A stretch of 64,000 nt of DNA, taken from Glycomyces salinus (GTDB taxonomy: Bacteria; Actinomycetota; Actinomycetes; Mycobacteriales; Micromonosporaceae). The notes beneath the pieces were generated by a model. The model was given only the letters and a program-made list of their open reading frames with translations. It had not been told where the DNA came from and did not search any database. A program made the position numbers and the translations under genes. The stretch spans positions 1 through 64,000 of the forward strand of contig NZ_JAELXW010000015.1 in the NCBI RefSeq assembly GCF_016428645.1, read 5' to 3'. Below, piece after piece: positions 1-64,000 of the stretch (within the stretch, counting starts at the first letter, position 1; each line of letters starts with the position of its first letter).

Positions 1-71
1 ACCCATCCGTAGCCGGGCTGCTCCAGTGGCCCGCAAGCCGGAAATCTCCGTCCATTAGGGCGAAGAGGATG

Positions 72-1337
72 TCAATCGTGGGTATACAGACCCAGCGCCA
101 GATCGGCCAGGTAATGCGGGTCGTCGGCGCCGCAGAGCTCCCGCGAGGAGTGCATCGACAGGATCGGCGCGCCGACGTCCACAGTGAGGATGCCCAGCTG
201 GGTGCCCGAGAGCGGACCGATGGTGGTGCCGCCGGGGATGTCGTTGCGGTTGACGTTGAACTGCCACGGGATGCCGGCCTTCTCGGCGGAGCGGGTGAAC
301 ACGGCCTGCTCCTCGGCGCCGGTCGCATAGCGCTGGTTGGCGCTGACCTTGATCATGGGCCCGCCGCCCGGGATCGGGCGGTGACCCGGCTCGTGCTTCT
401 CGGGGAAGTTGGGGTGGATCGCGTTGCCGGTGTCGGCCGACATCATCCGGGACGAGGCGACGGCGCGTGCGTACCGCTCGTAGTCCTCGCCGAACATGCG
501 GCGCAGCACCGTCTCCAGGAACGGGCCCTGGGCGGCCGAATAGGTCATCGAGCCGATCTCCTCGTAGTTGAAGGAGACGAACACCGGCACCTGCTCGGTG
601 TCGTCGGCCGCGATGATCGCCTCCAGGCCCGCGTGCGTGCTCAGCAGGTTGTCCAGCCGCCAGGCGGCGAACAGCTCGTTGTCCTTGCCCAGGTAGGACG
701 GCTTGTCGAGGGCCGAGGTGAACAGGTCGAAGCCGAGCACGTCGGCCGCGTCGACGCCCGCCTCGGCGGCCACGAACTCGAGGAACTCGCCGTCGCGGGG
801 CTCGCCGAGGCCCCAGATCGGCGTCAGGTGCGACTGGGCGTTGAGGGCGCGGCCGTCGTTGGTGCCCCGGTCGAGGTGGATCGCCAGGCGCGGGATGCGC
901 AGCAGCGGCCGGTCGACATCGACCAGGACCTCGGAGCGGTCGCGCATGACCAGCCGCCCGGCCACGCCGAGGTCGCGGTCCAGCCAGGTCTGGTGCGGGA
1001 CCCCGCCGTAGACCTCGACGGCGACCTGCTTCCATCCGGCCGAGCCGGTGTCGGGCCGGGGCTTGACCTTGAAGGTGGGGGTGTCGGTGTGCGCGCCGAA
1101 GATGCGGAGCCCGGAGGCGTCCTCGTGCCGTTCGTCCATCCGCCAGGCGATGATGGAGCCGTCTCGGACCACGTAGTACGCGCCGAGGTCGGTCGGCCAC
1201 CGCTCGGTCTCGTCGAGCCGCCGGAACCCGGCCTTCTCCAAGCGCGCGCCCGCGACGGCGCAGGCGTGGTAGGGCGTGGGGGAGAGGCGGATGAACTCGG
1301 CGAGGTCGTCGGTGTGGGACCGGTCGAACCGCGGCAT
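72..1337 (-). CDS. apeB: M18 family aminopeptidase
   Basis: This 421-residue protein looks like a cytosolic, zinc-dependent M18 (aspartyl aminopeptidase-like) enzyme that removes N-terminal residues from peptides. The sequence carries the family's GAHTDTPTFKVKP block with the first metal-binding His and Asp, the acidic NYEEIGSMT stretch, and a SADTGNAIHPN segment, in family order and at family length. I chose ATG 1337 because GAAGGAG lies at good distance upstream; in-frame extension to 1388 would add 17 residues with no family similarity. It is divergent from the FolP2-like gene, about 50 bases away. Confidence 0.92.
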   Translation of the reverse strand: MPRFDRSHTDDLAEFIRLSPTPYHACAVAGARLEKAGFRRLDETERWPTDLGAYYVVRDGSIIAWRMDERHEDASGLRIFGAHTDTPTFKVKPRPDTGSAGWKQVAVEVYGGVPHQTWLDRDLGVAGRLVMRDRSEVLVDVDRPLLRIPRLAIHLDRGTNDGRALNAQSHLTPIWGLGEPRDGEFLEFVAAEAGVDAADVLGFDLFTSALDKPSYLGKDNELFAAWRLDNLLSTHAGLEAIIAADDTEQVPVFVSFNYEEIGSMTYSAAQGPFLETVLRRMFGEDYERYARAVASSRMMSADTGNAIHPNFPEKHEPGHRPIPGGGPMIKVSANQRYATGAEEQAVFTRSAEKAGIPWQFNVNRNDIPGGTTIGPLSGTQLGILTVDVGAPILSMHSSRELCGADDPHYLADLALGLYTHD

Positions 1338-1386
1338 CAGGGCTCCTTCACTGGCGGAAATCGGGCGCGCCTGCCAGCATAGACGC

Positions 1387-2253
1387 ATGCGCGAGTTGAA
1401 ACTGGGGCGAAGGACGTTCGGTGAGGGCGACTACGCCGTGATGGCCATCCTCAACCGCACGCCCGACTCGTTCTACGACGCCGGGTCCACCTTCGAGTTC
1501 GACGCGGCGATGACGGCGGCCGCCGCCGCGGTCGCGAACGGTGCCGACATCCTCGACATCGGCGGCGTCAAGGCCGGGGACGAGGGCCCCGAGGTCACCG
1601 TGGATGAGGAGATCGAGCGGGTCGTCCCGTTCGTGGAGGCGGTGCACGCCGCCCACCCCGAACTGGTCCTCTCGGTCGACACCTGGCGCGCCGAGGTCGC
1701 CCGGGAGGCGGTCGCCGTGGGCGCCGAGCTCATCAACGACACCTGGGCCGGCTGGGATCCGGGCGTGGAGAAGGTCGCGGCCGACACCGGCGCGGGCCTG
1801 GTCTGCTCGCACACCGGAGGGCTGGCCCCGCGGACCATCGCCGAGAAGGCCGTCTACGGGGACGTGGTCGCCGAGGTCGCCGCCGAACTGGTGGAGCGGG
1901 CCGAGGCGGCCGTGGAGGCGGGGGTCCGCGCCGACGGCATCCTCATCGACCCCACCCACGACTTCGGCAAGGCCACCCACCACTCGCTGGAGCTGACCCG
2001 CCGCCTCGACGAGCTCACCGGCACCGGCTGGCCGACCCTGGTGGCCCTGTCCCGCAAGGATTTCGTCGGCGAGACCCTGGATCTGCCGGTCGACCGCCGC
2101 CTCAACGGCACCCTTGCGGCCACCGCGATCTCGGCCTGGAACGGCGCCAGGGTCTTCCGCGCCCACGACGTGTCCGCGACCCGCGAAGTCCTCGACATGG
2201 TCGCCTCCATAAAAGGCCACCGCCCCCCGAAGAACCCCCGCCGCAGCCTGTAA
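1387..2253 (+). CDS. Dihydropteroate synthase-like protein, FolP2 type
   Basis: A 288-residue TIM-barrel protein of the dihydropteroate synthase family. It has the ILNRTPDSFYDAG start, LSVDTW, LINDTW, the SRKDFVG loop and the terminal RAHDV motif. Compared with true FolP, the pterin-loop block reads GGVKAG rather than GGESTRPG, and the usual MHMRG is SHTGG. Those differences match the second actinobacterial paralogue (FolP2), which in mycobacteria is not thought to make dihydropteroate, so the substrate is unknown. Its position beside the LOG and dapE genes also matches FolP2. Start ATG 1387 gives the family N terminus; no clear Shine-Dalgarno is seen. Confidence 0.85.
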   Translation: MRELKLGRRTFGEGDYAVMAILNRTPDSFYDAGSTFEFDAAMTAAAAAVANGADILDIGGVKAGDEGPEVTVDEEIERVVPFVEAVHAAHPELVLSVDTWRAEVAREAVAVGAELINDTWAGWDPGVEKVAADTGAGLVCSHTGGLAPRTIAEKAVYGDVVAEVAAELVERAEAAVEAGVRADGILIDPTHDFGKATHHSLELTRRLDELTGTGWPTLVALSRKDFVGETLDLPVDRRLNGTLAATAISAWNGARVFRAHDVSATREVLDMVASIKGHRPPKNPRRSL

Positions 2254-2265
2254 GCCGCGTTGGGA

Positions 2266-2862
2266 TCAGCCCTTGGGCTGTCTCGACTTGAATTCGGCGG
2301 TATCCAGCTTGCCGAACGGCTTCGGCAAAGCCAGTTCAGTCCCGAACTCGACTGTCTGGTGCAGCCTATAGGCCCCGGACCTGTCGGGCCGGTGGTAAAC
2401 AGTGACCGTTCCGTCGCTTTCGAGGGGATCGATTACCAGGTAGATCGGTATGCCGGCTTTGGCGTAGCTGTCCAGTTTGAACGACCGGTCCCGTTCGCGA
2501 GTGGATGGTGAGGTGATCTCTGCGGCAAGCCGCACCTCGTCTGGCGGCAGGCGCCATTCCTCAGCGTTATCGATCGCTTCGTCAGGCACGACGAGCAAGT
2601 CCGGAATGGCGGCTTCATCTGTCGCGGGAAGCAGCACCGTTTGCGTGTTGATGATCTCCCATCCGAGGTCTTCCGTTACCGTGATGAGCTGTTTCGAAAG
2701 CTTGGCGTACAGACGGTTGTGCCTGGGCACCGGTGTAGGCGACAAGTAGATAGCTCCTCGCAGGATCTCCGCGCGAGAGCCAGGCGGCAATTCGAGGTTC
2801 TCCCAGGTCTCCCAGAGGAGATCTCGGTCGGACTTGCGCTTGGGCGATTCGGTTGCCACCAT
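2266..2862 (-). CDS. Uma2 family (DUF820) putative restriction-like nuclease
   Basis: A protein of about 198 residues with the Uma2/DUF820 fold, a PD-(D/E)XK nuclease-like family common in cyanobacteria and actinobacteria. Visible family blocks are ELPPGSRAEILRGAIYLSP near the N terminus, IPDLLVVPDEA (predicted catalytic Asp), VRLAAEITSPSTRERDR with the catalytic Glu, and the YLVIDP strand. Cellular role is not established for the family. ATG 2862 has GGAGG seven bases upstream; an ATG at 2877 is also possible. It converges on the FolP2-like gene with a 12-base gap. Confidence 0.82.
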   Translation of the reverse strand: MVATESPKRKSDRDLLWETWENLELPPGSRAEILRGAIYLSPTPVPRHNRLYAKLSKQLITVTEDLGWEIINTQTVLLPATDEAAIPDLLVVPDEAIDNAEEWRLPPDEVRLAAEITSPSTRERDRSFKLDSYAKAGIPIYLVIDPLESDGTVTVYHRPDRSGAYRLHQTVEFGTELALPKPFGKLDTAEFKSRQPKG

Positions 2863-3042
2863 CGTCAGACCTCCCATGTCGGCCCCCTTCCTGATCTCTC
2901 GATTCGTTCATGACCAGGACGGATCGGCGCTTCCAGTATGCGGCAACACGGGAGGGCGCGCCACCGTCCCGGACAGTCCAACGATCGAGGGATGAAAAGG
3001 TGACAAATCTTAGTCGTTTTGTCGAGAAGCCGACAGAACGCC

Positions 3043-3729
3043 TCAGCGCTGCGGCTTCATGTGGGCGATGGCCTCGTCGAGGTCGTCGGTGACCAGCAGC
3101 AGGTCGACGTCCTCGCGGTTGATCTTGCCGTCGGCGGCCATCCGGCCGCGCAGCCAGTCGACCAGGCCGCCCCAGTACTCGGTGCCGATCAATGCGATCG
3201 GGAACCGGCCGACCTTCTGGGTCTGCACCAGCGTCAGCGACTCGAACAGCTCGTCCATCGTCCCGTAGCCGCCCGGCAGCGCGCAGAACCCGCACGAGTA
3301 CTTCAGGAACATCACCTTGCGGACGAAGAAGTAGTGGAAGTCCAACTGGATGTCCACGTACGGGTTGATGCCCTGCTCGAAGGGCAGCTCGATGCCCAGG
3401 CCGATCGACTTCACCCCGGCCTCGGCCGCGCCCCGGTTGGCGGCCTCCATCGCGCCGGGGCCGCCGCCGGTGATCACGTTGTAGCCGGCCTCGCCGAGCC
3501 TGCGTCCCAGCTCGACGCCGAGTTTGTACTCCTCGGAGTCGACCTCCGTGCGAGCCGAGCCGTAGACGGCGACCGCGTCGTCCAGGTCGGCCTCCTCCAG
3601 CGTGTCGAAGCCCTCGACGAACTCGGCCTGGATCTTCATGACCCTCCAGGCGGCCTTCTGCTTCCACTCCTCGCGGTGGCGCAGGTCGAGCAGGTGCTCG
3701 TCGGCGGTGATGCGGCGCTTGACGGTCAT
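3043..3729 (-). CDS. LOG family protein (TIGR00730), Rossmann-fold nucleoside monophosphate phosphoribohydrolase
   Basis: A 228-residue LOG-family enzyme. Family members hydrolyse the N-glycosidic bond of nucleoside 5'-monophosphates, including cytokinin ribotides. The key loop [12 protein letters not shown] (PGGxGTxxE) is intact, and the [14 protein letters not shown] block precedes it. The start ATG 3729 overlaps the dapE stop by ATGA, so translation is probably coupled. This dapE-LOG pairing is a familiar actinobacterial neighbourhood; what it means for lysine synthesis is not known. Confidence 0.9.
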
Positions 3730-4829
3730 GATTCCTCCAAATACGCTCTCAGCGCGTCGGCGCACGCGCGGATACGCGGCACTTCGACGTGTTCGTCCTG
3801 CTTGTGGGCGAGATTCGGGTCGCCCGGTCCGTAGTTGACCGCCGGGATGCCGAGGGTCGCGAAGCGGGCCACGTCGGTCCAGCCGAGCTTGGCGCGCACC
3901 TCGCCTCCGGCGGCGGCCACGAATTCGGCCGCCTCGGGCCGGTCCAGGCCCGGGCGGCAGGACGGGGCCGAGTCGGTGATCTCCACGTCGTAGCCGTCGA
4001 AGACCTCCCGGACGTGGGCCTCGGCGGCCTTCTCGTCGCGGTCGGGCGCGAAGCGGTAGTTGACGGTGACCGAGGCGGCGTCGGGGATGACGTTCCCGGC
4101 CACGCCGCCGTCGACGAACACCGCGTTCAGGCCCTCCCGGTAGGTGCAGCCGTCGACCTCGACCGTCCGGGCCTCGTATGCCCCCAGCCGCTCCAGGACC
4201 GGCGCGATCTTGTGGATGGCGTTGTCGCCCTTCCAGGAGCGCGCCGAATGGGCCCGCCGGCCGCTGGTGCCGATCCGCGCCCGCATCGTCCCCTGGCAGC
4301 CGGCCTCGACGTCGCCGTAGGTCGGCTCCAGCAGGATCGCGAAGTCGGCCTCCAACCAGTCGGGGCGGGACTTCGACAGCCGGTTGAGGCCGTTGCGGTC
4401 GGCCTCGATCTCCTCGCAGTCGTAGAACGCGAAGGAGAGGTCGAACCGGGGATTCGGCACCGCCAGCGCCGCCCACAGCGCCAGGGCCGTCCCGGACTTC
4501 ATGTCCGAGGTTCCCAGGCCCCACATCAGGTCGCCGTCGTTGCGGGTGGGGAAGTTGTCGTTGACCGGGACGGTGTCGAGGTGCCCGGCCAGCATGACCC
4601 GCCGGTCCCGCCCGAGCTCGGTGCGGGCCACCAGGGTGTTGCCCTCGCGCCGCACACTCAGGTGAGCGGCCCCTTCGAGGGCCCGTTCGACGGCGTCGCA
4701 GATCTCCCGCTCCTCGCCCGAGACCGACTCGATGTCGCACAGCGCCCTGGTCAGCTCCACCGGATCGGCGAGTACTGCCTCACTCAAGACTGCCTGCAGA
4801 GCCCCGTGCGGCGCATCATTGTGTCTCAT
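3726..4829 (-). CDS. dapE: Succinyl-diaminopimelate desuccinylase
   Basis: A 367-residue M20 metallopeptidase-fold enzyme that hydrolyses N-succinyl-LL-diaminopimelate to LL-diaminopimelate and succinate in the lysine/peptidoglycan pathway. GHLDTVP supplies the first metal ligands (His83, Asp85), YDCEEIE the catalytic and bridging glutamates, and the C-terminal KQDEHVE the last His. ATG 4829 has a purine-rich GAAGAAGAG upstream; an in-frame extension to 4910 adds residues unlike the family. Its genomic partner dapD lies divergently at 5277, separated by a decayed tnpB. The actinobacterial DapE assignment is strengthened by this context. Confidence 0.9.
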
Positions 4830-4896
4830 CCCACTCTTCTTCACCGGTCGATGATCGCATTGGCCGATCAGACTGTCACACCCTGTTCCTAGCCTT

Positions 4897-5251
4897 GTGC
4901 GCATGGGCACGCACCTGCGGTATTCCTACCGGGTGTATCCGACCGTGCCGCAACGCATGCAGGCTGCGCGGCTCTTCGGATGCTGCAGGGTCGTGTTCAA
5001 TGACGCGATCGCGGCCCGAAGACGTGCTCATATCAAGGGGCTGTCCTATCCGCGAAGTGCGGAGTTGCAGAGGTGTTGCGTGGGGGAAAGACCATTGACA
5101 ACCCGAGATTCTTCAAACGTCTCGAACGCCGCCTCGCGAAGGCGCAACGCGCGCTTGCCCGCAAAGAGAAGGGATCGGCCAATCGGGAGAAGACTCGGAT
5201 CAGGGTGGCGAAGATGCACGAGAGGACGGCCGACCGGAGAAGAGACTTCAT
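4897..5251 (+). pseudogene. Decayed tnpB (IS200/IS605 or IS607 family OrfB) remnant
   Basis: Two pieces of a TnpB-type protein lie in different frames. From ATG 4897, about 58 residues give the typical N terminus ([18 protein letters not shown], then CCRVVFND). From about 5090 a second frame gives the middle helix region ([20 protein letters not shown], then [26 protein letters not shown]). The segment between them and the RuvC/zinc-finger end are missing. No tnpA or intact element is visible. It sits in the dapE-dapD divergent gap and ends just before the dapD promoter. Confidence 0.8.
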
Positions 5252-5264
5252 TCCGCCGCGCCGA

Positions 5265-5270
5265 TACGCT
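5265..5270 (+). promoter_or_regulatory. Probable -10 element of leaderless dapD
   Basis: TACGCT fits the actinobacterial TAnnnT -10 pattern and ends six bases before the GTG at 5277, which would place the transcription start on the start codon. No Shine-Dalgarno is present there. The -35 region is poor. This is inferred from spacing only. Confidence 0.5.
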
Positions 5271-5276
5271 TATGGG

Positions 5277-6206
5277 GTGAGTGATTTCCTTATCGACGCA
5301 GCATGGGGTGCCGGAGTGGCGACGGTTGCCGCCGACGGCACCGTCCTCGACGTGTGGTTCTCCGAACTGGGCCTGGGCGAGGCCCCGGCCGATCTGGCCG
5401 CACCCGACGTGGACGCGCCCAATCCGACCGGGACCGTCTCGCGCGGAGTGAAGGTGACCGTCGGCTCCCTGGCCGAGGAGCCCGCCGACACCGCCGACGT
5501 CTACCTCCGACTCCATCTGCTCTCGCACCGTTTTGCGATTCCCCACACGGTGAACCTGTCGGGGATCTTCGGGCTGCTGCCCAACAACGCCTGGACCGAC
5601 CACGGGCCGGTCCCGGCCGCCGACGTCAACGCCGCCCGCCTGGAGTTCCGCCGTTCGGGGCAGGCCCTCCAGGTCAAGTCCCTCGACAAGTTCCCGCCGA
5701 TGGCCGACTACGTGACCCCCTCGGGCGTGCGCATCGCCGACGCCTCCCGGGTCCGCCTGGGCGCGCACCTGGCCGAGGGGACCACGGTCATGCACGAGGG
5801 CTTCGTGAACTTCAACGCCGGAACCCTCGGCAACTCGATGGTCGAGGGCCGCATCTCCGCCGGGGTCCTGGTCGGAGACGGCTCCGACATCGGCGGCGGG
5901 TCCTCGATCATGGGCACCCTCTCCGGCGGCGGCAAGGAGGTCATCTCGATCGGCGAGCGCTGCCTGCTGGGCGCCAATGCCGGCATCGGGATCTCCTTGG
6001 GCGACAACTGCGTCGTCGCCGCCGGCTGCTACGTCACCGCCGGATCGAAGGTGACCCTGCCCGACGGCGACGTGGTCAAGGCCGCGACCCTCTCGGGCAA
6101 GAAGAACCTCCAGTTCTGGACCAACACCCAGACCGGTGTGCTGGAGGTGCGCCCCCGCGAGGGCACCTGGGGAGAGCTGAACCAGGCGCTCCACGCCGCC
6201 CAGTAG
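5277..6206 (+). CDS. dapD: 2,3,4,5-tetrahydropyridine-2,6-dicarboxylate N-succinyltransferase
   Basis: A 309-residue left-handed beta-helix succinyltransferase that transfers succinyl from succinyl-CoA to tetrahydrodipicolinate. The sequence follows the actinobacterial DapD type closely: [20 protein letters not shown], the [20 protein letters not shown] block with the catalytic Glu, [10 protein letters not shown] and MGTLSGGG. The frame stays open upstream to 5073, but that part encodes TnpB debris, so GTG 5277 is the true start; it yields the family length and a normal N terminus. DapE at 3726-4829 acts later in the same pathway. Confidence 0.93.
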
Positions 6207-6312
6207 CCTCCGATGTAGTACCCGGGTACCGCGCCTCGTGCTCCGGCACGAGGCGCGATCTCGTTCCGTGGTCCGACGCCCCCGGCCCGATGGAACGGAT
6301 AACCTTTACCGC

Positions 6313-6681
6313 ATGGTCCACGTAGGAGAATACGGCGCCGTCAACACTCCGGATGACGGCTTCCTCATCACCACCACGGAGAACATCCCCGGCCACGAGG
6401 TCTCCCAGGTCTACGGCGAGGTCTTCGGGCTGACCGTGCGAGCCCGCAACGTCGGTTCCGACATCGGCGCCGGACTCAAGTCGCTGGCGGGCGGCGAGCT
6501 CAAGGGCCTGACCAAGGCCCTGGTCATGGCGCGCGAGCAGGCCGTCCAGCGCATGATGGAGCAGGCCAAGACCGTCGGCGCGAACGCCGTGGTCATGATG
6601 CGGTTCGACGTCGGCGAGGCCCGCGGCATCGGGACCGAGGTCTGCGCCTACGGGACCGCCGTCACCGTCGTCAAGACGTAG
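6313..6681 (+). CDS. YbjQ/UPF0145 family protein
   Basis: A 122-residue protein of the YbjQ (UPF0145, putative heavy-metal-binding) family, a small fold that forms pentamers in solved members; function is not established. It shows FLITTTENIPGHEVSQVYGE, VRARNVGSDIGAGLKSLAGG, and GANAVVMMRFDVGE. ATG 6313 gives the standard N terminus. A TAACCT at 6300-6305 lies seven bases upstream and no Shine-Dalgarno is present, so the mRNA may be leaderless. Its 3' end overlaps the convergent mrp gene by 11 bases. Confidence 0.85.
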   Translation: MVHVGEYGAVNTPDDGFLITTTENIPGHEVSQVYGEVFGLTVRARNVGSDIGAGLKSLAGGELKGLTKALVMAREQAVQRMMEQAKTVGANAVVMMRFDVGEARGIGTEVCAYGTAVTVVKT

Positions 6682-7810
6682 GCGTCAGGCCCAGCTGCTT
6701 GCCCGCCAGGGAGACCTTGCGGACGGCCAGCTGGTCGGCCACCTGGATGATCGCCCGCGACGCGGGGGCGTCGGGGTCGGAGATCACCAGCGGCATGCCG
6801 GCGTCGGCGCCCTCGCGCAGTCGCGGGTCCAGAGGCACCTGGCCCAGCAGCGGCACCTCGGTGCCCACGTCCCGGGTCAGCGCCTCGGCCACGGTCTTGC
6901 CGCCGCCGGAACCGAACGGCTCCACGTGCGAGCCGTCGGGCAGCTCCATCCAGGACATGTTCTCGACCACGCCCGCCAGCTTCTGGTGGGTCTGGGTGAC
7001 GATCGCCCCGGCCCGCTCGGCCACCTCCGCGGCGGCCTGCTGCGGGGTGGTCACCACCACCAGCTCGGCCGTCGGCAGCAGCTGGGCCACCGAGATCGCG
7101 ATGTCGCCGGTCCCCGGCGGCAGGTCCAGCAGCAGCACGTCCAGCTCGCCCCAGTAGACGTCGGCCAGGAACTGCTGGAGCGCGCGGTGGAGCATCGGCC
7201 CGCGCCAGACCACGGCGGTGTTCCCCGGGGTGAACATCCCGATCGAGATGACCTTCATCCCGTGCGCCTGCGGCGGCATGATCATGTCCTCGACCTGCGT
7301 GGGCGAGCCCTCGACGCCGAGCATGCGCGGCACCGAGTGCCCGTAGATGTCGGCGTCGGCCACACCCACCGAGAGCCCCTTGGCGGCCAGAGCGGCGGCC
7401 AGGTTCACCGTCAGGGAGGACTTGCCGACCCCGCCCTTGCCGGAGGCGACAGCGAACACGCGGGTGCGCGACTCGGGCAGGTTGAACGGGATCACCGGCT
7501 CGGCGGCCTGCCCCGGGCCGCGCAGCTGGGTCTGGAGGTCCCGGCGCTGCTCCTCGGTCATGACCCCGAACTCGACCTCGACCGAGTCGACGCCGTCGAG
7601 GGCCTCGACCGCGGCGCGCACGTCCCCCTGGAGGGTCTCGCGCATCGGGCAGGCGGCCACGGTCAGCAGGATCTTGACGAGCATGCGGCCGCCGTCGACC
7701 TCGATGGCATCGACCATCCCCAGCTCGGTGATCGGCCGGCGGATCTCAGGGTCGTTCACGTGCGAGAGCGCCTCACGGGCGGCCTCGACGACAGCGGCGG
7801 TATCAGACAT
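6671..7810 (-). CDS. mrp: Mrp/ApbC family P-loop ATPase, iron-sulfur cluster carrier
   Basis: A 379-residue Mrp/NBP35-type ATPase, a likely cytosolic Fe-S cluster scaffold or carrier. An N-terminal MIP18 (DUF59) domain covers about residues 1-90 (NDPEIRRPITELGMV, then AACPMRE with a cysteine). The deviant Walker A SGKGGVGKSS is at residues 123-132, followed by DADIYGHSVPRMLG and DLPPGTGD. The C-terminal CxxC that binds a bridging cluster in many Mrp proteins is absent: the region reads ENMSWMELPDG. Cluster handling may therefore rely on other residues. Confidence 0.9.
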   Translation of the reverse strand: MSDTAAVVEAAREALSHVNDPEIRRPITELGMVDAIEVDGGRMLVKILLTVAACPMRETLQGDVRAAVEALDGVDSVEVEFGVMTEEQRRDLQTQLRGPGQAAEPVIPFNLPESRTRVFAVASGKGGVGKSSLTVNLAAALAAKGLSVGVADADIYGHSVPRMLGVEGSPTQVEDMIMPPQAHGMKVISIGMFTPGNTAVVWRGPMLHRALQQFLADVYWGELDVLLLDLPPGTGDIAISVAQLLPTAELVVVTTPQQAAAEVAERAGAIVTQTHQKLAGVVENMSWMELPDGSHVEPFGSGGGKTVAEALTRDVGTEVPLLGQVPLDPRLREGADAGMPLVISDPDAPASRAIIQVADQLAVRKVSLAGKQLGLTPTS

Positions 7811-7897
7811 GACTCAATCGTAGCCACGCACATTCGAGCGGCAATGTGAGCGTAGGCTTACCGCCGCCCTCTCGAACCCGCGAGCTATACATGGCTC

Positions 7898-8737
7898 GTG
7901 CTTTCCTTCGAGATCATCGACGTCTTCACCGACCGCGCCTATGCCGGCAACCAGCTCGCCGTCGTCTACGACGGTCAGGACCTGACCGACGGGCAGATGC
8001 AGGCCATCGCTCAAGAGTTCGGCTACTCGGAGACCTCGTTCATCCTCCCGCCGACCGTCGACGGCGCCGACTACCGGGCCCGGATCTTCACCCCCGCGGA
8101 GGAGCTGCCCTTCGCCGGGCACCCCACGATCGGCTCGGCGCTGGCGGTCGTGCGTTCCGGTCGAGTGACAGAAAATACGGACAACGTCGTCCAAGAATGC
8201 GCGGCCGGACTCATGCAGGTCGCCGTCGACGGCGACACCGCCAAGCTCACCTCGACCGCGATCAGCGTCGGCGACCTGCTCGATCCCGCCCTCGCCGCCG
8301 CGGCCTGCAACCTGGACCCCTCCCGCGTCATCGGCAGGCCGCAGAACACCAGCGCCGGACTCGACCACAACTTCGTCCGCGTCTCCGACTCCGACGTCAC
8401 GGCCGCCGCCGACGTCCCCGGCCTGATGTACAAGGTCTACCCGTTCAGCTTCGACCCCGAGACGAACGCCGTGCGCGCCCGGCTGTTCCACGAGGGCGTC
8501 GGCGAGGACCCCGCGACCGGCTCGGCCGCCGTCGCGCTCGGGGTCTACCTGGTCGAGCAGGGCCTGATCACCGGCGACGGCACCCATGCCTACGAGATCA
8601 GCCAGGGCGCCGAGATCGACCGCCCCTCCAAGCTCTACGGCGAGGTCGTCGTCTCCGGCGGCAAGGCCGTCTCGGCCTCGGTCACCGGCTCGGCCGTCCA
8701 GGTCGCCCGGGGCGAACTGGTCGCACTTCCCGACTAG
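7898..8737 (+). CDS. PhzF family isomerase/epimerase-like protein
   Basis: A 279-residue protein of the PhzF/YddE family (diaminopimelate-epimerase fold). The N terminus has the family block VFTDRAYAGNQLAVVYD, then EFGYSETSFI with the conserved catalytic Glu, RIFTPAEELPFAGHPTIG, and near the end GVGEDPATGSAAVALGVYL. Substrate is unknown; no phenazine genes are nearby. The start is GTG 7898; an AT-rich TATACA ends seven bases before it and no Shine-Dalgarno is present, hinting at a leaderless transcript. Confidence 0.87.
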   Translation: MLSFEIIDVFTDRAYAGNQLAVVYDGQDLTDGQMQAIAQEFGYSETSFILPPTVDGADYRARIFTPAEELPFAGHPTIGSALAVVRSGRVTENTDNVVQECAAGLMQVAVDGDTAKLTSTAISVGDLLDPALAAAACNLDPSRVIGRPQNTSAGLDHNFVRVSDSDVTAAADVPGLMYKVYPFSFDPETNAVRARLFHEGVGEDPATGSAAVALGVYLVEQGLITGDGTHAYEISQGAEIDRPSKLYGEVVVSGGKAVSASVTGSAVQVARGELVALPD

Positions 8738-8747
8738 CGGCCGCCGT

Positions 8748-9344
8748 TCAGGCCGTGAACGACTCGGTGGTGTAGCACTCGGCGATCAGGCCCTCGGGCC
8801 AGACCGCCCGGCGCAGGTCCGCGGTCCACAGCGACCGCGGCCACCCGCCCTTGCGCAGCAGGGCGGCCACGAACCGCTCGGGTTCGGCCAGCGCCTTCCA
8901 CACCGAGGGCAGGAACGTCGCCCTCCGGCGCTGCCCGACCAGGGTGAGTCCGTCGGTGCCGGGCCGGAGCCGGTCGATCAGGCCGGCGAAGGAGTCGACT
9001 GCGAGCGGCTCGGACGGCGAGATGAGCGCGACGGTGATCGACAGGTCCGGCAGTTCCTCCCGGGAGACCGGCGGCAGGCGCGGGTCGCGCGCAGCCGCGC
9101 GCGCGTTGCGCACCACGTCGGCCGCCAAGGGCCGCTGCGGGGTCAACGATCCGATGCAGCCGCGCAGCTCGCCCTCGCGTTCGAGGGTCACGAACGTGGC
9201 GGCCGGTTCGGCCAGAGGCGCGGACGCCTCCGGTCCGGCCAGGTTCGCGACGAGGTCTTCGGCCGCGGCCGGTTCGGGCTCGAACCCGGTCGCGACCGCG
9301 GCGCGGGCCAGCGCCGTCAGGGTCGTGCCCAGTGAAGCCTCCAT
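8748..9344 (-). CDS. AMMECR1 domain protein
   Basis: A 198-residue protein that is almost wholly an AMMECR1 domain. The diagnostic segment TFVTLEREGELRGCIGSLTP is present around residues 50-70, followed by DLSITVALISPSEPL and the GLTLVGQRRRATFLPSVW block. The biochemical role is not established, though the domain often sits near MEMO1-like and radical SAM proteins, which are not seen here. ATG 9344 has GAGGG directly against it, too close for a Shine-Dalgarno. The longer open frame to 9545 has no family similarity. Confidence 0.85.
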   Translation of the reverse strand: MEASLGTTLTALARAAVATGFEPEPAAAEDLVANLAGPEASAPLAEPAATFVTLEREGELRGCIGSLTPQRPLAADVVRNARAAARDPRLPPVSREELPDLSITVALISPSEPLAVDSFAGLIDRLRPGTDGLTLVGQRRRATFLPSVWKALAEPERFVAALLRKGGWPRSLWTADLRRAVWPEGLIAECYTTESFTA

Positions 9345-9462
9345 CCCTCGATAGTGACACGCGGACACACGCACTGCGATGCGGCCGCCGTGGCGATGTT
9401 CACCGCCGTAGGCGAGCACGGCGGTGCTGTGTTTCGTCATCTTCTCGTGAGAGACTGCCCCC

Positions 9463-10353
9463 ATGAACTCTCCGCGCCCCAGGCAAGCGCCCCAGGACCG
9501 TGACGGCGACCTGGCCGAGGTGATCGACCTGCCCGCGAACGACATCGCCGATGCGGGCCGGCCTCAGCTCGCCCGCATCCAGGAACTCGACTCCCTCGCA
9601 GGCAAGGTCGCGCTGGTGACCGGTGCCGGCGCCACCGACGGCATCGGCTTCGCCATCGCCACCCGGCTGCGGCTGCTCGGCGCGGCGGTCGCGGTCGTCT
9701 CGACCACCAAGCGGATCCACGAGCGCGCCGGCGAGATCGACGCGGTCGGCTTCGTCGCCGACCTGACCGACGAGGCCGAGGTCGGCGGGCTCGGCGACGC
9801 CGTGGTCGACAGCGTCGGCGAGGTCGACATCCTGATCAACAACGCGGGGCTGACCTCCAAGTCCGATCCGGCGGTCGTCAAGCCGGTCGCCCAGCTGTCC
9901 TATGCGGACTGGAAGGCCGAGATCGCGCGCAACCTCGACACGTCCTTCCTGGTCTCCCGAGTCTTCGTGCAGGGCATGGCCGAACGCGGCTGGGGCCGCA
10001 TCGTCAACATCGCCGCGGCCATCGGCGTGGTCAACGCCGTCCCGGCCGAGGCCGCATACGCCGCCGCCAAGGCCGGGGTGACCGGCCTGACCAAGGCCCT
10101 GGCCACCGAGGTCGTCGCCGACGGCGTCACCGTCAACGCCGTCGCCCCCGGCCTGATCCGAACCGGATCGTCCACCGTCAACGAGCTGCAGCGGGGACTG
10201 GACGGGCCGCTCGGGCGTCCCGGCACGCCCGAGGAGGTCGCCGCGGCCGCGGCGTTCTTCTGCGCCCCATCGGCCTCGTTCGTGACCGGTCAGACCCTGG
10301 TGGTCGACGGCGGCGCGGGAATCCGCGCCTTAGGGCACGAGCCGGGGCGATAG
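9463..10353 (+). CDS. SDR family oxidoreductase lacking the usual catalytic serine
   Basis: A 296-residue short-chain dehydrogenase/reductase of FabG-like type. It has the Rossmann motif VTGAGATDGIG at residues 54-64, the NNAG motif and the YAAAK active-site pair. The serine normally 13 positions before the Tyr is replaced by alanine in IVNIAAAIG. Residues 1-45 before the domain form an unusual polar extension. Substrate cannot be assigned. It may be weakly active or use a different catalytic arrangement. VKOR-like gene follows on the same strand. Confidence 0.8.
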   Translation: MNSPRPRQAPQDRDGDLAEVIDLPANDIADAGRPQLARIQELDSLAGKVALVTGAGATDGIGFAIATRLRLLGAAVAVVSTTKRIHERAGEIDAVGFVADLTDEAEVGGLGDAVVDSVGEVDILINNAGLTSKSDPAVVKPVAQLSYADWKAEIARNLDTSFLVSRVFVQGMAERGWGRIVNIAAAIGVVNAVPAEAAYAAAKAGVTGLTKALATEVVADGVTVNAVAPGLIRTGSSTVNELQRGLDGPLGRPGTPEEVAAAAAFFCAPSASFVTGQTLVVDGGAGIRALGHEPGR

Positions 10354-10390
10354 TCCGCAACTCCCTTTGAGGTGTGGTCGTTACATTGGC

Positions 10391-11047
10391 ATGGCGATGA
10401 CTGAGACACAGACACGGACGGCGGGCATGGACGAGACGTTCGGCGAGACCGCGCGGGAGCACAGAGGACGGTTCATCACCGGAGCGGTGCTGCTCCTCGG
10501 CGGCCTGGTCGGGCTCGCGGCCTCCTTCGACCTCAGCTACGAGCGGGTCGCGAGCCTCATCGACCCCGAGCACGCGATCTCCTGCGACTTCAACCCGGTC
10601 CTGTCGTGCGGGACGGTGATGGACACCTGGCAGGCGTCGGTGCTCGGCTTCCCGAACCCGCTGGTGGGGCTCGTGACGTTCCCGCTGGTGGTGTTCATGG
10701 GCGTGCTGCTGCTCTCGCGGGTCGAGCTGCCGCGGTGGATGATGCTGACGTTCAACCTCGGCACGCTCGCCGGACTGGCCGCCGTGACCTGGCTGATCTT
10801 CCAGTCGGCCTACCGCATCGGCGTGCTGTGCCCGTGGTGCATGGCCGTGTGGGCGGTCGTCATCCCGATCTTCTGGTTCACCACCGTGAACAATCTTCGG
10901 AACGGGGTGATCCGGATCGGCGAGGACTGGCGCGGCCCGGTCGACGACCTGCTGCGTTTCCACTGGGTCGGGCTGATCGTCCTCTACGGCGCGGTGGTCA
11001 CCGTCGTCGGCACCGAGTTCTGGGACTACTGGTCGACCCTGCTTTAG
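10391..11047 (+). CDS. Vitamin K epoxide reductase (VKOR) family membrane protein
   Basis: A protein of about 218 residues with four to five predicted membrane segments. Bacterial VKOR homologues re-oxidise DsbA-like proteins and pass electrons to quinone. The loop cysteines (Cys65 and Cys73 in CDFNPVLSC) and the active CPWC (Cys147, Cys150) are intact, each in the expected place relative to the helices. No fused thioredoxin domain is present. Starts at ATG 10391 or 10397 are equally possible. Its 3' end overlaps the convergent gene at 11044 by four bases. Confidence 0.87.
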   Translation: MAMTETQTRTAGMDETFGETAREHRGRFITGAVLLLGGLVGLAASFDLSYERVASLIDPEHAISCDFNPVLSCGTVMDTWQASVLGFPNPLVGLVTFPLVVFMGVLLLSRVELPRWMMLTFNLGTLAGLAAVTWLIFQSAYRIGVLCPWCMAVWAVVIPIFWFTTVNNLRNGVIRIGEDWRGPVDDLLRFHWVGLIVLYGAVVTVVGTEFWDYWSTLL

Positions 11048-11466
11048 GAGACCTTCTGGCCGTTGACCGGGACCTCCAGCACTTCCGGCCAGGTCCGGCG
11101 CGCCAGCGCCAGGAACACGTCGGCGCCGATCCGGTCGGCCAGGGGCGCCGACAGCAGCAGTCGGTAGACGTGCCTGGAGTTGACCAGGATGAACGTGTCG
11201 AAGGCGATGTCGCTCTCGGTGAGGTGGGCGTTGAGCCACGTGCCCGAGCGGTGCTCCCAGTAGAACAGGTCCACCGGGTCGTAGAGCTCCTGCGCCCGGT
11301 CGAATTCGGTGGTCTCGATGTATTCGGCGAACGCGCCGGTCAACTCGGGCGTCCGCGGGCGCTTCCTGGCCAGCAGCGAGGCCAGGTGGCCGCTGTCGAG
11401 CCCGGCGGTCAGCGAGACCTCCAACCGGGTGCGGCCGACGGACGTGGGCCGAGAAGCGGTTTCCAC
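11044..11466 (-). pseudogene. Possible truncated asparagine-synthase-like (ATP-pyrophosphatase) protein
   Basis: An open frame of 140 residues. The segment RTRLEVSLTAGLDSG recalls the PP-loop of asparagine-synthase-type enzymes. It is followed almost at once by DPVDLFYWEHRSGTWLNAHL and PEVLEVPVN, which resemble the C-terminal end of such proteins, so the middle appears to be missing. The frame stays open upstream of GTG 11466 for about 50 bases with more related-looking sequence (NLRFASDVYQ) and no start or ribosome-binding site. I infer a remnant with an internal deletion. It could still be an expressed short protein. Confidence 0.45.
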
Positions 11467-11520
11467 CTGATAGACGTCCGAGGCGAACCTGAGGTTGCCT
11501 CGGGTCGGCGGCGATATGCC

Positions 11521-13065
11521 TCAGTTGAGTCTGATGCCCGTCGGTTCCAGCCAGCCGCCTTCGGAGAGGTACTCCAGGACCTGTTCGACGGCCTCGCCGA
11601 CGGTCATCTCGGAGGTGTCGATCGTCAGCTCGGCGGCCGGTGGCTCCTCGTAGGGGTCGGAGATCCCGGTGAACTCGGGGATCTGGCCCGACCGGGCCTT
11701 GGCGTACAGGCCCTTGCGGTCGCGCGCCTCGCACACCTCCAGCGGCGTGTTGACGTGCACCAGCACGAAGTCGGCGCCGGCGGCCTCGGCCATGCGGCGG
11801 GCCTGGGCCCGGTCGGCCTCGTACGGGGCGATCGGGGCGGCCATCCCGATGCCGCCGTGGCGGGCGACCTCGGCGGCCACGAACCCGATCCGGCGGATGT
11901 TCATCGACCGGTCGGCCTTGGAGAAGCCGAGCCCGGACGACAGCAGCCGCCGCACGACGTCGCCGTCGAACATCGACACCGTCCGGGTGCCGTCCTCCAG
12001 CAGCGACTCGTGGACGCCGCGGGAGATAGTGGACTTGCCCGAGCCGGACAGGCCGGTGAAGAACAGCACCAGGCCCCGGTGCCGCCGCGGCGGGCGGGCC
12101 CGCCGCAGCTCGGCGGCCACGCTCGGCGGAGTGTGCCACTCCGGGAGCCCGAAGCCGCGGTCGAGCATGTCGGCTATCTCGGGTTCGGACAGCGCGGCGC
12201 GCCTGAACGGCGGCTCGATGTCCTCGACCGGCCGCCACTGGCCGTCGCGGGTGTCGTAGGCCAGCTCGCGGGGGACCATCGAGCGGATGCCGTCGCCTCC
12301 GCCGAGCCCGTCGGGGCCGGTCATGATGTGGGTCGCGCCGTAGGCGGTGGCGACCTTCGCCGTCAGCAGCCCGTCGCGGACGCGGTCGCCGCGCTTGGAC
12401 AGCGGCACGGTCAGCACCGTCGCGGTCGGCAGCCGGTCCTTGGCGGCCAGGACGCTGCGCACCAGCGCGGCCGTCGGCAGCCGCAGCGCCGGGTGGCCGC
12501 TGGTCTCGTCACCGGTGGGGATCATCACCAGCACGTGCGCGGCCAGGTTGTGCGCGGCGCGGGCCAGCTGCGCCAGCTGGGGCCGGTGCAGGGGCCGGTC
12601 GGCCACCAGCGCCAGCACCCGGTCCTTGGCGTAGGTGGTCCGGGCCTGCTCGGGGGTGGCGCGCAGGCCGATGAACACCCCGTGCGCGGCGTCGGCGATG
12701 CGCCGCACCGGTCCGCCCACGCGCACCATGTCGGGGCCGAGCGGGTCCAGCGAGTGGCACTCGACCGCGGCGACCGGAGCGCCCTCGGGGTCGGTGATTC
12801 GCAGCACCCGCCGTTTCGGGTCGGGGTCGTCCAGGAGTTCGGCTACGGTCACCGGGACGTCCAGGGTCACCGGCACCGGCCAGGAGGACCCGTCGGGGAG
12901 CGTGCCGGTCCTGGTGACGTGCCTGGCGTCGGCCTCGCTCATGAAGCCCCGCAGCGGCGCGTACGCGCCGTACAGCAGGAGCTCGAGGTCCGCCAGCTCG
13001 TGGGGCAGTGGGGTGTGGCTCGGAGCCTCGGCGAGGACCTCGTCGGGCAGTACCCAGTCAGACAT
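11521..13065 (-). CDS. ATP-sulfurylase-like domain fused to adenylylsulfate kinase
   Basis: A 514-residue fusion. Residues about 330-510 are an APS kinase (APS to PAPS): P-loop GLSGSGKST at 338-346, FDGDVVRRLLSSGLGFSKADR, and the lid region VCEARDRKGLYAKA. The first 320 residues align with ATP sulfurylase, but the catalytic QTRNxxHxxH region reads LVADRPLHRPQLA (153-165), so the HxxH pair and QTRN are lost. The N-terminal domain is probably inactive or regulatory; APS would need another source. No cysD/cysN is seen in this window. Confidence 0.87.
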   Translation of the reverse strand: MSDWVLPDEVLAEAPSHTPLPHELADLELLLYGAYAPLRGFMSEADARHVTRTGTLPDGSSWPVPVTLDVPVTVAELLDDPDPKRRVLRITDPEGAPVAAVECHSLDPLGPDMVRVGGPVRRIADAAHGVFIGLRATPEQARTTYAKDRVLALVADRPLHRPQLAQLARAAHNLAAHVLVMIPTGDETSGHPALRLPTAALVRSVLAAKDRLPTATVLTVPLSKRGDRVRDGLLTAKVATAYGATHIMTGPDGLGGGDGIRSMVPRELAYDTRDGQWRPVEDIEPPFRRAALSEPEIADMLDRGFGLPEWHTPPSVAAELRRARPPRRHRGLVLFFTGLSGSGKSTISRGVHESLLEDGTRTVSMFDGDVVRRLLSSGLGFSKADRSMNIRRIGFVAAEVARHGGIGMAAPIAPYEADRAQARRMAEAAGADFVLVHVNTPLEVCEARDRKGLYAKARSGQIPEFTGISDPYEEPPAAELTIDTSEMTVGEAVEQVLEYLSEGGWLEPTGIRLN

Positions 13066-13404
13066 CGTCGGTCGCGATCCCTTCGCAGTGAGCGGACGGC
13101 CAGGCGGCTAGCGGATCCAATGGTGGCACCAGGGTATGTCACGCCCTGTGGGCGCGCCCCACCCGCAGTCCCCGGTTCTCGTCCCGCATCTCGGAAGCGA
13201 ACGGTGGCGCTCGCATTACCGGTAAGTTACGCTGGCACCGCTCGATTGCGGCTCCGCAAGCGTCGCCGAGGTGCTCTTTCACGGCTCCGCGGGCGTCGCC
13301 TGTCGTGCCCCAACAGATGCGAGTAGTGCAGCAGTGACCGCGGACATCGGCGTCGGCGTGAGCGGCCCTATCGGGTTTGCCCAATCCACCCAATGGAGAA
13401 CTCC
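13066..13404. promoter_or_regulatory. Long divergent intergenic region upstream of ppc
   Basis: About 340 bases without a convincing gene. It includes a perfect 10-base palindrome TTACCGGTAA at 13216-13225 and a -10-like TACGCT at 13228-13233, which could drive ppc with a leader of roughly 165 bases. I see no riboswitch signature. Both elements are weak evidence alone. Confidence 0.3.
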
Positions 13405-16161
13405 ATGGACTACTTCGAGACCTCTCGCGAAGCGGACGAAAAGCAGCTTCGCCGCGACATCCGCCGGCTCGGCAACCTCCTCGGACAGACCCTGGTCCGC
13501 CAGGAGGGCCCCCAGCTGCTCGAACTGGTGGAGGAAGTCAGGGGCCTGGTCAGGGATCAGCCCGAGGCCGTGGCCGCGCGGCTGGCGAAACTGGACGTGT
13601 CCGAGGAGGTCGACCTCGCCCGCGCCTTCGCCACCTACTTCAACCTCGCCAACATCACCGAGCAGGTCCACCGCGCCCGCGACATGCGCCGCACCCGCGC
13701 CGAGCAGGGCGGCTGGCTGGCTCAGGCCCGCGCCGAGATCACCCTCGAGAACGTCCCGACCGAGCAGATCGCGGCCGCCGCCGAGCGCCTGGAGGTCCGC
13801 CCCGTCTTCACCGCCCACCCCACCGAGGCGTCCCGCCGCTCGATCCTCACCAAGCTGCGCGGCATCGCCGACCTGCTCGACCAGGAGGCCGCCGAGCAGG
13901 CCGTGCTCGGCTCGGCCGACGTCGACTCGGTCAACGCCCGCCTGGCCGAGATCGTCGACCTGCTGTGGCAGACCGACGAACTGCGCGTCGAGAAGCCCGA
14001 GCCGACCGACGAGGCCCGCAACGCGATCTACTACCTGACCGACCTGTACCGCGACGCCGCCCAGCGGGTCCTGACCGACCTCAACGCGACCCTGACCGAC
14101 CTGGGCGGCTCGCCCCGGCCCGGCTCGGCGCCGCTGAAGTTCGGCACCTGGATCGGCGGCGACCGGGACGGCAACCCGTTCGTCACCCCCGAGGTCACCC
14201 GGCAGGTGCTGCTCATGCAGCACGAGCACGGCATCGCCGCCGCCGAGGGCGCGGTGGCCATGCTGATCAACGAGCTGTCGGTCTCCCAGGCGGTGCGCCC
14301 GGCCACCCAGGAGCTGCTCGACTCGGTCGCGACCGACCTGGAGAACCTCGACAAGATCCCGGCCCGGTACAAGCGCATCCACGCCGAGGAGCCCTACCGG
14401 CTCAAGGCCCGCGCCATCGAGGCCAAGCTCGCCAACACCCGCAACCGGCACGCCGAGGGCATGCCGCACCGGCCCGGCATCGACTACGCCGACGGTCGCG
14501 AGCTGCTGGCCGACCTCCAGATCATGCGCGACTCGCTGTCCCGCCAGCGCGGCCAGCTCGCCGCCAAGGGCGTGCTCGACCGCGTCATCCGCACCGTCGC
14601 CGCCTTCGGCCTCCAACTGGCCACGATGGACGTGCGCGAGCACTCCGAGGCCCACCACGCGGTCCTCGGCGAGCTCTACGACGCCTCCGGGGAGCTCGAC
14701 AAGCCCTACGCCGAGCTGACCTCCGCCGAGCGCGAGGATCTGCTCGCCCGGGAACTGTCGGGCCGCCGCCCGCTCGCCCCGCACGACGTCGACCTGAGCG
14801 CGACCAACCGCAAGACCTTCGACGTGTTCGGCGCCATCAAGGACGCCCAGCAGCAGTTCGGCAACGCGATCGTGGAGTCCTACATCATCTCGATGACCCA
14901 CGAGCCGGCCGACGTGCTGGCCCCGGCGATCCTGGCCCGCGACGCCGGGCTGCTGGACGTCGCCCGCGGCCGGGCCGACATCGGCTTCGTGCCGCTCCTG
15001 GAGGAGGTCCAGGAGCTGGCCGGCGCCGACACGCTGCTCGACCGCCTGCTGAGCATGCCGGCCTACCGGGCGCTCGTCGCCGCCCGCGGCGACGTGCAGG
15101 AGGTCATGCTCGGCTACTCCGACTCCAACAAGGACGCCGGCATCACCGCCAGCCAGTGGAACATCCAGGCCGCCCAGCGCAAACTGCGCGACGTGGCCGC
15201 CAAGCACGGGGTGCGGCTGCGGTTCTTCCACGGCCGCGGCGGCACCACCGGCCGCGGCGGCGGCCCCACCCACGAGGCGATCCTCGCCCAGCCCTCGGGC
15301 ACCCTCGACGGCGCGATCAAGATCACCGAGCAGGGCGAGGTGCTCTCCGACAAGTACACCCTGCCCGCGCTCGCCCGCGAGAACCTCGAGCTGACCGTGG
15401 CCGCTTCCCTCAAGGCCACTCTGCTGCACACCGAGCCGCGCCACCAGCCCGAGGTGCTCGGCCGCTGGTTCGACGTGATGGACCAGACCTCCGAGGCCGC
15501 CAAGGCCGCCTACCGGGACCTGACCGGCCGCAAGGGCCTGTCGGACTACTTCTGGGCCGTCAGCCCCACCGAGCTGCTCGGAGCGCTCAACATCGGCTCG
15601 CGTCCGGCCAAGCGCCCCAACACCGAGGCCGGGCTCGGGGGCCTGCGAGCCATCCCGTGGGTGTTCGGCTGGACCCAGTCGCGGCAGATCGTGCCCGGCT
15701 GGTTCGGCGTCGGCTCCGGGCTGACCGCCGCGCGCGAGGCGGGCCTGGGCGATGACATCGCCGAGATGTACGGCAAGTGGCACTTCTTCCGCAACTTCAT
15801 CTCCAACGTGGAGATGACGCTGGCCAAGACCGACCTGGACATCGCCGCCCAGTACGTGTCCACCCTGGTCCCGGCCGAGCTGAGGCCGATCTTCGACGTC
15901 ATCCGCGCCGAGCACGACAAGACCGTCGCCGAGGTGCTGGCCCTGACCGGCGGGGACGAGCTCCTGAGCGCCAACCCGCAGCTGGCCCGCACCCTGGAGG
16001 TCCGCGACCGCTACCTGGCGCCGCTGCACCACCTCCAGATCTCGCTGCTCAAGCGCTACCGGTCCGAGGGCGGGCCCGACGGCGAGATCGACCCGCAGCT
16101 CAAGCGGGCCCTGCTGATCACCGTCAACGGGATCGCCGCGGGCCTGCGCAACACCGGCTGA
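13405..16161 (+). CDS. ppc: Phosphoenolpyruvate carboxylase
   Basis: A 918-residue cytosolic enzyme that carboxylates phosphoenolpyruvate to oxaloacetate to refill the TCA cycle. All family blocks are visible: FTAHPTEASRRSI with the catalytic His, GGDRDGNPFVT, MLGYSDSNKDAG, the RFFHGRGGTTGRGGGP loop, and the terminal QLKRALLITVNGIAAGLRNTG-type end. Length is normal. I prefer ATG 13405, which has GGAG six bases upstream; ATG 13393, four codons earlier, would place that GGAG inside the gene. Confidence 0.97.
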   Translation: MDYFETSREADEKQLRRDIRRLGNLLGQTLVRQEGPQLLELVEEVRGLVRDQPEAVAARLAKLDVSEEVDLARAFATYFNLANITEQVHRARDMRRTRAEQGGWLAQARAEITLENVPTEQIAAAAERLEVRPVFTAHPTEASRRSILTKLRGIADLLDQEAAEQAVLGSADVDSVNARLAEIVDLLWQTDELRVEKPEPTDEARNAIYYLTDLYRDAAQRVLTDLNATLTDLGGSPRPGSAPLKFGTWIGGDRDGNPFVTPEVTRQVLLMQHEHGIAAAEGAVAMLINELSVSQAVRPATQELLDSVATDLENLDKIPARYKRIHAEEPYRLKARAIEAKLANTRNRHAEGMPHRPGIDYADGRELLADLQIMRDSLSRQRGQLAAKGVLDRVIRTVAAFGLQLATMDVREHSEAHHAVLGELYDASGELDKPYAELTSAEREDLLARELSGRRPLAPHDVDLSATNRKTFDVFGAIKDAQQQFGNAIVESYIISMTHEPADVLAPAILARDAGLLDVARGRADIGFVPLLEEVQELAGADTLLDRLLSMPAYRALVAARGDVQEVMLGYSDSNKDAGITASQWNIQAAQRKLRDVAAKHGVRLRFFHGRGGTTGRGGGPTHEAILAQPSGTLDGAIKITEQGEVLSDKYTLPALARENLELTVAASLKATLLHTEPRHQPEVLGRWFDVMDQTSEAAKAAYRDLTGRKGLSDYFWAVSPTELLGALNIGSRPAKRPNTEAGLGGLRAIPWVFGWTQSRQIVPGWFGVGSGLTAAREAGLGDDIAEMYGKWHFFRNFISNVEMTLAKTDLDIAAQYVSTLVPAELRPIFDVIRAEHDKTVAEVLALTGGDELLSANPQLARTLEVRDRYLAPLHHLQISLLKRYRSEGGPDGEIDPQLKRALLITVNGIAAGLRNTG

Positions 16162-16173
16162 GGCGGTCCGTCG

Positions 16174-17034
16174 TCAGTTGGCCGAGCGGGCCTTCTCGGT
16201 CTGCTCGGCCAGGTACCGCTTGTGCTGCTCCCCGGCACGCTCCCACAGCACGGCGATCTCGTCCTCGGACAGGTTCAGACCGAATTCGCCGGTCAGGAAC
16301 GAGGCGAAACGGTCCCGGTCGGGGGCGGTCTCGCTGGTCTTGCCGTCGGACAGGGCCGGGTCGTAGACGATCCGGGTGAGAGCGCGCAGCACGGTGATCC
16401 GGTCGGGGCCGGGCCGCTGCACGGTCATGGTCTTGACGAACCCCGACTCCGGCGAGGTCTGCAACTCGCGGCACTTCGGCTCGAATTCCTCGACCCGCCT
16501 GGGGGACAAGTCGAAGTCGAAGGTCAGGTCCTGCACGCGGGGGTCGATCGCGCAGCGCCACAGGTGGTCGTCGAGGCGGCGCAGGCTGAAGTTGAACGAG
16601 CCGACCCGCAGACCGCCCTCAGTCAGCGGCAGCGGGTCGTAGAAGCCGACGCCGAGCCCGGCGTCGGCCAGGAAGTCGCCCTGCCGCAGCCGGACCAGCA
16701 GCGGCATGTGGTTGAACCACTCCTTGTCTCCCCGGGCCGACCGGTCGACCGCGCCGCGCAGCCGCACGACCTCGAAGCCGAGCGCCTCCAGCGCGTGCGC
16801 CAGCGCGCCGTTCTGCTCGTAGCAGAAGCCGCCGCGCCGCCGCGCGACCAGTTTGTCGAACAGGGCGTCCCGCTCCAGCCGGATCGGTCTTCCCAAGTGG
16901 ATGTCCAGGCTCTCGTAGGGGATCGCCTCGATGTGCGCGCGGTGGACCGCGGTCAGCGTCCGCAGGCTCGGGCGCCTGGGTGCGCGGAGCCTGATCCGCT
17001 CCAGGTAAGCGTCGAGCTGGACTGAAGTGAACAC
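16174..17034 (-). CDS. nat: Arylamine N-acetyltransferase
   Basis: A 286-residue NAT enzyme that moves an acetyl group from acetyl-CoA to arylamines or hydrazines. The catalytic triad is in place: Cys71 in RRRGGFCYEQNGAL, His109 in WFNHMPLLVR, Asp124 in FLADAGLGVGF. Length and N-terminal helices (VQLDAYLERIRL) are typical. The start is GTG 17034: a TACCGT on the minus strand (17046-17041) ends six bases upstream with no Shine-Dalgarno, suggesting a leaderless mRNA. Without other cluster genes its physiological substrate is unknown. Confidence 0.92.
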   Translation of the reverse strand: MFTSVQLDAYLERIRLRAPRRPSLRTLTAVHRAHIEAIPYESLDIHLGRPIRLERDALFDKLVARRRGGFCYEQNGALAHALEALGFEVVRLRGAVDRSARGDKEWFNHMPLLVRLRQGDFLADAGLGVGFYDPLPLTEGGLRVGSFNFSLRRLDDHLWRCAIDPRVQDLTFDFDLSPRRVEEFEPKCRELQTSPESGFVKTMTVQRPGPDRITVLRALTRIVYDPALSDGKTSETAPDRDRFASFLTGEFGLNLSEDEIAVLWERAGEQHKRYLAEQTEKARSAN

Positions 17035-17172
17035 CCTTCGACGGTAGCGCGTGAGGGTAACGGAAATGTCGCACTCCTCGGATAGCTTCGCGGGGGCGGC
17101 AGAGCCGTTGCGGCGGTATGGCATAGTCGCACCGTCCTCCCCCGAACCGCCCTTCTTAAGGAGACCCCCACT

Positions 17173-18018
17173 ATGGTCATGGGCCCTACCCACGCCATGT
17201 CCGGCGCCGCCCTGTGGTTGGCCGGATCCGCCGTGGCCGACATCGCCTTCGGCATCGACCAGTCCTCGGCCGAGCTCGTCGTCGGCACCATCGCCGTCTC
17301 CGGCGCCGCCCTCTACCCCGACATCGACTGCGCCGGAAAGGTCACCGAGAACAAGGGCGGATCCACTGTGGCCCGGTCGTTCGGCGTCGCCTCGCTCCTG
17401 GTCGCCGAGGTCGTCGAGCGCCTCTGCTACTGGTTCTATCTGCTGACTAAGTCCAAGAAGGACAAGAAACGCAAGAACGGGCACAGGACCTTCACGCACA
17501 CGGCCGTCCACGCCGGACTCATGGGCCTGGGTACGGGGTACCTCGCGGCCCAGTTCGGCAAGCCGGCCGTGATCGCGATCCTGTTCGTGCTGACCGGGCT
17601 GGCCGTGCGCGGGCTCCTGCCGTCCGCGGTCAACAAGAAGGGCTGGATCATCACCACCGGCGTGGCGCTGGCGGCCTCCTTCGGGATGTTCCGCCTGCTG
17701 CCCGAGGACCGCTCCTACTGGATCCTGGGCCTGGCGATGGGCCTGGGCTGCCTGATCCACATCCTCGGCGACATGGTGACCAAGATGGGCTCGCCGATGC
17801 TGTTCCCCATCCCGATCCAGAAGCGCCGCTGGTACGACCTGGGCCTGCCCAACGCCATCGCGCTGCGGGCCGGCGGCAAGGCCGAGCACCGGGTCCTGCT
17901 GCCCATCCTGACCGGCATCGTGGTCCTGGGCATGTTCTACAACCTGCCCGAGGTCCAGGCCATGATCTTCGGCGAGGCCGTCACCGAGTCCGCCGGGGAC
18001 GCCGGAGGCGCGAGGTAG
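17173..18018 (+). CDS. DUF457/YdjM-like membrane-bound metal-dependent hydrolase
   Basis: A 281-residue integral membrane protein. The family signature MGPTHAMSGAALWL (THxxxG) at the N terminus, LYPDIDCAGKVTENKGGSTV, the GHRTFTHTAVHA motif and IHILGDMVTKMG provide the conserved His/Asp residues of a predicted metal site. Five or so hydrophobic segments follow. E. coli YdjM belongs here, but no reaction is established. AAGGAG sits nine bases before ATG 17173. mfd begins 83 bases downstream on the same strand. Confidence 0.82.
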   Translation: MVMGPTHAMSGAALWLAGSAVADIAFGIDQSSAELVVGTIAVSGAALYPDIDCAGKVTENKGGSTVARSFGVASLLVAEVVERLCYWFYLLTKSKKDKKRKNGHRTFTHTAVHAGLMGLGTGYLAAQFGKPAVIAILFVLTGLAVRGLLPSAVNKKGWIITTGVALAASFGMFRLLPEDRSYWILGLAMGLGCLIHILGDMVTKMGSPMLFPIPIQKRRWYDLGLPNAIALRAGGKAEHRVLLPILTGIVVLGMFYNLPEVQAMIFGEAVTESAGDAGGAR

Positions 18019-18101
18019 ACTCGTTCGGTCGCCGGAACCGGGCCCCCGAGCCCGAATCCGGCCGCTCGTCGTGCCCGATTCACCGCGCAGGGAGTCCGCG
18101 A

Positions 18102-21100
18102 ATGTCCGCTGGCCAGGTCCAAGCCCCACTCACTGAACTGCTCCAGGCCGCGGCGGGATCGGCGCGGTCGGCGGACGGCGGTGCGGGCACGGCCGCGAAG
18201 CTGGCCCGCGTCGCCGACCTGGCCGCCGGCTCCGAGCTGCCGGTGGACCTGGTCGCCGTCCCCGGGGCCCGTCCCCTCGCGATCGCCCAGGCGGCCGCGA
18301 ACGCCCCCGGCCCGGTCCTGGCCGTCACCGCCACCAGCCGCGACGCCGAGGAGCTGGTCGAGTCGCTGGCCTCGTTCGTGCCCGAGGACGACATCGCCCT
18401 CTACCCGGCCTGGGAGACCCTCCCGCACGAGCGGCTCTCGCCGCGCTCGGACACGGTCGGCACGCGGCTGGAGCTGCTGCACCGCATCCACTCCGGCGAC
18501 GTCCCCGACATCATCGTCACCCCCGTCCGCGGTGCCCTGCAACCCCAGCTCAAGGGCCTGGGCGCCCTGGAGCCGATCCGGTTGCGGCGCGGCGACGAGA
18601 CCGACCTGACCGAGGTGTCCGAACGCCTCCTCGGCCTGGCCTACGAGCGGGTCGACCTGGTCGAGAAGCGCGGCGAGTTCGCCGTGCGCGGCGGCATCCT
18701 CGACGTCTTCCCGCCCACCGCCCAGCACCCGCTGCGGCTGGAGTTCTTCGGCGACGAGGTCGACGCCATCCGCGAGTTCTCCGTGGCCGACCAGCGGTCC
18801 CTGGACGAGGCCGACGGCCTCGTGGCCGTCGCCTGCCGCGAGCTGCTGCTGACCCCCGAGGTCCGCGAGAAGGCCGCCGAACTGGCCGAGACCCACCCGG
18901 GCCTGGCCGAGATGTGCGCCAAGCTCGGCGAGGGCATCCCGGTCGAGGGCATGGAGTCGCTCATGCCGGTCCTGGTCGGCGCCGACCGGCTCGAGCTGTT
19001 CAGCCAGACCCTTCCGGCCCGGACCCTCGTGATCGCCATCGAGCCCGAGCGAATCCGCGCCCGGGCGGTCGACCTGGTGGCGACCTCGAACGAGTTCCTG
19101 GCCGCCTCCTGGGAGGCCGCCGCGGCCGGGGCCGAGGCGCCGGTGGACCTGGGCGCCGGCATCTTCCGGGAGCTCGCCGACGCCAGGAGGACAACGATAT
19201 CCAGCGGGCAGCGGTGGTGGACGATCTCCCCGTTCGCCGCGGTCCCCGAGAACGACCCGATGTCCGCCGAACTGGCCGCCATCACCGGAGAGGGCCCTAG
19301 CCAAATTTACGGCCCCGCAGGCGTCGCCGAGGGCGGCGACGTCTCCGACGACTCGGTCACCGTCGACCTGGGCATCACCGAGACCCCGCGGTACCACGGG
19401 GACGCGAACCGGCTGACCGCCGACCTGAAGTCCTGGACCCAGTCCGGCAAGGCCGTCGCCGTCGTCTACCCCGCCCTCGGAGGAGCCGAACGGGCCGCCG
19501 AGCAGCTGCGCGGCGCCGGAATCGGCGCCCACCTGGCCGAGCGGCCCGAGACCCTGCCGCCCGGCGAAGTGACCGCATGCGTCGGCACCCTGGCGATCGG
19601 GTTCGACGCGGACGAGGTCGTCGCGGTGACCGCCTCCGACATCGCCGGAGGCAAGGCCCTGGCCGCCCAGCGCCCCCGCAAGGGCAAGGCCGTCAAGCGC
19701 CGCGGCCAGGTCGACCCGCTCGAACTCAAGGCCGGAGACTACGTCGTCCACGACGCCCACGGCGTCGGCAAGTACATCGAGATGGTGCGGCGCAACATCG
19801 GCGGCGCCGAACGCGAGTACCTGGTGATCGAGTACGCCGCCTCCAAACGCGGCCATCCCGGTGACCGCCTCTTCGTGCCGACCGACGCGCTCGACCAGCT
19901 GACGCGCTACGTCGGCGGCGAACAGCCGACCGTCCACAAGCTCGGCGGCACCGACTGGCAGAAGACCAAGCGCCGCGCCCGCAAGGCGGTGCGCGAGATC
20001 GCCGCCGAGCTGATCCAGCTGTACGCGGCCAGGCAGGCCGCCGAGGGCCACGCGTTCGCGCAGGACTCGCCGTGGCAGCGCGAACTCGAGGACTCCTTCC
20101 CCTACATCGAGACCCCCGACCAGCTCTCGGCGATCATCGACACCAAGCAGGACATGGAGTCCCGGGTCCCGATGGACCGCCTGGTGATGGGCGACGTGGG
20201 CTACGGGAAGACCGAAGTCGCCGTCCGCGCCGCGTTCAAGGCCGTGCAGGACGGCAAGCAGGTGGCGGTCCTGGTCCCGACGACGCTGCTGGCGAGCCAG
20301 CACTACGGTACGTTCGTCGAGCGCATGGGCCAGTTCCCAGTCCGCGTCAAGCAGCTCTCGCGCTTCCAGTCGGCCCGCGAGGCGGCCGACATCCAGCGGG
20401 GCATCGCCGCCGGCGACATCGACATCCTCATCGGCACCCACCGGCTCCTCCAGGCCGAGACGCGGTTCAAGGACCTGGGCCTGATCGTCGTGGACGAGGA
20501 GCAGCGGTTCGGCGTGGAGCACAAGGAGAAGCTCAAGGCCCTGCGCGCCTCGGTCGACGTGCTGACGATGTCGGCGACCCCGATCCCGCGCACCCTGGAG
20601 ATGGCAGTGACCGGCATCCGCGAGATGTCCACGATCGCCACCCCGCCCGAGGAGCGCCACCCGGTCCTGACCTACGTGGGCGCCTGGGAGTCCAAGCAGG
20701 TGGCCGCCGCGATCCGCCGCGAGCTCCTGCGCGACGGCCAGGTCTTCTACCTGCACAACCGGGTCGAGTCGATCGACCGGGCGGCGACCAGGCTGCGCGA
20801 GCTCGTCCCCGAGGCCAGGGTGGCCGTCGCCCACGGCAAGATGGGCGAGGGCCAGCTCGAGCAGATCATGCAGGGCTTCTGGGAAGGGGAGTTCGACGTT
20901 CTCGTCTCCACCACCATCATCGAGTCCGGCATCGACATTCCGAACGCCAACACCCTGATCGTCGAGCGCGCCGACATGCTCGGCCTCTCGCAGCTCCACC
21001 AGATCCGGGGCCGCGTCGGCCGCAGCCGCGACCGCGCCTACGCCTACTTCCTGTACCCGCCCGAGGCGCCCCTGTCCGAGACCGCCCACGAGCGGCTCGC

Positions 21101-21761
21101 CACGATCGCCCAGCACGCCGAGCTCGGCGCGGGCATGTACGTGGCCATGAAGGACCTGGAGATCCGCGGCGCGGGCAACCTCCTGGGCGCCGAGCAGTCG
21201 GGCCACATCGCCGACGTGGGCTTCGACCTGTACCTCCGCATGGTCGGCGAGGCGGTCACGGCCTTCAAGGGCGGCGGCGAGGAGCCGCCTGCCCCGGTCA
21301 AGGTCGAACTGCCGCTGGATGCGAACATCCCCTTCGACTACATCGAGGTCGAACGGCTCCGCCTGGAGATGTACCGCAAGGTCTCCGAGGTCCACGACGA
21401 GGCCGAGCTCGAAGAGGTCCGCGAGGAGATGGAGGACCGCTACGGCCCGGCCCCCGAGCAGGTGGACAATCTCTTCCACCTGGCGAGGTTCCGCCTTCTG
21501 GCCCGCCGCCACGGCCTGTCGGACATCGCCCTCCAGGGCAAGAACCTCCGTCTCTCCCCGGTGGACCTGCCCGACTCCAAGCAGACCCGCCTGCAACGGC
21601 ACTACCCGGAGGCGCGCTACAAGGCCCCGGCCAACCTCATCAGCCTCCCCCGCCCGACCACCGCGAAAATCGGAGGCACCCCCCTGGAGGGCCTGGCCCT
21701 CCTCCAATGGTGCACCAACCTCATCAACGACATAATCCCCGAATCGCAATCGGTGAGCTGA
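18102..21761 (+). CDS. mfd: Transcription-repair coupling factor
   Basis: A 1219-residue DNA translocase that removes stalled RNA polymerase and recruits UvrA. The N-terminal UvrB-like module (LYPAWETLPHERLSPRSD) is followed by the RNA-polymerase-interacting domain around residues 545-615 (DYVVHDAHGVGKYIEM). The superfamily 2 motor has Walker A MGDVGYGKTEVA near residue 695, DEEQRFG, SATPIPRTLEM and HQIRGRVGRSRDRAYAY, and there is a C-terminal TRCF domain. AGGGAG precedes the ATG. In many actinobacteria mfd lies near a SurA-like lipoprotein and mazG, found here at 28.3-29.9 kb after an inserted block. Confidence 0.97.
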   Translation: MSAGQVQAPLTELLQAAAGSARSADGGAGTAAKLARVADLAAGSELPVDLVAVPGARPLAIAQAAANAPGPVLAVTATSRDAEELVESLASFVPEDDIALYPAWETLPHERLSPRSDTVGTRLELLHRIHSGDVPDIIVTPVRGALQPQLKGLGALEPIRLRRGDETDLTEVSERLLGLAYERVDLVEKRGEFAVRGGILDVFPPTAQHPLRLEFFGDEVDAIREFSVADQRSLDEADGLVAVACRELLLTPEVREKAAELAETHPGLAEMCAKLGEGIPVEGMESLMPVLVGADRLELFSQTLPARTLVIAIEPERIRARAVDLVATSNEFLAASWEAAAAGAEAPVDLGAGIFRELADARRTTISSGQRWWTISPFAAVPENDPMSAELAAITGEGPSQIYGPAGVAEGGDVSDDSVTVDLGITETPRYHGDANRLTADLKSWTQSGKAVAVVYPALGGAERAAEQLRGAGIGAHLAERPETLPPGEVTACVGTLAIGFDADEVVAVTASDIAGGKALAAQRPRKGKAVKRRGQVDPLELKAGDYVVHDAHGVGKYIEMVRRNIGGAEREYLVIEYAASKRGHPGDRLFVPTDALDQLTRYVGGEQPTVHKLGGTDWQKTKRRARKAVREIAAELIQLYAARQAAEGHAFAQDSPWQRELEDSFPYIETPDQLSAIIDTKQDMESRVPMDRLVMGDVGYGKTEVAVRAAFKAVQDGKQVAVLVPTTLLASQHYGTFVERMGQFPVRVKQLSRFQSAREAADIQRGIAAGDIDILIGTHRLLQAETRFKDLGLIVVDEEQRFGVEHKEKLKALRASVDVLTMSATPIPRTLEMAVTGIREMSTIATPPEERHPVLTYVGAWESKQVAAAIRRELLRDGQVFYLHNRVESIDRAATRLRELVPEARVAVAHGKMGEGQLEQIMQGFWEGEFDVLVSTTIIESGIDIPNANTLIVERADMLGLSQLHQIRGRVGRSRDRAYAYFLYPPEAPLSETAHERLATIAQHAELGAGMYVAMKDLEIRGAGNLLGAEQSGHIADVGFDLYLRMVGEAVTAFKGGGEEPPAPVKVELPLDANIPFDYIEVERLRLEMYRKVSEVHDEAELEEVREEMEDRYGPAPEQVDNLFHLARFRLLARRHGLSDIALQGKNLRLSPVDLPDSKQTRLQRHYPEARYKAPANLISLPRPTTAKIGGTPLEGLALLQWCTNLINDIIPESQSVS

Positions 21762-21791
21762 CGCGTTGGGCGGTGCGTCCACGCGTCGCTG

Positions 21792-22844
21792 TCAGAGCGC
21801 GATCGGGCCTTTGGCCCCAGGGGGATCGGCCTCTCCGCTCGGCTGGGCATAGCCCGCATCCTCGGGTGAATCGGCATAGGGCGGCGGCTGCGCATACCGT
21901 TGGATCCGATCGGCGAGGTCGTGTCGGCCGTTCTCCCGGTAGAGCCTGGAGAGGACCACGCCGATGGCAGCCTGCCCCGCCTCGTCGGCGTCCAGGAGGA
22001 ACTGGTCGAGCAGCTGTCCGTCGGTGGCGGCGGCGGGATCGGGCGGCGGTTCGTCGACGCCGCCGCCCATGCCGTGCGGCTCATCGAGGACGATCGGTTC
22101 CGGTTGTGCCGGTTCGGTCTCCGACTCCTCGGTGTCCTCCTCCCGGATCGAGGCGGCCGGGATGCGGTGCGGATTGAACCAGCGGTCCAGCTCGGTGAAG
22201 AGCTGCGCCTTCAGGGGTAGTTCCTCCAGGCGGTCCTGATGCTGGGCGAACCACCAGATGGTCGCGATCTTCGGGTCGTCGAAGATGCGACTGAACGAGC
22301 GAATCCGGCGCTCCAGAATCCAGTTCTCGTGTCGTTCGGACTCCCAGGCGAGTTTGCGCTGCTGGATGCTGCGGACCAGCTCCAACTCCGCGGGCTTCGC
22401 CTGTACCGATACGCACCGTCCCCAGTACGTGACTCTGGCGCCATGCAGCGTGCGGCGCCGCATCAGCTGCTCGGTTATCCGGTAACTGAGCTGCTCCTGC
22501 TCCGTCAGTGCCAGGCGAGCGGAGATCTCCCGCACGGTCGAATAGAGGTCCTGTTTGAGCAGTGCTTCCAGGTCGTCGGCCGTCTCTCCCGGGCCGCTCG
22601 GCTCGAACTTGATGTGCAGCACGCAGCGGAACTCGAGTTCCGGCTTCTCACTAGGCAGATTGAGGTGGAGGTTCCGGCTCGCTGGCGGCGGAGGCTCGGG
22701 CGCAGGTTCCGGCTCGGGCTCGGGCTCTTCGAACACGGGCGGAGGGTAGGAGGGCACCGTATAGGGCTCTTGCCGTCCGAGCCCGAACAGCCGTCTCCAG
22801 AAGGAGGGCCGCCTCGCGGACTGCCCGTAGTAGAAATCGGTCAT
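21792..22844 (-). CDS. Unknown protein, third gene of the cyclase-like/NTPase-like operon
   Basis: A 350-residue protein I do not recognise. Residues 8-28 are basic and aromatic (RRPSFWRRLFGLGRQE), suggesting peripheral membrane contact. A Pro/Glu-rich linker runs to about residue 57. Residues 68-190 form an alpha/beta then helical domain (FRCVLHIKF, ISARLALTEQEQLSYRI, RVTYWGRCVSVQAKPAE, charged helices) that faintly recalls SPFH/band-7 proteins. The end is acidic and Pro-rich. ATG 22844 overlaps the preceding stop by ATGA, so it is probably made together with the NTPase-like protein. Confidence 0.75.
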   Translation of the reverse strand: MTDFYYGQSARRPSFWRRLFGLGRQEPYTVPSYPPPVFEEPEPEPEPAPEPPPPASRNLHLNLPSEKPELEFRCVLHIKFEPSGPGETADDLEALLKQDLYSTVREISARLALTEQEQLSYRITEQLMRRRTLHGARVTYWGRCVSVQAKPAELELVRSIQQRKLAWESERHENWILERRIRSFSRIFDDPKIATIWWFAQHQDRLEELPLKAQLFTELDRWFNPHRIPAASIREEDTEESETEPAQPEPIVLDEPHGMGGGVDEPPPDPAAATDGQLLDQFLLDADEAGQAAIGVVLSRLYRENGRHDLADRIQRYAQPPPYADSPEDAGYAQPSGEADPPGAKGPIAL

Positions 22845-24937
22845 GGCGTCGGTTCCTTGTACTCGAGGAGATTGATCATGATTCGGGTGCTGAGGTCGGC
22901 CAATCGCCCTTCGGGGCGTCGCGTCAAGAGGACGCGGGCGGTCTGCGCGAGCTGGCCTGTGCTTCGGAAGTCCCGCGCGGCCGCCGACACCAGGTGGTCG
23001 GCCATCGCGTCGCCTATGTCGAAGTCGAGGTCGGCGGCCGCCTCCAGCCAGGTCGTGGCCGCGACTCGGACCGCCGCGGGATCGGTCGTGGTGAACAGTC
23101 GCTGCCAGAAGGTCGCGACATGTCCGCTGGGATCGGTGTTCAGGGCGTCGGGGTCGCGTCTGAGACGGAGGCGGTACTCGTCGCGTCCGTAGACGGACTT
23201 GACCATTCGCGGCACGAGTTCCCGCAGTCGAGACGAGCCGGCCGGATCCAACCAATCGGTGAACCGGATCAACAGGATTCGCGGACGGTAGTGGAGCGAC
23301 ACATTCGACACGCCAATGAGGATGGCCTGCCTGACCCGCTCGTCGTCGCATTTAGCCAAGTGCTGCAAGCGGTACAGAGCGTTGCGGGGGAACCGCTCCG
23401 CATAGGCGGGGTCGCCGCAGACGTTGGCAACTATGAGTTGCTTGTGGACCGGAACGTTCGCGGCGTACGCGGTGTCCCAGAGGTGTCTGCGGATCTCTCG
23501 GCCGATGTTCGCATCCAGGGCGGCCTGCAGCAGCAGCTGGCTGCCGAGCCCGATGTCCTTCGCCAGGTGCCTTGAGACCGAATCGGTGATCAGGCCGGGG
23601 TCACGAACCGCGGAGGCGAGCGAGACGAAGGAGACGATCGCCCTGCCCGGGCTGCGATCGTCCAGATACTTGGGAAAGCGCAGCAGCTCCAGGAACCAGG
23701 ACTTGAGGTGGTCCCGCCAGTTCGGGTACTCCTTCCAGACGTGCGAGACCACGGCCTCGGCGTATCCCGGATTGCGGAAGACCGACGCGGACGGGTCGAA
23801 CACGTCGGTGAGCTGGCCGAACTCCGCGGTCAGGCTCGGCTGGTTCAGCAGGTGTCGGTGTTCCTCCTCGTATTCGACGAGTTCGAGAAATCGTTTGGCC
23901 GCATTCACGATCGACTCCTTTGGCGCGGTTTCGAGTACCGCGGCCGCCATTAGGAGCGCCCGGCTGGCGGCGTCCAGCCTCTGTCCGAGCCGTTCGTTGA
24001 GGTCGCGGTGCCAGTCGGACAGGCCGTCCCGGACCCGCTCGTGCAGGTGGCCCATTGACAGGCCCGGGCCGGCGCTGCCGATGATCTCGGCCAACCGAGC
24101 GATTCTCGGAGGCCAGGATTTCGCGAGTTCGTCCCGGAATCCCTGGTGTCCGAGGACCGGTCGCAGGTAAGTCGCGCCGTCGGAGCCCTGAAGGTACCTG
24201 GTGAGCACCGCTTCGCCGCTCGGCCGCCGGAGTCTGAACGCGGTTCCTGTCACCGACTCCGCGGCCGGGTCGAAGTGCTCGTGTCCCAAGGCGATGATCA
24301 GATGACTGCGCTGGGATTGAACGGACGCCTGAATCTGCGGGAGCCGGCGAACCAGCTCCCTTCCCAGGTCCCGATCGACGCTGGCGTCCAGCAGCATCAA
24401 GGTCGGTTTCTCCAGATCGTCGACCGACCGCTCGAGGTCGCGGACACTGTCGGCGAACACCCGTGCGATCTCCATCGGGCGGCGCCGAACGAACTCGACC
24501 GCTCGGTGCTTGGCCGCGGTGGACAGACCAGAGCGGGGCTCCCCGCACAACACCAGAATGCCGTGCTCCTTCAGAACGCCGAGGTGTTCCTCTAGCTGCG
24601 GAGGCGGCACCACCAGAGCGAGTTCGCGCTCGATGGACTCCGCATCGGTCGCGTACCGCCGCTGCCCGTTCAGGTCGCGGAGGATCTGATCGAAGTTCTC
24701 GGGCGGCTCGACGAAGTTGAAGGTGTTGTTGTCCCGGCCGGCCCTGAGGCTGTCGCGTCCGATCCGTGCCGCGCCCGGCGCTGGGGAGGCTACGGCCGGA
24801 GCGGTCTCGTTGGCCTCCGTGTCTGCTTCCTCGCGCGGGGAGGGGGGTTTCGGGGCCGCCGCTCCCTCCCCGCGAAGGCCCGACCAACTGCGCGGGAGAC
24901 CGTAGGACTCCGGTGCCCTGTCGGGAGCGTCGGTCAT
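22841..24937 (-). CDS. NTPase-like protein (STAND-like) with degenerate P-loop
   Basis: A 698-residue protein. Residues 1-57 are low complexity; residues 59-75 carry a Gly/Arg/Asp then Asn-rich motif (IGRDSLRAGRDNNTFNF) also found at the C terminus of the upstream protein. Residues 95-260 look like a P-loop NTPase: ILVLCGEPRSGLST at 127-140 as Walker A with Leu138 in place of the Lys, and TLMLLDAS as Walker B. The rest is helical with repeat-like character. This resembles STAND-type conflict NTPases in layout only. It overlaps both neighbours by ATGA. Confidence 0.72.
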   Translation of the reverse strand: MTDAPDRAPESYGLPRSWSGLRGEGAAAPKPPSPREEADTEANETAPAVASPAPGAARIGRDSLRAGRDNNTFNFVEPPENFDQILRDLNGQRRYATDAESIERELALVVPPPQLEEHLGVLKEHGILVLCGEPRSGLSTAAKHRAVEFVRRRPMEIARVFADSVRDLERSVDDLEKPTLMLLDASVDRDLGRELVRRLPQIQASVQSQRSHLIIALGHEHFDPAAESVTGTAFRLRRPSGEAVLTRYLQGSDGATYLRPVLGHQGFRDELAKSWPPRIARLAEIIGSAGPGLSMGHLHERVRDGLSDWHRDLNERLGQRLDAASRALLMAAAVLETAPKESIVNAAKRFLELVEYEEEHRHLLNQPSLTAEFGQLTDVFDPSASVFRNPGYAEAVVSHVWKEYPNWRDHLKSWFLELLRFPKYLDDRSPGRAIVSFVSLASAVRDPGLITDSVSRHLAKDIGLGSQLLLQAALDANIGREIRRHLWDTAYAANVPVHKQLIVANVCGDPAYAERFPRNALYRLQHLAKCDDERVRQAILIGVSNVSLHYRPRILLIRFTDWLDPAGSSRLRELVPRMVKSVYGRDEYRLRLRRDPDALNTDPSGHVATFWQRLFTTTDPAAVRVAATTWLEAAADLDFDIGDAMADHLVSAAARDFRSTGQLAQTARVLLTRRPEGRLADLSTRIMINLLEYKEPTP

Positions 24938-25968
24938 GCCCCTTCACCTCGGTTCCAGAAGGGAGCGCGCCCGTCACCTCGAGCGTTGTTCTGGTCACGG
25001 CCGACATTGTTGACCGTGGCGTCGCCCTCGGCCGTGATGGAGTCCCGGCCGATGTTGGTGGTGGACCGGTCCTGGCCGCTGTGGTTCTGCGAGTGGTCGT
25101 CCTGGCGGACGTCCCCGCCGGCTATGGCAGCGCTCTCAGCGACGTTCCCGGTGCGAAGGTTTTGGGCTCGTGCGTCCCCGGAGACGTCGCCGATGCCGAC
25201 ATTCTGGCCGCCGGTCGCCGCGGAGTCCGAGCGGCTCAGGCGCTCGGCCTTGAGGAGGCGGTCTTCCAGGTGCTCGCCAGGGGATGCAGCGTCGGTCTCC
25301 TCGGAACCGGGCAGGTTCGCCAGACCGAAGCGCAGGAGGTCGCCCGAGGGTGTGGGCACGTGTACGAACGCGTTGGTGGTGTAGTCCTTCTCCTCGATGA
25401 ACACCGAGACCCGGACGAACTCGGAGTCCCTCACCCAGAGCGGGTCGGGGCCGATCACGTCGGAGATGACCCGGGGGCTGACTGCGAGGGACAGAAACGT
25501 CGCCTCGGGGTCGGACTTGTCCAACAGGACGCGGTTGGGCAGGCAGTCGGCGATACGGACGGCATCGATGATGGGCTGGTTCGGGGCGATGTCGATCCGG
25601 TCGTCATCGAGGGCCTTGACGGGGCCGACCGAGATGCCCATCCGCATCCGGACGTTCAGTCGGTTGCGGTGGTGGAGCTCGCGGAGCTGGCCCTGCAGCG
25701 CCACCGGGATCCGGTCGACGATGTCGCGGAGGTGCGCTTCGTCGAAGCCGGCGACGATGCCGTCCCCGGTGTTCTGTTCGAACACCTTGGCCGCCCAGAC
25801 CTCTCCGAGATCAGTTCGCGTGAAGGATTCCTCGATCGCGTCGCGGAACGCGACGGCGACCTCGTTGCGCTGGGTGTCCGTGTACGAACTGAACTTCCTT
25901 ATGTCGACGGCCATGATCACGAGGTTGCGGGTGGTCGTGTGCTGTTGGGGGATGCTTGCGGTGTCCAT
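24934..25968 (-). CDS. Class III nucleotide-cyclase-like protein with Gly/Asp-rich C-terminal repeats
   Basis: A 344-residue protein. Residues 15-150 match a class III cyclase homology domain: MAVDIRKFSS with Asp22, FEQNTGDGIVAGF with Asp69, and MRMGISVGPV. Both metal Asp residues and Arg138 are kept. The substrate-defining Lys appears as Gln65 and the transition-state Asn as Ile134, so it may be inactive or use another nucleotide. From about residue 250 the chain becomes Gly/Asp/Asn-rich, ending in NIGRDSITAEGD and NNVGRDQNNARGD. ATG 25968 has AGGAG six bases upstream; the open frame to 26052 would cross the palindrome. Confidence 0.75.
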   Translation of the reverse strand: MDTASIPQQHTTTRNLVIMAVDIRKFSSYTDTQRNEVAVAFRDAIEESFTRTDLGEVWAAKVFEQNTGDGIVAGFDEAHLRDIVDRIPVALQGQLRELHHRNRLNVRMRMGISVGPVKALDDDRIDIAPNQPIIDAVRIADCLPNRVLLDKSDPEATFLSLAVSPRVISDVIGPDPLWVRDSEFVRVSVFIEEKDYTTNAFVHVPTPSGDLLRFGLANLPGSEETDAASPGEHLEDRLLKAERLSRSDSAATGGQNVGIGDVSGDARAQNLRTGNVAESAAIAGGDVRQDDHSQNHSGQDRSTTNIGRDSITAEGDATVNNVGRDQNNARGDGRAPFWNRGEGA

Positions 25969-26003
25969 TGACACTCCTACGGTCGGTCGAGTTGTAGCCG
26001 ATG

Positions 26004-26009
26004 TGTCAA
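26004..26009 (-). promoter_or_regulatory. Perfect -35-like TTGACA upstream of the cyclase-like gene
   Basis: Read on the minus strand this is TTGACA, 36 bases before the start codon at 25968. I do not find a good -10 at 17 bases, so the promoter is uncertain. The palindrome at 26034-26053 lies just upstream, where an activator would sit. Confidence 0.35.
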
Positions 26010-26033
26010 TCCTCAGGGGGCGCAATGGATTAC

Positions 26034-26053
26034 GATGTCCAAAGTTGGACATC
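26034..26053. promoter_or_regulatory. Perfect 9+2+9 palindrome, probable Crp-family operator
   Basis: GATGTCCAA, a two-base centre AG, then TTGGACATC. Both arms match fully over nine bases. It lies in the 106-base gap between crp (26075) and the cyclase-like gene (25968). Length and dyad symmetry suit a Crp/Fnr dimer. It is not GC-rich and has no T tract, so a terminator is unlikely. Confidence 0.65.
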
Positions 26054-26074
26054 GCAGGCTATGACGTGCGGCAC

Positions 26075-26749
26075 TCAGGATCCGGTGGCGCGGCGGGCCA
26101 GGGCCGAGCGGTCGAGCAGTTCGATGCGGGACTGGCCGATGCGGACGGTCCCCGACCGGCGCCAATGCGCCAGCAGGCGGGTGACCGAGCTCCTCGATAC
26201 GCCGAGCGAGTCCGCGACCTGCTGCTGCGTCATAGGGACCCTGGAAGCGTCCGGGGCCGAGGCGGCGCTGAGCACTTCGAGGAAGAGTTGGGCCATCCGT
26301 TGCTCCGTGTTGAGGTTGGCGGCGCGCCAGACTCGTTCCCCCACTTGGCGGGCCTTGGCGAGCATGTACCGCCGGAGCGGTTCGGTCAGGCCGCGGTGTT
26401 CGAGGGCGCTCTCGAACTTCTCGCCCGCAAGGGCGGACGTCTCACAGTCTTCCAGCGCCCACACCGATGCCATGTGGGTGCCGTGGTCCTGTTGGGCGTA
26501 TTCACCCAGCAGGTCGCCAGGGCCGCGGATCGCCACGAGGACCTCGTTGCCGTCGGATTCGGTGTACACGACGCGAACGCGGCCGGCGAGGAGCGCGTAG
26601 ACCACCTCGCCGCGGGCGCCCTGGTCGAGAAGGTGGCCCCCGGCCGGAAACGAGCGCCGCCGACCGCGCCGGACGAGGTCCTGCCATTGGGTCGGGGCGA
26701 TCATCGCTTGGAATCCGCGGAGATGAGGGCGCGGTGCCGTGGTGTTCAC
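26075..26749 (-). CDS. Crp/Fnr family transcriptional regulator
   Basis: A 224-residue regulator with an N-terminal cyclic-nucleotide-binding fold (residues 20-125: FPAGGHLLDQGARGEVVYAL, then GDLLGEYAQQD) and a C-terminal helix-turn-helix (MTQQQVADSLGVSRSSVTRL). The phosphate-binding cassette keeps GE, but the Arg that grips cAMP appears to be Met (HGTHMASVWA), so the ligand may be something other than cAMP. GTG 26749 has AGGA seven bases upstream. It lies just upstream of the cyclase-like operon on the same strand, with the palindrome between them. Confidence 0.88.
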   Translation of the reverse strand: MNTTAPRPHLRGFQAMIAPTQWQDLVRRGRRRSFPAGGHLLDQGARGEVVYALLAGRVRVVYTESDGNEVLVAIRGPGDLLGEYAQQDHGTHMASVWALEDCETSALAGEKFESALEHRGLTEPLRRYMLAKARQVGERVWRAANLNTEQRMAQLFLEVLSAASAPDASRVPMTQQQVADSLGVSRSSVTRLLAHWRRSGTVRIGQSRIELLDRSALARRATGS

Positions 26750-26822
26750 CCGACATTCCTAACGGCTCGCGATGGGACTGTCTGTCGTCATCTCGACACT
26801 TGAGGCATGAGTCGTATTCATG

Positions 26823-26850
26823 AGGTGCCGGTGCCGGTGCCGGTGCCGGT
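26823..26850. repeat. Hexanucleotide tandem repeat GGTGCC
   Basis: Four full GGTGCC units plus a partial one lie in the 171-base gap between crp and the NAD(P)-binding protein gene. The copy number could vary. No gene is evident in the gap. Confidence 0.7.
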
Positions 26851-26920
26851 GGGGCGAGCGGGAGTCGGAGCGGTCGCGTGCCCGACTGCGCGCTCGCCCG
26901 CCGGGCCCGCTTCGCGGTCG

Positions 26921-27664
26921 TCAGTTTCGGGTGGTCAGCCAGGCTTCGAAGGTGGTGGGGGCCAGGCGGGCCGGTTCGGCCGGGAGGAGGACTTCGCCGG
27001 ACATGCCGGTGCCGAACGGTCCCGACCAGGTCGGGACGAGTTCGACGTCGCGGCCGCGCGCTCGGAGGGTGCGGCGGGCCATGTCGACCAGGTCCTGGGG
27101 TTCGGGCCCGGCCACGTCGGGGTGGCGGCCCCGGGGTCGGCCCACCGCGACCTCGGCGAGGATCTCGGCCACGTCGTCCGGCGCGATCGGCTGCACCAGC
27201 AGCGGCGCGATCTCGGCCGCGCCGTCTCGCTCGGTCCAGCCGACGACCATCTCGGCGAAGTCGTGGAACTGGGTGACCGGGACGATCGTCCACGGCACCG
27301 GGCCGGCCTCGATCAGGCGCTCCTGCTCGCGTTTGCCTTCGTAGTGGGCGTTGCCGTCGGCGCGGTGGATGCCGACGATCGACAGCAGCACATGGTGGCC
27401 GACGCCGGCGCGGGCCTCGGCCTCCAGGAGGTTGCGGGTGGCCGCTCCGAAGTAGGCGGCGGTGCTGTCGCGGTCGCCCGCCGGGGCGTTGGTGGCGTCG
27501 ACGAGGGCCTCGACACCGGTCAGCGCCCGGTCCAGGCCCTCGCCGGTGTGCAGGTCGACGCCCAGTGAGCGGCTGATGCGGACCACTTCGTGGCCCTCGC
27601 GCTCGAGGACCTCGACGGTCCGGGCGCCGATGTTGCCGGTGGCGCCTGCGATCGCCAGTCGCAT
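26921..27664 (-). CDS. NmrA-like NAD(P)-binding protein (atypical SDR)
   Basis: A 247-residue Rossmann-fold protein of the NmrA/atypical SDR type. The dinucleotide-binding start is MRLAIAGATGNIGARTVEVL (GxxGxxG at residues 7-13), followed by VEALVDATNAPA and HHVLLSIVGIHRAD; no YxxxK active site is seen, so it may be a redox sensor or use another mechanism. GAGGAG lies upstream of ATG 27664. The Rrf2 regulator gene is divergent with an 81-base shared promoter region carrying a dyad, so it is probably the regulator's target. Confidence 0.82.
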   Translation of the reverse strand: MRLAIAGATGNIGARTVEVLEREGHEVVRISRSLGVDLHTGEGLDRALTGVEALVDATNAPAGDRDSTAAYFGAATRNLLEAEARAGVGHHVLLSIVGIHRADGNAHYEGKREQERLIEAGPVPWTIVPVTQFHDFAEMVVGWTERDGAAEIAPLLVQPIAPDDVAEILAEVAVGRPRGRHPDVAGPEPQDLVDMARRTLRARGRDVELVPTWSGPFGTGMSGEVLLPAEPARLAPTTFEAWLTTRN

Positions 27665-27698
27665 GATGGTGCTCCTCTCGGTGGGTGGTACCGCGACA

Positions 27699-27727
27699 AT
27701 ATAACGGACTAAAAAGATCCGCAATAT
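27699..27727. promoter_or_regulatory. Probable Rrf2 operator in divergent promoter
   Basis: An imperfect dyad, ATATAACGGA, nine-base spacer, TCCGCAATAT, with eight of ten arm positions paired. A second smaller dyad ATATC-TTA-GATAT lies at 27724-27736. The minus-strand TATATT (27703-27698) may be the -10 of the NmrA-like gene and overlaps the dyad, which suits repression. Confidence 0.55.
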
Positions 27728-27733
27728 CTTAGA

Positions 27734-27739
27734 TATGAT
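27734..27739 (+). promoter_or_regulatory. -10 element of leaderless Rrf2 gene
   Basis: TATGAT, near consensus, ends six bases before the GTG at 27746 with no Shine-Dalgarno between. The small dyad at 27724-27736 overlaps it, suggesting autoregulation. Confidence 0.55.
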
Positions 27740-27745
27740 GGACCC

Positions 27746-28216
27746 GTGAAGTTGCCCGCAAGCACCGAGTGGGTGTTGCACTGCGCCACCTCGCTCGCCC
27801 AGCTCGACGAGCGCGCCTCGGCCTCGACGAACCAGCTGGCCGAGTACTTCGACCTGCCGCGGGCCTATCTCGCCAAGCAGCTCAAAGCCCTGGTCAAGGC
27901 CGGAGTGCTGACCGCGACCACCGGCCCGAGGGGCGGATTCCGACTCGCCCGCCCTCCCGCGGAGATCTCCCTGCTCGACATCGTCGAGGCCGTCGACGGC
28001 GGGGCCGACCCCTACGAATGCCGGGAGATCCGCCAGCAGGGCAGGGGCGCGCTCTCGGCCGAGGCGTGCCGCCACACCTGCGTCCTCGCCGCGAAGATGG
28101 CCGAAGCCCATGAGGCGTGGAGGAGCAGCCTCGCCGGAGTGACGCTCGCCGAGATCCTGGACCAGATCCCCGACTGGGCCCCGGCGCGGACCCGCTCGAT
28201 CCTCGGCGGCGGGTGA
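27746..28216 (+). CDS. Rrf2 family transcriptional regulator
   Basis: A 156-residue Rrf2-type winged-helix regulator. The HTH region (STNQLAEYFDLPRAYLAKQL) and the wing TGPRGGFRLARP are typical. Cys92, Cys108 and Cys112 form a cluster that could bind an Fe-S centre or act as a thiol switch, as in IscR/NsrR relatives, though the spacing is not the IscR spacing. It is divergent from the NmrA-like gene and probably controls both. The start is GTG 27746. Confidence 0.9.
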   Translation: MKLPASTEWVLHCATSLAQLDERASASTNQLAEYFDLPRAYLAKQLKALVKAGVLTATTGPRGGFRLARPPAEISLLDIVEAVDGGADPYECREIRQQGRGALSAEACRHTCVLAAKMAEAHEAWRSSLAGVTLAEILDQIPDWAPARTRSILGGG

Positions 28217-28307
28217 TCGTCGGGCGCCGGGTGAACCTGAAGCGGGCTCCGCACCCGGCTGCGACTAACCTCACAGGGGCAGTTCTGTGTGTCGAAGGGA
28301 TTTGAGC

Positions 28308-28988
28308 GTGCGAATTTGGAAAGCGGTCGGGGCCGCGGCGGTCGCCTTGGGAGCGTTGACGGCATGCGGCGGGGTCCAGGGGGCCGGGCTGTTCGTCGGC
28401 GGCGAGCGGATCTCCGAGGACGTCGTCGACGGCTACGTCGACGAGCTCGCGACCATCCAGACCGAGCAGGGCGGCGGCGACCTCGCCGGACACGACTACT
28501 CGCAGGAGCGCGTGGCGGTCGTCGAGTTCCTGGTGATGGCCGAACTCGGACGCGAACTCGAGCTCGACAGGCCCGACGGCGCCGGGGACGACATCAACGG
28601 GCTCTACGCCGAGTACACCTCCTACCTCGGCCAGCTGAGCGAGGATGCCGAGCCCCGGGAACTGACCGACTCCGAGTTCGAGTCGCTGTTCGAGGCGGTC
28701 TCGAGCGACGAGCAGGTGAACCAGCGCGTGGTCTCGGAGTGGATCGAGTCCTCGGGTCTGTCCGACGCCGAGCTCCAGGAGCTCAGCGCGGCCTCGCAGA
28801 CCGACCCGACCATCTTCGAGGAGATCGTGCGGCAGTGGAGCGCCAACCAGGGCGCGGCCCTGGCCGGCCTGTCCGATGACCTGAACGAGTACGTCGAGGA
28901 GTACGACATCACCTCCAGCCCGCGCTACGGCGAAGCGGCCGTCACCGTGCTGCCGGGCGTCTGGGAGATTGCGATCCCGCAGCGGTGA
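28308..28988 (+). CDS. SurA N-terminal-like lipoprotein
   Basis: A 226-residue predicted lipoprotein: signal peptide with an Ala-rich core and lipobox LTAC (Cys20). The mature part (GGERISEDVVDGYVDELATI) resembles the SurA/parvulin-associated chaperone N-terminal domain; no peptidyl-prolyl isomerase domain follows. GTG 28308 has GAAGGG eight bases upstream; an earlier ATG at 28287 would disrupt the signal peptide. The stop overlaps mazG by GTGA, so the two are probably co-translated. A lipoprotein-mazG pairing is common in actinobacteria. Confidence 0.8.
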   Translation: MRIWKAVGAAAVALGALTACGGVQGAGLFVGGERISEDVVDGYVDELATIQTEQGGGDLAGHDYSQERVAVVEFLVMAELGRELELDRPDGAGDDINGLYAEYTSYLGQLSEDAEPRELTDSEFESLFEAVSSDEQVNQRVVSEWIESSGLSDAELQELSAASQTDPTIFEEIVRQWSANQGAALAGLSDDLNEYVEEYDITSSPRYGEAAVTVLPGVWEIAIPQR

Positions 28989-29902
28989 GCGCCGTCGTCT
29001 GGCTGCTGACCTCGCCGCGCGTCCCCGCCGGGCTGCTCTCGGTGGAGGCATGGGACGCGCTGCACGGGGCCGAGTACGTCGGGGCCGGCGCGGAGTCGCC
29101 GCTGGTGCGGGCGGTCCGCGACGCCGGGATCGAGGTGAGCGCGGGCGAGGACTTCGCGGCGTTCCTCAAGCGCGGCGGGGTCTGGCTGGTCGCCGAGGAC
29201 GGCGACGAGGATCTGGGCGGGGCCCTGGCCGGGGCGGTCGCTGACGGCTCGGTCGAGCTCGAGGTGGTCTACGGGTCCTGGGATCCGCCCGGCGCCAGGC
29301 TGCTCGATCTGGTGGCCGCGGTCGCCCGGTTGCACGCCGACGAGGGCGGATGCCCCTGGCATCGTGAGCAGACTCACGATTCGCTTGCGCCGTTCCTGCT
29401 CGAGGAGGCCTACGAGGTCCTCGACGCCATCGCCGCCGGCGACCCCGCCGAACTGCGCGAGGAGCTCGGTGACCTGCTGTTCCAGCCGGTCCTGCACGCC
29501 TCCCTGGCCGCCGGGTTCGACATCGACGACGTCGCCGGCGACCTGGTGGACAAGATCATCCGCCGCCATCCGCACGTGTGGGGCGACGCCGACCCCGCCG
29601 ACCTCTATCGGCACTGGAACGACGCCAAGGCCGCCGAGAAGCCCCACCGGGACCACCCGGCGGACGGGGTCTCGCGCGATCTGCCCGCGCTGGCATTGGC
29701 CTCCAAGGTGATCGACCGCTTCGAGGACGCCGGGACGCCGCTTCCGACGCCCGAGCTCCCCGAGGACCTCAAGCCCGGGGCCGAGGAGGTCGGGGACTTC
29801 CTGCTGGCCGCCGTCGCCGCGGCCAAGGCCGCCGGGGTCGAGCCGGAGCTCGCGCTGCGTCGGGCCCTTGTGGTCAGGGCCGACCTTGAGCAGGAAGGAT
29901 GA
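28985..29902 (+). CDS. mazG: Nucleoside triphosphate pyrophosphohydrolase
   Basis: A 305-residue MazG-type enzyme that hydrolyses (d)NTPs, including oxidised or aberrant ones, to NMP and pyrophosphate. The MazG domain starts near residue 100 with CPWHREQTHDSL, then LLEEAYEVLDAI and ELREELGDLLFQ supplying the acidic metal ligands, and KIIRRHPHVWGD. The first 100 residues form an actinobacterial N-terminal extension. GTG 28985 overlaps the lipoprotein stop. Confidence 0.92.
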   Translation: MSAVVWLLTSPRVPAGLLSVEAWDALHGAEYVGAGAESPLVRAVRDAGIEVSAGEDFAAFLKRGGVWLVAEDGDEDLGGALAGAVADGSVELEVVYGSWDPPGARLLDLVAAVARLHADEGGCPWHREQTHDSLAPFLLEEAYEVLDAIAAGDPAELREELGDLLFQPVLHASLAAGFDIDDVAGDLVDKIIRRHPHVWGDADPADLYRHWNDAKAAEKPHRDHPADGVSRDLPALALASKVIDRFEDAGTPLPTPELPEDLKPGAEEVGDFLLAAVAAAKAAGVEPELALRRALVVRADLEQEG

Positions 29903-29956
29903 TGTCCTACAGGTAACACCTGGGCGCGAGAGTTCACTTGAACTCAACGTATGCGA

Positions 29957-29986
29957 CTTAACAGTAACGTTCGGCTGGGCTTAACA
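29957..29986. repeat. Two direct CTTAACA repeats at the ect promoter
   Basis: CTTAACA occurs at 29957-29963 and 29980-29986, 23 bases apart, about two helical turns. The second copy contains the -35 hexamer of the ectA promoter. They could be regulator half-sites on one DNA face. Confidence 0.4.
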
Positions 29987-30009
29987 ATGCCGCCGATCCT
30001 TGCTACCGT
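29981..30009 (+). promoter_or_regulatory. ectA promoter, leaderless
   Basis: TTAACA at 29981-29986, a 17-base spacer, then TACCGT at 30004-30009. The -10 ends seven bases before ATG 30017, so the mRNA probably starts at the start codon. This is one of the best promoters visible in the window. Confidence 0.7.
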
Positions 30010-30016
30010 TGTGCTC

Positions 30017-30583
30017 ATGCCACCCGGTGACGCAAGTGATGCCGACCTTCATAAGTCGGACACCCAGGTCCAAGGTTCGAAGGCCTTCGGAGCTGGGGAG
30101 CTGACCTTCGGCTCCCCGGAAATCTCCGACGGGCCGCAGCTGTGGGACCTCGCCTCCGCGGCGGGGAACCTCGATGTCAACAGCAGGTACCACTACCTGC
30201 TGTGGTGCCGCGACTTCGCGGACACCTCAGTGGTGGCCCGCGCCGCCGACGGGCGGATCGCGGGCTTCCTGACCGGCTATCGCCGACCTTCCGCACCCGA
30301 CACGTTCTTCACGTGGCAGGTCGCGGTCTCACCTGATTTCCGTCGCCGGGGCCTGGCGAGGCGTATGCTCGACCACCTGGTCGATTCACTGCGCCCCCAA
30401 GGAGTTCGCTTCGTGGAAGCGACAGTGACTCCGGACAATAAAGCGTCCATACGGCTGTTCGAGTCGTTCGCGGAGGCGAACGGAGCGGACTTGGCCCTGG
30501 ACGTGCTGTTCTCTGAGCGGGAGCTCGGTTCCGGCCACGAGTCGGAAGTGCTCCACCGAATCGGACCGCTCGCGGGCCGATGA
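30017..30583 (+). CDS. ectA: L-2,4-diaminobutyrate acetyltransferase
   Basis: A 188-residue GNAT-fold enzyme that acetylates diaminobutyrate, the second step of ectoine synthesis. LDVNSRYHYLLWCRDF, FFTWQVAVSPDFRRRGLARRML (acetyl-CoA-binding loop) and FVEATVTPDNKASIRLF match EctA well. The frame is open upstream to 29951, but the promoter and spacing favour ATG 30017; GTG 30011 is a minor alternative. ectB follows after 169 bases containing a stem-loop. Confidence 0.94.
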   Translation: MPPGDASDADLHKSDTQVQGSKAFGAGELTFGSPEISDGPQLWDLASAAGNLDVNSRYHYLLWCRDFADTSVVARAADGRIAGFLTGYRRPSAPDTFFTWQVAVSPDFRRRGLARRMLDHLVDSLRPQGVRFVEATVTPDNKASIRLFESFAEANGADLALDVLFSERELGSGHESEVLHRIGPLAGR

Positions 30584-30620
30584 ACGAGCTCAGCTGTCCG
30601 TTGCGGAACTGAGTCCGCCC

Positions 30621-30652
30621 TACCCGGGCACCGACGAGTGCCGGCCCGGGTA
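30621..30652 (+). promoter_or_regulatory. Stem-loop between ectA and ectB
   Basis: Arms TACCCGGGC and GCCCGGGTA pair over nine bases, with extra pairing inside (GCAC with GTGC). There is no T tract after it. It could be a partial terminator or an mRNA processing or stability element within the operon. Confidence 0.45.
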
Positions 30653-30752
30653 AGCGCCCGGCGGTCCGGTCATGGCGAGCTTCGCGAGCCATGAGGTGGG
30701 ACACGCCGCCGGGAAGCGGGGAACAGCCAATCAGGCCGACCAAAAAGAGACA

Positions 30753-32012
30753 ATGCAGGTTTTCGAAAAGGTCGAATCAGAAGTCCGTTCCTACTGCCGC
30801 AGCTGGCCCGCGGTATTCACCACCGCACGGGGCAGCAGTATCAACGACGAGACCGGGAAGTCGTACATCGACTTCTTCGCCGGGGCCGGGTCGCTCAACT
30901 ACGGGCACAACCATCCCCAGCTGAAGGAGGCCCTGCTCTCCTACCTCGCCGAGGACAACGTCATCCACACGCTCGACACGTACTCCGAGGCCAAGCGCGG
31001 GTTCCTCGAGGCGTTCGACGAGATCATCCTCCAGCCCAGGGAGATGGACTACAAGATCCAGTTCCCCGGCCCGGCGGGGAACAACGCGGTCGAGGCGGCC
31101 CTCAAGCTGGCCCGGAAGTACACCGGCCGGGAGACGGTCATCTCCTTCACCAACGGCTTCCACGGCATGACCCTGGGCGCCCTGGCCGTCACGGGCAACT
31201 CGATGAAGCGCGGGGGCGCGGGCGTGCCGCTCAACAACGCCGCCACCATGCCCTACGACAACTACATGGACGGGCAGACGCCCGACTTCCTGTGGTTGCG
31301 CAGCCTCCTCGAGGACTCCGGCTCCGGGCTCGACCAGCCCGCCGCGGTCATCGTCGAGACCGTCCAGGGCGAAGGCGGCATCAACGTCGCCTCCTCCGAG
31401 TGGCTCCGCGGCCTCCAGGAGGTCTGCCACGAGCACGACATGCTGTTCATCGTCGACGACATCCAGATGGGGTGCGGCCGCACCGGCACCTTCTTCTCCT
31501 TCGAGCGGGCCGGCATCCAACCGGACATCATCACGCTGTCCAAGTCCCTGTCCGGCCTGGGCCTGCCGTTCGCGGTCACGCTCATGAAGCGGCACCTGGA
31601 CGTGTGGGAGCCCGGCGAGCACAATGGCACCTTCCGCGGCTTCGCGCCCGCCTTCGTCACCGCCACCGCCGCGCTCGAGCTGTTCTGGCGCGACGACGAG
31701 TTCACCAAGGCGATCGACGTCAAGGCCGAGTGGCTCGACAACGAGCTGCGCTCGATCGTCGAGGCCCATCCCGAGCTGGAGCTGTCCACCCGCGGCTGCG
31801 GTCTGGCCCGCGGCCTGGTCTTCGGACAGCCCGAGCTCGCCGGGAAGACCTGCAAGGAGGCCTTCGCGGGCGGCCTGCTCATGGAGACCAGCGGCGCCGA
31901 GGACGAGGTCGTCAAGTTCCTGCCGCCGCTGAACACCTCGTATGAGGAATTCGAGGAGGGAGTCGCGATCCTCCGCGACGCCGTCAAGACCATCGCCAAG
32001 GAGAACGCATGA
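30753..32012 (+). CDS. ectB: Diaminobutyrate--2-oxoglutarate aminotransferase
   Basis: A 419-residue PLP-dependent class III aminotransferase converting aspartate semialdehyde to L-2,4-diaminobutyrate with glutamate as donor. [66 protein letters not shown] and the PLP lysine (Lys264 in [12 protein letters not shown]) are all present. ATG 30753 gives the EctB N terminus [14 protein letters not shown]; the earlier open frame is not family-like. The stop overlaps ectC by ATGA. Confidence 0.96.
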
Positions 32013-32425
32013 TCGTCAAACGCCTGGAGGACCTGGTCGGCACCGATGCCGACGTCGAAGGAAACGACCGCGACAAGGCCAAGGGCACCTGGCGGTCGCG
32101 CCGCCTGCTCCTGGCCAAGGACAGGGTCGGGTTCTCGCTGCACGACACGGTCCTGTTCGCCGGGACGTCGACGACCATGCAGTACGCCAATCACACCGAA
32201 GCGGTTTACGTCATCGAGGGGGCGGGAAAGCTCCATGATCATGAGACCGGGGACGTGCACGAGCTCCGTCCCGGGACGATGTACCTGCTCAACGGCGGAG
32301 AGAAGCACACTCTCATGGTTGAAGAGGACCTCCGTGCCGTCTGCGTGTTCAATCCCCCGGTGACCGGAAGGGAGGTTCACGACGAGAACGGCGTCTACCC
32401 TCTGTTGACCGAAGACGAAGACTGA
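32009..32425 (+). CDS. ectC: L-ectoine synthase
   Basis: A 138-residue cupin that cyclises N-gamma-acetyl-diaminobutyrate to ectoine. [36 protein letters not shown] and [15 protein letters not shown] are diagnostic and hold the metal and substrate residues. Length is typical. Translationally coupled to ectB. Confidence 0.96.
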
Positions 32426-32442
32426 TGAAGGAGTGAGGGATC

Positions 32443-33330
32443 ATGTCACCCCGCGACAGTTATCCGACGCGGGTCGCCAAGGAACCCCAGCTGATCTATC
32501 GAAGCGACGACCCCGCCGTCTGGGGCGAACCCGACGACGGCCCGCTCGACGCAGATCAGCTGGACTCTCACGAGGCGAACGGATTCACCCAGATCGACCA
32601 GCTGCTCGAGCCCACCGAGCTCGCGGCGGCCCAAGAGGAACTGCACCGCCTGCTGCAGGACTCCTCGCTGGACGGCGACGAGAGGGTGATCCGGGAGAAA
32701 GACTCCAAAGAAGTCCGATCGGTGTTCGAAGTCCACAAGCTCTCCAACCACTTCGCCGAGCTGCTCCGCGATGAGCGGATCGCCGGGTTGGCCCGCCAGA
32801 TCCTGGGTTCGGACGTGTACATCCACCAGAGCCGGGTCAACTACAAGCCCGGCTTCGGCGGCAACCCGTTCTACTGGCACTCAGATTTCGAGACCTGGCA
32901 CGCCGAGGACGGCATGCCCAGACCCCGGGCGGTCAGCCTCTCGCTGGCGCTGACCGACAACCACCACTACAACGGATCGCTGATGATCATGCCCGGCTCG
33001 CACAAGACCTTCGTGTCCTGTGTCGGCGAGACCCCCGACGACTACTACAAATCCTCGCTGAAACAGCAGGAGATCGGGACGCCGGACGAGACTTCGCTGC
33101 GGCTGCTGGCCGACAAGCACGGCATCAAGCAGTTCACCGGCGCGGCCGGCTCGGCGATCTGGTTCGACAGCAACTGCATGCACGGTTCGAACGGGAACAT
33201 CACCCCGCTCCCGCGCTCGAACCTGTTCATCGTGTTCAACAGCGTGGACAACGCGCTGGTCGAGCCCTTCGCGGCCAAGACTCCCCGCCCGGAGTTCCTC
33301 GGCTCGCGCGACTGGCAGGTCCTGCGCTAG
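32443..33330 (+). CDS. ectD: Ectoine 5-hydroxylase
   Basis: A 295-residue Fe(II)/2-oxoglutarate dioxygenase that makes 5-hydroxyectoine. The iron ligands are His146 and Asp148 in YWHSDFETWH and His247 in NCMHGSNGN, in the positions known for EctD. The VYIHQSRVNYKPGF segment and PRSNLFIVFNSV end are also diagnostic. GAAGGAG lies upstream of ATG 32443. Presence of ectD in the operon means the cell can convert ectoine to hydroxyectoine. Confidence 0.95.
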   Translation: MSPRDSYPTRVAKEPQLIYRSDDPAVWGEPDDGPLDADQLDSHEANGFTQIDQLLEPTELAAAQEELHRLLQDSSLDGDERVIREKDSKEVRSVFEVHKLSNHFAELLRDERIAGLARQILGSDVYIHQSRVNYKPGFGGNPFYWHSDFETWHAEDGMPRPRAVSLSLALTDNHHYNGSLMIMPGSHKTFVSCVGETPDDYYKSSLKQQEIGTPDETSLRLLADKHGIKQFTGAAGSAIWFDSNCMHGSNGNITPLPRSNLFIVFNSVDNALVEPFAAKTPRPEFLGSRDWQVLR

Positions 33331-33346
33331 ACAGAACCTGATAATT

Positions 33347-33391
33347 CACGCCGCGGCGCCCCGCTCGTATCGAGCGGGGCGCCGCGGCGTG
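33347..33391 (+). terminator. Strong terminator after ectD
   Basis: A perfect hairpin with 21-base arms (CACGCCGCGGCGCCCCGCTCG and its complement) and a TAT loop, 16 bases after the ectD stop. There is no T tract, as is common for actinobacterial intrinsic terminators. Confidence 0.85.
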
Positions 33392-33414
33392 TCCGTCCGA
33401 CCGCTCCACTTCTA

Positions 33415-33444
33415 TTGATCGGTATCGATGGTTCATGCCATAAT
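33415..33444 (+). promoter_or_regulatory. Possible promoter of the CBM2-like gene
   Basis: TTGATC at 33415-33420, an 18-base spacer, then CATAAT at 33439-33444. A start near 33451 would leave a leader of about 130 bases before ATG 33582. The 190-base gap holds nothing else I can name. Confidence 0.4.
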
Positions 33445-33581
33445 GGAGTCCCGGACCACCGCCGCCAAGGGCGCGCGAACGGGTTGGGAACGCCGCCGGA
33501 CCGACCCGGCGGCCGTTCGTTCAGGTTCGGGACCGATCTCCAATACCCCTGGTCCAACCCGATTCGAACTGGAGCGTCCCC

Positions 33582-34418
33582 ATGTCCGCCTCATTCCGGC
33601 GCCGTTCGGCCGCCGTCCTCGCGGCCGCCGTCGGCCTCCTCCTCGCGCCCATGGCCGCCTCGCCGGCCGGGGCCGACCACCCCGAACCCGACCCCCAGCG
33701 CTACTACGTCAACGGCTTGGCCGGTCTGTGCACCTTCTGGGACGTCTCCGGCGAGGTCCGGTTCGCCGCGACCCACGATCCCGAACCCTCCGCCGTCACC
33801 GTCGACGGCGACATCGGCATGTCCGTGATCGACCTGCCTCCCGGCGAGAGCTGCGATCCGGTGCCGTACCCCGCCACCCAGGTCGAGTACACCTTCGAGG
33901 GACAAGGGACCGAGCTGGGACGCGAGACCAGACCCCTCGAGGACTTCGAACCGATCGATTTCACCTTCACCTCCGAGACCGAGATCGACTCGGTCACGAT
34001 CGCGATCTGCGCGCCGCGCGGCGAGGACGGCTCGACCTGGCCGGAGCGGTGCGGCGAGGCGGAGACCCTCAGCGCCGACTACGTGCCGCCCCCGCCGCAC
34101 TGCGAGTACAGCTACACCGTGAACCAATGGGACGGCGGCTACCACGCCGAGATCACGGTAACGTCGCTGGACCTTTCCGTGACGAGGTGGAGCGTCTACA
34201 TCAACCCCGCCGACGGCGTCTCGGTCCAGACCGCCTGGAACGTCGACTGGAGCAGTTCGGGTTCGATCATCTCGATGGAGAGCCTGGACTGGAACGGCGG
34301 GCTCGACCCGGGCGATTCCACGAGCTTCGGTCTCATCGGCACCGGCCAGGCGCCGGATCCGTCCGTGATCGAGGTCTACATGGGCGGCTACACGTGCGCC
34401 GAGGCCGGGACCTGGTGA
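33582..34418 (+). CDS. Secreted protein with C-terminal CBM2-like domain
   Basis: A 278-residue secreted protein. Residues 1-31 are a Sec signal peptide ending PAGA. The middle (about 40-170) is unrecognised, with four cysteines. Residues about 173-275 start and end in Cys and have the spaced Trp pattern of a family 2 carbohydrate-binding module (CEYSYTVNQWDGGYHAEITV, SVYINPADG, WNGGLDPGDSTSFGLIGTG), which binds cellulose or chitin in known members. No catalytic domain is visible. It may tether an unknown domain to polysaccharide. Confidence 0.72.
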   Translation: MSASFRRRSAAVLAAAVGLLLAPMAASPAGADHPEPDPQRYYVNGLAGLCTFWDVSGEVRFAATHDPEPSAVTVDGDIGMSVIDLPPGESCDPVPYPATQVEYTFEGQGTELGRETRPLEDFEPIDFTFTSETEIDSVTIAICAPRGEDGSTWPERCGEAETLSADYVPPPPHCEYSYTVNQWDGGYHAEITVTSLDLSVTRWSVYINPADGVSVQTAWNVDWSSSGSIISMESLDWNGGLDPGDSTSFGLIGTGQAPDPSVIEVYMGGYTCAEAGTW

Positions 34419-34435
34419 GGACCTGGGCACACGAA

Positions 34436-34472
34436 GGAGCGGCCCCGACTCCCATCAAGTCGGGGCCGCTCC
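34436..34472. terminator. Bidirectional terminator between convergent genes
   Basis: Perfect 15-base arms (GGAGCGGCCCCGACT and complement) around a seven-base loop, with CTTTCCT after it on the plus strand. It serves the CBM2-like gene and the convergent membrane-protein gene. Confidence 0.8.
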
Positions 34473-34501
34473 CTTTCCTATGGGGAGGGAATCAGGCCCT
34501 G

Positions 34502-36031
34502 CTACTCGCCCGCGGGCAGGGCGTCCTCGTCGTAGACCGGCGCCGGCATGGCCGCCGCCATCTCCGTGAACTCCTGCTCGCTGAGCTCGAAGTCGACCGC
34601 GGTGTCGAAGGTCAGGAAGAGCTGCACCGCCCAGCCGGACTCGTCGAAGACGGTCACGTCGTAGATCCCGGCCTGCGCGTTGGATTCGAGGACGGCGGTC
34701 CGGCCGCCGACCTCGATCTGCTCGCATTGGGTACCGGCCTTCCCGTCGCAGTCCGGCAGGACGCGCCCGGCGTCGTCGCTGGTGCCGGGGGTCCACTGCT
34801 CCCAGCCGCCCGGCAGCGTGTAGGTGATGTTGACGTGGGTCTCGCCCTCGGCGACCGAGCCCGGGCCGTCGCCGCCCTCGTAGGAGGTGATCGGCAGCGA
34901 GGCGGCGATCGAGTACTGATACAGAGGCGTGGCCCCTTCGCCCTCGCTCGGCGGCAGCATCACGGCTCCGACCGACTCCTCGATCACGGCGGACTCGGAG
35001 TGGAAGCCGGTCATCGCCTCCTCGACCTGGTCCGCGGTTGCGACCGCGTCGCCGTCGGCGCCTTCTGTCCAGTCGTCATCGGCCGGCTGGCCGGAGCCGT
35101 TCGCCGGGCCCTCGTACGGCACGAGCGCGCTCGTGTCGTACTCGATCCCTGGCATGGCGAGCATCGCTGCCTTCAACTCTTCGGCGGTGACGTCGTATTT
35201 CTGGCCCTCGCAGCCGGTGTCCCAAGAGGAACGCAGCCCCGAGCCGTTCGGGTAAGCCACCGTGACGTGCACCATGCACCCGTCCATGGCGACCATGAGC
35301 CGGCGGCCGTCGTCGAGGTCCTCGACCGAGACGCCGGACCCGTCGTCGATCATCATCGGCTGCGGGAAGGCGTACTCGTCTTCCGGTCCCGGCTCGGGAG
35401 TCCAGCCGCCGGGCGCCATGGCCTCGAACGAGAAGTCCGGGGACATGTCGTCCTCCTCGTCCCCGGTCCAGGCGTGGTGGCTGCGCAGATAGACATCGCC
35501 CTCGTTGCCCGCCGAGAACTCACGCGGACTGAACAGCAGCGGCAGGTCGTGGTATCCGAGCTCGGAGAGCGCCGCGCCGTAGCCGCCGCTGCGCTCCAGC
35601 ACCCCTTGAATCTCCGAATCCGAGGGCGGCGAGTAGTCCAGGTCGCCCTCCTCGACGTAGCCGGCCTCCACCAGGAGGTCACCGAATTCGGCCTTGGCGG
35701 CCTCGGTCAGCTCCTGGGCCTCGATCGCGGCCGCCTCGGTCCGGTACCAGTCGGCCTCGGCGTAGGCGGACATGACCAGGCCCTGGTCGACCTCGAAGCC
35801 GTCGGCGGCCTGCGGCCCGGGGTCCTGCGGCGAGTTGAGGGTGAAGGCCAGCGCCGTGACCGCGGCCAGAGCGGACACTCCGGCGGCGGTGGCTCCGCCC
35901 AGGACGGCCCGGTTGCGGCGTCGGGTGCGGTAGCCGTCGGCCACGATCCGGTCCAGGTCGAACTGCGTGGGAGGCTCGGTGTCGGGGAGCGCCCGCCCGA
36001 TCGCCTCGCGCGAGATTTCATCGTCGTGCAT
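34502..36031 (-). CDS. Membrane-anchored partner of SigE-family sigma factor, copy 1
   Basis: A 509-residue protein with a short cytosolic N terminus (MHDDEISREAIGRALPD), a basic RTRRRNR patch, one membrane helix at about residues 42-65 and a large extracytoplasmic part. Its position just after a sigma gene suggests it senses an outside signal and restrains or modulates the sigma factor, but it has no zinc-finger anti-sigma motif. The second start ATG 36031 is preferred because AAGGAA lies six bases upstream. Its paralogue is at 36806-38440. Confidence 0.72.
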   Translation of the reverse strand: MHDDEISREAIGRALPDTEPPTQFDLDRIVADGYRTRRRNRAVLGGATAAGVSALAAVTALAFTLNSPQDPGPQAADGFEVDQGLVMSAYAEADWYRTEAAAIEAQELTEAAKAEFGDLLVEAGYVEEGDLDYSPPSDSEIQGVLERSGGYGAALSELGYHDLPLLFSPREFSAGNEGDVYLRSHHAWTGDEEDDMSPDFSFEAMAPGGWTPEPGPEDEYAFPQPMMIDDGSGVSVEDLDDGRRLMVAMDGCMVHVTVAYPNGSGLRSSWDTGCEGQKYDVTAEELKAAMLAMPGIEYDTSALVPYEGPANGSGQPADDDWTEGADGDAVATADQVEEAMTGFHSESAVIEESVGAVMLPPSEGEGATPLYQYSIAASLPITSYEGGDGPGSVAEGETHVNITYTLPGGWEQWTPGTSDDAGRVLPDCDGKAGTQCEQIEVGGRTAVLESNAQAGIYDVTVFDESGWAVQLFLTFDTAVDFELSEQEFTEMAAAMPAPVYDEDALPAGE

Positions 36032-36046
36032 CGTCATTTCCTTCTC

Positions 36047-36580
36047 TCACCGCTCTGTCTGGGCTGGACGTGGATCGTTCGGGGCCGGAATGGACATCGT
36101 CCGACGCAGCGTTCCGATGGCCTTGGACGTCTGGCTCTTCACGGTCCCGGTCGAACAGCCCATGGCGTTCGCGGTCTCCTCGACGGACAGTTGCTCCCAA
36201 TACCGCAGGATCAACGTCGCGCGTTGCCTCGGCGGCAGACCGTTCAACGCGTCCGCCATTTCGAGCTGCCGGTCTATGTCGTCCTGAGGCGTGTCGGCGG
36301 TACCCCGGTCCGGCAGGTCGCCGGTCGCGCGCTCGCGGCGCACCCAGCTGCGGCGCAGATGCGACAGGTAGGTGTTGGTCACTATCTTCCGGGCGTACGC
36401 GGAGGCGCCCCCGGGATCGACCCGCTTCCAGGCGGCGAACAACTTGGTGAGCGACTTCTGGACGATGTCGTCGGCCTCGTACCAGTCGGCGCACAGCAGG
36501 AAGGCGTATTTGCGCAGGCTTGCGCGCTGCGCTGTGGCGAAGGCCCTGAATTCGGCCTCCTGTTGCTTCTTGAGCTTCAC
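36047..36580 (-). CDS. SigE-family ECF RNA polymerase sigma factor, copy 1
   Basis: A 177-residue sigma-70 family factor. Region 2 (RKYAFLLCADWYEADDIVQKS) and region 4 (LPPRQRATLILRYWEQLSVE, then STGTVKSQTSKAIGTLRR) match the actinobacterial SigE/TIGR02983 subgroup. GTG 36580 has GAGAGA upstream; the open frame continues to 36652 but adds a non-family stretch. The membrane partner starts 15 bases after the stop. Target promoters are unknown; autoregulation is usual for such factors. Confidence 0.9.
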   Translation of the reverse strand: MKLKKQQEAEFRAFATAQRASLRKYAFLLCADWYEADDIVQKSLTKLFAAWKRVDPGGASAYARKIVTNTYLSHLRRSWVRRERATGDLPDRGTADTPQDDIDRQLEMADALNGLPPRQRATLILRYWEQLSVEETANAMGCSTGTVKSQTSKAIGTLRRTMSIPAPNDPRPAQTER

Positions 36581-36743
36581 AGGGTTCTCTCTCGACGGGT
36601 GTCGGGTTCCGAGGCCGTCCGGCTCGACGGGGTGGGCCGCGACGGTCGGCACAGCTCAATACGGCTTCGACGGGTACGGGGTTGCCCCGGTCCGGACCAT
36701 TCTCCGCCGGATCTTCCGGCCGGGCCCTCAGAGGTGCGAAGAC

Positions 36744-36780
36744 GCCGCGGCCCCGACTCGCATCGAGTCGGGGCCGCGGC
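36744..36780. terminator. Terminator between the two sigma loci
   Basis: Perfect 17-base arms (GCCGCGGCCCCGACTCG and complement) with a CAT loop, 25 bases past the stop of the minus-strand membrane protein gene at 36806. The stem core CGGCCCCGACT is also in the terminator at 34436, in line with duplication of the whole locus. Confidence 0.85.
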
Positions 36781-36805
36781 ACTGTGCTCTTGTCGGGGGC
36801 TCCGG

Positions 36806-38440
36806 TCAACCGGCCGGTATCTCCGGGACGGCGTCGGCGTCGAATTCCGGCGCGGGCAGCGCGCGCAGGATCTCTTCGAGCATGTCGCGGTCGACCGGGG
36901 TCTCGTTCTGCCATGAGATCCACATGCCGACCGCCCAGCCGTCCGGGGAGTACATGGTCGCGTAGATCTGGTGCTCGGTGATGGGATCCCAGTCCTCACC
37001 CTCCATCGGCTCGTGCCTCACCTCCAATTCCTCGAAGGCCCAGGTGACGCCGTCGTCGTCGGTCCAGGACTCGCACTGGAAGTCGTCCTTGCAGACGGTC
37101 AGATGCGTGTCCCAGCCACCGGTCTCGGAGAAGCCCGGAACCCAGCCTCCGGGCAGGTAGTAGCGCAACGAGAAGCTCGTGTCCTCGACGGTCTCGTCGA
37201 CGGTGGTCTCGAACGGCAGGGCGCCGTTGGCCGAGTACGAGCGCTGCATGTTCGCACCGCGATCCATCTGCCCGAGCGATACCGCGCCGCCTTCGGTGAG
37301 GGTCGCGCCCGGGTACAGCTCCTGGAGCGCGTCGCGCGCCCCGCTGTAGGTCTCCCGCGCCTGGGCATTGGCGTCTGCGGAGTCCGCCCAGGCGTCCTGG
37401 TCGTACACCCAGCCGGTGGGGACCTCGTCGAGCTCTTGGACCGCCGTGAGTTCGGAGGTGTCCACGTCGAATTCCGGCACCGACTGCATCGCGTCGACCA
37501 GTGCGTCGTAGTCGACCGGGTAATTCGTGCCCGCGCAGTCGACGTCCCAGGTGACCCGCATGGCCGTCCCGTTCGGGTAGGTCATGGCCAGATCGTAGGC
37601 GCAGCCGTGGTCGGCGACCATGAGCGTCCGGCCATCGTCCAGCTCCTCCGTGGAGAAGTCGGGGGCCTGGTCGGTGTAGTACGGGCCGTCGCTGATGAGG
37701 TGCTGCGGGAACAACTGCTCCGTGATGGGGCCGGGTTCGTCGGTCCATCCACCCGGCAGCATCACCTCGACGCTGAAGGCGTCGCGGAGGTAGCCGGCGA
37801 CACCTTCGGCGCTGCCGATGTCCTCGGAGAATCCGCCGCGGTAGCTGCGCAGCCAGGTCTGCCCGTAGTTGCCCGGACGCTGCTCCCCGCTGATGGCGAG
37901 TCCGATTCTCGCGGGTTCGCAGTCGTCCGGATCCGGCGTTTCCGGATCGTCGGGATCGAAGCCGTCGGGCATCTGGCATGCCCCTTCGTCGGTGTTCTGC
38001 GGGTCGTCCCACATCCCCGACTCCGCCAGCAGCAGCCCGAACGCCTCGGTGAGGGCCCCGTGGACCTCCGCGGCCTCCTCGGTCGAGCGGTTGTAGCCGG
38101 TCTCCTCGTCGAGCTCGGATGCCCAGTCGACGTCATAGGGGTACCCGGCCATCGACGGATCCTCTATAGGTTCCTCGCTCGGTTCCTCCGCCGGCGACTC
38201 GCTCTGCTCCTGGGCGACCGGTGCGTCCCCGTCGTCGCCCGTCGGAGACAGCGTCGTGGCCACCACCACCCCGGCCAGGACCGCCACCGCGGCGGTCGAA
38301 GCGCCGCCGAGGACCAGCCGGTTCCGGCGGCGAAGTCGGGTGCCATCGCGGATTATCGCATCGACGTCGATATTCGCCGGGGGCTGGGAGTCGGGCGTTG
38401 CCCCGCGTAGTTTGTCGGCGATATGCGGGTCATCGTGCAT
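36806..38440 (-). CDS. Membrane-anchored partner of SigE-family sigma factor, copy 2
   Basis: A 544-residue protein built like the copy at 34502: MHDD start, cytosolic segment, RLRRRNRLVLGG basic patch, one membrane helix at about 42-64, then a long acidic extracytoplasmic part starting with a Glu/Pro/Ser linker and holding several cysteines (CQMPDGFD, DCEPARIG). The two proteins share the pattern PGGW repeated through the outer domain. A role as sensor or anti-sigma is inferred from position only. Confidence 0.72.
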   Translation of the reverse strand: MHDDPHIADKLRGATPDSQPPANIDVDAIIRDGTRLRRRNRLVLGGASTAAVAVLAGVVVATTLSPTGDDGDAPVAQEQSESPAEEPSEEPIEDPSMAGYPYDVDWASELDEETGYNRSTEEAAEVHGALTEAFGLLLAESGMWDDPQNTDEGACQMPDGFDPDDPETPDPDDCEPARIGLAISGEQRPGNYGQTWLRSYRGGFSEDIGSAEGVAGYLRDAFSVEVMLPGGWTDEPGPITEQLFPQHLISDGPYYTDQAPDFSTEELDDGRTLMVADHGCAYDLAMTYPNGTAMRVTWDVDCAGTNYPVDYDALVDAMQSVPEFDVDTSELTAVQELDEVPTGWVYDQDAWADSADANAQARETYSGARDALQELYPGATLTEGGAVSLGQMDRGANMQRSYSANGALPFETTVDETVEDTSFSLRYYLPGGWVPGFSETGGWDTHLTVCKDDFQCESWTDDDGVTWAFEELEVRHEPMEGEDWDPITEHQIYATMYSPDGWAVGMWISWQNETPVDRDMLEEILRALPAPEFDADAVPEIPAG

Positions 38441-38447
38441 CGTGATG

Positions 38448-38966
38448 TTACCTTCCCTGGAATTCCGGCTGTGACTGTGCGGGGAGAAGCCTTCGCAGTG
38501 TCTGGATTCCCTTTGAGGACTGACTCTTGACCGTCCCGATGGAGCAGCGCATGGCCTTCGCGGTCTCCTCGACCGACAGCTGCTCGCAGAACCGCAGCAC
38601 GAGCGTCGCGCGCTGCCGCTTGGGCAGCCGACGCAGTGCGTCGAGCACCTCCAACCGCGTGTCCACGCCCTCCTGCGGGGTGCCGGTGACGCGGGTGTCC
38701 GGAGGCTCAGCGGTCGACCTTTCGCGCCGCACCCAGCCGCGTCGCAGATGCGAGAGGTAGGTGTTGGTGACGATCCGCCTGGCGTAGGCGGAGGTGCCAC
38801 CGTGCTCGATGCGATGCCAGGCGGGGAACAGCTTCGTAAGGGACTTCTGGACCAGATCGTCTGCTTCATGCCAGTCGCCGCACAGCATGTACGCGTATCG
38901 GCGGAGGCTTTCGCGATGGGCGAGGACGAATGACCTGAATTCGTCCTCACGGTTGTCAGTCTGCAC
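38448..38966 (-). CDS. SigE-family ECF RNA polymerase sigma factor, copy 2
   Basis: A 172-residue sigma factor clearly related to the one at 36047: RRYAYMLCGDWHEADDLVQK in region 2 and LPKRQRATLVLRFCEQLSVE, SIGTVKSQSSKGIQTLRR in region 4. The start is GTG 38966 after a GAGAGA stretch. Its stop lies seven bases before the ATG of the membrane partner, so they form an operon. Confidence 0.9.
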   Translation of the reverse strand: MQTDNREDEFRSFVLAHRESLRRYAYMLCGDWHEADDLVQKSLTKLFPAWHRIEHGGTSAYARRIVTNTYLSHLRRGWVRRERSTAEPPDTRVTGTPQEGVDTRLEVLDALRRLPKRQRATLVLRFCEQLSVEETAKAMRCSIGTVKSQSSKGIQTLRRLLPAQSQPEFQGR

Positions 38967-39215
38967 AGGGGGTCTCTCTAGACGGTTAAGATTGCGTGGT
39001 CGACCGGATGTCGCAAGCTCGGGTCGCGGGGGTCGCCCGCTGAACTAGATACGCGGCCCGATCGACTCGGGTTGCCCGAGCACGGCGCATTTTTGGGTCC
39101 CCCCGGCACGCCGCAAGGTGGCACCCGTCACGGGAACCCGTTTGCGAGCGCGCAAAGCCATCCGGTAACCTTGTTCCGCGTCGGCGCGACGAACTCCGAA
39201 GCGTCCGGACACCAT

Positions 39216-39290
39216 TGGGGTATGGTGTAATTGGCAACACGGCTGATTCTGGTTCAGTTGTTCTTGGTTCGAGTCCAGGTACCCCAGCCA
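39216..39290 (+). tRNA. tRNA-Gln (anticodon CTG)
   Basis: The acceptor arms TGGGGTA and TACCCCA pair fully, then G and an encoded CCA follow. The anticodon stem GCTGA/TCAGT encloses the loop TTCTGGT, giving anticodon CTG, which reads CAG. The T arm has GGTTCGAGTCC. The gene marks the left edge of the accessory island. Confidence 0.93.
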
Positions 39291-39309
39291 ACAGACCTTA
39301 TACGAACTT

Positions 39310-39330
39310 CGGGCCCGCAGAGCGGGCCCG
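39310..39330 (+). terminator. tRNA-Gln terminator
   Basis: Nine-base arms CGGGCCCGC and GCGGGCCCG around AGA, followed by TTCTT. It lies 19 bases after the tRNA. Confidence 0.8.
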
Positions 39331-39389
39331 TTCTTCGTCCTCAGGTGGCCGACGCAGTGCACTGAGGGTCGTCGAGGGGAACGATCAAA

Positions 39390-39440
39390 TGTAAACGTCG
39401 TGCCCAGAAATGTAGATCTCTGCGGTCGACATTTGTTTCC
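39390..39440. repeat. Degenerate 51-base repeat, copy A
   Basis: Begins TGTAAACGT and contains GCGGTCGACATTT. It matches the segment at 42114-42164 at 35 of 51 positions without gaps, in the same orientation. The TGTcAAC start and GTtGACA near the end look like an inverted pair, as in some transposon ends. Origin is inferred. Confidence 0.45.
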
Positions 39441-39467
39441 AGACCAACCTCGGCGCGATGGCGCGTG

Positions 39468-40058
39468 TCAGAGTGCTGCCAATTCTTCCAGCATGGCCCG
39501 CAATGAGCGGCCGCGGTGGAAGCCGCGGGCCTCGATCAGGTCGACGGCAGCTGCCGCTTCGGCGAGGTCGTCATCAGTGGCGGCCTGCACGAGCGCGCGA
39601 AGGTCGCTGCGGTCCTGCGGCCTTGTCTCGTCATCGCGGGCAAGGAGTTTGACTGCGATGAGGTGCCCGGTGCTGGCGACGGGCATGACCAGCCCCGGAA
39701 AGACTTCGACGGGCTCGGCGCTCGCGGTGATTTCGGGTTCGATTCCGGAGCTTGCGAACAGGAGGTCAACGATGACGCGACCGCCAGCGCTGCGCGTATC
39801 TGTGAATCGGACGAGGGCGAGACGGCCGGTGTCGGCCTGGTCGACGAACTTGAAGACCTCGAAACCGTTCGCGGTCAAAGTGCGGGTCACCGCCTCGGCA
39901 TTGTGATCGTCGGCGACCGCCACAGCCAGGTCGATGTCGCGGGTGAACCGGGGTTCGGTCCTGACCGAGACGGCGAATCCGCCGACCACAGCCCACCGGA
40001 GGTGTTCTGCGTCGAGTGTGGCGCTGATTCTGGCAAAGGAGGCTTCGAGCTCGGTCAC
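39468..40058 (-). CDS. Nucleotidyltransferase (AbiEii/DUF1814-like), probable toxin
   Basis: A 196-residue protein with the nucleotidyltransferase core WAVVGGFAVSVRTEPRFTRDIDLAVAV: the GG and the DxD catalytic pair are intact, and a later acidic VIVDLLFA strand supplies the third carboxylate. Such proteins act as toxins in type IV-like AbiE systems, or modify tRNA. GTG 40058 overlaps the stop of the small upstream gene by GTGA, a typical toxin-antitoxin arrangement. Which nucleotide or target it uses cannot be told. Confidence 0.78.
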   Translation of the reverse strand: MTELEASFARISATLDAEHLRWAVVGGFAVSVRTEPRFTRDIDLAVAVADDHNAEAVTRTLTANGFEVFKFVDQADTGRLALVRFTDTRSAGGRVIVDLLFASSGIEPEITASAEPVEVFPGLVMPVASTGHLIAVKLLARDDETRPQDRSDLRALVQAATDDDLAEAAAAVDLIEARGFHRGRSLRAMLEELAAL

Positions 40059-40255
40059 GAACGCCGTCCGGCGTCGCGGACGGTGAGACCACGTGCGGCG
40101 GACTGGCGGGTCAGCCAGGCGAACAGGGCCTCGCGGATCTGTTCATCGCCGGCCTCGGGATAGCGGCGGCGCAGCGTCTGTTCGTGCATGCGCAGGCCGG
40201 CCTCATGCAAGTCGAGGGCGATGCGGAACTTCTCGGCCGGTGTCGGCTGGCTCAT
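40055..40255 (-). CDS. Small helical protein, possible antitoxin partner
   Basis: A 66-residue, charged, mostly helical protein (KFRIALDLHEAGLRMHEQTL, RRYPEAGDEQIREALFAWL). Small proteins of this look often precede nucleotidyltransferase genes; the family has no firm name to me. It is translationally coupled to the gene at 39468. A minus-strand TAGAAT (40267-40262) ends six bases before ATG 40255 with no Shine-Dalgarno, suggesting a leaderless pair. Confidence 0.7.
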   Translation of the reverse strand: MSQPTPAEKFRIALDLHEAGLRMHEQTLRRRYPEAGDEQIREALFAWLTRQSAARGLTVRDAGRRS

Positions 40256-40426
40256 TCCATGATTCTATCGAGCGACCAGCGCCAGAGCCCAGTGTCACGG
40301 CCGGAGCGGGTTGCGGGCGCTGCTCGTTCCGGCATCAGCCATGGCGATTCTTCCGCCGGATAGGGCCGTGAGGCAGTTGTGCAGGGCGTCTACCTGGGGA
40401 AACAAGTTCCCATACGCTTCGAGAAG

Positions 40427-40482
40427 GCCAGCGAACAGCTCATATACGAACAACGGGTCCGCGAAGTGGGCCCGTTCGTTGT
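40427..40482 (+). repeat. Relic copy of tRNA-Gln 3' end and terminator
   Basis: Matches 39283-39338 (tRNA 3' end plus terminator) at 43 of 56 positions without gaps, including CCAGC, TATACGAAC and GGGCCCGTT. The hairpin is preserved (AACGGGTCC with GGGCCCGTT, one G-T pair). The tRNA body is not preserved upstream. This resembles an old att site duplication. Confidence 0.6.
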
Positions 40483-40498
40483 ATTACTCGGGGTTCTG

Positions 40499-40531
40499 GG
40501 CGGGCCGCCGCACTTTCGTGGGTGGCCCGCC
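40499..40531 (-). terminator. Hairpin after the SnoaL-like gene
   Basis: Arms GGCGGGCC and GGCCCGCC pair over eight bases around a 17-base loop. It is 20 bases past the stop of the minus-strand gene at 40551. The 295-base gap 40256-40550 otherwise holds the repeat relics and no gene. Confidence 0.55.
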
Positions 40532-40550
40532 GTCCAGTGCGGTAAGGCCG

Positions 40551-40937
40551 TCAGTCGTTTCCGGTGCTATCCGTCGCGGTGCGGCGGCTGAACTTGATGA
40601 ACGGCGCTCGGTCGAAGATGAAGCGGTTGTGGACGATCTTGCCGTCGTGGACCGTGAGGCACTCGGAGGCCGGAGCGCTCGCGGCCGGGACCGTTTCGGT
40701 GTCGTACATGATCAGTGCCGTGGAGTCGTCACCGAAGGCTGCGATCAGCTCGGAACTGATGAGGAGCTGCTCCGCGAACGGTGCCAGGAACTCCCGGTAC
40801 GCCGCGACTCCGTCGATCCTTCCTGATGGAGCGAGACAGATTACGTCTGCGGCCAGGTACTCCATAGCCGAATCGATGTCCTTTCCGGTCCAGGCGCGCT
40901 GGTAGGGGAGTGCGATCTGCAAAGCTGTGCTGGTCAT
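40551..40937 (-). CDS. SnoaL-like (NTF2 fold) protein
   Basis: A 128-residue NTF2-fold protein. YQRAWTGKDIDSAMEYLAADV and the central AAYREFLAPFAEQL then ALIMYDTETVPA follow SnoaL-like domains, which act as small cyclases, isomerases or binding domains. The divergent sigma factor at 40997 has a related domain at its own C terminus, so both may bind a similar small molecule or each other. Confidence 0.75.
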   Translation of the reverse strand: MTSTALQIALPYQRAWTGKDIDSAMEYLAADVICLAPSGRIDGVAAYREFLAPFAEQLLISSELIAAFGDDSTALIMYDTETVPAASAPASECLTVHDGKIVHNRFIFDRAPFIKFSRRTATDSTGND

Positions 40938-40948
40938 GGTGAATCCTT

Positions 40949-40974
40949 CCGGTGTTTGCTCTCTTGGACACCGG
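40949..40974. promoter_or_regulatory. Inverted repeat in SnoaL/sigma divergent promoter
   Basis: CCGGTGT and ACACCGG, seven-base arms 12 bases apart, lie in the 59-base gap between the divergent genes. It may be an operator serving both. Confidence 0.4.
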
Positions 40975-40996
40975 TGAGACCCGGAAAGGAACGGTC

Positions 40997-41989
40997 GTGC
41001 CCGAAATCGAGTTCGAAGAGCTGGCCGAGCGGCATCGACACGAGCTCCTGCTGCACTGCTACCGCCTGCTCGGTTCGCTCACCGATGCCGAGGACGCGCT
41101 GCAGGAAACCCTGCTGGCGGCCTGGAAGGGACTGGACCGCTTCGAGGGCCGTTCACTGCCGCGGACCTGGCTGTACAGCATCGCCACCAACCGGTGCCTG
41201 AACGCCCTGCGCGCCCGTCGGAGGAGGAATTATCCCCCGCCCACACCGCCGTTCCGGCCTCCCGAGCCCAGCCGCCACGGCGACCTGCCCTGGCTCCAGC
41301 CCTACCCGGACTCGCTGCTGGAAGGAGTGAGCGACGACGCCCCCGGTCCGGAGGTGCGGTACACCACGCGCGAGGCTGTGGAGCTCGCGTTCATAACCGC
41401 GCTTCAGCGTCTGGCACCGCGCCAGGCGGCCGTCTTGATCCTGTGCGACGTGCTCGGCTACACGCGCACCGAGGTCGCACCGATGCTCGACGTCTCCCCG
41501 ACGGCGGTCAAAGGGCTCCTCCAACGGGCCCGTGCCTCGCTTGAACGACACCGCGATGGCGGCGAGAAGCAATCCTCGCCGGAGTCGGCCGCTGAACGTC
41601 GGCTCGTCCGACGCTTCGCCGACGCACTCACCACCGATGATTTCGTTTCCCTGGTCGCCTTGCTCGTCGACGATGCGTGGCTGGCCATGCCACCGGCCCC
41701 GCACGAGTATCACGGAGCCGAGGCGATCATCGAGTTCCTGCGCGTCGTGGCCGAATGGCGTCGGCCGAGCCGCATGCGGCTCGAACCGTGCCGGGCCAAT
41801 GGGCAGCCGGCGTTCACCTGCAGACTCATCGGCGCAGCCGAACGGGATGCCGGATTGTTCGCGCTCACTCCCGCCGGGGAACGTCTACAGGGCTTCACCT
41901 GGTTCATCGATGACCGACTGCCTCCGTACTTTCAACCGGACCGGGCCTCGGCCGGAGACTCCGCTTCAAAGTCAGTGAGGCGAGCGTGA
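40997..41989 (+). CDS. ECF sigma factor with C-terminal SnoaL-like domain
   Basis: A 330-residue sigma-70 family protein. Region 2 (HCYRLLGSLTDAEDALQETLLA, with RTWLYSIATNRCLN) and region 4 (LAPRQAAVLILCDVLGYTRT, VSPTAVKGLLQRARASL) are clear. Residues about 190-320 form an NTF2/SnoaL-type domain, which in such sigma factors regulates activity without a separate anti-sigma. GTG 40997 has AAGGAA at correct distance. It is divergent from the SnoaL-like gene, its likely target. Confidence 0.87.
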   Translation: MPEIEFEELAERHRHELLLHCYRLLGSLTDAEDALQETLLAAWKGLDRFEGRSLPRTWLYSIATNRCLNALRARRRRNYPPPTPPFRPPEPSRHGDLPWLQPYPDSLLEGVSDDAPGPEVRYTTREAVELAFITALQRLAPRQAAVLILCDVLGYTRTEVAPMLDVSPTAVKGLLQRARASLERHRDGGEKQSSPESAAERRLVRRFADALTTDDFVSLVALLVDDAWLAMPPAPHEYHGAEAIIEFLRVVAEWRRPSRMRLEPCRANGQPAFTCRLIGAAERDAGLFALTPAGERLQGFTWFIDDRLPPYFQPDRASAGDSASKSVRRA

Positions 41990-42017
41990 CTAGTCTTTAC
42001 CTGCGAATATAGGATCG

Positions 42018-42039
42018 CATACGCTTTTAGAAGGCCAGC
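42018..42039 (+). repeat. 22-base repeat shared with 40411-40432
   Basis: CATACGCTT, two variable bases, AGAAGGCCAGC; identical at 20 of 22 positions to 40411-40432. In both places a terminator hairpin follows, and the two copies enclose the SnoaL/sigma pair. Confidence 0.6.
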
Positions 42040-42048
42040 CACGAACTC

Positions 42049-42077
42049 AAAGAGGGCCGCGTATCGCGGCCCTCTTT
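42049..42077 (+). terminator. Terminator after ECF sigma gene
   Basis: Perfect 13-base arms AAAGAGGGCCGCG and CGCGGCCCTCTTT around TAT, 60 bases past the sigma stop. Confidence 0.85.
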
Positions 42078-42113
42078 GCTGTCGCAGGTATCTGAGCTCC
42101 AGAGCGCTGCAAT

Positions 42114-42164
42114 TGTCAACGTGGGTCCGGCAAGTGTAGAGGTGAGCGGTTGACATTTCCGTCC
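42114..42164. repeat. Degenerate 51-base repeat, copy B
   Basis: Begins TGTCAACGT and contains GCGGTTGACATTT. Partner of the segment at 39390-39440 (35 of 51 positions equal). Here the inner TGTCAAC and GTTGACA are perfect complements about 36 bases apart. Confidence 0.45.
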
Positions 42165-42191
42165 GTCGACATGCACCTTTCGTGTTTTGGG

Positions 42192-42520
42192 CTATGCCAG
42201 CAGGATGCGTTTGCGGAGTAGGTCGACGCGGGCGCGGCCATAGACTCGCGCCGCCGAGACCGGCAGTGCCGTCGCGAGCTCGCCGGTCGATCCCACCCGA
42301 TCGGCGATCCTGCGCAGCAGCACCACGCCCGGGTGACCGACCAGGCCCTTACTGTCAGCGGCCACGCCAAGCCCGCAACCCCGTCCGATACGATTCACCT
42401 GAAAGGTGCTCCATCAACCCGCGTTTCTGTGTACTGGACACACGCATTTCTGCAGGTGAACGGGCATCATTCCTCATCGGATTCCATCAAGGACGTCGGG
42501 CCGCAGAATAACTGAGGTTA
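42192..42520 (-). mobile_element. IS1380-like remnant, left copy (end plus transposase N terminus)
   Basis: On the minus strand, 42398-42192 encodes NRIGRGCGLGVAADSKGLVG and LLRRIADRVGSTGELATALP, like the N terminus of IS1380-family transposases, then stops. The upstream part to 42520 matches the right copy (44839-45060) at roughly 80-85 percent by eye, in opposite orientation. Everything after the first 68 residues is gone. Confidence 0.7.
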
Positions 42521-42767
42521 GACGGTAGTGAGTTGGTGTGCGTAGTCAACCGGCAGCCGGATCTCCTAACGCCGAGCCTACCGGCCCGGCGATCAGGGTG
42601 TCCCCCTCAAGGGTGGAAGCTCCGCCGTTCCCACACCGCTATGCAACCGAGCTCGCGCCTACTGCGGACGCAGTAGGCGCGATCGCCTGCGCAGAGACGA
42701 CGACGGGCGCAGTTGCGATGCGGATGGTGGGACGTGCACAGCCGTCCCAGCAAGGAGCACCGACGAG
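42521..42767 (+). promoter_or_regulatory. Promoter region of truncated ABC gene, copy 1 of a duplicated segment
   Basis: This stretch has no gene. Its 3' part (from about 42655) matches 45389-45500, including GCGATCGCCTGCGCAGAGAC and the bases before the ABC start codon. With the remnant to its left it explains the gap between 42399 and 42767. Confidence 0.5.
42655..42680. promoter_or_regulatory. Perfect 12+2+12 palindrome, likely operator
   Basis: GCGCCTACTGCG, centre GA, CGCAGTAGGCGC. It lies 88 bases before the ABC-fragment ATG. The corresponding site at about 45391-45410 is partly decayed (TACTGCA-GG-TGCAGTA). A dimeric repressor site is likely. Confidence 0.6.
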
Positions 42768-42888
42768 ATGATCGAGGTCATCAACCTCACGAAACACTAC
42801 GGCTCGCATACCGCCGTCGATGGCTTGAGCTTTGCCGTCAGACCCGGTGGGATCACGGGTTTCCTCGGACCCAACGGCGCCGGGACGC
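42768..42888 (+). pseudogene. Truncated ABC transporter ATP-binding protein, copy 1
   Basis: ATG 42768 encodes [21 protein letters not shown] and [14 protein letters not shown], the start of an ABC ATPase, which breaks exactly in the Walker A (GPNGAGK expected). AAGGAG precedes it. After the break the sequence belongs to the histidine kinase gene in another frame, so a deletion joined the two. Confidence 0.8.
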
Positions 42889-44148
42889 GTGAGGATCGCC
42901 GACCTGCGATGTGGCCCCAACGCACGGTTCATACTGGTGTTTGCCTTGTCTAACCTTTCGGGTGTCGATCGCTCGTGGCCAGCACGGCGCCCTATCGTCG
43001 TCGATCTGGCGATCGCCGCCACCGTCTGCGCTGGAGCCCTGATCTTCGAGGTGTTCGACGCGGGCGACGTCGGCGCCAGGCTCGATGCCGTCGACTTCGT
43101 AACGAGCGCTGGCGCGGCGGCGCTGATCCTGTTGCGCCGGCGTGCTCCGCTGCCGGTGTTGGTGGTCGCTGTGATCGCCGCCGTGTGGTCGCTGATCTCG
43201 GACGATGACCACGGTGTACTGGGGGTCGCAGCGATCGTCGCTCTGTACACCGTGGCGTCGACGGCGGGCCGTAGGACCGCCTTGATGGCCGGCGCGGCGA
43301 CGGCGGCTGCCCTGTCCGTGACGGCGGCGATCACATCACCGGGCCCGTGGTACGACGGCGAGAACCTGGAGCTGATCGCCTGGGCCGGCGTCGCCGCCGC
43401 GGCAGGCGACGCCATGAGGAGCAGGCGCGCATACAATCTGGCACGGCAGGAGAGAGCTACAGCCCTTCAAGAGCGCGCCGAACGCGCAGAATTTGCGCTC
43501 GAGGAGGAGGCCAGGCGGCAAGTGATCGAGGAGCGCATGCGCATCGCTCGCGAGCTGCACGACGTCGTGGCTCACCACATCGCCGTGATCAACGTCCAAG
43601 CTGGGGTCGCCGCACACCTCCTACGGGACGACCCGACCGGTGCGCGGGAAGCGCTCACGCACGTCCGTCGCGGAGCCGCAGGTGTGCTCGACGAGCTGAG
43701 CAGCATCCTCAGCGTGATCCGTCGGTCCGACGAAGCGACCTCGAATACAGACCCTCTCCCCACCCTCGACGACCTGCAACGCCTCATCGACGACTTCGCC
43801 AAGGTCGGCCTCGAGATCGAATGGCACACCGCCGGCGCGCGCAGACCAGTGGCGCCGGCGATCGGCCTCGCCGCCTACCGGATCATCCAGGAATCCCTGA
43901 CCAACGCCCATCGCTACGGCCGCCATCATCGGGCCACCCTGCGACTCGCCTACGAGCGCGATGCGCTGCGCATCGAGATCCTCAACGACATCGACGCCGC
44001 CCGACCCATTGGAACGCGACGAGGACACGGGATTGTCGGCATGCGAGAGAGGGCCGCCGCCGCCGGTGGCACGATCGAGATCGGGCCGACCGCAGGCGGC
44101 CGGTTCCGCGTCCATGCCACCCTCCGCACCGAACAGGCCGAACCATGA
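42889..44148 (+). CDS. NarL-type sensor histidine kinase
   Basis: A kinase of 400-420 residues. About five membrane segments ([41 protein letters not shown] and others) are followed by the dimerisation helix with the phospho-acceptor His ([20 protein letters not shown]) and a HATPase domain ([30 protein letters not shown]). The start is uncertain: GTG 42889 lies at the ABC junction and GTG 42937 is also possible; neither has a clear ribosome-binding site. The stop overlaps the regulator by ATGA. Confidence 0.82.
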
Positions 44149-44819
44149 CGATCCGTGTGCTGCTCGCCGACGACCAAGCGCTCATCCGTGCGGGCTTCAA
44201 GGTTCTGATCGACTCCGCCCCCGATCTCACCGTCGTCGCCGAAGCGGCAACGGGCGCCGAGGCCGTGAGGCAAGCCCGGTCGAGCCGCGCTGACATCGTG
44301 CTGATGGACATCCGTATGCCCGACATGGACGGCATCGCGGCTACACGAGCGATCACCACAGACGACGACATGGCCGGTGTCCGTGTCGTCATCCTCACCA
44401 CCTTCGAGATCGACGACCTGGTGATCAGCGCCGTCCGGGCCGGAGCCAGCGGGTTCCTCGGCAAAGGCGTCGACTCCGCTGAACTCCTCGATGCGATCCG
44501 CATAGTCGCCTCCGGTGAGGCACTGCTCTCCCCGCGAGCGACGAGCGGTCTGCTGGCCCAGCTCCGCCACCACGAGCGGCCCCTCCCGACGACCGAATCC
44601 GAACGGTTCAACAGCCTCACCGCGCGCGAGCGCGAGCTCACGACGATCGTTGCCACTGGACTCAGCAACGACGACATCGCCGAACGCCTCCACCTGTCAC
44701 CGCTCACCGTCAAGACCCACGTCAACCGGGCCATGATGAAACTCGGGGCGCGCGACCGCGCCCAACTCGTGGTCCTCGCCTACGAAGGTGGGCTCATCCA
44801 ACCCGGCCAGCAACCCTGA
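44145..44819 (+). CDS. NarL/FixJ family response regulator
   Basis: A 224-residue regulator. Receiver domain: VLLADDQALIRAG, phospho-acceptor Asp in VLMDIRMPDMDG, and the GFLGKG loop where Lys follows (GASGFLGKGVDS). The C-terminal LuxR-type HTH is LTARERELTTIVATGLSNDD and LHLSPLTVKTHVNRAMMKLG. It pairs with the kinase before it. Given the nearby broken ABC genes, the pair probably once controlled an ABC exporter. Confidence 0.9.
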   Translation: MTIRVLLADDQALIRAGFKVLIDSAPDLTVVAEAATGAEAVRQARSSRADIVLMDIRMPDMDGIAATRAITTDDDMAGVRVVILTTFEIDDLVISAVRAGASGFLGKGVDSAELLDAIRIVASGEALLSPRATSGLLAQLRHHERPLPTTESERFNSLTARERELTTIVATGLSNDDIAERLHLSPLTVKTHVNRAMMKLGARDRAQLVVLAYEGGLIQPGQQP

Positions 44820-44838
44820 CCCTCGCGGAACAGATAGC

Positions 44839-45286
44839 CAACCTCAGCTATTCTGCGGCCCAAAGTCCTTGATGGAAGCCGATGAGGAATGGTGCTCGTT
44901 CACCTGCGAATATGCGTGTGCTTAGTGCACAAGAACGTGGGTTGAAGGAGCACCTTTCAGGTGAATCGTATCGGGTGGGATCGCGGCCTGGACGTGGCCG
45001 CTGACGGTGAGGGTCTGGTCGGCCATGCGGGAGCGGTGCCGCTGCGCCGCCCCGCTGCCCGAGTCCGCCTGGGCCGTAGCGGTCCACACCGACGGTGAGG
45101 TCCAGCACGGCTACTGGGTCGCCGAGCTCACCGCCTTGGCCGCCAACGATGCGACATCGCCTCTACGCCATTCCCGGGCGCCTTGCCCGCCACGCCCGCA
45201 GGCGCACCCTCCGCCTCGTTGCTCCGATCGACGCGGATGAACCCGCCCGTCGGCCAGCGGCCCGCCGCGACGTCGGTCGGTCGTGA
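44839..45286 (+). mobile_element. IS1380-like remnant, right copy
   Basis: On the plus strand. From about 44961, VNRIGWDRGLDVAADGEGLV gives the transposase N terminus; from about 45060 (other frame) ESAWAVAVHTDGEVQHGYWV gives a middle part; then RHRLYAIPGRLARHARRRTL gives part of the C-terminal domain. Deletions and frameshifts separate them. The left 120 bases mirror the copy at 42192-42520. Confidence 0.7.
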
Positions 45287-45496
45287 GGATGCGCATCGGC
45301 GCAGCACCGCACGCGCCTTCCGCCGGTCGTCGCGGTGGGTGTGCGTGAAGCGGGTGACCGGTGTGATCGTCGTTGACGAGCTGTCGCTTACTGCAGGTGC
45401 AGTAGCTGCGATCGCCTGCGCAGAGACGACGACAAGCGCAGGCGTGATGCGGATGATGGGAAGTGCACAACCACCCCTAGACGCAGGACAACGAAG
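45287..45496 (+). promoter_or_regulatory. Decayed promoter region, copy 2 of the duplicated segment
   Basis: No intact gene. From about 45389 the bases match 42655-42767, including GCGATCGCCTGCGCAGAGAC and the ABC start. The palindrome has lost several pairs. Confidence 0.5.
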
Positions 45497-45658
45497 ATGA
45501 TTGAAGCCGCCAACCTTGCGAACTACTACGGCAGACACGCCGCCGTCGATGACTCGAGCGTCAGCGTCAAACCCGTTGTCGGCGAGGTGCTCGGCCTCGG
45601 CGGTGCAGACGAGATCGCCGATCGCGGCAGCAGCGGCACTCGATGCTCGGCGGGTTGA
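45497..45658 (+). pseudogene. Truncated ABC transporter ATP-binding protein, copy 2
   Basis: ATG 45497 encodes IEAANLANYYGRHAAVDDSS, clearly related to the copy at 42768, then diverges (VGEVLGLGGADEIADRG) and stops after 53 residues with no Walker A. Confidence 0.7.
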
Positions 45659-45667
45659 GTCCCTGGT

Positions 45668-45869
45668 TTGGTGTCGCTGGCCCGTCGAGTGGGGCGCCGC
45701 CCATCTCGGTGGTCGCCCCGGGACGGTCAAGTCGCGCCACGCCCGCGCACTCGCCAAGATCCGCACGGGACTGTCATGACTCCCGAGGACGAACTCCCCG
45801 GCCTGTTCCACGAACTCGCCGACGCTCACTACGCAACCCAACAAAGGAGCACATACAGATATGAAACCG
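45668..45869 (+). pseudogene. Remnants of an ECF sigma gene end and an anti-sigma start
   Basis: In one frame GAAHLGGRPGTVKSRHARAL to a stop at 45779 matches the end of sigma region 4. ATG 45777 overlaps that stop and opens with TPEDELPGLFHELADAHY, like the start of an anti-sigma protein, before running into the next gene in another frame. Both are truncated. Confidence 0.6.
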
Positions 45870-47003
45870 ATCGAACAAGGCCCCGCGGAACTGTTGATGG
45901 GACGCCGCAGTTTTGTCACTCGCGCGGCTGCACTCGGCGCTGGCGCTGGATTGTCCGCGACGGCACTCGCGTCATGCGCCGACGACGAAAAGGACCCGGA
46001 CATCTCGCTTCGTGACCAAGACCTGCCATTTATCGGTACGGAGGAGACCTTTTCGACCCCCGAGTTGTTGACGCTGAACTCCATAAACGAGGATCACATA
46101 GCGTTCCTTGAGGAAACAGGACTTTCGGATCTGGGTGAGCGCCGCATCGGTGATATGGACGAGGGTGGCCTCAATGTTCAAATCCTCTCTGCGCATACGC
46201 CGTCGGTGCAGAATATCCCGGGGCAAGATGGCATCGACCTTGCCTATAATCTCAACCGACAGCTCGTAGAAGGGCCAATGGCCAGTTATCCGGGCCGCTT
46301 CCAGGCTTTCGCAACCTTGCCCTTGCAGAGCCCGGAGGCGGCTGCGGACGAACTGGAACGCTCGGTTCAGGAAGACGGTTTCCTGGGTGCACTGACCAAC
46401 GGACACATCGGGAAGAAATACCTCGATCATCCCGAATTCGAGACCGTTCTGGCGCGTGCCGAAGCTCTCGATGTGCCGATCTACCTGCATCCCGGCTATC
46501 CGGCTGACGAGATCTTCCAGATCTACTACAGCACGACACGGTCGGAATACACGGACGATTACCAAGACTACATTTTCAGTGGGTCGGGATACGGTTGGCA
46601 CCAGGAGGTGCTGACCCAATGCATCCGGATGATCGCGTACGGGGTTTTCGACAGATTCCCCAATCTGAAGATCATCATCGGCCACATGGGCGAAGGTCTT
46701 CCGTTCTACTACGAGCGGATCGCCGGAGACATGGGCGAGCCGACCGAAAACTCGCTCAAGAAGCCCTTTGAGCAGTACTTCCAGGACAACTTCTGGTTCA
46801 CAACCAGCGCGTTCTTCCAGGATGAGCTGCTCCATCTCTTGCTGAAATACATCAGTGTGGATCGAGTGATGTTCGCAACCGATTATCCCTTCGCAGGCAT
46901 CAAAGAAGGGACCGACTGGTTCCGGGCAGTCGATCTTCCGCGTGACGACAAGGAAAAGATCGCATTCCGCAATGCCGAGAAACTGTTCGGCATAAAGGTC
47001 TGA
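45861..47003 (+). CDS. Tat-exported amidohydrolase-2 family lipoprotein
   Basis: A 380-residue protein. A Tat signal (GRRSFVTRAAALGAGAGL) ends in a lipobox LASC, so it is probably a Tat-exported lipoprotein. The body fits the amidohydrolase 2 (ACMSD / gamma-resorcylate decarboxylase-like) barrel: IYLHPGYPADE with a metal His, IIIGHMGEGLPFYYERI, and FATDYPFAG with the catalytic Asp. Codons are noticeably less GC-biased than in neighbours, suggesting transfer. AAGGAG lies 11-12 bases before ATG 45861. Substrate is unknown. Confidence 0.8.
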   Translation: MKPIEQGPAELLMGRRSFVTRAAALGAGAGLSATALASCADDEKDPDISLRDQDLPFIGTEETFSTPELLTLNSINEDHIAFLEETGLSDLGERRIGDMDEGGLNVQILSAHTPSVQNIPGQDGIDLAYNLNRQLVEGPMASYPGRFQAFATLPLQSPEAAADELERSVQEDGFLGALTNGHIGKKYLDHPEFETVLARAEALDVPIYLHPGYPADEIFQIYYSTTRSEYTDDYQDYIFSGSGYGWHQEVLTQCIRMIAYGVFDRFPNLKIIIGHMGEGLPFYYERIAGDMGEPTENSLKKPFEQYFQDNFWFTTSAFFQDELLHLLLKYISVDRVMFATDYPFAGIKEGTDWFRAVDLPRDDKEKIAFRNAEKLFGIKV

Positions 47004-47065
47004 CGCATCGGGGTGAGGTGTACCAAGGTGTTGGACGCGGATCCTGATCTGGGAGGATTCCGTCC

Positions 47066-47593
47066 ATGCCCGCGAAACGCCGGAAGTTCAGCCCGCAGTA
47101 CAAGGCCGAGGCTGCAGATGGTCGTCCGGACCGGTCGAACTGTCGCCGAGGTCGCCCGCGATCTCGGGATGAACTCGACCGCCCTGGGCAACTGGGTGAA
47201 CAACTGGACGACCGAACACCCCGAGACATCACCAGAGGATTCACCGGTGGACCGAGCCCGAATCTGTGAGCTGGAGGCTGAAGTCGCGCGCCTGCGCATG
47301 GAGAACGAGTTCTGAGAAAGCCGCGGCGGCCTTCGCCGCCTGGTGCAAGGCCAACGGCGTCGATCGTTCGATGGGCCGTACCGGCGTGTGCTGGGACAAC
47401 GCCGCAGCCGAGTTGTTCTTCGCGAGCTTGAAGGACGAGTGGTATCACCAGAGGACCTTCGCCACCAGGGCTGACGCGCCTGGCGGTCGCCGGCTACATC
47501 GAGGGATTCTACAACCGCAGACGCCTACACTCGACACTCGGCTACCGGGCCCCAGCCGAAGCCCTGGCCGAGTACTTCACTCGCGCTGCCTGA
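47066..47593 (+). mobile_element. IS3-family transposase remnant (orfA and orfB pieces)
   Basis: MPAKRRKFSPQYKAEA starts an orfA, then a frameshift leads to VVRTGRTVAEVARDLGMNST and ELEAEVARLRMENEF (end of orfA, 47315). Directly after comes the last third of orfB: MGRTGVCWDNAAAELFFASL, KDEWYHQRTF, another frameshift, then YIEGFYNRRRLHSTLGYRAP to a stop at 47593. The core of the DDE domain is deleted. Confidence 0.85.
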
Positions 47594-47822
47594 AACCCGA
47601 CTGCTACGAAATCCCTGTCCAAAATCCTTGCTACAGCTCAGCCCTTGGGTGGTGTGCTGTTCATGAGGTGTTGTGCGGGGAGCGGTTCGCTCGGGCTGAG
47701 GCGGCAGGTATCGGGAATTTTCGATATGCTCGCCGGACTAGGTTAATCGTTCGGCCAGATGCAGCGGGTCTTGCTCTGTTCGTTCGCCTCGAATTGTCGA
47801 GAGTGCTCAGCTGGAGGAGATC

Positions 47823-48443
47823 GTGGAGTACATCAGCTCGCGTGAGGAGCTTCGTTCGATCTACAGGACGCCGGATTCCGCCGATGTAGCGGTTCGCAAG
47901 GAGCTGGGGCGCTTGGACGGGCACTGTCGGTCCTTCATCGAGCGGAGCCCGTTCGTGCTGATCGGCTCGTCGGATGGGGATGGCAGCGCCGACGTGACCC
48001 CCAGGGGCGACCGGCCCGGTTTCGTGACGGTGCTGGACGAGAGCACCATCGCCATTCCGGATCGGCCGGGCAACAACCGGCTCGACACCTTGGAGAACAT
48101 CGTCGCCAACCCGGCGGTCGGTCTGCTGTTCCTCATCCCCGGCATGAACGAGACGCTGCGCGTGAACGGCGAAGCGAAGGTCACCGTGGATGCGGCGCTT
48201 TGCGAGCGTATGGCGGTCAAGGGGAGACCGGCGATCAGCGTGCTCGTCATCAACGTGCGGGCCGCGTATCTGCACTGCGCCAAGGCCTTCATGCGTTCCC
48301 AGCTGTGGAGGCCGGACACCTGGCCGGACCGCGGCGCGCTGCCGACGCTCGGTCAGATGTTCAGTGACCAGCTCGCCGTCGACGACTCACCCGAGCAGAC
48401 CGACCGGCATCTCGACAGGGCCTATAAGGAAACGCTCTGGTAG
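47823..48443 (+). CDS. PPOX-class (pyridoxamine phosphate oxidase-like) FMN flavoprotein
   Basis: A 206-residue split-barrel protein of the MSMEG_1061-like PPOX class. SPFVLIGSSDGDGSADVTPRGD, VLDESTIAIPDRPGNNRLDT, NPAVGLLFLIPGMNETLRVN and HCAKAFMRSQLW are typical of this FMN- or F420-binding group. Reaction is not established. GGAGGAG precedes GTG 47823. It is the first clearly intact chromosomal-type gene after the island; the gap 47594-47822 shows nothing. Confidence 0.87.
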   Translation: MEYISSREELRSIYRTPDSADVAVRKELGRLDGHCRSFIERSPFVLIGSSDGDGSADVTPRGDRPGFVTVLDESTIAIPDRPGNNRLDTLENIVANPAVGLLFLIPGMNETLRVNGEAKVTVDAALCERMAVKGRPAISVLVINVRAAYLHCAKAFMRSQLWRPDTWPDRGALPTLGQMFSDQLAVDDSPEQTDRHLDRAYKETLW

Positions 48444-48585
48444 GTCGGTGACCGCGCCCGATTCGGATGCGGAATCGCTTCGGCCAGGTGACGGGGGTTC
48501 GGCGGACCCGAGCGCGCCGTCACCGTCCTGCCGTCGAGCAGGCCGGTGGTGCAACCGTCGGTTCTCCGGTTCGCGTACCGAGGCT

Positions 48586-49137
48586 TCAGACGACGCCGTT
48601 GAGTACCTGGTCGGAGAGGCGTTCGAGGAATGCCGGGTCGGTCGGGTCTGTTTCCGACATCGCGCGGCCCAGGACTGCGTGAAGGAGCGCTCCGAGAACG
48701 GCGTTCGCGGCGTCGGCGGGGTCGGCGACGGCGCATTCGGCCAGGAGGTCTCGCAGAGGGCCGGCGATCCACTCGTCGTTGACCTGTAGGACCTCGCTCA
48801 TCCGGCCTGCCGCGCCGAGGGCGCCGAGTAGGCCGACGCAGACACCGGGGTGGTGGCCGAGGTAGTCGGCGAGTGCGGCCACCGTCTCGCGCAGCCGCTG
48901 CTCGGGCGGGGCGTCCGGGTCGACCGACTCCCGGACCGCTCGGGCCCCGTCCTGGGCGTGGGCGGTCAGGAGAAAGGTCAGCAGGTCGTCGCGGCCGGCG
49001 AAGTAGTAGTACAGCGTGGCCCGCGAGGCGCCGATTTCCTTGGCGATGTCCTCCAGCCGCGGCGGCGGTGTCGCGAGCAGTACCTGCTCGCTGGCGTCGA
49101 GCAGGCGCCGCGCGAGGTCTTCCGGTGGTCGCTTCAC
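48586..49137 (-). CDS. TetR family transcriptional regulator
   Basis: A 183-residue TetR-type repressor. The HTH is LEDIAKEIGASRATLYYYFAGR near residues 30-50; the C-terminal ligand/dimer domain is divergent. GTG 49137 is preferred: a minus-strand TAGGCT (49150-49145) ends seven bases upstream, so the mRNA is probably leaderless. The divergent SDR gene and the dyad between them point to local regulation. Confidence 0.88.
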   Translation of the reverse strand: MKRPPEDLARRLLDASEQVLLATPPPRLEDIAKEIGASRATLYYYFAGRDDLLTFLLTAHAQDGARAVRESVDPDAPPEQRLRETVAALADYLGHHPGVCVGLLGALGAAGRMSEVLQVNDEWIAGPLRDLLAECAVADPADAANAVLGALLHAVLGRAMSETDPTDPAFLERLSDQVLNGVV

Positions 49138-49172
49138 GTCGTACAGCCTAGCCGCTTGCCCTGGACTCGATA

Positions 49173-49188
49173 TTAGATTAGAGTCTAA
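49173..49188. promoter_or_regulatory. TetR operator overlapping the SDR promoter
   Basis: TTAGA, six bases, TCTAA. It covers the likely -10 of the SDR gene (TAGAGT at 49179-49184, seven bases before ATG 49192), so binding would block it. Confidence 0.6.
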
Positions 49189-49191
49189 ATC

Positions 49192-49998
49192 ATGGTTGAA
49201 ATTAGAACTTACGGCCCGTGGGCCGTGGTGACCGGGGCTTCTTCCGGCATCGGCCGGGCATTCGCCGAACAACTCGCCGCGTCCGGACTGCACCTGGTCC
49301 TCGCGGCCCGATCCACCGACCGGCTCGAAACGCTGGGCGCCGGGCTCGCGCGGGCTCACGGCATCGAGTGCCGCGTCGTCACCGTCGACCTCGGCCGCGA
49401 AGGCACGGCCGAGGAGATCGTCCAGGCGACCGCCGACATCGATGTCGGCCTGCTGATCTCCAACGCCGGCACCGGCATGCCCGGCCGGTTCCTCGACCAG
49501 GACCTGGCCGACATGCACCGCAGACTCACCGTCAACGCCACCGCTCACCTCGACCTGGCCCACGCCTTCGGGCGGCGGTTCGCCGACCGCGGCCGTGGCG
49601 GCATGGTGCTGGTCTCTGCGCTGGGGGCCGACCACGGGCTGCCCAACATGGCCCACGAAAGCGCCTCGAAGGCGTACGTGCACAGCCTCGGCGGGGCCCT
49701 CCACTACGAACTCGCCTCCGTCGGAGTGCAGGTCATGGTCCTGATGCCGGGCAACGTCGACACGCCGATCATGGACGAGTTCGGCATCGACCGGGCCTCC
49801 ATGCCGATCCGGCCGCTGCCGGCGCACGTCGCCGTGCGGGAAGCCTTGGCCGCGTTCCTGAAGGGTCGCGCGAAGCACATCCCCGACCGGAAGATGCGGG
49901 CCATCGTCAGGCTCCTGCCGCACAAGGTCTCGATGCGAGCCAACGGCAGAATGCTGGGCCGGGCCGCCCAGAACCTCGCTGAACGGCGGGCCGCCTGA
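49192..49998 (+). CDS. SDR family protein with altered active site
   Basis: A 268-residue short-chain dehydrogenase-like protein. The cofactor motif VVTGASSGIGRAFA and the SNAG motif are intact. The active-site segment reads NMAHESASKAYV, so the catalytic Tyr of YxxxK is Glu while the Lys remains; the Ser region is VSALGA. The C-terminal tail (RKMRAIVRLLPHKVSMRANG) is basic. It may not be a standard oxidoreductase. Divergent from tetR, its likely repressor. Confidence 0.83.
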   Translation: MVEIRTYGPWAVVTGASSGIGRAFAEQLAASGLHLVLAARSTDRLETLGAGLARAHGIECRVVTVDLGREGTAEEIVQATADIDVGLLISNAGTGMPGRFLDQDLADMHRRLTVNATAHLDLAHAFGRRFADRGRGGMVLVSALGADHGLPNMAHESASKAYVHSLGGALHYELASVGVQVMVLMPGNVDTPIMDEFGIDRASMPIRPLPAHVAVREALAAFLKGRAKHIPDRKMRAIVRLLPHKVSMRANGRMLGRAAQNLAERRAA

Positions 49999-50037
49999 AC
50001 CGACCCGCCGCCGATCGGGGTCGGTCCGTGATCGCCC

Positions 50038-51060
50038 TCAGGCCGTCGGCGGGGCCGTGGTGGATCGTTCTATGAGGGTTACGTCTAGGGTTGTGGCTTT
50101 TTCGGGGGTTTCTGCTCGGAGTAGGTGGTCGAGGAGGAGGCGGACCGTTACTGAGGCTTTGGCGGGGAGGTCCTGGGCCACTGTGGTCAGCTTCGGGGTC
50201 ACGTAGCGGGCTATCTCGGTGTCGTCGAAGCCGACCACCGACACGTCGCCGGGGACGGCCAGGCCCGATTCGGTCAGGCCCTCCATCGCGCCTATGGCCA
50301 GGATGTCGGCGGTCGCCACGATCGCGGTCGCGCCGGAGTGCTCCGCGGCCAGGCGGCGGCCGAACTCGCGGCCGGAGCCGTGGGTGGTCTCGACGGTGTT
50401 CTGGAGGGTCTCATCCCAGGGGATCGCGGCCTCGCGCAGGGCCTCCCGGTAGCCCTCGAAGCGCTGGCGCACGACGCCGGTCGCCGCGAAGGCCGGGCCC
50501 GCGAAGGCGATGCGCCGGTGGCCCAAGGCGACCAGGTGCCTGGTCGCGAGGAGCGCGCCGGTGTAGTCGTCGGAGCGGACCCCGAGGGTCAGCGGGTTCT
50601 CGGAGTAGCTGTCCATCGCCACGATCGCGACGTTGCCGACGGTGCGGCTGGTGAGGCGGTCGATCACCTTGTCCTGGAAGCCGAGCAGCACCGCGCCGTC
50701 GAGGTTCCACGAGCGCAGCGCCTCGTTGATCTCGGCGGTCTCGGCGATGCCGCGCAGCATCAGGTGGTAGTCGTGCCGGCGCAGCTCGCGCTCCAGGGTG
50801 CCGACGACCTCGACGGTGTGGGGGCTGATCGTGAGGTTGCCGTCGCCCTCGGCCGGGACGAGCAGGCCGATCAGGCGCGAGGACCTGGCCGCCAGACTGC
50901 GGGCCGAGGCACTGGGGACGTAGCCGCGCTGCCGGACGATCCGGAGGATGCGCTCCCTGGTCGCCTCCGAGACGCGGGCCTTCTTGCCGTTGACCACGTT
51001 GGAGACGGTCATGAGGCTGACGCCGGCCTCTTCGGCGATGTCCTTGAGCGTGACGCGCAC
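50038..51060 (-). CDS. LacI family transcriptional regulator of the glucan locus
   Basis: A 340-residue LacI/GalR regulator. The N-terminal HTH and hinge (VTLKDIAEEAGVSLMTVSNV, VSEATRERIL, SARSLAARSS) and the sugar-binding core (GVRSDDYTGALLATRHLVAL, SVVGFDDTEIARYVTPKLTT) are typical. GTG 51060 has AAGGAG five bases upstream. It is divergent from the GH13 gene, and the near-palindrome at 51131 is its likely operator. Confidence 0.92.
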   Translation of the reverse strand: MRVTLKDIAEEAGVSLMTVSNVVNGKKARVSEATRERILRIVRQRGYVPSASARSLAARSSRLIGLLVPAEGDGNLTISPHTVEVVGTLERELRRHDYHLMLRGIAETAEINEALRSWNLDGAVLLGFQDKVIDRLTSRTVGNVAIVAMDSYSENPLTLGVRSDDYTGALLATRHLVALGHRRIAFAGPAFAATGVVRQRFEGYREALREAAIPWDETLQNTVETTHGSGREFGRRLAAEHSGATAIVATADILAIGAMEGLTESGLAVPGDVSVVGFDDTEIARYVTPKLTTVAQDLPAKASVTVRLLLDHLLRAETPEKATTLDVTLIERSTTAPPTA

Positions 51061-51130
51061 AGCGGCTCCTTTCAGGCGGGGGAAACCCGCTGTTGACAAG
51101 TCTGACACCTGGGGCTAAGCTCACCGTCAA

Positions 51131-51148
51131 AGGTATAGCGCTAAACCT
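51131..51148. promoter_or_regulatory. Probable LacI-type operator
   Basis: AGGTATAGC|GCTAAACCT, an 18-base dyad with one mismatched pair and the central CG step usual for LacI-family sites. It lies between the divergent lacI-type and GH13 genes. Confidence 0.65.
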
Positions 51149-51210
51149 ATCACACCCAGCGAGGACGACCCGCTGGAGCGGGTTCAGCGCGGCTGTCGAA
51201 CGGAGTGAAC

Positions 51211-52812
51211 GTGTCCTCAGGGCCCCGAAATTGGTGGCGCAACGCCGTGATCTACCAGGTCTATCCGCGCAGTTTTGCCGACGCGAACGGCGACGGCACC
51301 GGCGATCTGGCCGGTGTCCGCTCGCGGCTGCCGTACCTCGCCCGGCTCGGCGTCGACGCGCTCTGGTTCACCCCCTGGTACCGGTCGCCGCAGAACGACG
51401 GCGGCTACGACGTGGCCGACTACCGCGACATCGACCCGGTCCTGGGAACCGTGGAGGACGCCGAGGCCCTCATCGCCGAGGCCCTCGAGATGGGGATTCG
51501 GACGATTGTGGACATCGTCCCCAACCATGTCTCCAGCGAGCACGAATGGTTCGCCGAGGCCCTGGCCGCCGCCCCCGGCGACCCGGCGCGCGACCGCTTC
51601 TGGTTCCGCGACGGGCGCGGCGAATCCGGCGAGCTGCCGCCGACCGAATGGACCTCGAGCTTCTCCGGGCCCGCCTGGAGCCGCCTCGACGACGGGCAGT
51701 GGTACCTCCACCTGTTCGCCCCCGAGCAGCCCGACCTCAACTGGTCCCATCCCGACGTCGTCGCCGAACACGAAGCGGTGCTGCGGTTCTGGTACGACCG
51801 CGGCGTCGCCGGGGTCCGCATCGACTCCGCCTCCATGCTCGTCAAGGACCCCGACCTGCCCGAGGTCGGCGACCACGAGCCCGGCGGCCACCCCCACAAC
51901 GACCGCGACGGCGTCCACGACATCTACCGCCGCTGGCGCAAGATCGCCGACTCCTACGCCCAGCCGCGCGTCCTGGTCGGCGAGGTCTGGCTCCCCGAGG
52001 CCGACCGCTTCGCGCGCTACCTGCGCGACGACGAGATGCACATGGCCTTCAACTTCGACTTCATGACCCGCGGCTGGGACGCGGAGACCCTTCGCGAGTC
52101 GATCGAGACCACCCTGGCCACGCACCGCGACGTCGGCGCCCCGCCCACCTGGGTCCTGTCGAACCACGACATCACCCGCCCGGTCACCCGCTACGGGCGC
52201 CGGGACTCCTCGTTCTCCTTCGAGACCAAGCGCTTCGGCACCCCCACCGACCTCGAACGCGGGGCCCGCCGGGCCCGCGCCGCCGCGCTGCTGACCGCCG
52301 CGCTCCCCGGGGTCCTCTACGTCTACCAGGGCGACGAACTCGGACTTCCCGAAGTGGAGGACCTGCCCGCCGAGGTGCGCGAGGACCCCATGCACCACCG
52401 CTCCGGCGGCGTCGACCCCGGACGCGACGGCTGCCGCGTCCCGCTGCCGTGGACCTCCGGCGGCAAGGCGTTCGGCTTCGGCGGCCCGCCGTGGCTCCCG
52501 CAGCCGGCCGACTGGGGCCGCTACGCGGTCGAGTCCCAGCTGGCCGACCCCGACTCGACCCTCTCCCTCTACCGCCGGGTGATCGGCCTGCGCCGCGAAC
52601 TGCGCGACGCCGACTTCGCCTGGATACCGACCGACCCGCAGGTGCTCGCCTTCCGGCGCGGCGAGGACCTGACCTGCGTCGTCAATTTCGGCGACGCGCC
52701 CGCGGCCCTGCCAGACCACGCCGAGGCGCTCATCGCCAGCGCCCGGCTCGAGGACGGCCGCCTGCCCGGCGACGCGGCCGTGTGGCTGCGGACCCGACCC
52801 TCACATCAGTAA
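51211..52812 (+). CDS. GH13 alpha-glucosidase (oligo-1,6-/alpha-glucosidase type)
   Basis: A 533-residue cytosolic GH13 hydrolase. NAVIYQVYPRSFADANGDGT, DIVPNHVSSEH, the nucleophile Asp205 in GVRIDSAS, acid/base Glu258 in VGEVWLP and Asp320 in LSNHDITR are all present. The QPDLNWSHPDV block suits exo-acting alpha-glucosidases. GTG 51211 has GGAG five bases upstream; GTG 51205 is an alternative. It probably finishes off oligosaccharides brought in by the downstream transporter. Confidence 0.93.
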   Translation: MSSGPRNWWRNAVIYQVYPRSFADANGDGTGDLAGVRSRLPYLARLGVDALWFTPWYRSPQNDGGYDVADYRDIDPVLGTVEDAEALIAEALEMGIRTIVDIVPNHVSSEHEWFAEALAAAPGDPARDRFWFRDGRGESGELPPTEWTSSFSGPAWSRLDDGQWYLHLFAPEQPDLNWSHPDVVAEHEAVLRFWYDRGVAGVRIDSASMLVKDPDLPEVGDHEPGGHPHNDRDGVHDIYRRWRKIADSYAQPRVLVGEVWLPEADRFARYLRDDEMHMAFNFDFMTRGWDAETLRESIETTLATHRDVGAPPTWVLSNHDITRPVTRYGRRDSSFSFETKRFGTPTDLERGARRARAAALLTAALPGVLYVYQGDELGLPEVEDLPAEVREDPMHHRSGGVDPGRDGCRVPLPWTSGGKAFGFGGPPWLPQPADWGRYAVESQLADPDSTLSLYRRVIGLRRELRDADFAWIPTDPQVLAFRRGEDLTCVVNFGDAPAALPDHAEALIASARLEDGRLPGDAAVWLRTRPSHQ

Positions 52813-52822
52813 GGAGCAACCG

Positions 52823-54169
52823 ATGAAACCCTCTCGTATAATCGCCGCGACCACGGCCGCGGCCCTGGCCGCGCTCGGCGCCGCCTGCTCGGACGAGCCC
52901 GACGACGGCCGCGTCCACCTCGCCGTCGCGATGGACCCCGGCCTCGAACAGGGCGCGATCGACGCGTTCAACGAGCGCATCGCCCAGTTCGAGGACGCCA
53001 ACCCCGACATCGACATCGAGGCCCAGGAATACAACTGGACCGCCTCGACCTTCACCGCCCAGCTCGCCGGCGGCACCCTGCCCGACGTGTTCACCATCCC
53101 CTTCACCGACGGGCGCGGCCTGATCGAGCGCGGCCAGATCGCCGACATCAGCTCCCTCACCGACGAACTGCCCTACGTCGACGACTTCAACCCGAACGTC
53201 GCCGCCGCCGGCTCCGACGCCGAAGGCGGACTGTGGGCCGTGCCCACCGCCGCCTACGGCCAGGGCCTGCACTACAACCGGACCCTGTTCGAGGACGCCG
53301 GGCTCGACCCCGACGCCCCGCCGCAGACCTGGGACGAGATCCGCGAGGCCGCCGACGCGATCAGCGAGGCCACCGGCGAGACCGGCTACGCCCAGATGAC
53401 CAACGGCAACACCGGCGGCTGGATCCTCACGACCATGGTCTACGCCCTCGGAGGCCGCACCGAGTCCGCCGACGGCGGCACCGCCACCATCGACACGCCC
53501 CAGATGCGCGAAGCGGTCGACCTGCTGCGCGACATGCGCTGGGAGGACGGCTCCATGGGCGACGACTTCCTCTACGACTGGGGCACCGTCAACCAGGACT
53601 TCGCCTCCGGCCGCATCGGCATGTACATCTCCGGCGGCGACGTGTTCACGCCGCTGTTCACCCAGAACGACCTCGACCCGGCCGACTACGGACTCACCGC
53701 GCTCCCCCTGGACGGCGCCGACTCCGGGGTCCTCGGCGGCGGCACCCTCGCCGCGGTCAGCCCGAACACCGAGGCCGACGAGCAGGCCGCGGCCGTGGAG
53801 TGGATCGACTTCTACTACATGGAGAAACTCACCGACCAGGACGCCGCGGTCGCCGACGCCGAGGCCCTGGCCGACTCCGGCCAGCCCGTGGGCGCCCCGC
53901 AGCTGCCGGTCTTCGACCGGGCCACCTACGAGCAGTCGCTCGAATGGGTCGACGAGTACGTCAACGTCCCGGTCGAGCAGATGACCCCCTACACCGAACT
54001 CATCTTCGACCAGCCATTGCTGCCCGAACCGGCCACGGCCACCCAGGAGGTCTACGCGGTCCTCGACACCGTCGTCCAGACCGCGCTGACCGACGAGGGC
54101 GCCGACATCGACGCCCTGCTGGCCCAGGCCGAGACCGACGCCCAGGCCGCCATGGACGCGGCCGCTTAA
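52823..54169 (+). CDS. Sugar ABC transporter substrate-binding lipoprotein
   Basis: A 448-residue extracytoplasmic binding protein. Signal peptide with lipobox LGAAC (Cys22). The type 1 sugar-binding fold shows QLAGGTLPDVFTIPF, AYGQGLHYNRTLFEDAGLDP, TWDEIREAADAI and FASGRIGMYISGGD. It would deliver alpha-gluco-oligosaccharides to the two permeases. TAAGGAG overlaps the GH13 stop, so the genes are in one operon. Confidence 0.92.
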   Translation: MKPSRIIAATTAAALAALGAACSDEPDDGRVHLAVAMDPGLEQGAIDAFNERIAQFEDANPDIDIEAQEYNWTASTFTAQLAGGTLPDVFTIPFTDGRGLIERGQIADISSLTDELPYVDDFNPNVAAAGSDAEGGLWAVPTAAYGQGLHYNRTLFEDAGLDPDAPPQTWDEIREAADAISEATGETGYAQMTNGNTGGWILTTMVYALGGRTESADGGTATIDTPQMREAVDLLRDMRWEDGSMGDDFLYDWGTVNQDFASGRIGMYISGGDVFTPLFTQNDLDPADYGLTALPLDGADSGVLGGGTLAAVSPNTEADEQAAAVEWIDFYYMEKLTDQDAAVADAEALADSGQPVGAPQLPVFDRATYEQSLEWVDEYVNVPVEQMTPYTELIFDQPLLPEPATATQEVYAVLDTVVQTALTDEGADIDALLAQAETDAQAAMDAAA

Positions 54170-54184
54170 GGGAACGGTGCGATC

Positions 54185-55156
54185 ATGACCACGACCGACA
54201 CCCGCCCCGCCGGTGTCACCGGCGCCCGCACCGGGCCGCGCGACGCGGCCCGGCGCGGACGCCGCGGCCCCGCCTCCTGGTTCCGCGGCGGCGGCCACCA
54301 CTCGCTCGTCTTCCTCCTGCCGCTGCTGATCGTCTTCGCGGTCTTCTCCTGGATACCGATCGGCCGCGCAGTCCTGATGAGCTTCCAGGCGACCAACCTC
54401 GTCACCGACCCGACCTTCGTCGGCCTGGACAACTTCCAGGCCGTCCTGGCCGACCCGCTGCTGTGGACGGCCGTGAAGAACACCTGCTACTTCGCGCTGC
54501 TGGCGCTCCTGTTCGGCTACCCGGTGCCGCTGGTCGCGGCGCTGCTGATGAGCGAGGTCAGGCGCGCCCGCGGGCTTTTCAGCGCCCTCGCCTACCTGCC
54601 GGTGGTCGTCCCGCCCGTCGTCGCGGTGCTGCTGTGGAAGTTCTTCTACGACGCCGGACCCGACGGCGTGTTCAACACCCTCCTCGGCCACATCGGCCTC
54701 GGCCCGCTCGCCTGGCTCCAGGACGCCGACATCGCCATGCCCGCCCTCGTCCTCGAGGCGACCTGGGCCGCCGCCGGGGGCACGATCATCATCTACCTGG
54801 CGGCCCTGACCGGCGTGGACTCGAGCCTGTACGAGGCCGCCGAGATCGACGGAGCCGGCATCTGGCACAAGATCTGGCACATCACGCTCCCGCAGCTGCG
54901 CGGCGTCCTGCTGATCACCTTCATCCTCCAGATCATCGGCACCGCGCAGGTGTTCCTGGAGCCGTTCCTGTTCACCGACGGCGGCCCGGCCAACTCGACG
55001 GTCACGGTCCTGCTGCTGATCTACCGGTACGCCTTCACCAACAGCCTCGGAGGCGACTACGGGGGCGCCACCGCGCTCAGCCTCATGCTCGCGGTCGTGC
55101 TCGCCCTGTTCTCTGCGCTCTACTTCCGCCTCACCCGATCCTGGAGCAGCTCATGA
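54185..55156 (+). CDS. Sugar ABC transporter permease (MalF type)
   Basis: A 323-residue inner-membrane protein with six membrane segments. The EAA loop YEAAEIDGAGIWHKIWHITLP is intact for contact with the ATPase. The N terminus (about 40 residues) is basic. The gene overlaps the next permease by ATGA. No ATPase gene lies in the locus, so a shared MsiK-type ATPase is likely, as in other actinobacteria. Confidence 0.93.
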   Translation: MTTTDTRPAGVTGARTGPRDAARRGRRGPASWFRGGGHHSLVFLLPLLIVFAVFSWIPIGRAVLMSFQATNLVTDPTFVGLDNFQAVLADPLLWTAVKNTCYFALLALLFGYPVPLVAALLMSEVRRARGLFSALAYLPVVVPPVVAVLLWKFFYDAGPDGVFNTLLGHIGLGPLAWLQDADIAMPALVLEATWAAAGGTIIIYLAALTGVDSSLYEAAEIDGAGIWHKIWHITLPQLRGVLLITFILQIIGTAQVFLEPFLFTDGGPANSTVTVLLLIYRYAFTNSLGGDYGGATALSLMLAVVLALFSALYFRLTRSWSSS

Positions 55157-56058
55157 GGCCCGCGCAACGCACCGACCGGGGCCTGATCGCCCCCACCGAC
55201 TGGAAGCGGCCCGGCGTCCGCTGGACCACCCGACTGACCCACACCGCGCTGCTCGGCGCACTGGTGGCGGTCGGCCTCGGCCCCATGCTCTGGCTGGCCA
55301 AGGCCGCCGTCACCCCCACCCAGGACACGCTGCGCCGGCCGCTGGCGCTGTGGCCGAACGGCATCGACCTCGCCAACCTGGCCGAGGCCTGGACCCGCAT
55401 CGAGATCGACAAGTACTTCCTCAACACCGTGATCATCGCCGCCGGGGCCTGGGCCGTCCAGCTCCTGGTCGCCACCACCGGCGGCTACGCGCTGGCGGTC
55501 CTGCGGCCCCGGTACGGAAAGGCCCTCAGCGGGATCGTGCTCGCCACGCTGTTCGTGCCCAGCGTGGTGCTGCTGGTCCCGCTGTACCTGACCGTCCTCG
55601 ACCCGCCGCTGCTGGGCACCTCGCTGCTCAACACCTTCTGGGCCGTGTGGCTCCCCGCGGGCGCCAACGCCTTCAACGTGCTGCTGATGCAGCGGTTCTT
55701 CGCCAACCTCCCCAGGGAGGTCTTCGAGGCCGCCCGCGTCGACGGCGCCGGACCCTACCGGCTGTTCTGGTCGATCGTGCTGCCGATGTCCCGCCCGATC
55801 GTCGGCGTGGTCTCGGTGTTCGCCGTCATCCTGTCCTGGAAGGACTTCCTGTGGCCGATGCTGGTGCTGCCCGACCCCGACCTCCAGCCGCTGTCGGTCC
55901 GCCTGCCCGCGCTCCAGCGCTTCGTCGAACTCGACGTGTTCCTGGCCGCGCTGGCCATCTCGACCCTGATCCCCATCGCCCTGTTCCTCCTCTTCCAGCG
56001 CATGTTCCTCTCCGGCGCCGGACTCGGAGGCGCCATCAAAGGCTTAGGGGGTGGCTGA
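55153..56058 (+). CDS. Sugar ABC transporter permease (MalG type)
   Basis: A 301-residue partner permease. The EAA loop FEAARVDGAGPYRLFWSIVLP is intact, with PMSRPIVGVVSVFAVILSWKDF after it. Six membrane segments are expected. Its stop codon lies inside the left arm of a strong hairpin. Confidence 0.93.
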   Translation: MRPAQRTDRGLIAPTDWKRPGVRWTTRLTHTALLGALVAVGLGPMLWLAKAAVTPTQDTLRRPLALWPNGIDLANLAEAWTRIEIDKYFLNTVIIAAGAWAVQLLVATTGGYALAVLRPRYGKALSGIVLATLFVPSVVLLVPLYLTVLDPPLLGTSLLNTFWAVWLPAGANAFNVLLMQRFFANLPREVFEAARVDGAGPYRLFWSIVLPMSRPIVGVVSVFAVILSWKDFLWPMLVLPDPDLQPLSVRLPALQRFVELDVFLAALAISTLIPIALFLLFQRMFLSGAGLGGAIKGLGGG

Positions 56059-56094
56059 TGGTCCCAGCCTCGCCCGGGACCATCAGCCACCCCC
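56047..56094 (+). terminator. Long hairpin overlapping the MalG-type gene end
   Basis: Perfect 19-base arms (GGGGGTGGCTGATGGTCCC and complement) around a 10-base loop. The permease stop codon TGA 56056-56058 is in the left arm. The secreted glucanase starts 46 bases downstream, so it may be a terminator or an intra-operon attenuator/stability element. Confidence 0.75.
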
Positions 56095-56139
56095 TGGCAC
56101 CCCATTTCCCTCTCCGCCCGACAAGAAAGGACGACAAGG

Positions 56140-59100
56140 ATGTCGAACCGCATCAGACGCGCGATCGTGTCCCTACTCGCGGTCGCGGTGACCGCGGCCG
56201 TCATGGCCGTCGCCCCCGCCGCGCCCGCGGCCGCCGAACGCGTCGACCTCGCCGCCGGCAAAACCATGTCCGCCAGCAGCCACACCCAGGGCTACGCCGC
56301 CGCGAACGCGAACGACGGCGACCGCTCCACCTACTGGGAGAGTGCCAATGACTCGTTCCCGCAGTGGCTCCAGGTCGACCTCGGCGCCGACGCGGAGGTC
56401 GACCAGGTCGTGATCGGACTGCCTTCCGACCCGGCCTGGGAGACCCGCGCCCAGACCATCGAGGTCCTCGGGTCCGGCGGCGGATCGTCGTTCCAGACGA
56501 TCGCCGACCCCGCCGGGTACACCTTCGACCCCGCCACCGGCAACACCGTGACCATCAGCTTCGACGCCGTCTCGACCCGGCTGCTGCGCCTGGAGTTCAC
56601 CGCGAACACCCGCTGGCCGGCCGGGCAGGTCTCCGAGATCGAGGTCTTCGGGCCCGGCGAGACCGACCCGTTCGGGACCGACCTGGCCGCCGGGAAACCC
56701 GCCGAAGCCTCCTCCCACGTCCACGAGTACGTGGCCGCCAACGTCACCGACGGCGACCTCACCAGCTACTGGGAGGGCGGTTCCGGGGCCTACCCGAGCA
56801 CGCTCACCGTCGCCCTCGGCGCGAACGCCGAGATCGACGAAGTGGTCGTCAAGCTCAACCCGGACCCGGTCTGGAGCGCCCGGACGCAGACGTTCGAAGT
56901 GCTCGGCAGGGAACAGGGATCGGAGGACTTCGACACCCTCGCGGCCGAGGCCGACTACGGCTTCGACCCGGACACCGGCAACACCGTGGCCATCCCGGTC
57001 GAGGCGACCGTCGCCGACGTCCGGCTCGAGTTCACCGCCAACACCGGCGCGCCGAACGGGCAGGTCGCCGAGCTCCAAGTCCTCGGCGCCCCCGCCCCCA
57101 ACCCCGACCTGACCGTCACCGACATGTCGTGGAGCCCGGCCTCCCCGGTCGAGACCGACGACCTCACCGTCCAGGCCACAGTGGAGAACATCGGTGAACT
57201 CCCCTCGGGAGCCACCACCGTCGACCTCTCCCTGAACGGCACCGTCGTCGCCGGCGTCCCCGTCTCCGGGCTCGAGGCCGGCGCCTCCGCGACCGTCTCG
57301 GCCGAGATCGGCCCGCGCGAGGCCGGCGACCACACGCTCGGCGCCGTGGTCGACCCGTCCGACGCGGTCTTCGAGAACGACGAGTCGAACAACGCCTACA
57401 CCCACGCCGAAACCCTCGAGGTGGCCCCGGTCGACACCGCCGACCTGGTCTCCGCGGCCGTCGGCTGGAGCCCCGAGAACCCGTCGGCGGGCGACGAGGT
57501 CGCCTTCTCGGCGGCTATCCGCAACCAGGGCACCACGGCCTCCACCGGCGGCGAGCACGGCATCACCGCGACCGTGACCGACGACGGCACCGGCCAGACC
57601 GTGGCGACGCTGACCGGATCGCACACCGGCACCGTCGAACCGGGCCAGACGACCGACCCGGTCGACCTCGGCACCTGGACGGCCGCCGACGGCGGCTACA
57701 CCGTGACCGTCGAGATCGAGGCCGACGACAACGAACTGCCGGTCAAGCGCGAGAACAACACCAGCACCCATTCGCTGTTCATCGGCCGCGGCGCGAACAT
57801 GCCGTACACCATGAACGAGGCCGAGGACGCCGTGGTCGGCGGCGGCGCGCAGGTGGTCGGCCCCAACCGGACCATCGGCGACCTCGCCGGAGAGGCATCG
57901 GGACGGCAGGCCGCCGTCCTCGACGACACCGGCGAATACGTCGAGTTCACCTCCACGACCAGTACCAACACGCTGGTCACGCGGTTCTCCATCCCCGACT
58001 CGGCCGGAGGCGGCGGCATCGACGCCACCCTGAACCTCTACGTGGACGGCGAACTGCTCCAACCGATCGAGCTGACCTCGCGGTTCGCGTGGCTGTACGG
58101 CGTCGAGCACAACCCCGGCAACTCGCCGAGCGCCGGAGCCCCGCGGCACATCTACGACGAGGCGAACGTCCTGCTCGAGGACACCATCCCCGCCGGGAGC
58201 ACGATCCGGCTCCAGAAGGACTCGGCCAACGCCGCCGAGTACTACGCGATCGACTTCATCAGCCTGGAGCAGGTCGCTCCCGAGGAGAACCCGGACCCGG
58301 ACCGGTACATCGAACCCGACGGGTTCTCCCACCAGGACGTGCAGGACGCCCTCGACCAGTTCCGCATGGACGACTCGGGGGACCTGCTCGGCGTCTACCT
58401 GCCGCCGGGGGAGTACCAGACCGCCCAGAAGCTCCAGGTGTACGGCAAGCCGACCGAGCTGATCGGCGCCGGACCCTGGTACACCAGGTTCGTCGCCCCG
58501 CGGGACCAGCAGAACACCGACGTCGGCATCCGGGCCGACGCCACCGCGAACGGCTCGACGTTCTCCGGGTTCGCCTACTTCGGCAACTACACCTCCCGGA
58601 TCGACGGGCCCGGCAAGATCTTCGACTGGCAGAACGTCTCCGACATGACCATCGACGACCTCTGGGTCGAGCACCAGGTCGTCATGTTCTGGGGCGCGCA
58701 CGTCAGCGGCATCGAGATCACGAACTCGCGGACCCGCAACCTGTTCGCCGACGCGGTCAACATGACCAACGGCAGCACCGACAACCTCCTCAGCAACGTG
58801 GAGTCCCGCGCCTCCGGCGACGACAGCTTCGCGCTGTTCGCCGCCACCGACTCCGGCGGGGGAACCCAGTCCGGCAACGTGTACGAGAACCTGACCTCGA
58901 TCCTGACCTGGAGGGCCGCCGGACTGGCCGTCTACGGCGGGACCGGCAACACGTTCCGGAACATCCACATCGCCGACACCCTGGTCTACTCGGGCATCAC
59001 CATCAGCTCGCTGGACTTCGGCTACCCGATGGACGGCTTCGGATCCGATCCGAAGACGGTCTTCGAGAACATCTCGGTCGTGCGCGCCGGAGGCCACTTC

Positions 59101-59469
59101 TGGGGAGAGCAGACCTTCCCGGGGATCTGGATGTTCTCGGCCTCGGAGGAGTTCCAGGGCATCCGAGTGAACGACGTCGACATCGTCGACCCGACCTACT
59201 CGGGGATCATGTTCCAGACCAACTACAGCGGCGGCCAACCGGAGAACCCGGTCACCGACACGGTCCTCACCGACGTCACCATCACCGGGGCGCGGTTGAG
59301 CGGCGATGAGTTCGAGCACAAATCCGGCTTCGGCATCTGGGTCAACGAGATGCCCGAGGACGGCCAGGGCCCGGCGGTCGGCTCGGCGACCTTCCACGGG
59401 CTCGAGTTGAGCGGCAACCACCAGGACGTCAAGAACACCACTGACACCTTCGAGCTCGTCTTCGACTGA
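56140..59469 (+). CDS. Secreted GH87-type alpha-1,3-glucanase with discoidin and CARDB domains
   Basis: An 1109-residue exoenzyme. Signal peptide 1-31; two discoidin (F5/8 type C) carbohydrate-binding domains at about 33-178 and 181-318 (NANDGDRSTYWE, NVTDGDLTSYWEG); two CARDB-like domains about 322-545; a CBM-like domain about 550-710 (MNEAEDAVVGGGAQVVGP); then a parallel beta-helix to the end. Asp871, Asp894 and Asp895 (FADAVNMTNGS, SGDDSFALFA) match the spacing of GH87 catalytic Asp residues. AAAGGA precedes the ATG. It likely cuts fungal or bacterial alpha-1,3-glucan. Confidence 0.85.
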   Translation: MSNRIRRAIVSLLAVAVTAAVMAVAPAAPAAAERVDLAAGKTMSASSHTQGYAAANANDGDRSTYWESANDSFPQWLQVDLGADAEVDQVVIGLPSDPAWETRAQTIEVLGSGGGSSFQTIADPAGYTFDPATGNTVTISFDAVSTRLLRLEFTANTRWPAGQVSEIEVFGPGETDPFGTDLAAGKPAEASSHVHEYVAANVTDGDLTSYWEGGSGAYPSTLTVALGANAEIDEVVVKLNPDPVWSARTQTFEVLGREQGSEDFDTLAAEADYGFDPDTGNTVAIPVEATVADVRLEFTANTGAPNGQVAELQVLGAPAPNPDLTVTDMSWSPASPVETDDLTVQATVENIGELPSGATTVDLSLNGTVVAGVPVSGLEAGASATVSAEIGPREAGDHTLGAVVDPSDAVFENDESNNAYTHAETLEVAPVDTADLVSAAVGWSPENPSAGDEVAFSAAIRNQGTTASTGGEHGITATVTDDGTGQTVATLTGSHTGTVEPGQTTDPVDLGTWTAADGGYTVTVEIEADDNELPVKRENNTSTHSLFIGRGANMPYTMNEAEDAVVGGGAQVVGPNRTIGDLAGEASGRQAAVLDDTGEYVEFTSTTSTNTLVTRFSIPDSAGGGGIDATLNLYVDGELLQPIELTSRFAWLYGVEHNPGNSPSAGAPRHIYDEANVLLEDTIPAGSTIRLQKDSANAAEYYAIDFISLEQVAPEENPDPDRYIEPDGFSHQDVQDALDQFRMDDSGDLLGVYLPPGEYQTAQKLQVYGKPTELIGAGPWYTRFVAPRDQQNTDVGIRADATANGSTFSGFAYFGNYTSRIDGPGKIFDWQNVSDMTIDDLWVEHQVVMFWGAHVSGIEITNSRTRNLFADAVNMTNGSTDNLLSNVESRASGDDSFALFAATDSGGGTQSGNVYENLTSILTWRAAGLAVYGGTGNTFRNIHIADTLVYSGITISSLDFGYPMDGFGSDPKTVFENISVVRAGGHFWGEQTFPGIWMFSASEEFQGIRVNDVDIVDPTYSGIMFQTNYSGGQPENPVTDTVLTDVTITGARLSGDEFEHKSGFGIWVNEMPEDGQGPAVGSATFHGLELSGNHQDVKNTTDTFELVFD

Positions 59470-59481
59470 CTCGACGGCCGC

Positions 59482-59519
59482 CCGACCCGGAGGTGGAGTT
59501 TTCTCCACCTCCGGGTCGG
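59482..59519 (+). terminator. Terminator after the glucanase gene
   Basis: Perfect 17-base arms CCGACCCGGAGGTGGAG and complement with a TTTT loop, 12 bases past the stop. Confidence 0.85.
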
Positions 59520-59554
59520 AGGACAGAGGCAATGCGCCGCGAGGGCAGCGCAAA

Positions 59555-59560
59555 TAGGCT
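59555..59560 (+). promoter_or_regulatory. -10 element of leaderless kinase gene
   Basis: TAGGCT ends seven bases before ATG 59568 and there is no Shine-Dalgarno between them. Confidence 0.5.
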
Positions 59561-59567
59561 TTCAGGC

Positions 59568-60830
59568 ATGGACACTGCAACCGACTCGGCCGCCCGACCG
59601 GGCCCCTGGCCGCTCATCGTGGTCGGAGCGCTGTGGTCCCGCCGGACCTGGAGGGAACTGACCCACCTGGTATCGGGCGCCGTCGTCGGAGTGACCGGCG
59701 GATCCGTCCTCCTGTTCCTGGTCGTCGCGACGATCCTGGGGGCTCCGACGGTCCTCGTCTCCCTCGTCACCGGAGCCCTCGCGCTCAGCCTGAGCGGCGC
59801 GCTCACCGCGCTCCAGCGGTCACGCCACCGGGCGTTCCTCGATCTGGACCTGCCCGCGGGCCGACCGTACGCCGCCTTCTCGATACGGCCCCGCGTCCTG
59901 CTGGAGCTGATCGGCACCGGAAAGAACTGGGCGCGCCTCGGCTACCACCTCATCAGCCTCTCCTGGGGACTCATGGCGGCGGCCATCGCGGTCGGGACAT
60001 GGGCCTTCGCCGTGACGCTGACCTTGGTGCCGCTGTTCCTGGCGAACACCGAACTGGTCGTGAACCCGTTCGCGCTCAGCGCCTGGGGCGTGGCCCTCAT
60101 GCTGTTCGCCCCGTGGACCACCAGGGGCCTGGCGGCACTGGACGCGCAGATGGCCAAGCAGATGCTCGGCGTGACCCGCAGCGAGGAACTCGAAATGCGG
60201 ATCACCGACCTGGCCGCCAGCCGCGACTCCACGGTCGACGCGGCCGACGCCGAGCGCCGGCGCATCGAGCGCGACCTCCACGACGGCGCCCAGCAGCGCA
60301 TCACCGCGCTCGCGGTCAACCTCGGCATCGCCCGCGCCACCCTCGCCGACCTGCCCGAACCGGGGGCGCGCGCCCTCGCCGATGCGCACGAGGAGGCCAA
60401 ACAGGCCCTCAACGACCTGCGCGACCTGGTCCGCGGCCTGCACCCGGCGGTGCTGGAGGACCGCGGGCTCGACGCGGCGCTGTCGGCGGTCGCGGCCCGC
60501 TCCCCGGTCCCGGTCCGAGTCCGGGTCGACATGGACCGCCGCGTCGACCGCGACATCGAGGCCGTGGCCTACTTCCTGGTCTCCGAGGCGCTGACCAACG
60601 TGGCCCGGCACTCCGGAGCCGAGCACGCGAGCGTCGAGGTGGTCCTGCGCGACGGCGGCCTGCATCTGACCGTCACCGACGACGGCGCCGGCGGAGCCGA
60701 CCCCGGGGCCGGCACGGGCCTGCGCGGCCTCGCCGACCGGGTGCGCTCGGTCGACGGGACCTTCAGACTCACCAGCCCGGCCGGCGGGCCGACCACCATT
60801 GAAGCGGAGCTGCCATGCGCGTCGTCATAG
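59568..60830 (+). CDS. Sensor histidine kinase (NarL-type, sensor domain of four membrane helices)
   Basis: A 420-residue kinase. Membrane segments at about 35-70 and 120-175; then RRRIERDLHDGAQQRITALA holds the phospho-acceptor His, and the HATPase domain has FLVSEALTNVARHSGAEHAS and GTGLRGLADRVRSV. The start at 59568 follows a -10-like element; the frame is open to 59493 but that part is the terminator hairpin. It overlaps the response regulator by 16 bases. Confidence 0.9.
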   Translation: MDTATDSAARPGPWPLIVVGALWSRRTWRELTHLVSGAVVGVTGGSVLLFLVVATILGAPTVLVSLVTGALALSLSGALTALQRSRHRAFLDLDLPAGRPYAAFSIRPRVLLELIGTGKNWARLGYHLISLSWGLMAAAIAVGTWAFAVTLTLVPLFLANTELVVNPFALSAWGVALMLFAPWTTRGLAALDAQMAKQMLGVTRSEELEMRITDLAASRDSTVDAADAERRRIERDLHDGAQQRITALAVNLGIARATLADLPEPGARALADAHEEAKQALNDLRDLVRGLHPAVLEDRGLDAALSAVAARSPVPVRVRVDMDRRVDRDIEAVAYFLVSEALTNVARHSGAEHASVEVVLRDGGLHLTVTDDGAGGADPGAGTGLRGLADRVRSVDGTFRLTSPAGGPTTIEAELPCASS

Positions 60831-61468
60831 CCGAGGACTCGGTCCTGCTGCGGGAGGGCCTGGCCCGACTCATGGAGGTCGGCGGCATCGAGGTCGTCGA
60901 CACCGTCGGCGACGCCGAGCAGCTGCTGCGCTCGGTTGAGCGCGACTGCCCCGACCTGGTGGTCGTCGACGTGCGGATGCCGCCCGACCACAGCGACGAG
61001 GGGCTGCGCGCCGCCCTCATGCTGCGCCGCACCCACCCGGACCTGGCGGTGCTGATGCTCTCCCAGTACGTCGAGGAGCGCTACGCGGTCGAGCTCCTCA
61101 CCGGCCAGAACCGCGGGGTCGGCTACCTGCTCAAGGACCGCGTCGCCGACGTGGCCGAGTTCCTCGACGCACTCAGGCGGGTGGTCGACGGCGGCACCAC
61201 GCTCGACCCGGAGGTCGTCGCCCAGCTGCTGGTCCGCCGCGACGGCAGCGAGATCGAGCGGCTGACGCCCCGCGAGCGGGAGGTCCTGTCGCTCATGGCC
61301 GAGGGCCACTCGAACGGCGGCATCGGCCAGGCCCTGTTCCTGAGCGACGGCGCGGTCAGCAAGCACATCCACAGCATCTTCACCAAGCTCGGGCTCCCCC
61401 CGAACGAGAGCCACAACCGCCGGGTCCTCGCGATCCTGAAGTACCTGCGCGAGAACGGAAAGGACTGA
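60815..61468 (+). CDS. LuxR-type response regulator
   Basis: A 217-residue regulator: VVIAEDSVLLREGLARLM, phospho-acceptor Asp in LVVVDVRMPPDHSDEG, Lys in GYLLKDRVAD, and HTH LTPREREVLSLMAEGHSNGG then DGAVSKHIHSIFTKLGL. It is the partner of the kinase before it. The next gene starts three bases after its stop, probably co-transcribed. Confidence 0.93.
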   Translation: MRVVIAEDSVLLREGLARLMEVGGIEVVDTVGDAEQLLRSVERDCPDLVVVDVRMPPDHSDEGLRAALMLRRTHPDLAVLMLSQYVEERYAVELLTGQNRGVGYLLKDRVADVAEFLDALRRVVDGGTTLDPEVVAQLLVRRDGSEIERLTPREREVLSLMAEGHSNGGIGQALFLSDGAVSKHIHSIFTKLGLPPNESHNRRVLAILKYLRENGKD

Positions 61469-61471
61469 CCG

Positions 61472-62263
61472 ATGACGACCCTGCAGCAGGAGGCGCCGCC
61501 CGAGCGTCCCGACAGGACCGGCCGCAGAGCCTGGTGGATCGTCGGAGGCGCCCTGACCGCAGTGGTGATGCTGATATCGCTGATCACCGCCGGCGTGTGG
61601 ACCTGGACCTCGGTCAGCCCGGTGTCGTCCGACTCGCACACCGAGGTCCACCCCGGACCCGTGTCGGGAGTGGACCTCGACGTTTCGAACGGACACGTGG
61701 ACCTGACCGCCGCCGCCGGACCGGACCTGGAGGTCCGGCGCGACACCACATGGCAGGGCCCCGAACCGGGCATCGACGAGCAGCTGCGCCCCGACGGCAC
61801 CTTCACCGCCCGCGCGATCTGCGGCGACAACCTCCCCTTCTGGATCAACACCGAGGAATGCGAAGTCGACTACTCGCTGGGCGTGCCCGCCGGAGCCGAC
61901 GCGGTGGTGCGCACCACCTTGGCCGGAGTCGAGGCCGACGGCCTCGACGGCGAACTCGACTTGGACGTCTCTCATGGCCACGTGGAAGCCCGGAACCTCC
62001 GCGCGACCGCGACGTCGGTCCACGCCGGCCATGGCGACGTCGACCTGTCGTTCGACGAAGTGCGCGGCGACATCGACGTCACCGCGAACTTCGGCGACGT
62101 CACGATCCTGGTGCCCGACGACGGCACGACCTACGATGTGCGATCCGACTCCGACTTCGGCTCGGAGTTCATCGACATCGCCACCGACCCGGAAGCCGAG
62201 GCCGACTACATCATCACCGTGGACTACGACTTCGGTGGCCTCGAGGTCCGCTACACGACCTGA
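61472..62263 (+). CDS. DUF4097-like single-pass membrane protein
   Basis: A 263-residue protein: basic N terminus, one membrane helix at about 22-45, then an outside domain of short beta repeats (VSGVDLDVSNGHVDLTAAAG, LDLDVSHGHVEARNL, GHGDVDLSFDEVRGDIDV) like the DUF4097 beta-helix. Two cysteines lie in the loop AICGDNLPFWINTEEC. Downstream of a two-component system it may be part of an envelope stress response. Function is unknown. Confidence 0.72.
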   Translation: MTTLQQEAPPERPDRTGRRAWWIVGGALTAVVMLISLITAGVWTWTSVSPVSSDSHTEVHPGPVSGVDLDVSNGHVDLTAAAGPDLEVRRDTTWQGPEPGIDEQLRPDGTFTARAICGDNLPFWINTEECEVDYSLGVPAGADAVVRTTLAGVEADGLDGELDLDVSHGHVEARNLRATATSVHAGHGDVDLSFDEVRGDIDVTANFGDVTILVPDDGTTYDVRSDSDFGSEFIDIATDPEAEADYIITVDYDFGGLEVRYTT

Positions 62264-62596
62264 TCACTTGGGGTCGAGCGACCGGGCGTAGGCCACGCCG
62301 CGGCCGACCCACGCGGCCAGCTCGGCCGGGTCCTCGCAGGCCGACTTCGGGACCTCGACCCAGCCGCGCATCACCCGGGTCCCCATGACCGCCTCGACCG
62401 CGCCAGGCTCGGCCAGCGCCGCCTCGTAACCGTCCCGGCCGACCCGGATCAGCAGGTCCCCGCCGCCGCCCATGGCCACGGCCATGTTCCCGTCCAGCAT
62501 CCAGGCCAGGCCGCCGAACATCTTCTTCTCGTGCAGGCCCGACAGCCCGTAGACGACCTCGCGGACCCGATCGGCCATATCCTCGTCGTACGCCAT
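62264..62596 (-). CDS. TfoX/Sxy N-terminal domain protein
   Basis: A 110-residue protein that is almost entirely a TfoX N-terminal domain: EKKMFGGLAWMLDGNMAVAM and RVMRGWVEVP are diagnostic. In Gammaproteobacteria TfoX controls competence; in actinobacteria the role of this lone domain is unknown. The gene ends against the stop of the DUF4097-like gene, convergent with no gap. Confidence 0.85.
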   Translation of the reverse strand: MAYDEDMADRVREVVYGLSGLHEKKMFGGLAWMLDGNMAVAMGGGGDLLIRVGRDGYEAALAEPGAVEAVMGTRVMRGWVEVPKSACEDPAELAAWVGRGVAYARSLDPK

Positions 62597-62731
62597 GGCC
62601 CGATTGTTCCACCGGCCCCCGACAGCCGCCCCGGGAAGATCCCGAAGAAAAATCCCGGCCGCGTGTCGAAACCCGCCCGGCCCGATCGACCCAGGGGTGA
62701 ATGATCGAAATCGAACGCTTAGGAGAGCACC

Positions 62732-63295
62732 ATGCGCAAGCTGATCGTCACCGCCTTCGTCTCACTCGACGGCGTCATGGAGGCCCCCGGAGGCGAGTCC
62801 GGGTATCGCAACACCGGCTGGACCTTCAAGGACATCGAGTTCGACGAGGCCGCCTACGAGCTCAAGGGCCGCGAGCAGGAGGAGTCCGGCGCGTTCCTGA
62901 TGGGACGCCGCTCCTACGAGGCGTTCGCGCCGGTCTGGCCGACCATGGAGGAGTTCGCCGGCTACAACGCCATGCCCCGCTACGTCGTCTCGACCACCCT
63001 CGAGCACGACGACGAGCGCTGGCCGGCCACCGTCCTGCGCTCGACCGACGACGTGGCCGCGCTCAAAGCGACCGACGGCGACCCGATCATCGTCCACGGC
63101 AGCGCCGAGCTCGGCTGGAGCCTGGCCGACGCCGGGCTGGTCGACCGCTACCACCTGCTGGTCTTCCCCAAACTCCTCGGCGCGGGCAAGCGGCTGTGGA
63201 GCCAGACCGACAAGGACGCCACCAACCTCAGGCTCGTCGAGAGCGAGTCCTACTCGAACGGCATCCAGAAGCAGGTCTTCGACGTCGTCAAGTGA
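62732..63295 (+). CDS. RibD C-terminal / dihydrofolate reductase-like protein
   Basis: A 187-residue protein of the RibD_C/DHFR superfamily (MRKLIVTAFVSLDGVMEAPG, GAFLMGRRSYEAFAPVWP, YVVSTTLEHDD, ADAGLVDRYHLLVFPKLLG). These NADPH-dependent reductases are often of unknown substrate; it is not a riboflavin-pathway enzyme by context. AGGAG sits seven bases before the ATG. Confidence 0.88.
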   Translation: MRKLIVTAFVSLDGVMEAPGGESGYRNTGWTFKDIEFDEAAYELKGREQEESGAFLMGRRSYEAFAPVWPTMEEFAGYNAMPRYVVSTTLEHDDERWPATVLRSTDDVAALKATDGDPIIVHGSAELGWSLADAGLVDRYHLLVFPKLLGAGKRLWSQTDKDATNLRLVESESYSNGIQKQVFDVVK

Positions 63296-63330
63296 GACCG
63301 GCCCGGGGCCCTGAGGCCCCGGGCTCCCGC

Positions 63331-64000
63331 TCACAGCTCCGGGTCGCGGTTCCAGGTCCAGGCGTAGTCGGTGTCCTCCACGTCCAGGGCCGACTCGCAC
63401 AGCTCCAGGGGCCGGAACGTGTCGACCATGACCGCCAGCTCGTCGAAGTACTCCGCGCCGATCGAGCGCTCGGGCGCCCCCGGCTGCGGACCGTGCGTGA
63501 ACCCGGAGGGGTGCAGCGAGATCGAACCCTGCTCGATGCCCGAGCCCTTGCGCGCCTCGTAGTTCCCGCCGCAGTAGAACATCACCTCGTCGGAGTCGAC
63601 GTTGTGGTGGTTGTACGGCACCGGGATCGCGTCGGGGTGGTAGTCGACCTTCCGGGGCACGAAGTTGCAGATCACGAAGTTCGGGCCCTGGAACACCTGG
63701 TGGGCCGGCGGCGGCTGGTGGATGCGGCCGGTGATCGGCTCGAAGTCGTGGATCGAGAACACCCACGGGTACAGGCACCCGTCCCAGCCGACCACGTCGA
63801 ACGGGTGGTGCGCGTACGTGAACTTCGTCCACACCGTCGCCGACCCGCGGCCGCGGTGCTGGACGTACACGTCGACGTCTTCGCCGTCGACCAGGAGCGG
63901 CTCGCCGGGCCCGCGCAGGTCGCGCTCGCAGTACGGGGCGTGCTCGAGGAACTGGCCCCGCACCGACAGGTAGCGCTTGGGCGGCGTGATGTGCCCGCCG
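63331..64000 (-). CDS. hmgA: Homogentisate 1,2-dioxygenase (C-terminal part, gene runs off the window)
   Basis: About 223 residues of the C-terminal half are visible; the frame continues past 64000. This non-heme Fe(II) enzyme opens the ring of homogentisate in tyrosine/phenylalanine breakdown. GHITPPKRYLSVRGQFLEHAPY, DVVGWDGCLYPWVFSI, and the ligand region NHHNVDSDEVMFYCGG (His and Glu six apart) followed by ISLHPSGFTHGPQPGA (His) match. No fumarylacetoacetase or regulator is in view. Confidence 0.92.
   Translation of the reverse strand, partial: GGHITPPKRYLSVRGQFLEHAPYCERDLRGPGEPLLVDGEDVDVYVQHRGRGSATVWTKFTYAHHPFDVVGWDGCLYPWVFSIHDFEPITGRIHQPPPAHQVFQGPNFVICNFVPRKVDYHPDAIPVPYNHHNVDSDEVMFYCGGNYEARKGSGIEQGSISLHPSGFTHGPQPGAPERSIGAEYFDELAVMVDTFRPLELCESALDVEDTDYAWTWNRDPEL

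What the first reader, a model, noticed from the sequence alone, without database searches (positions are those of the whole stretch)
21792..26749. Crp / cyclase-like / NTPase-like / unknown-protein locus as a candidate undescribed signalling or conflict system
Seen: four minus-strand genes, with the three after crp overlapping by ATGA. The first encodes a class III cyclase homology domain with a repeat-rich tail, the second a large P-loop-like protein with helical C terminus, the third an unknown protein with a basic aromatic N terminus. A Crp/Fnr regulator precedes them. Known: cyclic-nucleotide signalling (Crp; Pycsar and CBASS defence) and STAND NTPases both work in conflict systems. Inferred: a self-regulated sensing module in which cyclase-like and NTPase-like proteins signal to each other and perhaps the membrane. 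It does not match Pycsar or CBASS architecture.
Basis: partly seen in the sequence, partly recalled or inferred. Interest (0 to 1): 0.82.

Follow-up and report, generated by a model that had tools for sequence, protein, structure and literature searches.

The report
Cyclase operon wired by paired motifs
An operon found in many filamentous soil bacteria couples a cyclic-nucleotide-making enzyme to an immune-receptor-like protein through matching, prion-like tail motifs, which may show how bacteria switch on nucleotide alarm signals.

Summary
The four genes and both ATGA overlaps are real, in a Glycomyces-group actinomycete. The order crp, cyclase-like, P-loop/STAND-like, gene 4 is conserved: of 81 fetched loci with the cyclase, 63 have the P-loop gene in tandem and 52 all four genes. 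The cyclase's "repeat-rich tail" is the key. In most loci its C-terminus matches the N-terminus of the P-loop protein next door, and the motif changes from locus to locus (cognate mean Z 7.03, non-cognate 0.70, four controls near 0). That is the published signature of NLR/effector amyloid-signalling pairs, here with a cyclase as effector. In one bacterial family the motif also heads NB-ARC proteins. A PycTM (Pycsar effector) gene lies on the same strand in 14 of 81 loci. Crp-like operators precede crp, the cyclase, and the window genome's only PycTM gene, on another contig. Best reading: the receptor templates cyclase tails, the cyclase dimerises, and its product acts through Crp and a membrane effector. 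Amyloid, product and phage defence are untested. The window's own motif pair is weak (Z 2.5), and the window locus has no PycTM.

The parts
26783..26798 (.). Operator-like inverted repeat TGTCGAGATGACGACA upstream of crp
   Evidence: such perfect repeats upstream of crp in 8 of 52 loci against 0.55 expected
26075..26749 (-). crp: Crp/Fnr-type regulator, 224 aa
   Evidence: His instead of Arg in the phosphate-binding cassette (HMASV, 26462-26476), as in 10 of 67 relatives
26036..26051 (.). Operator-like inverted repeat TGTCCAACTTTGGACA between crp and cyc
   Evidence: perfect TGNNN-N6-NNNCA repeats in 20 of 52 crp-cyc intergenic regions against 0.4 expected
24934..25968 (-). cyc: class III cyclase-like domain plus motif-bearing tail, 344 aa
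25342..25926 (-). Cyclase homology domain (about residues 15-209; metal Asp22 and Asp69, Arg138, Gln65 at the usual Lys position)
24985..25056 (-). C-terminal paired motif of cyc, residues 305-328 NIGRDSITAEGDATVNNVGRDQNN
22841..24937 (-). ntp: STAND-like P-loop protein with helical C-terminal part, 698 aa
24710..24763 (-). N-terminal paired motif of ntp, residues 59-76 IGRDSLRAGRDNNTFNFV
24518..24544 (-). Degenerate Walker A GEPRSGLST (no Lys)
   Evidence: K in 7, R in 37, L in 10 of 63 homologues
21792..22844 (-). gene 4: 350 aa, basic-aromatic N-terminus, possible SPFH-like core
   Evidence: homologue in 58 of 63 loci

Best explanation
A receptor-gated cyclic-nucleotide switch. (1) A STAND-like receptor (ntp) senses an unknown cue through its helical C-terminal part and oligomerises [inferred]. 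(2) Its N-terminal motif templates the matching motif at the C-terminus of the cyclase encoded next door, as amyloid signalling motifs do between NLRs and their effectors [pairing shown by sequence; templating inferred]. (3) Tail assembly brings cyclase domains together; class III cyclases build their active sites in dimers, so clustering turns synthesis on [known for the class; inferred here]. The base of the product is unknown; the usual Lys is Gln in the window. (4) The product is read by the operon's Crp, acting at TGTCS-N6-SGACA-type sites before crp and before cyc [sites shown; ligand inferred], and, where present, by a PycTM membrane effector in the operon or elsewhere in the genome [genes shown; response inferred]. 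Gene 4 is a membrane-side scaffold or effector [the weakest step].
For: Module: of 81 loci with cyc, 63 have ntp in tandem; of those 63, 57 have crp on the same strand, 58 a gene 4 homologue, 52 both; 43 of 63 cyc/ntp junctions are ATGA. Pairing: cognate mean Z 7.03 against 0.70 non-cognate; cognate best of 63 in 30 loci and in the top 5 in 47; it beats the partner of the nearest relative in 46 of 63 (p 9e-5); four controls have cognate means between -0.04 and 0.30. Thinned to 20 clusters below 45% identity: rank 1 in 15, permutation p <= 5e-5. A profile made only of one family's paired motifs hits 10 of 20 genomes and, outside the module, the N-terminal side of 8 and the C-terminal side of 3 of the 11 proteins examined; NB-ARC is over cut-off in L218, L220, L227. 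Catalytic residues 82, 82 and 83 of 84. Crp phosphate-binding Arg 54 of 67. Operators 20 of 52 against 0.4. PycTM on the same strand in 14 of 81 loci, all 14 over the Pfam cut-off; in 20 cyc-bearing genomes there are 23 PycTM genes, 11 inside the fetched loci. The window genome's single PycTM gene has a matching site 134-149 bp before its likely ATG. EAD1-cyclase-TIR proteins in two relatives scanned.
Against: The window's own pair is weak: Z 2.5, rank 10 of 63, raw-score rank 36. 17 of 63 cognate pairs do not beat the nearest relative's partner. No PycTM in the window locus; window Crp has His for the phosphate-binding Arg. Walker A Lys in only 7 of 63; nSTAND3 also rings in 14 of 14 control genomes. 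SPFH for gene 4 rests on E 0.013 for the long form; the short form, to which the window belongs, gave 0.26, and Foldseek gave nothing at E <= 0.001. The cyclase model failed (mean pLDDT 31). No amyloid predictor was available. No defence island in relatives, no phage record, no viral contig. The operator definition was chosen after seeing the sites.
Confidence: 0.5

Rival explanations
1. The paired motifs are a docking device, not amyloid: tail and N-terminus fold together as a beta-strand or beta-helix contact that holds cyclase and P-loop protein in a standing complex, and the P-loop protein regulates the cyclase allosterically.
For: Pairing shows only that the two ends recognise each other; Glycomyces tails carry several motif-like stretches; most P-loops look unable to drive a classical STAND switch.
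Against: The position (effector C-terminus, receptor N-terminus), the G/N/Q/V-rich make-up of the paired stretch (G 19.5%, N 8.0%, L 1.3%) and the occurrence of one version before NB-ARC domains are those of amyloid signalling motifs.
Confidence: 0.27
2. Same wiring, but the job is developmental or stress regulation in mycelial bacteria rather than phage defence; Crp output is the main output.
For: Crp is in 57 of 63 tandem loci while PycTM is in 14 of 81; in the genus 8 of 10 cyc-bearing genomes have it within about 3 kb of mazG, a fixed site; 33 operator-like sites in the genome against 3 for the reversed pattern; no defence island.
Against: PycTM, EAD1 and TIR are conflict-type partners; patchy presence (10 of 22 genomes in the genus; 89 of 393 in the class); copies on Streptomyces plasmids.
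Confidence: 0.3
3. In Glycomyces the cyclase domain is a pseudo-enzyme or binds rather than makes a nucleotide, and Crp answers another ligand.
For: Window: Gln65 for Lys, Ile134 for the transition-state Asn, Crp His for Arg, P-loop Leu for Lys.
Against: Both metal Asp and the Arg are kept in the window and in 82, 82 and 83 of 84 family members; Asn is replaced in most of the family (28 of 84 keep it), and PMC4886424 (section 4, part 1 read) reports Ile there in cyclase-like proteins and activity without Asn in Rv1900c.
Confidence: 0.18
4. The motif match is an artefact of low complexity or of a recent duplication across the gene junction.
For: Tails are low in complexity; some alignments run through Pro/Ala linkers.
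Against: Shuffled-tail Z-scores, non-cognate pairs and four controls; the effect holds between clusters below 45% identity.
Confidence: 0.03

Closest known systems
NLR/effector amyloid signalosomes of filamentous bacteria (BASS motifs; PMC7889193, PMC8086366, PMC12261475: passages read)
   Same: Adjacent or overlapping genes; a short motif at the N-terminus of a STAND-type protein and the C-terminus of its neighbour; many motif families; in f29 genomes one version also precedes NB-ARC domains.
   Different: The effector is a cyclase instead of Bell, TIR or CHAT; Crp and gene 4 belong to the module; most P-loops lack the Walker A Lys. The word cyclase occurs 0 times in the main texts of these three papers.
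Pycsar (PycC with PycTM or PycTIR; PMC11224242: passages read)
   Same: Class III-type cyclase; PycTM genes in 14 of 81 loci.
   Different: No PADLOC PycC hit for the window cyclase; a receptor-like protein, Crp and gene 4 are added; no PycTM in the window locus; product unknown.
Actinobacterial NTP-dependent conflict systems (Kaur et al. 2020, PMC7159879: passages and section 33 read)
   Same: The same kinds of parts are combined there: cNMP cyclases, Band-7 domains, EADs, STAND NTPases, a CRP-like regulator.
   Different: Those systems are built on MoxR-vWA, EACC1-caspase or peptide processing; the order crp-cyclase-P-loop-gene 4 was not in the passages I read. Source-data tables were not read.
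EAD1-cyclase-TIR proteins of other actinomycetes (L113, L138)
   Same: Cyclase domain found by the same profile; Pfam EAD1 and TIR_2.
   Different: One polypeptide; no tandem P-loop gene of this family detected in those loci.

Membership tests
Pycsar | PycC-type cyclase by profile | tested here: not met
   PADLOC: no family up to E 1 for the window cyclase
Pycsar | PycTM or PycTIR effector in the locus | tested here: not met
   Not met in the window; met in 14 of 81 family loci. One PycTM gene on another contig of the window genome
Pycsar | cCMP or cUMP as product | not testable with these tools
   Needs biochemistry
BASS-type NLR amyloid signalosome | Shared motif, receptor N-terminus and effector C-terminus, adjacent genes | tested here: met
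   Family level; the window pair alone is weak (Z 2.5), its closest relative L029 has Z 5.1
BASS-type NLR amyloid signalosome | Motif also found on bona fide NLRs | tested here: inconclusive
   Shown for the f29 motif profile only (10 of 10 f29 and 0 of 10 f31 genomes hit; NB-ARC); not tested for the Glycomyces motif; no BASS profile was at hand
BASS-type NLR amyloid signalosome | Bell, TIR or CHAT effector | tested here: not met
   The motif-bearing partner is a cyclase domain protein
BASS-type NLR amyloid signalosome | Amyloid formation and cross-seeding | not testable with these tools
   Needs peptides
STAND NTPase (nSTAND3) | Profile score over cut-off | tested here: inconclusive
   26.0 bits against 27.2 by hmmscan; 29.3 bits in the genome scan; the profile also rings in 14 of 14 control genomes (7 over cut-off)
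STAND NTPase (nSTAND3) | Intact Walker A | tested here: not met
   No Lys in the window; Lys in 7 of 63 homologues
Class III nucleotidyl cyclase | Pfam PF00211 over cut-off | tested here: not met
   11.6 bits against 21.9
Class III nucleotidyl cyclase | Remote profile match and metal/transition-state residues | tested here: met
   Ma1120 E 6.5e-4; Asp, Asp, Arg in 82, 82, 83 of 84; the fold model failed
SPFH/Band 7 (gene 4) | Profile or fold match | tested here: inconclusive
   No Band_7 hit by Pfam; hhalign long form E 0.013, short form 0.26, antisense controls 0.71 and 0.94; model pLDDT 61-84 for residues 41-150 with b-b-a-a-b-b-long-a order; Foldseek nothing at E <= 0.001
Crp/Fnr regulator | cNMP-binding domain plus Crp HTH | tested here: met

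The most novel reading that the evidence does not exclude
Prion-like templating directly controls second-messenger synthesis: an NLR-type receptor seeds a matching motif on a class III, perhaps pyrimidine-specific, cyclase and so forces it into active dimers; the product drives a Crp feedback loop and a PycTM membrane effector in the operon or elsewhere in the genome. This would be a receptor-gated branch of Pycsar-like immunity and one answer to how such cyclases are switched on.
Probability: 0.42. Interest if true: 0.88.

Novelty: new variant of a known kind. Interest (0 to 1): 0.77.

Why it matters
How an infection or stress switches on a Pycsar-type cyclase is open: PMC11224242 (passages) reports AnPycC as a monomer in solution and a dimer in crystals and says that whether oligomerisation activates PycC needs further study. 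Here is a gene module whose sequence predicts such a device: a receptor-like protein with a motif matched, locus by locus, to the tail of a cyclase. It also extends bacterial amyloid-type signalling from killing effectors to an enzyme that makes a diffusible signal. Both ideas can be tested with short peptides and one purified cyclase.

Tried and rejected
Rejected: motif pairing as low-complexity noise (controls). Rejected: ordinary cAMP housekeeping cyclase (tandem P-loop gene, variable site, PycTM in part of the loci). Rejected for the genus: defence-island location; 55 of 78 ORFs of at least 150 aa, from eight mfd-mazG intervals without cyc, gave only mad1-like and Csa3-like hits in PADLOC at E <= 1e-5. 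Not supported: prophage origin.

Led nowhere: AlphaFold of the cyclase on two sequences (mean pLDDT 31); Foldseek of gene 4 (best E 0.39; FliL and tunnelling-fold proteins among weak hits); nSTAND3 search of genomes, too unspecific; profile-profile tests of gene 4 against Band_7 first run on wrongly oriented translations and repeated with both orientations. The first run of the pairing script stopped on an empty sequence after its first result (mean Z 7.20, rank 1 in 27 of 63) and was rerun in full.

Rows set aside: of 63 tandem loci, 57 have crp on the same strand and the operator count used the 52 with an intergenic stretch of 30-400 bp. One locus was left out of the ntp 301-450 control (n 62) and two of the gene 4 controls (n 61). 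Two PycTM-like hits on the opposite strand (L047, L108) are not counted. Two of 32 motif hits had no locus and were not examined. Loci for searches were chosen by me from the cyclase hits (best and middle scores), not at random. The 20 genomes were chosen by me and bear cyc.
Full report
What is there. Four minus-strand genes stand as described. The closest named relative is Glycomyces tenuis DSM 44171. Its contig has the same length (451,510) as the contig of same-genus genome G013, so the window belongs to the Glycomyces genus group. Crp has a cNMP-binding domain and a Crp HTH. The second protein is a remote class III cyclase: Pfam fails (E 0.21), but a 15-member profile matches Ma1120 at E 6.5e-4 over part of its length. 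Across 84 members the metal Asp positions hold Asp in 82 and 82 and the Arg in 83; the transition-state Asn is kept in 28; at the usual Lys position Gln is commonest (39), and Lys is not among the six commonest residues. The third protein is a P-loop, nSTAND3-like protein with a degenerate Walker A. The fourth had no family hit.

Conservation. The cyclase family occurs in 26 of 101 relatives and in 89 of 393 genomes sampled from the class, 25 of 123 genera. In 81 loci (window plus 80 fetched) the P-loop gene follows the cyclase in 63; of these 57 have crp on the same strand, 58 a gene 4 homologue, and 52 both. The cyclase/P-loop junction is ATGA in 43 of 63. The remaining 18 loci hold other arrangements: cyclases of 450-560 aa, some with EAD1 and TIR_2 (L113 and L138), a cyclase next to a true Band_7 protein (L119), and a crp-cyclase set with other downstream genes (L035, L098, L101, L102).

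The tail. In each tandem locus I compared the last 60 residues of the cyclase with the first 150 of the P-loop protein by local alignment, scored against shuffled tails. Cognate pairs average Z 7.03, non-cognate 0.70; Z is above 4 in 73% against 4.8%. The cognate partner is the best of 63 in 30 loci and in the top five in 47, and it beats the partner of the nearest relative in 46 of 63 (p 9e-5). Four controls (P-loop protein 301-450, cyclase 61-160, gene 4 first and last 150) give cognate means of 0.11, -0.04, 0.30 and -0.02. In L085-L088 the motif lies deeper in the tail and pairs well when the whole tail is used (raw scores 85-137). With one locus per cluster below 45% identity (20 clusters) the cognate is first in 15, permutation p <= 5e-5. 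Examples: GNVFSGDVTTGEGGTVNAFGGDQHNN with GNVFHGEVSTGEGGTVNAFGGDQHNN (L031); GVTISGDGAQSAFGNTVGGD with DVTITGDGAQSAFGNTVSRD (L103). The window pair, NIGRDSITAEGDATVNNVGRDQ with IGRDSLRAGRDNN, is weak on its own (Z 2.5, rank 10); its relative L029 scores 5.1, rank 1. A named plasmid of Streptomyces sp. NBC_00055 shows the same kind of pair by eye.

Link to NLR motifs. [quoted passage not shown] passages). A profile (A7) built from twelve paired motifs of family f29 was run on 20 cyc-bearing genomes: 10 of 10 f29 genomes hit, 0 of 10 f31 genomes. Of 32 listed hits, 19 are the module itself. I examined 11 of the other 13: eight carry the motif on the N-terminal side of longer proteins and three near the C-terminus of shorter ones. 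NB-ARC is over its cut-off in L218, L220 and L227, just under it in L219; L213 and L215 had no NTPase hit, L223 TPR repeats. So at least this version of the tail motif is one that NLR-type proteins carry. For the Glycomyces version this was not tested.

Crp loop. Between crp and cyc a perfect TGNNN-N6-NNNCA inverted repeat occurs in 20 of 52 loci against 0.4 expected from shuffles; 8 are TGTCC, 5 TGTTC, 4 TGCCC, 3 others. Upstream of crp it occurs in 8 of 52 against 0.55. The test pattern was fixed after one search had shown such sites. In the window they are at 26036-26051 and 26783-26798. The window genome has 33 TGTCS-N6-SGACA sites against 3 for the reversed pattern. Which protein binds them is inferred. 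The phosphate-binding Arg of Crp is kept in 54 of 67 relatives but is His in the window and nine others.

Pycsar effector. A PycTM gene (PF18967) lies on the same strand in 14 of 81 loci, all 14 over the Pfam cut-off; in several it overlaps the stop of gene 4 by a few bases. In 20 cyc-bearing genomes of my choice there are 23 PycTM genes, at most three per genome, and 11 of them lie inside the cyclase loci fetched earlier, where random placement would give far less than one (my arithmetic from locus and genome sizes). The window locus has none. The only PycTM gene of the window genome is on another contig (30.9 bits), with an exact TGTCG-N6-CGACA site 134-149 bp before its likely ATG; if translation began at the upstream GTG the site would lie in the gene. 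With 33 sites in 5.4 Mb such a placement has a chance of roughly 0.1% (my arithmetic, after the fact).

Gene 4. Short and long forms are homologous (hhalign 3e-17). Some relatives show a hydrophobic N-terminal helix (by eye); the window protein instead starts basic and aromatic. Two long forms carry a weak vWA match. An SPFH-like core is possible: long form against Band_7 E 0.013 with an antisense control of 0.71, but the short form gave 0.26. The AlphaFold model has moderate confidence for residues 41-150, and Foldseek found nothing at E <= 0.001.

Genomic setting. In the genus 10 of 22 genomes have cyc, 8 of the 10 within about 3 kb of mazG. The mfd-mazG gap ranges from 0.7 kb (G003, no cyc) through 7.2 kb (window) to 18 kb (G015): a variable site. 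It is not a defence island by PADLOC. Relatives of the cyclase are on Streptomyces and Embleya plasmids, in no phage record and no viral contig found.

Literature. Nine searches of the held library were answered. None of the listings or passages read describes this module. Supplementary tables and subscription papers were not seen.

Reading. Receptor motif and cyclase tail look like one amyloid-type signalling pair; the predicted consequence is cyclase dimerisation, with output through Crp and, in part of the family, PycTM. Shown here: module, pairing, operators, PycTM linkage. Inferred: templating, catalysis, ligand, defence. Compared with known kinds this is a new combination, filed as a new variant and not as a member of Pycsar or of BASS signalosomes, because a defining feature of each was tested and not met in the window.

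Noticed in passing
window 26945-28216: An NmrA/SDR-like gene (-) stands head to head with an Rrf2-type regulator gene (+), between the operon and mazG; names by eye.
   Followed up: no
window 3020-3035: A third exact TGTCS-N6-SGACA site (TGTCGAGAAGCCGACA) in the window; 33 in the genome against 3 for the reversed pattern suggest a regulon of some Crp-like protein.
   Followed up: partly
L113, L116, L118, L137, L138, L111: Related cyclase domains in EAD1-cyclase-TIR proteins (Pfam for L113 and L138; the others by eye), some in adjacent pairs.
   Followed up: partly
L035, L098, L101, L102: crp-cyclase sets whose downstream gene is a 518-577 aa protein without Pfam hit instead of the P-loop gene; in L035 cyclase tail, that protein's C-terminus and a 134 aa protein's N-terminus share an IGxxG-type motif.
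   Followed up: partly
L115, L126, L127: Gene 4 of these loci is a long form; weak vWA matches in L126 and L115, and a canonical GKT Walker A in the P-loop protein of all three.
   Followed up: no
L241 (NZ_CP108260.1): Streptomyces plasmid with PycTM-crp-cyclase and the P-loop gene interrupted by an IS701 element.
   Followed up: partly
L119: Cyclase relative adjoining a true Band_7/SPFH protein (3.9e-14).
   Followed up: no
window 6240-6328: ARAGORN reports a tRNA with an odd two-base anticodon.
   Followed up: no
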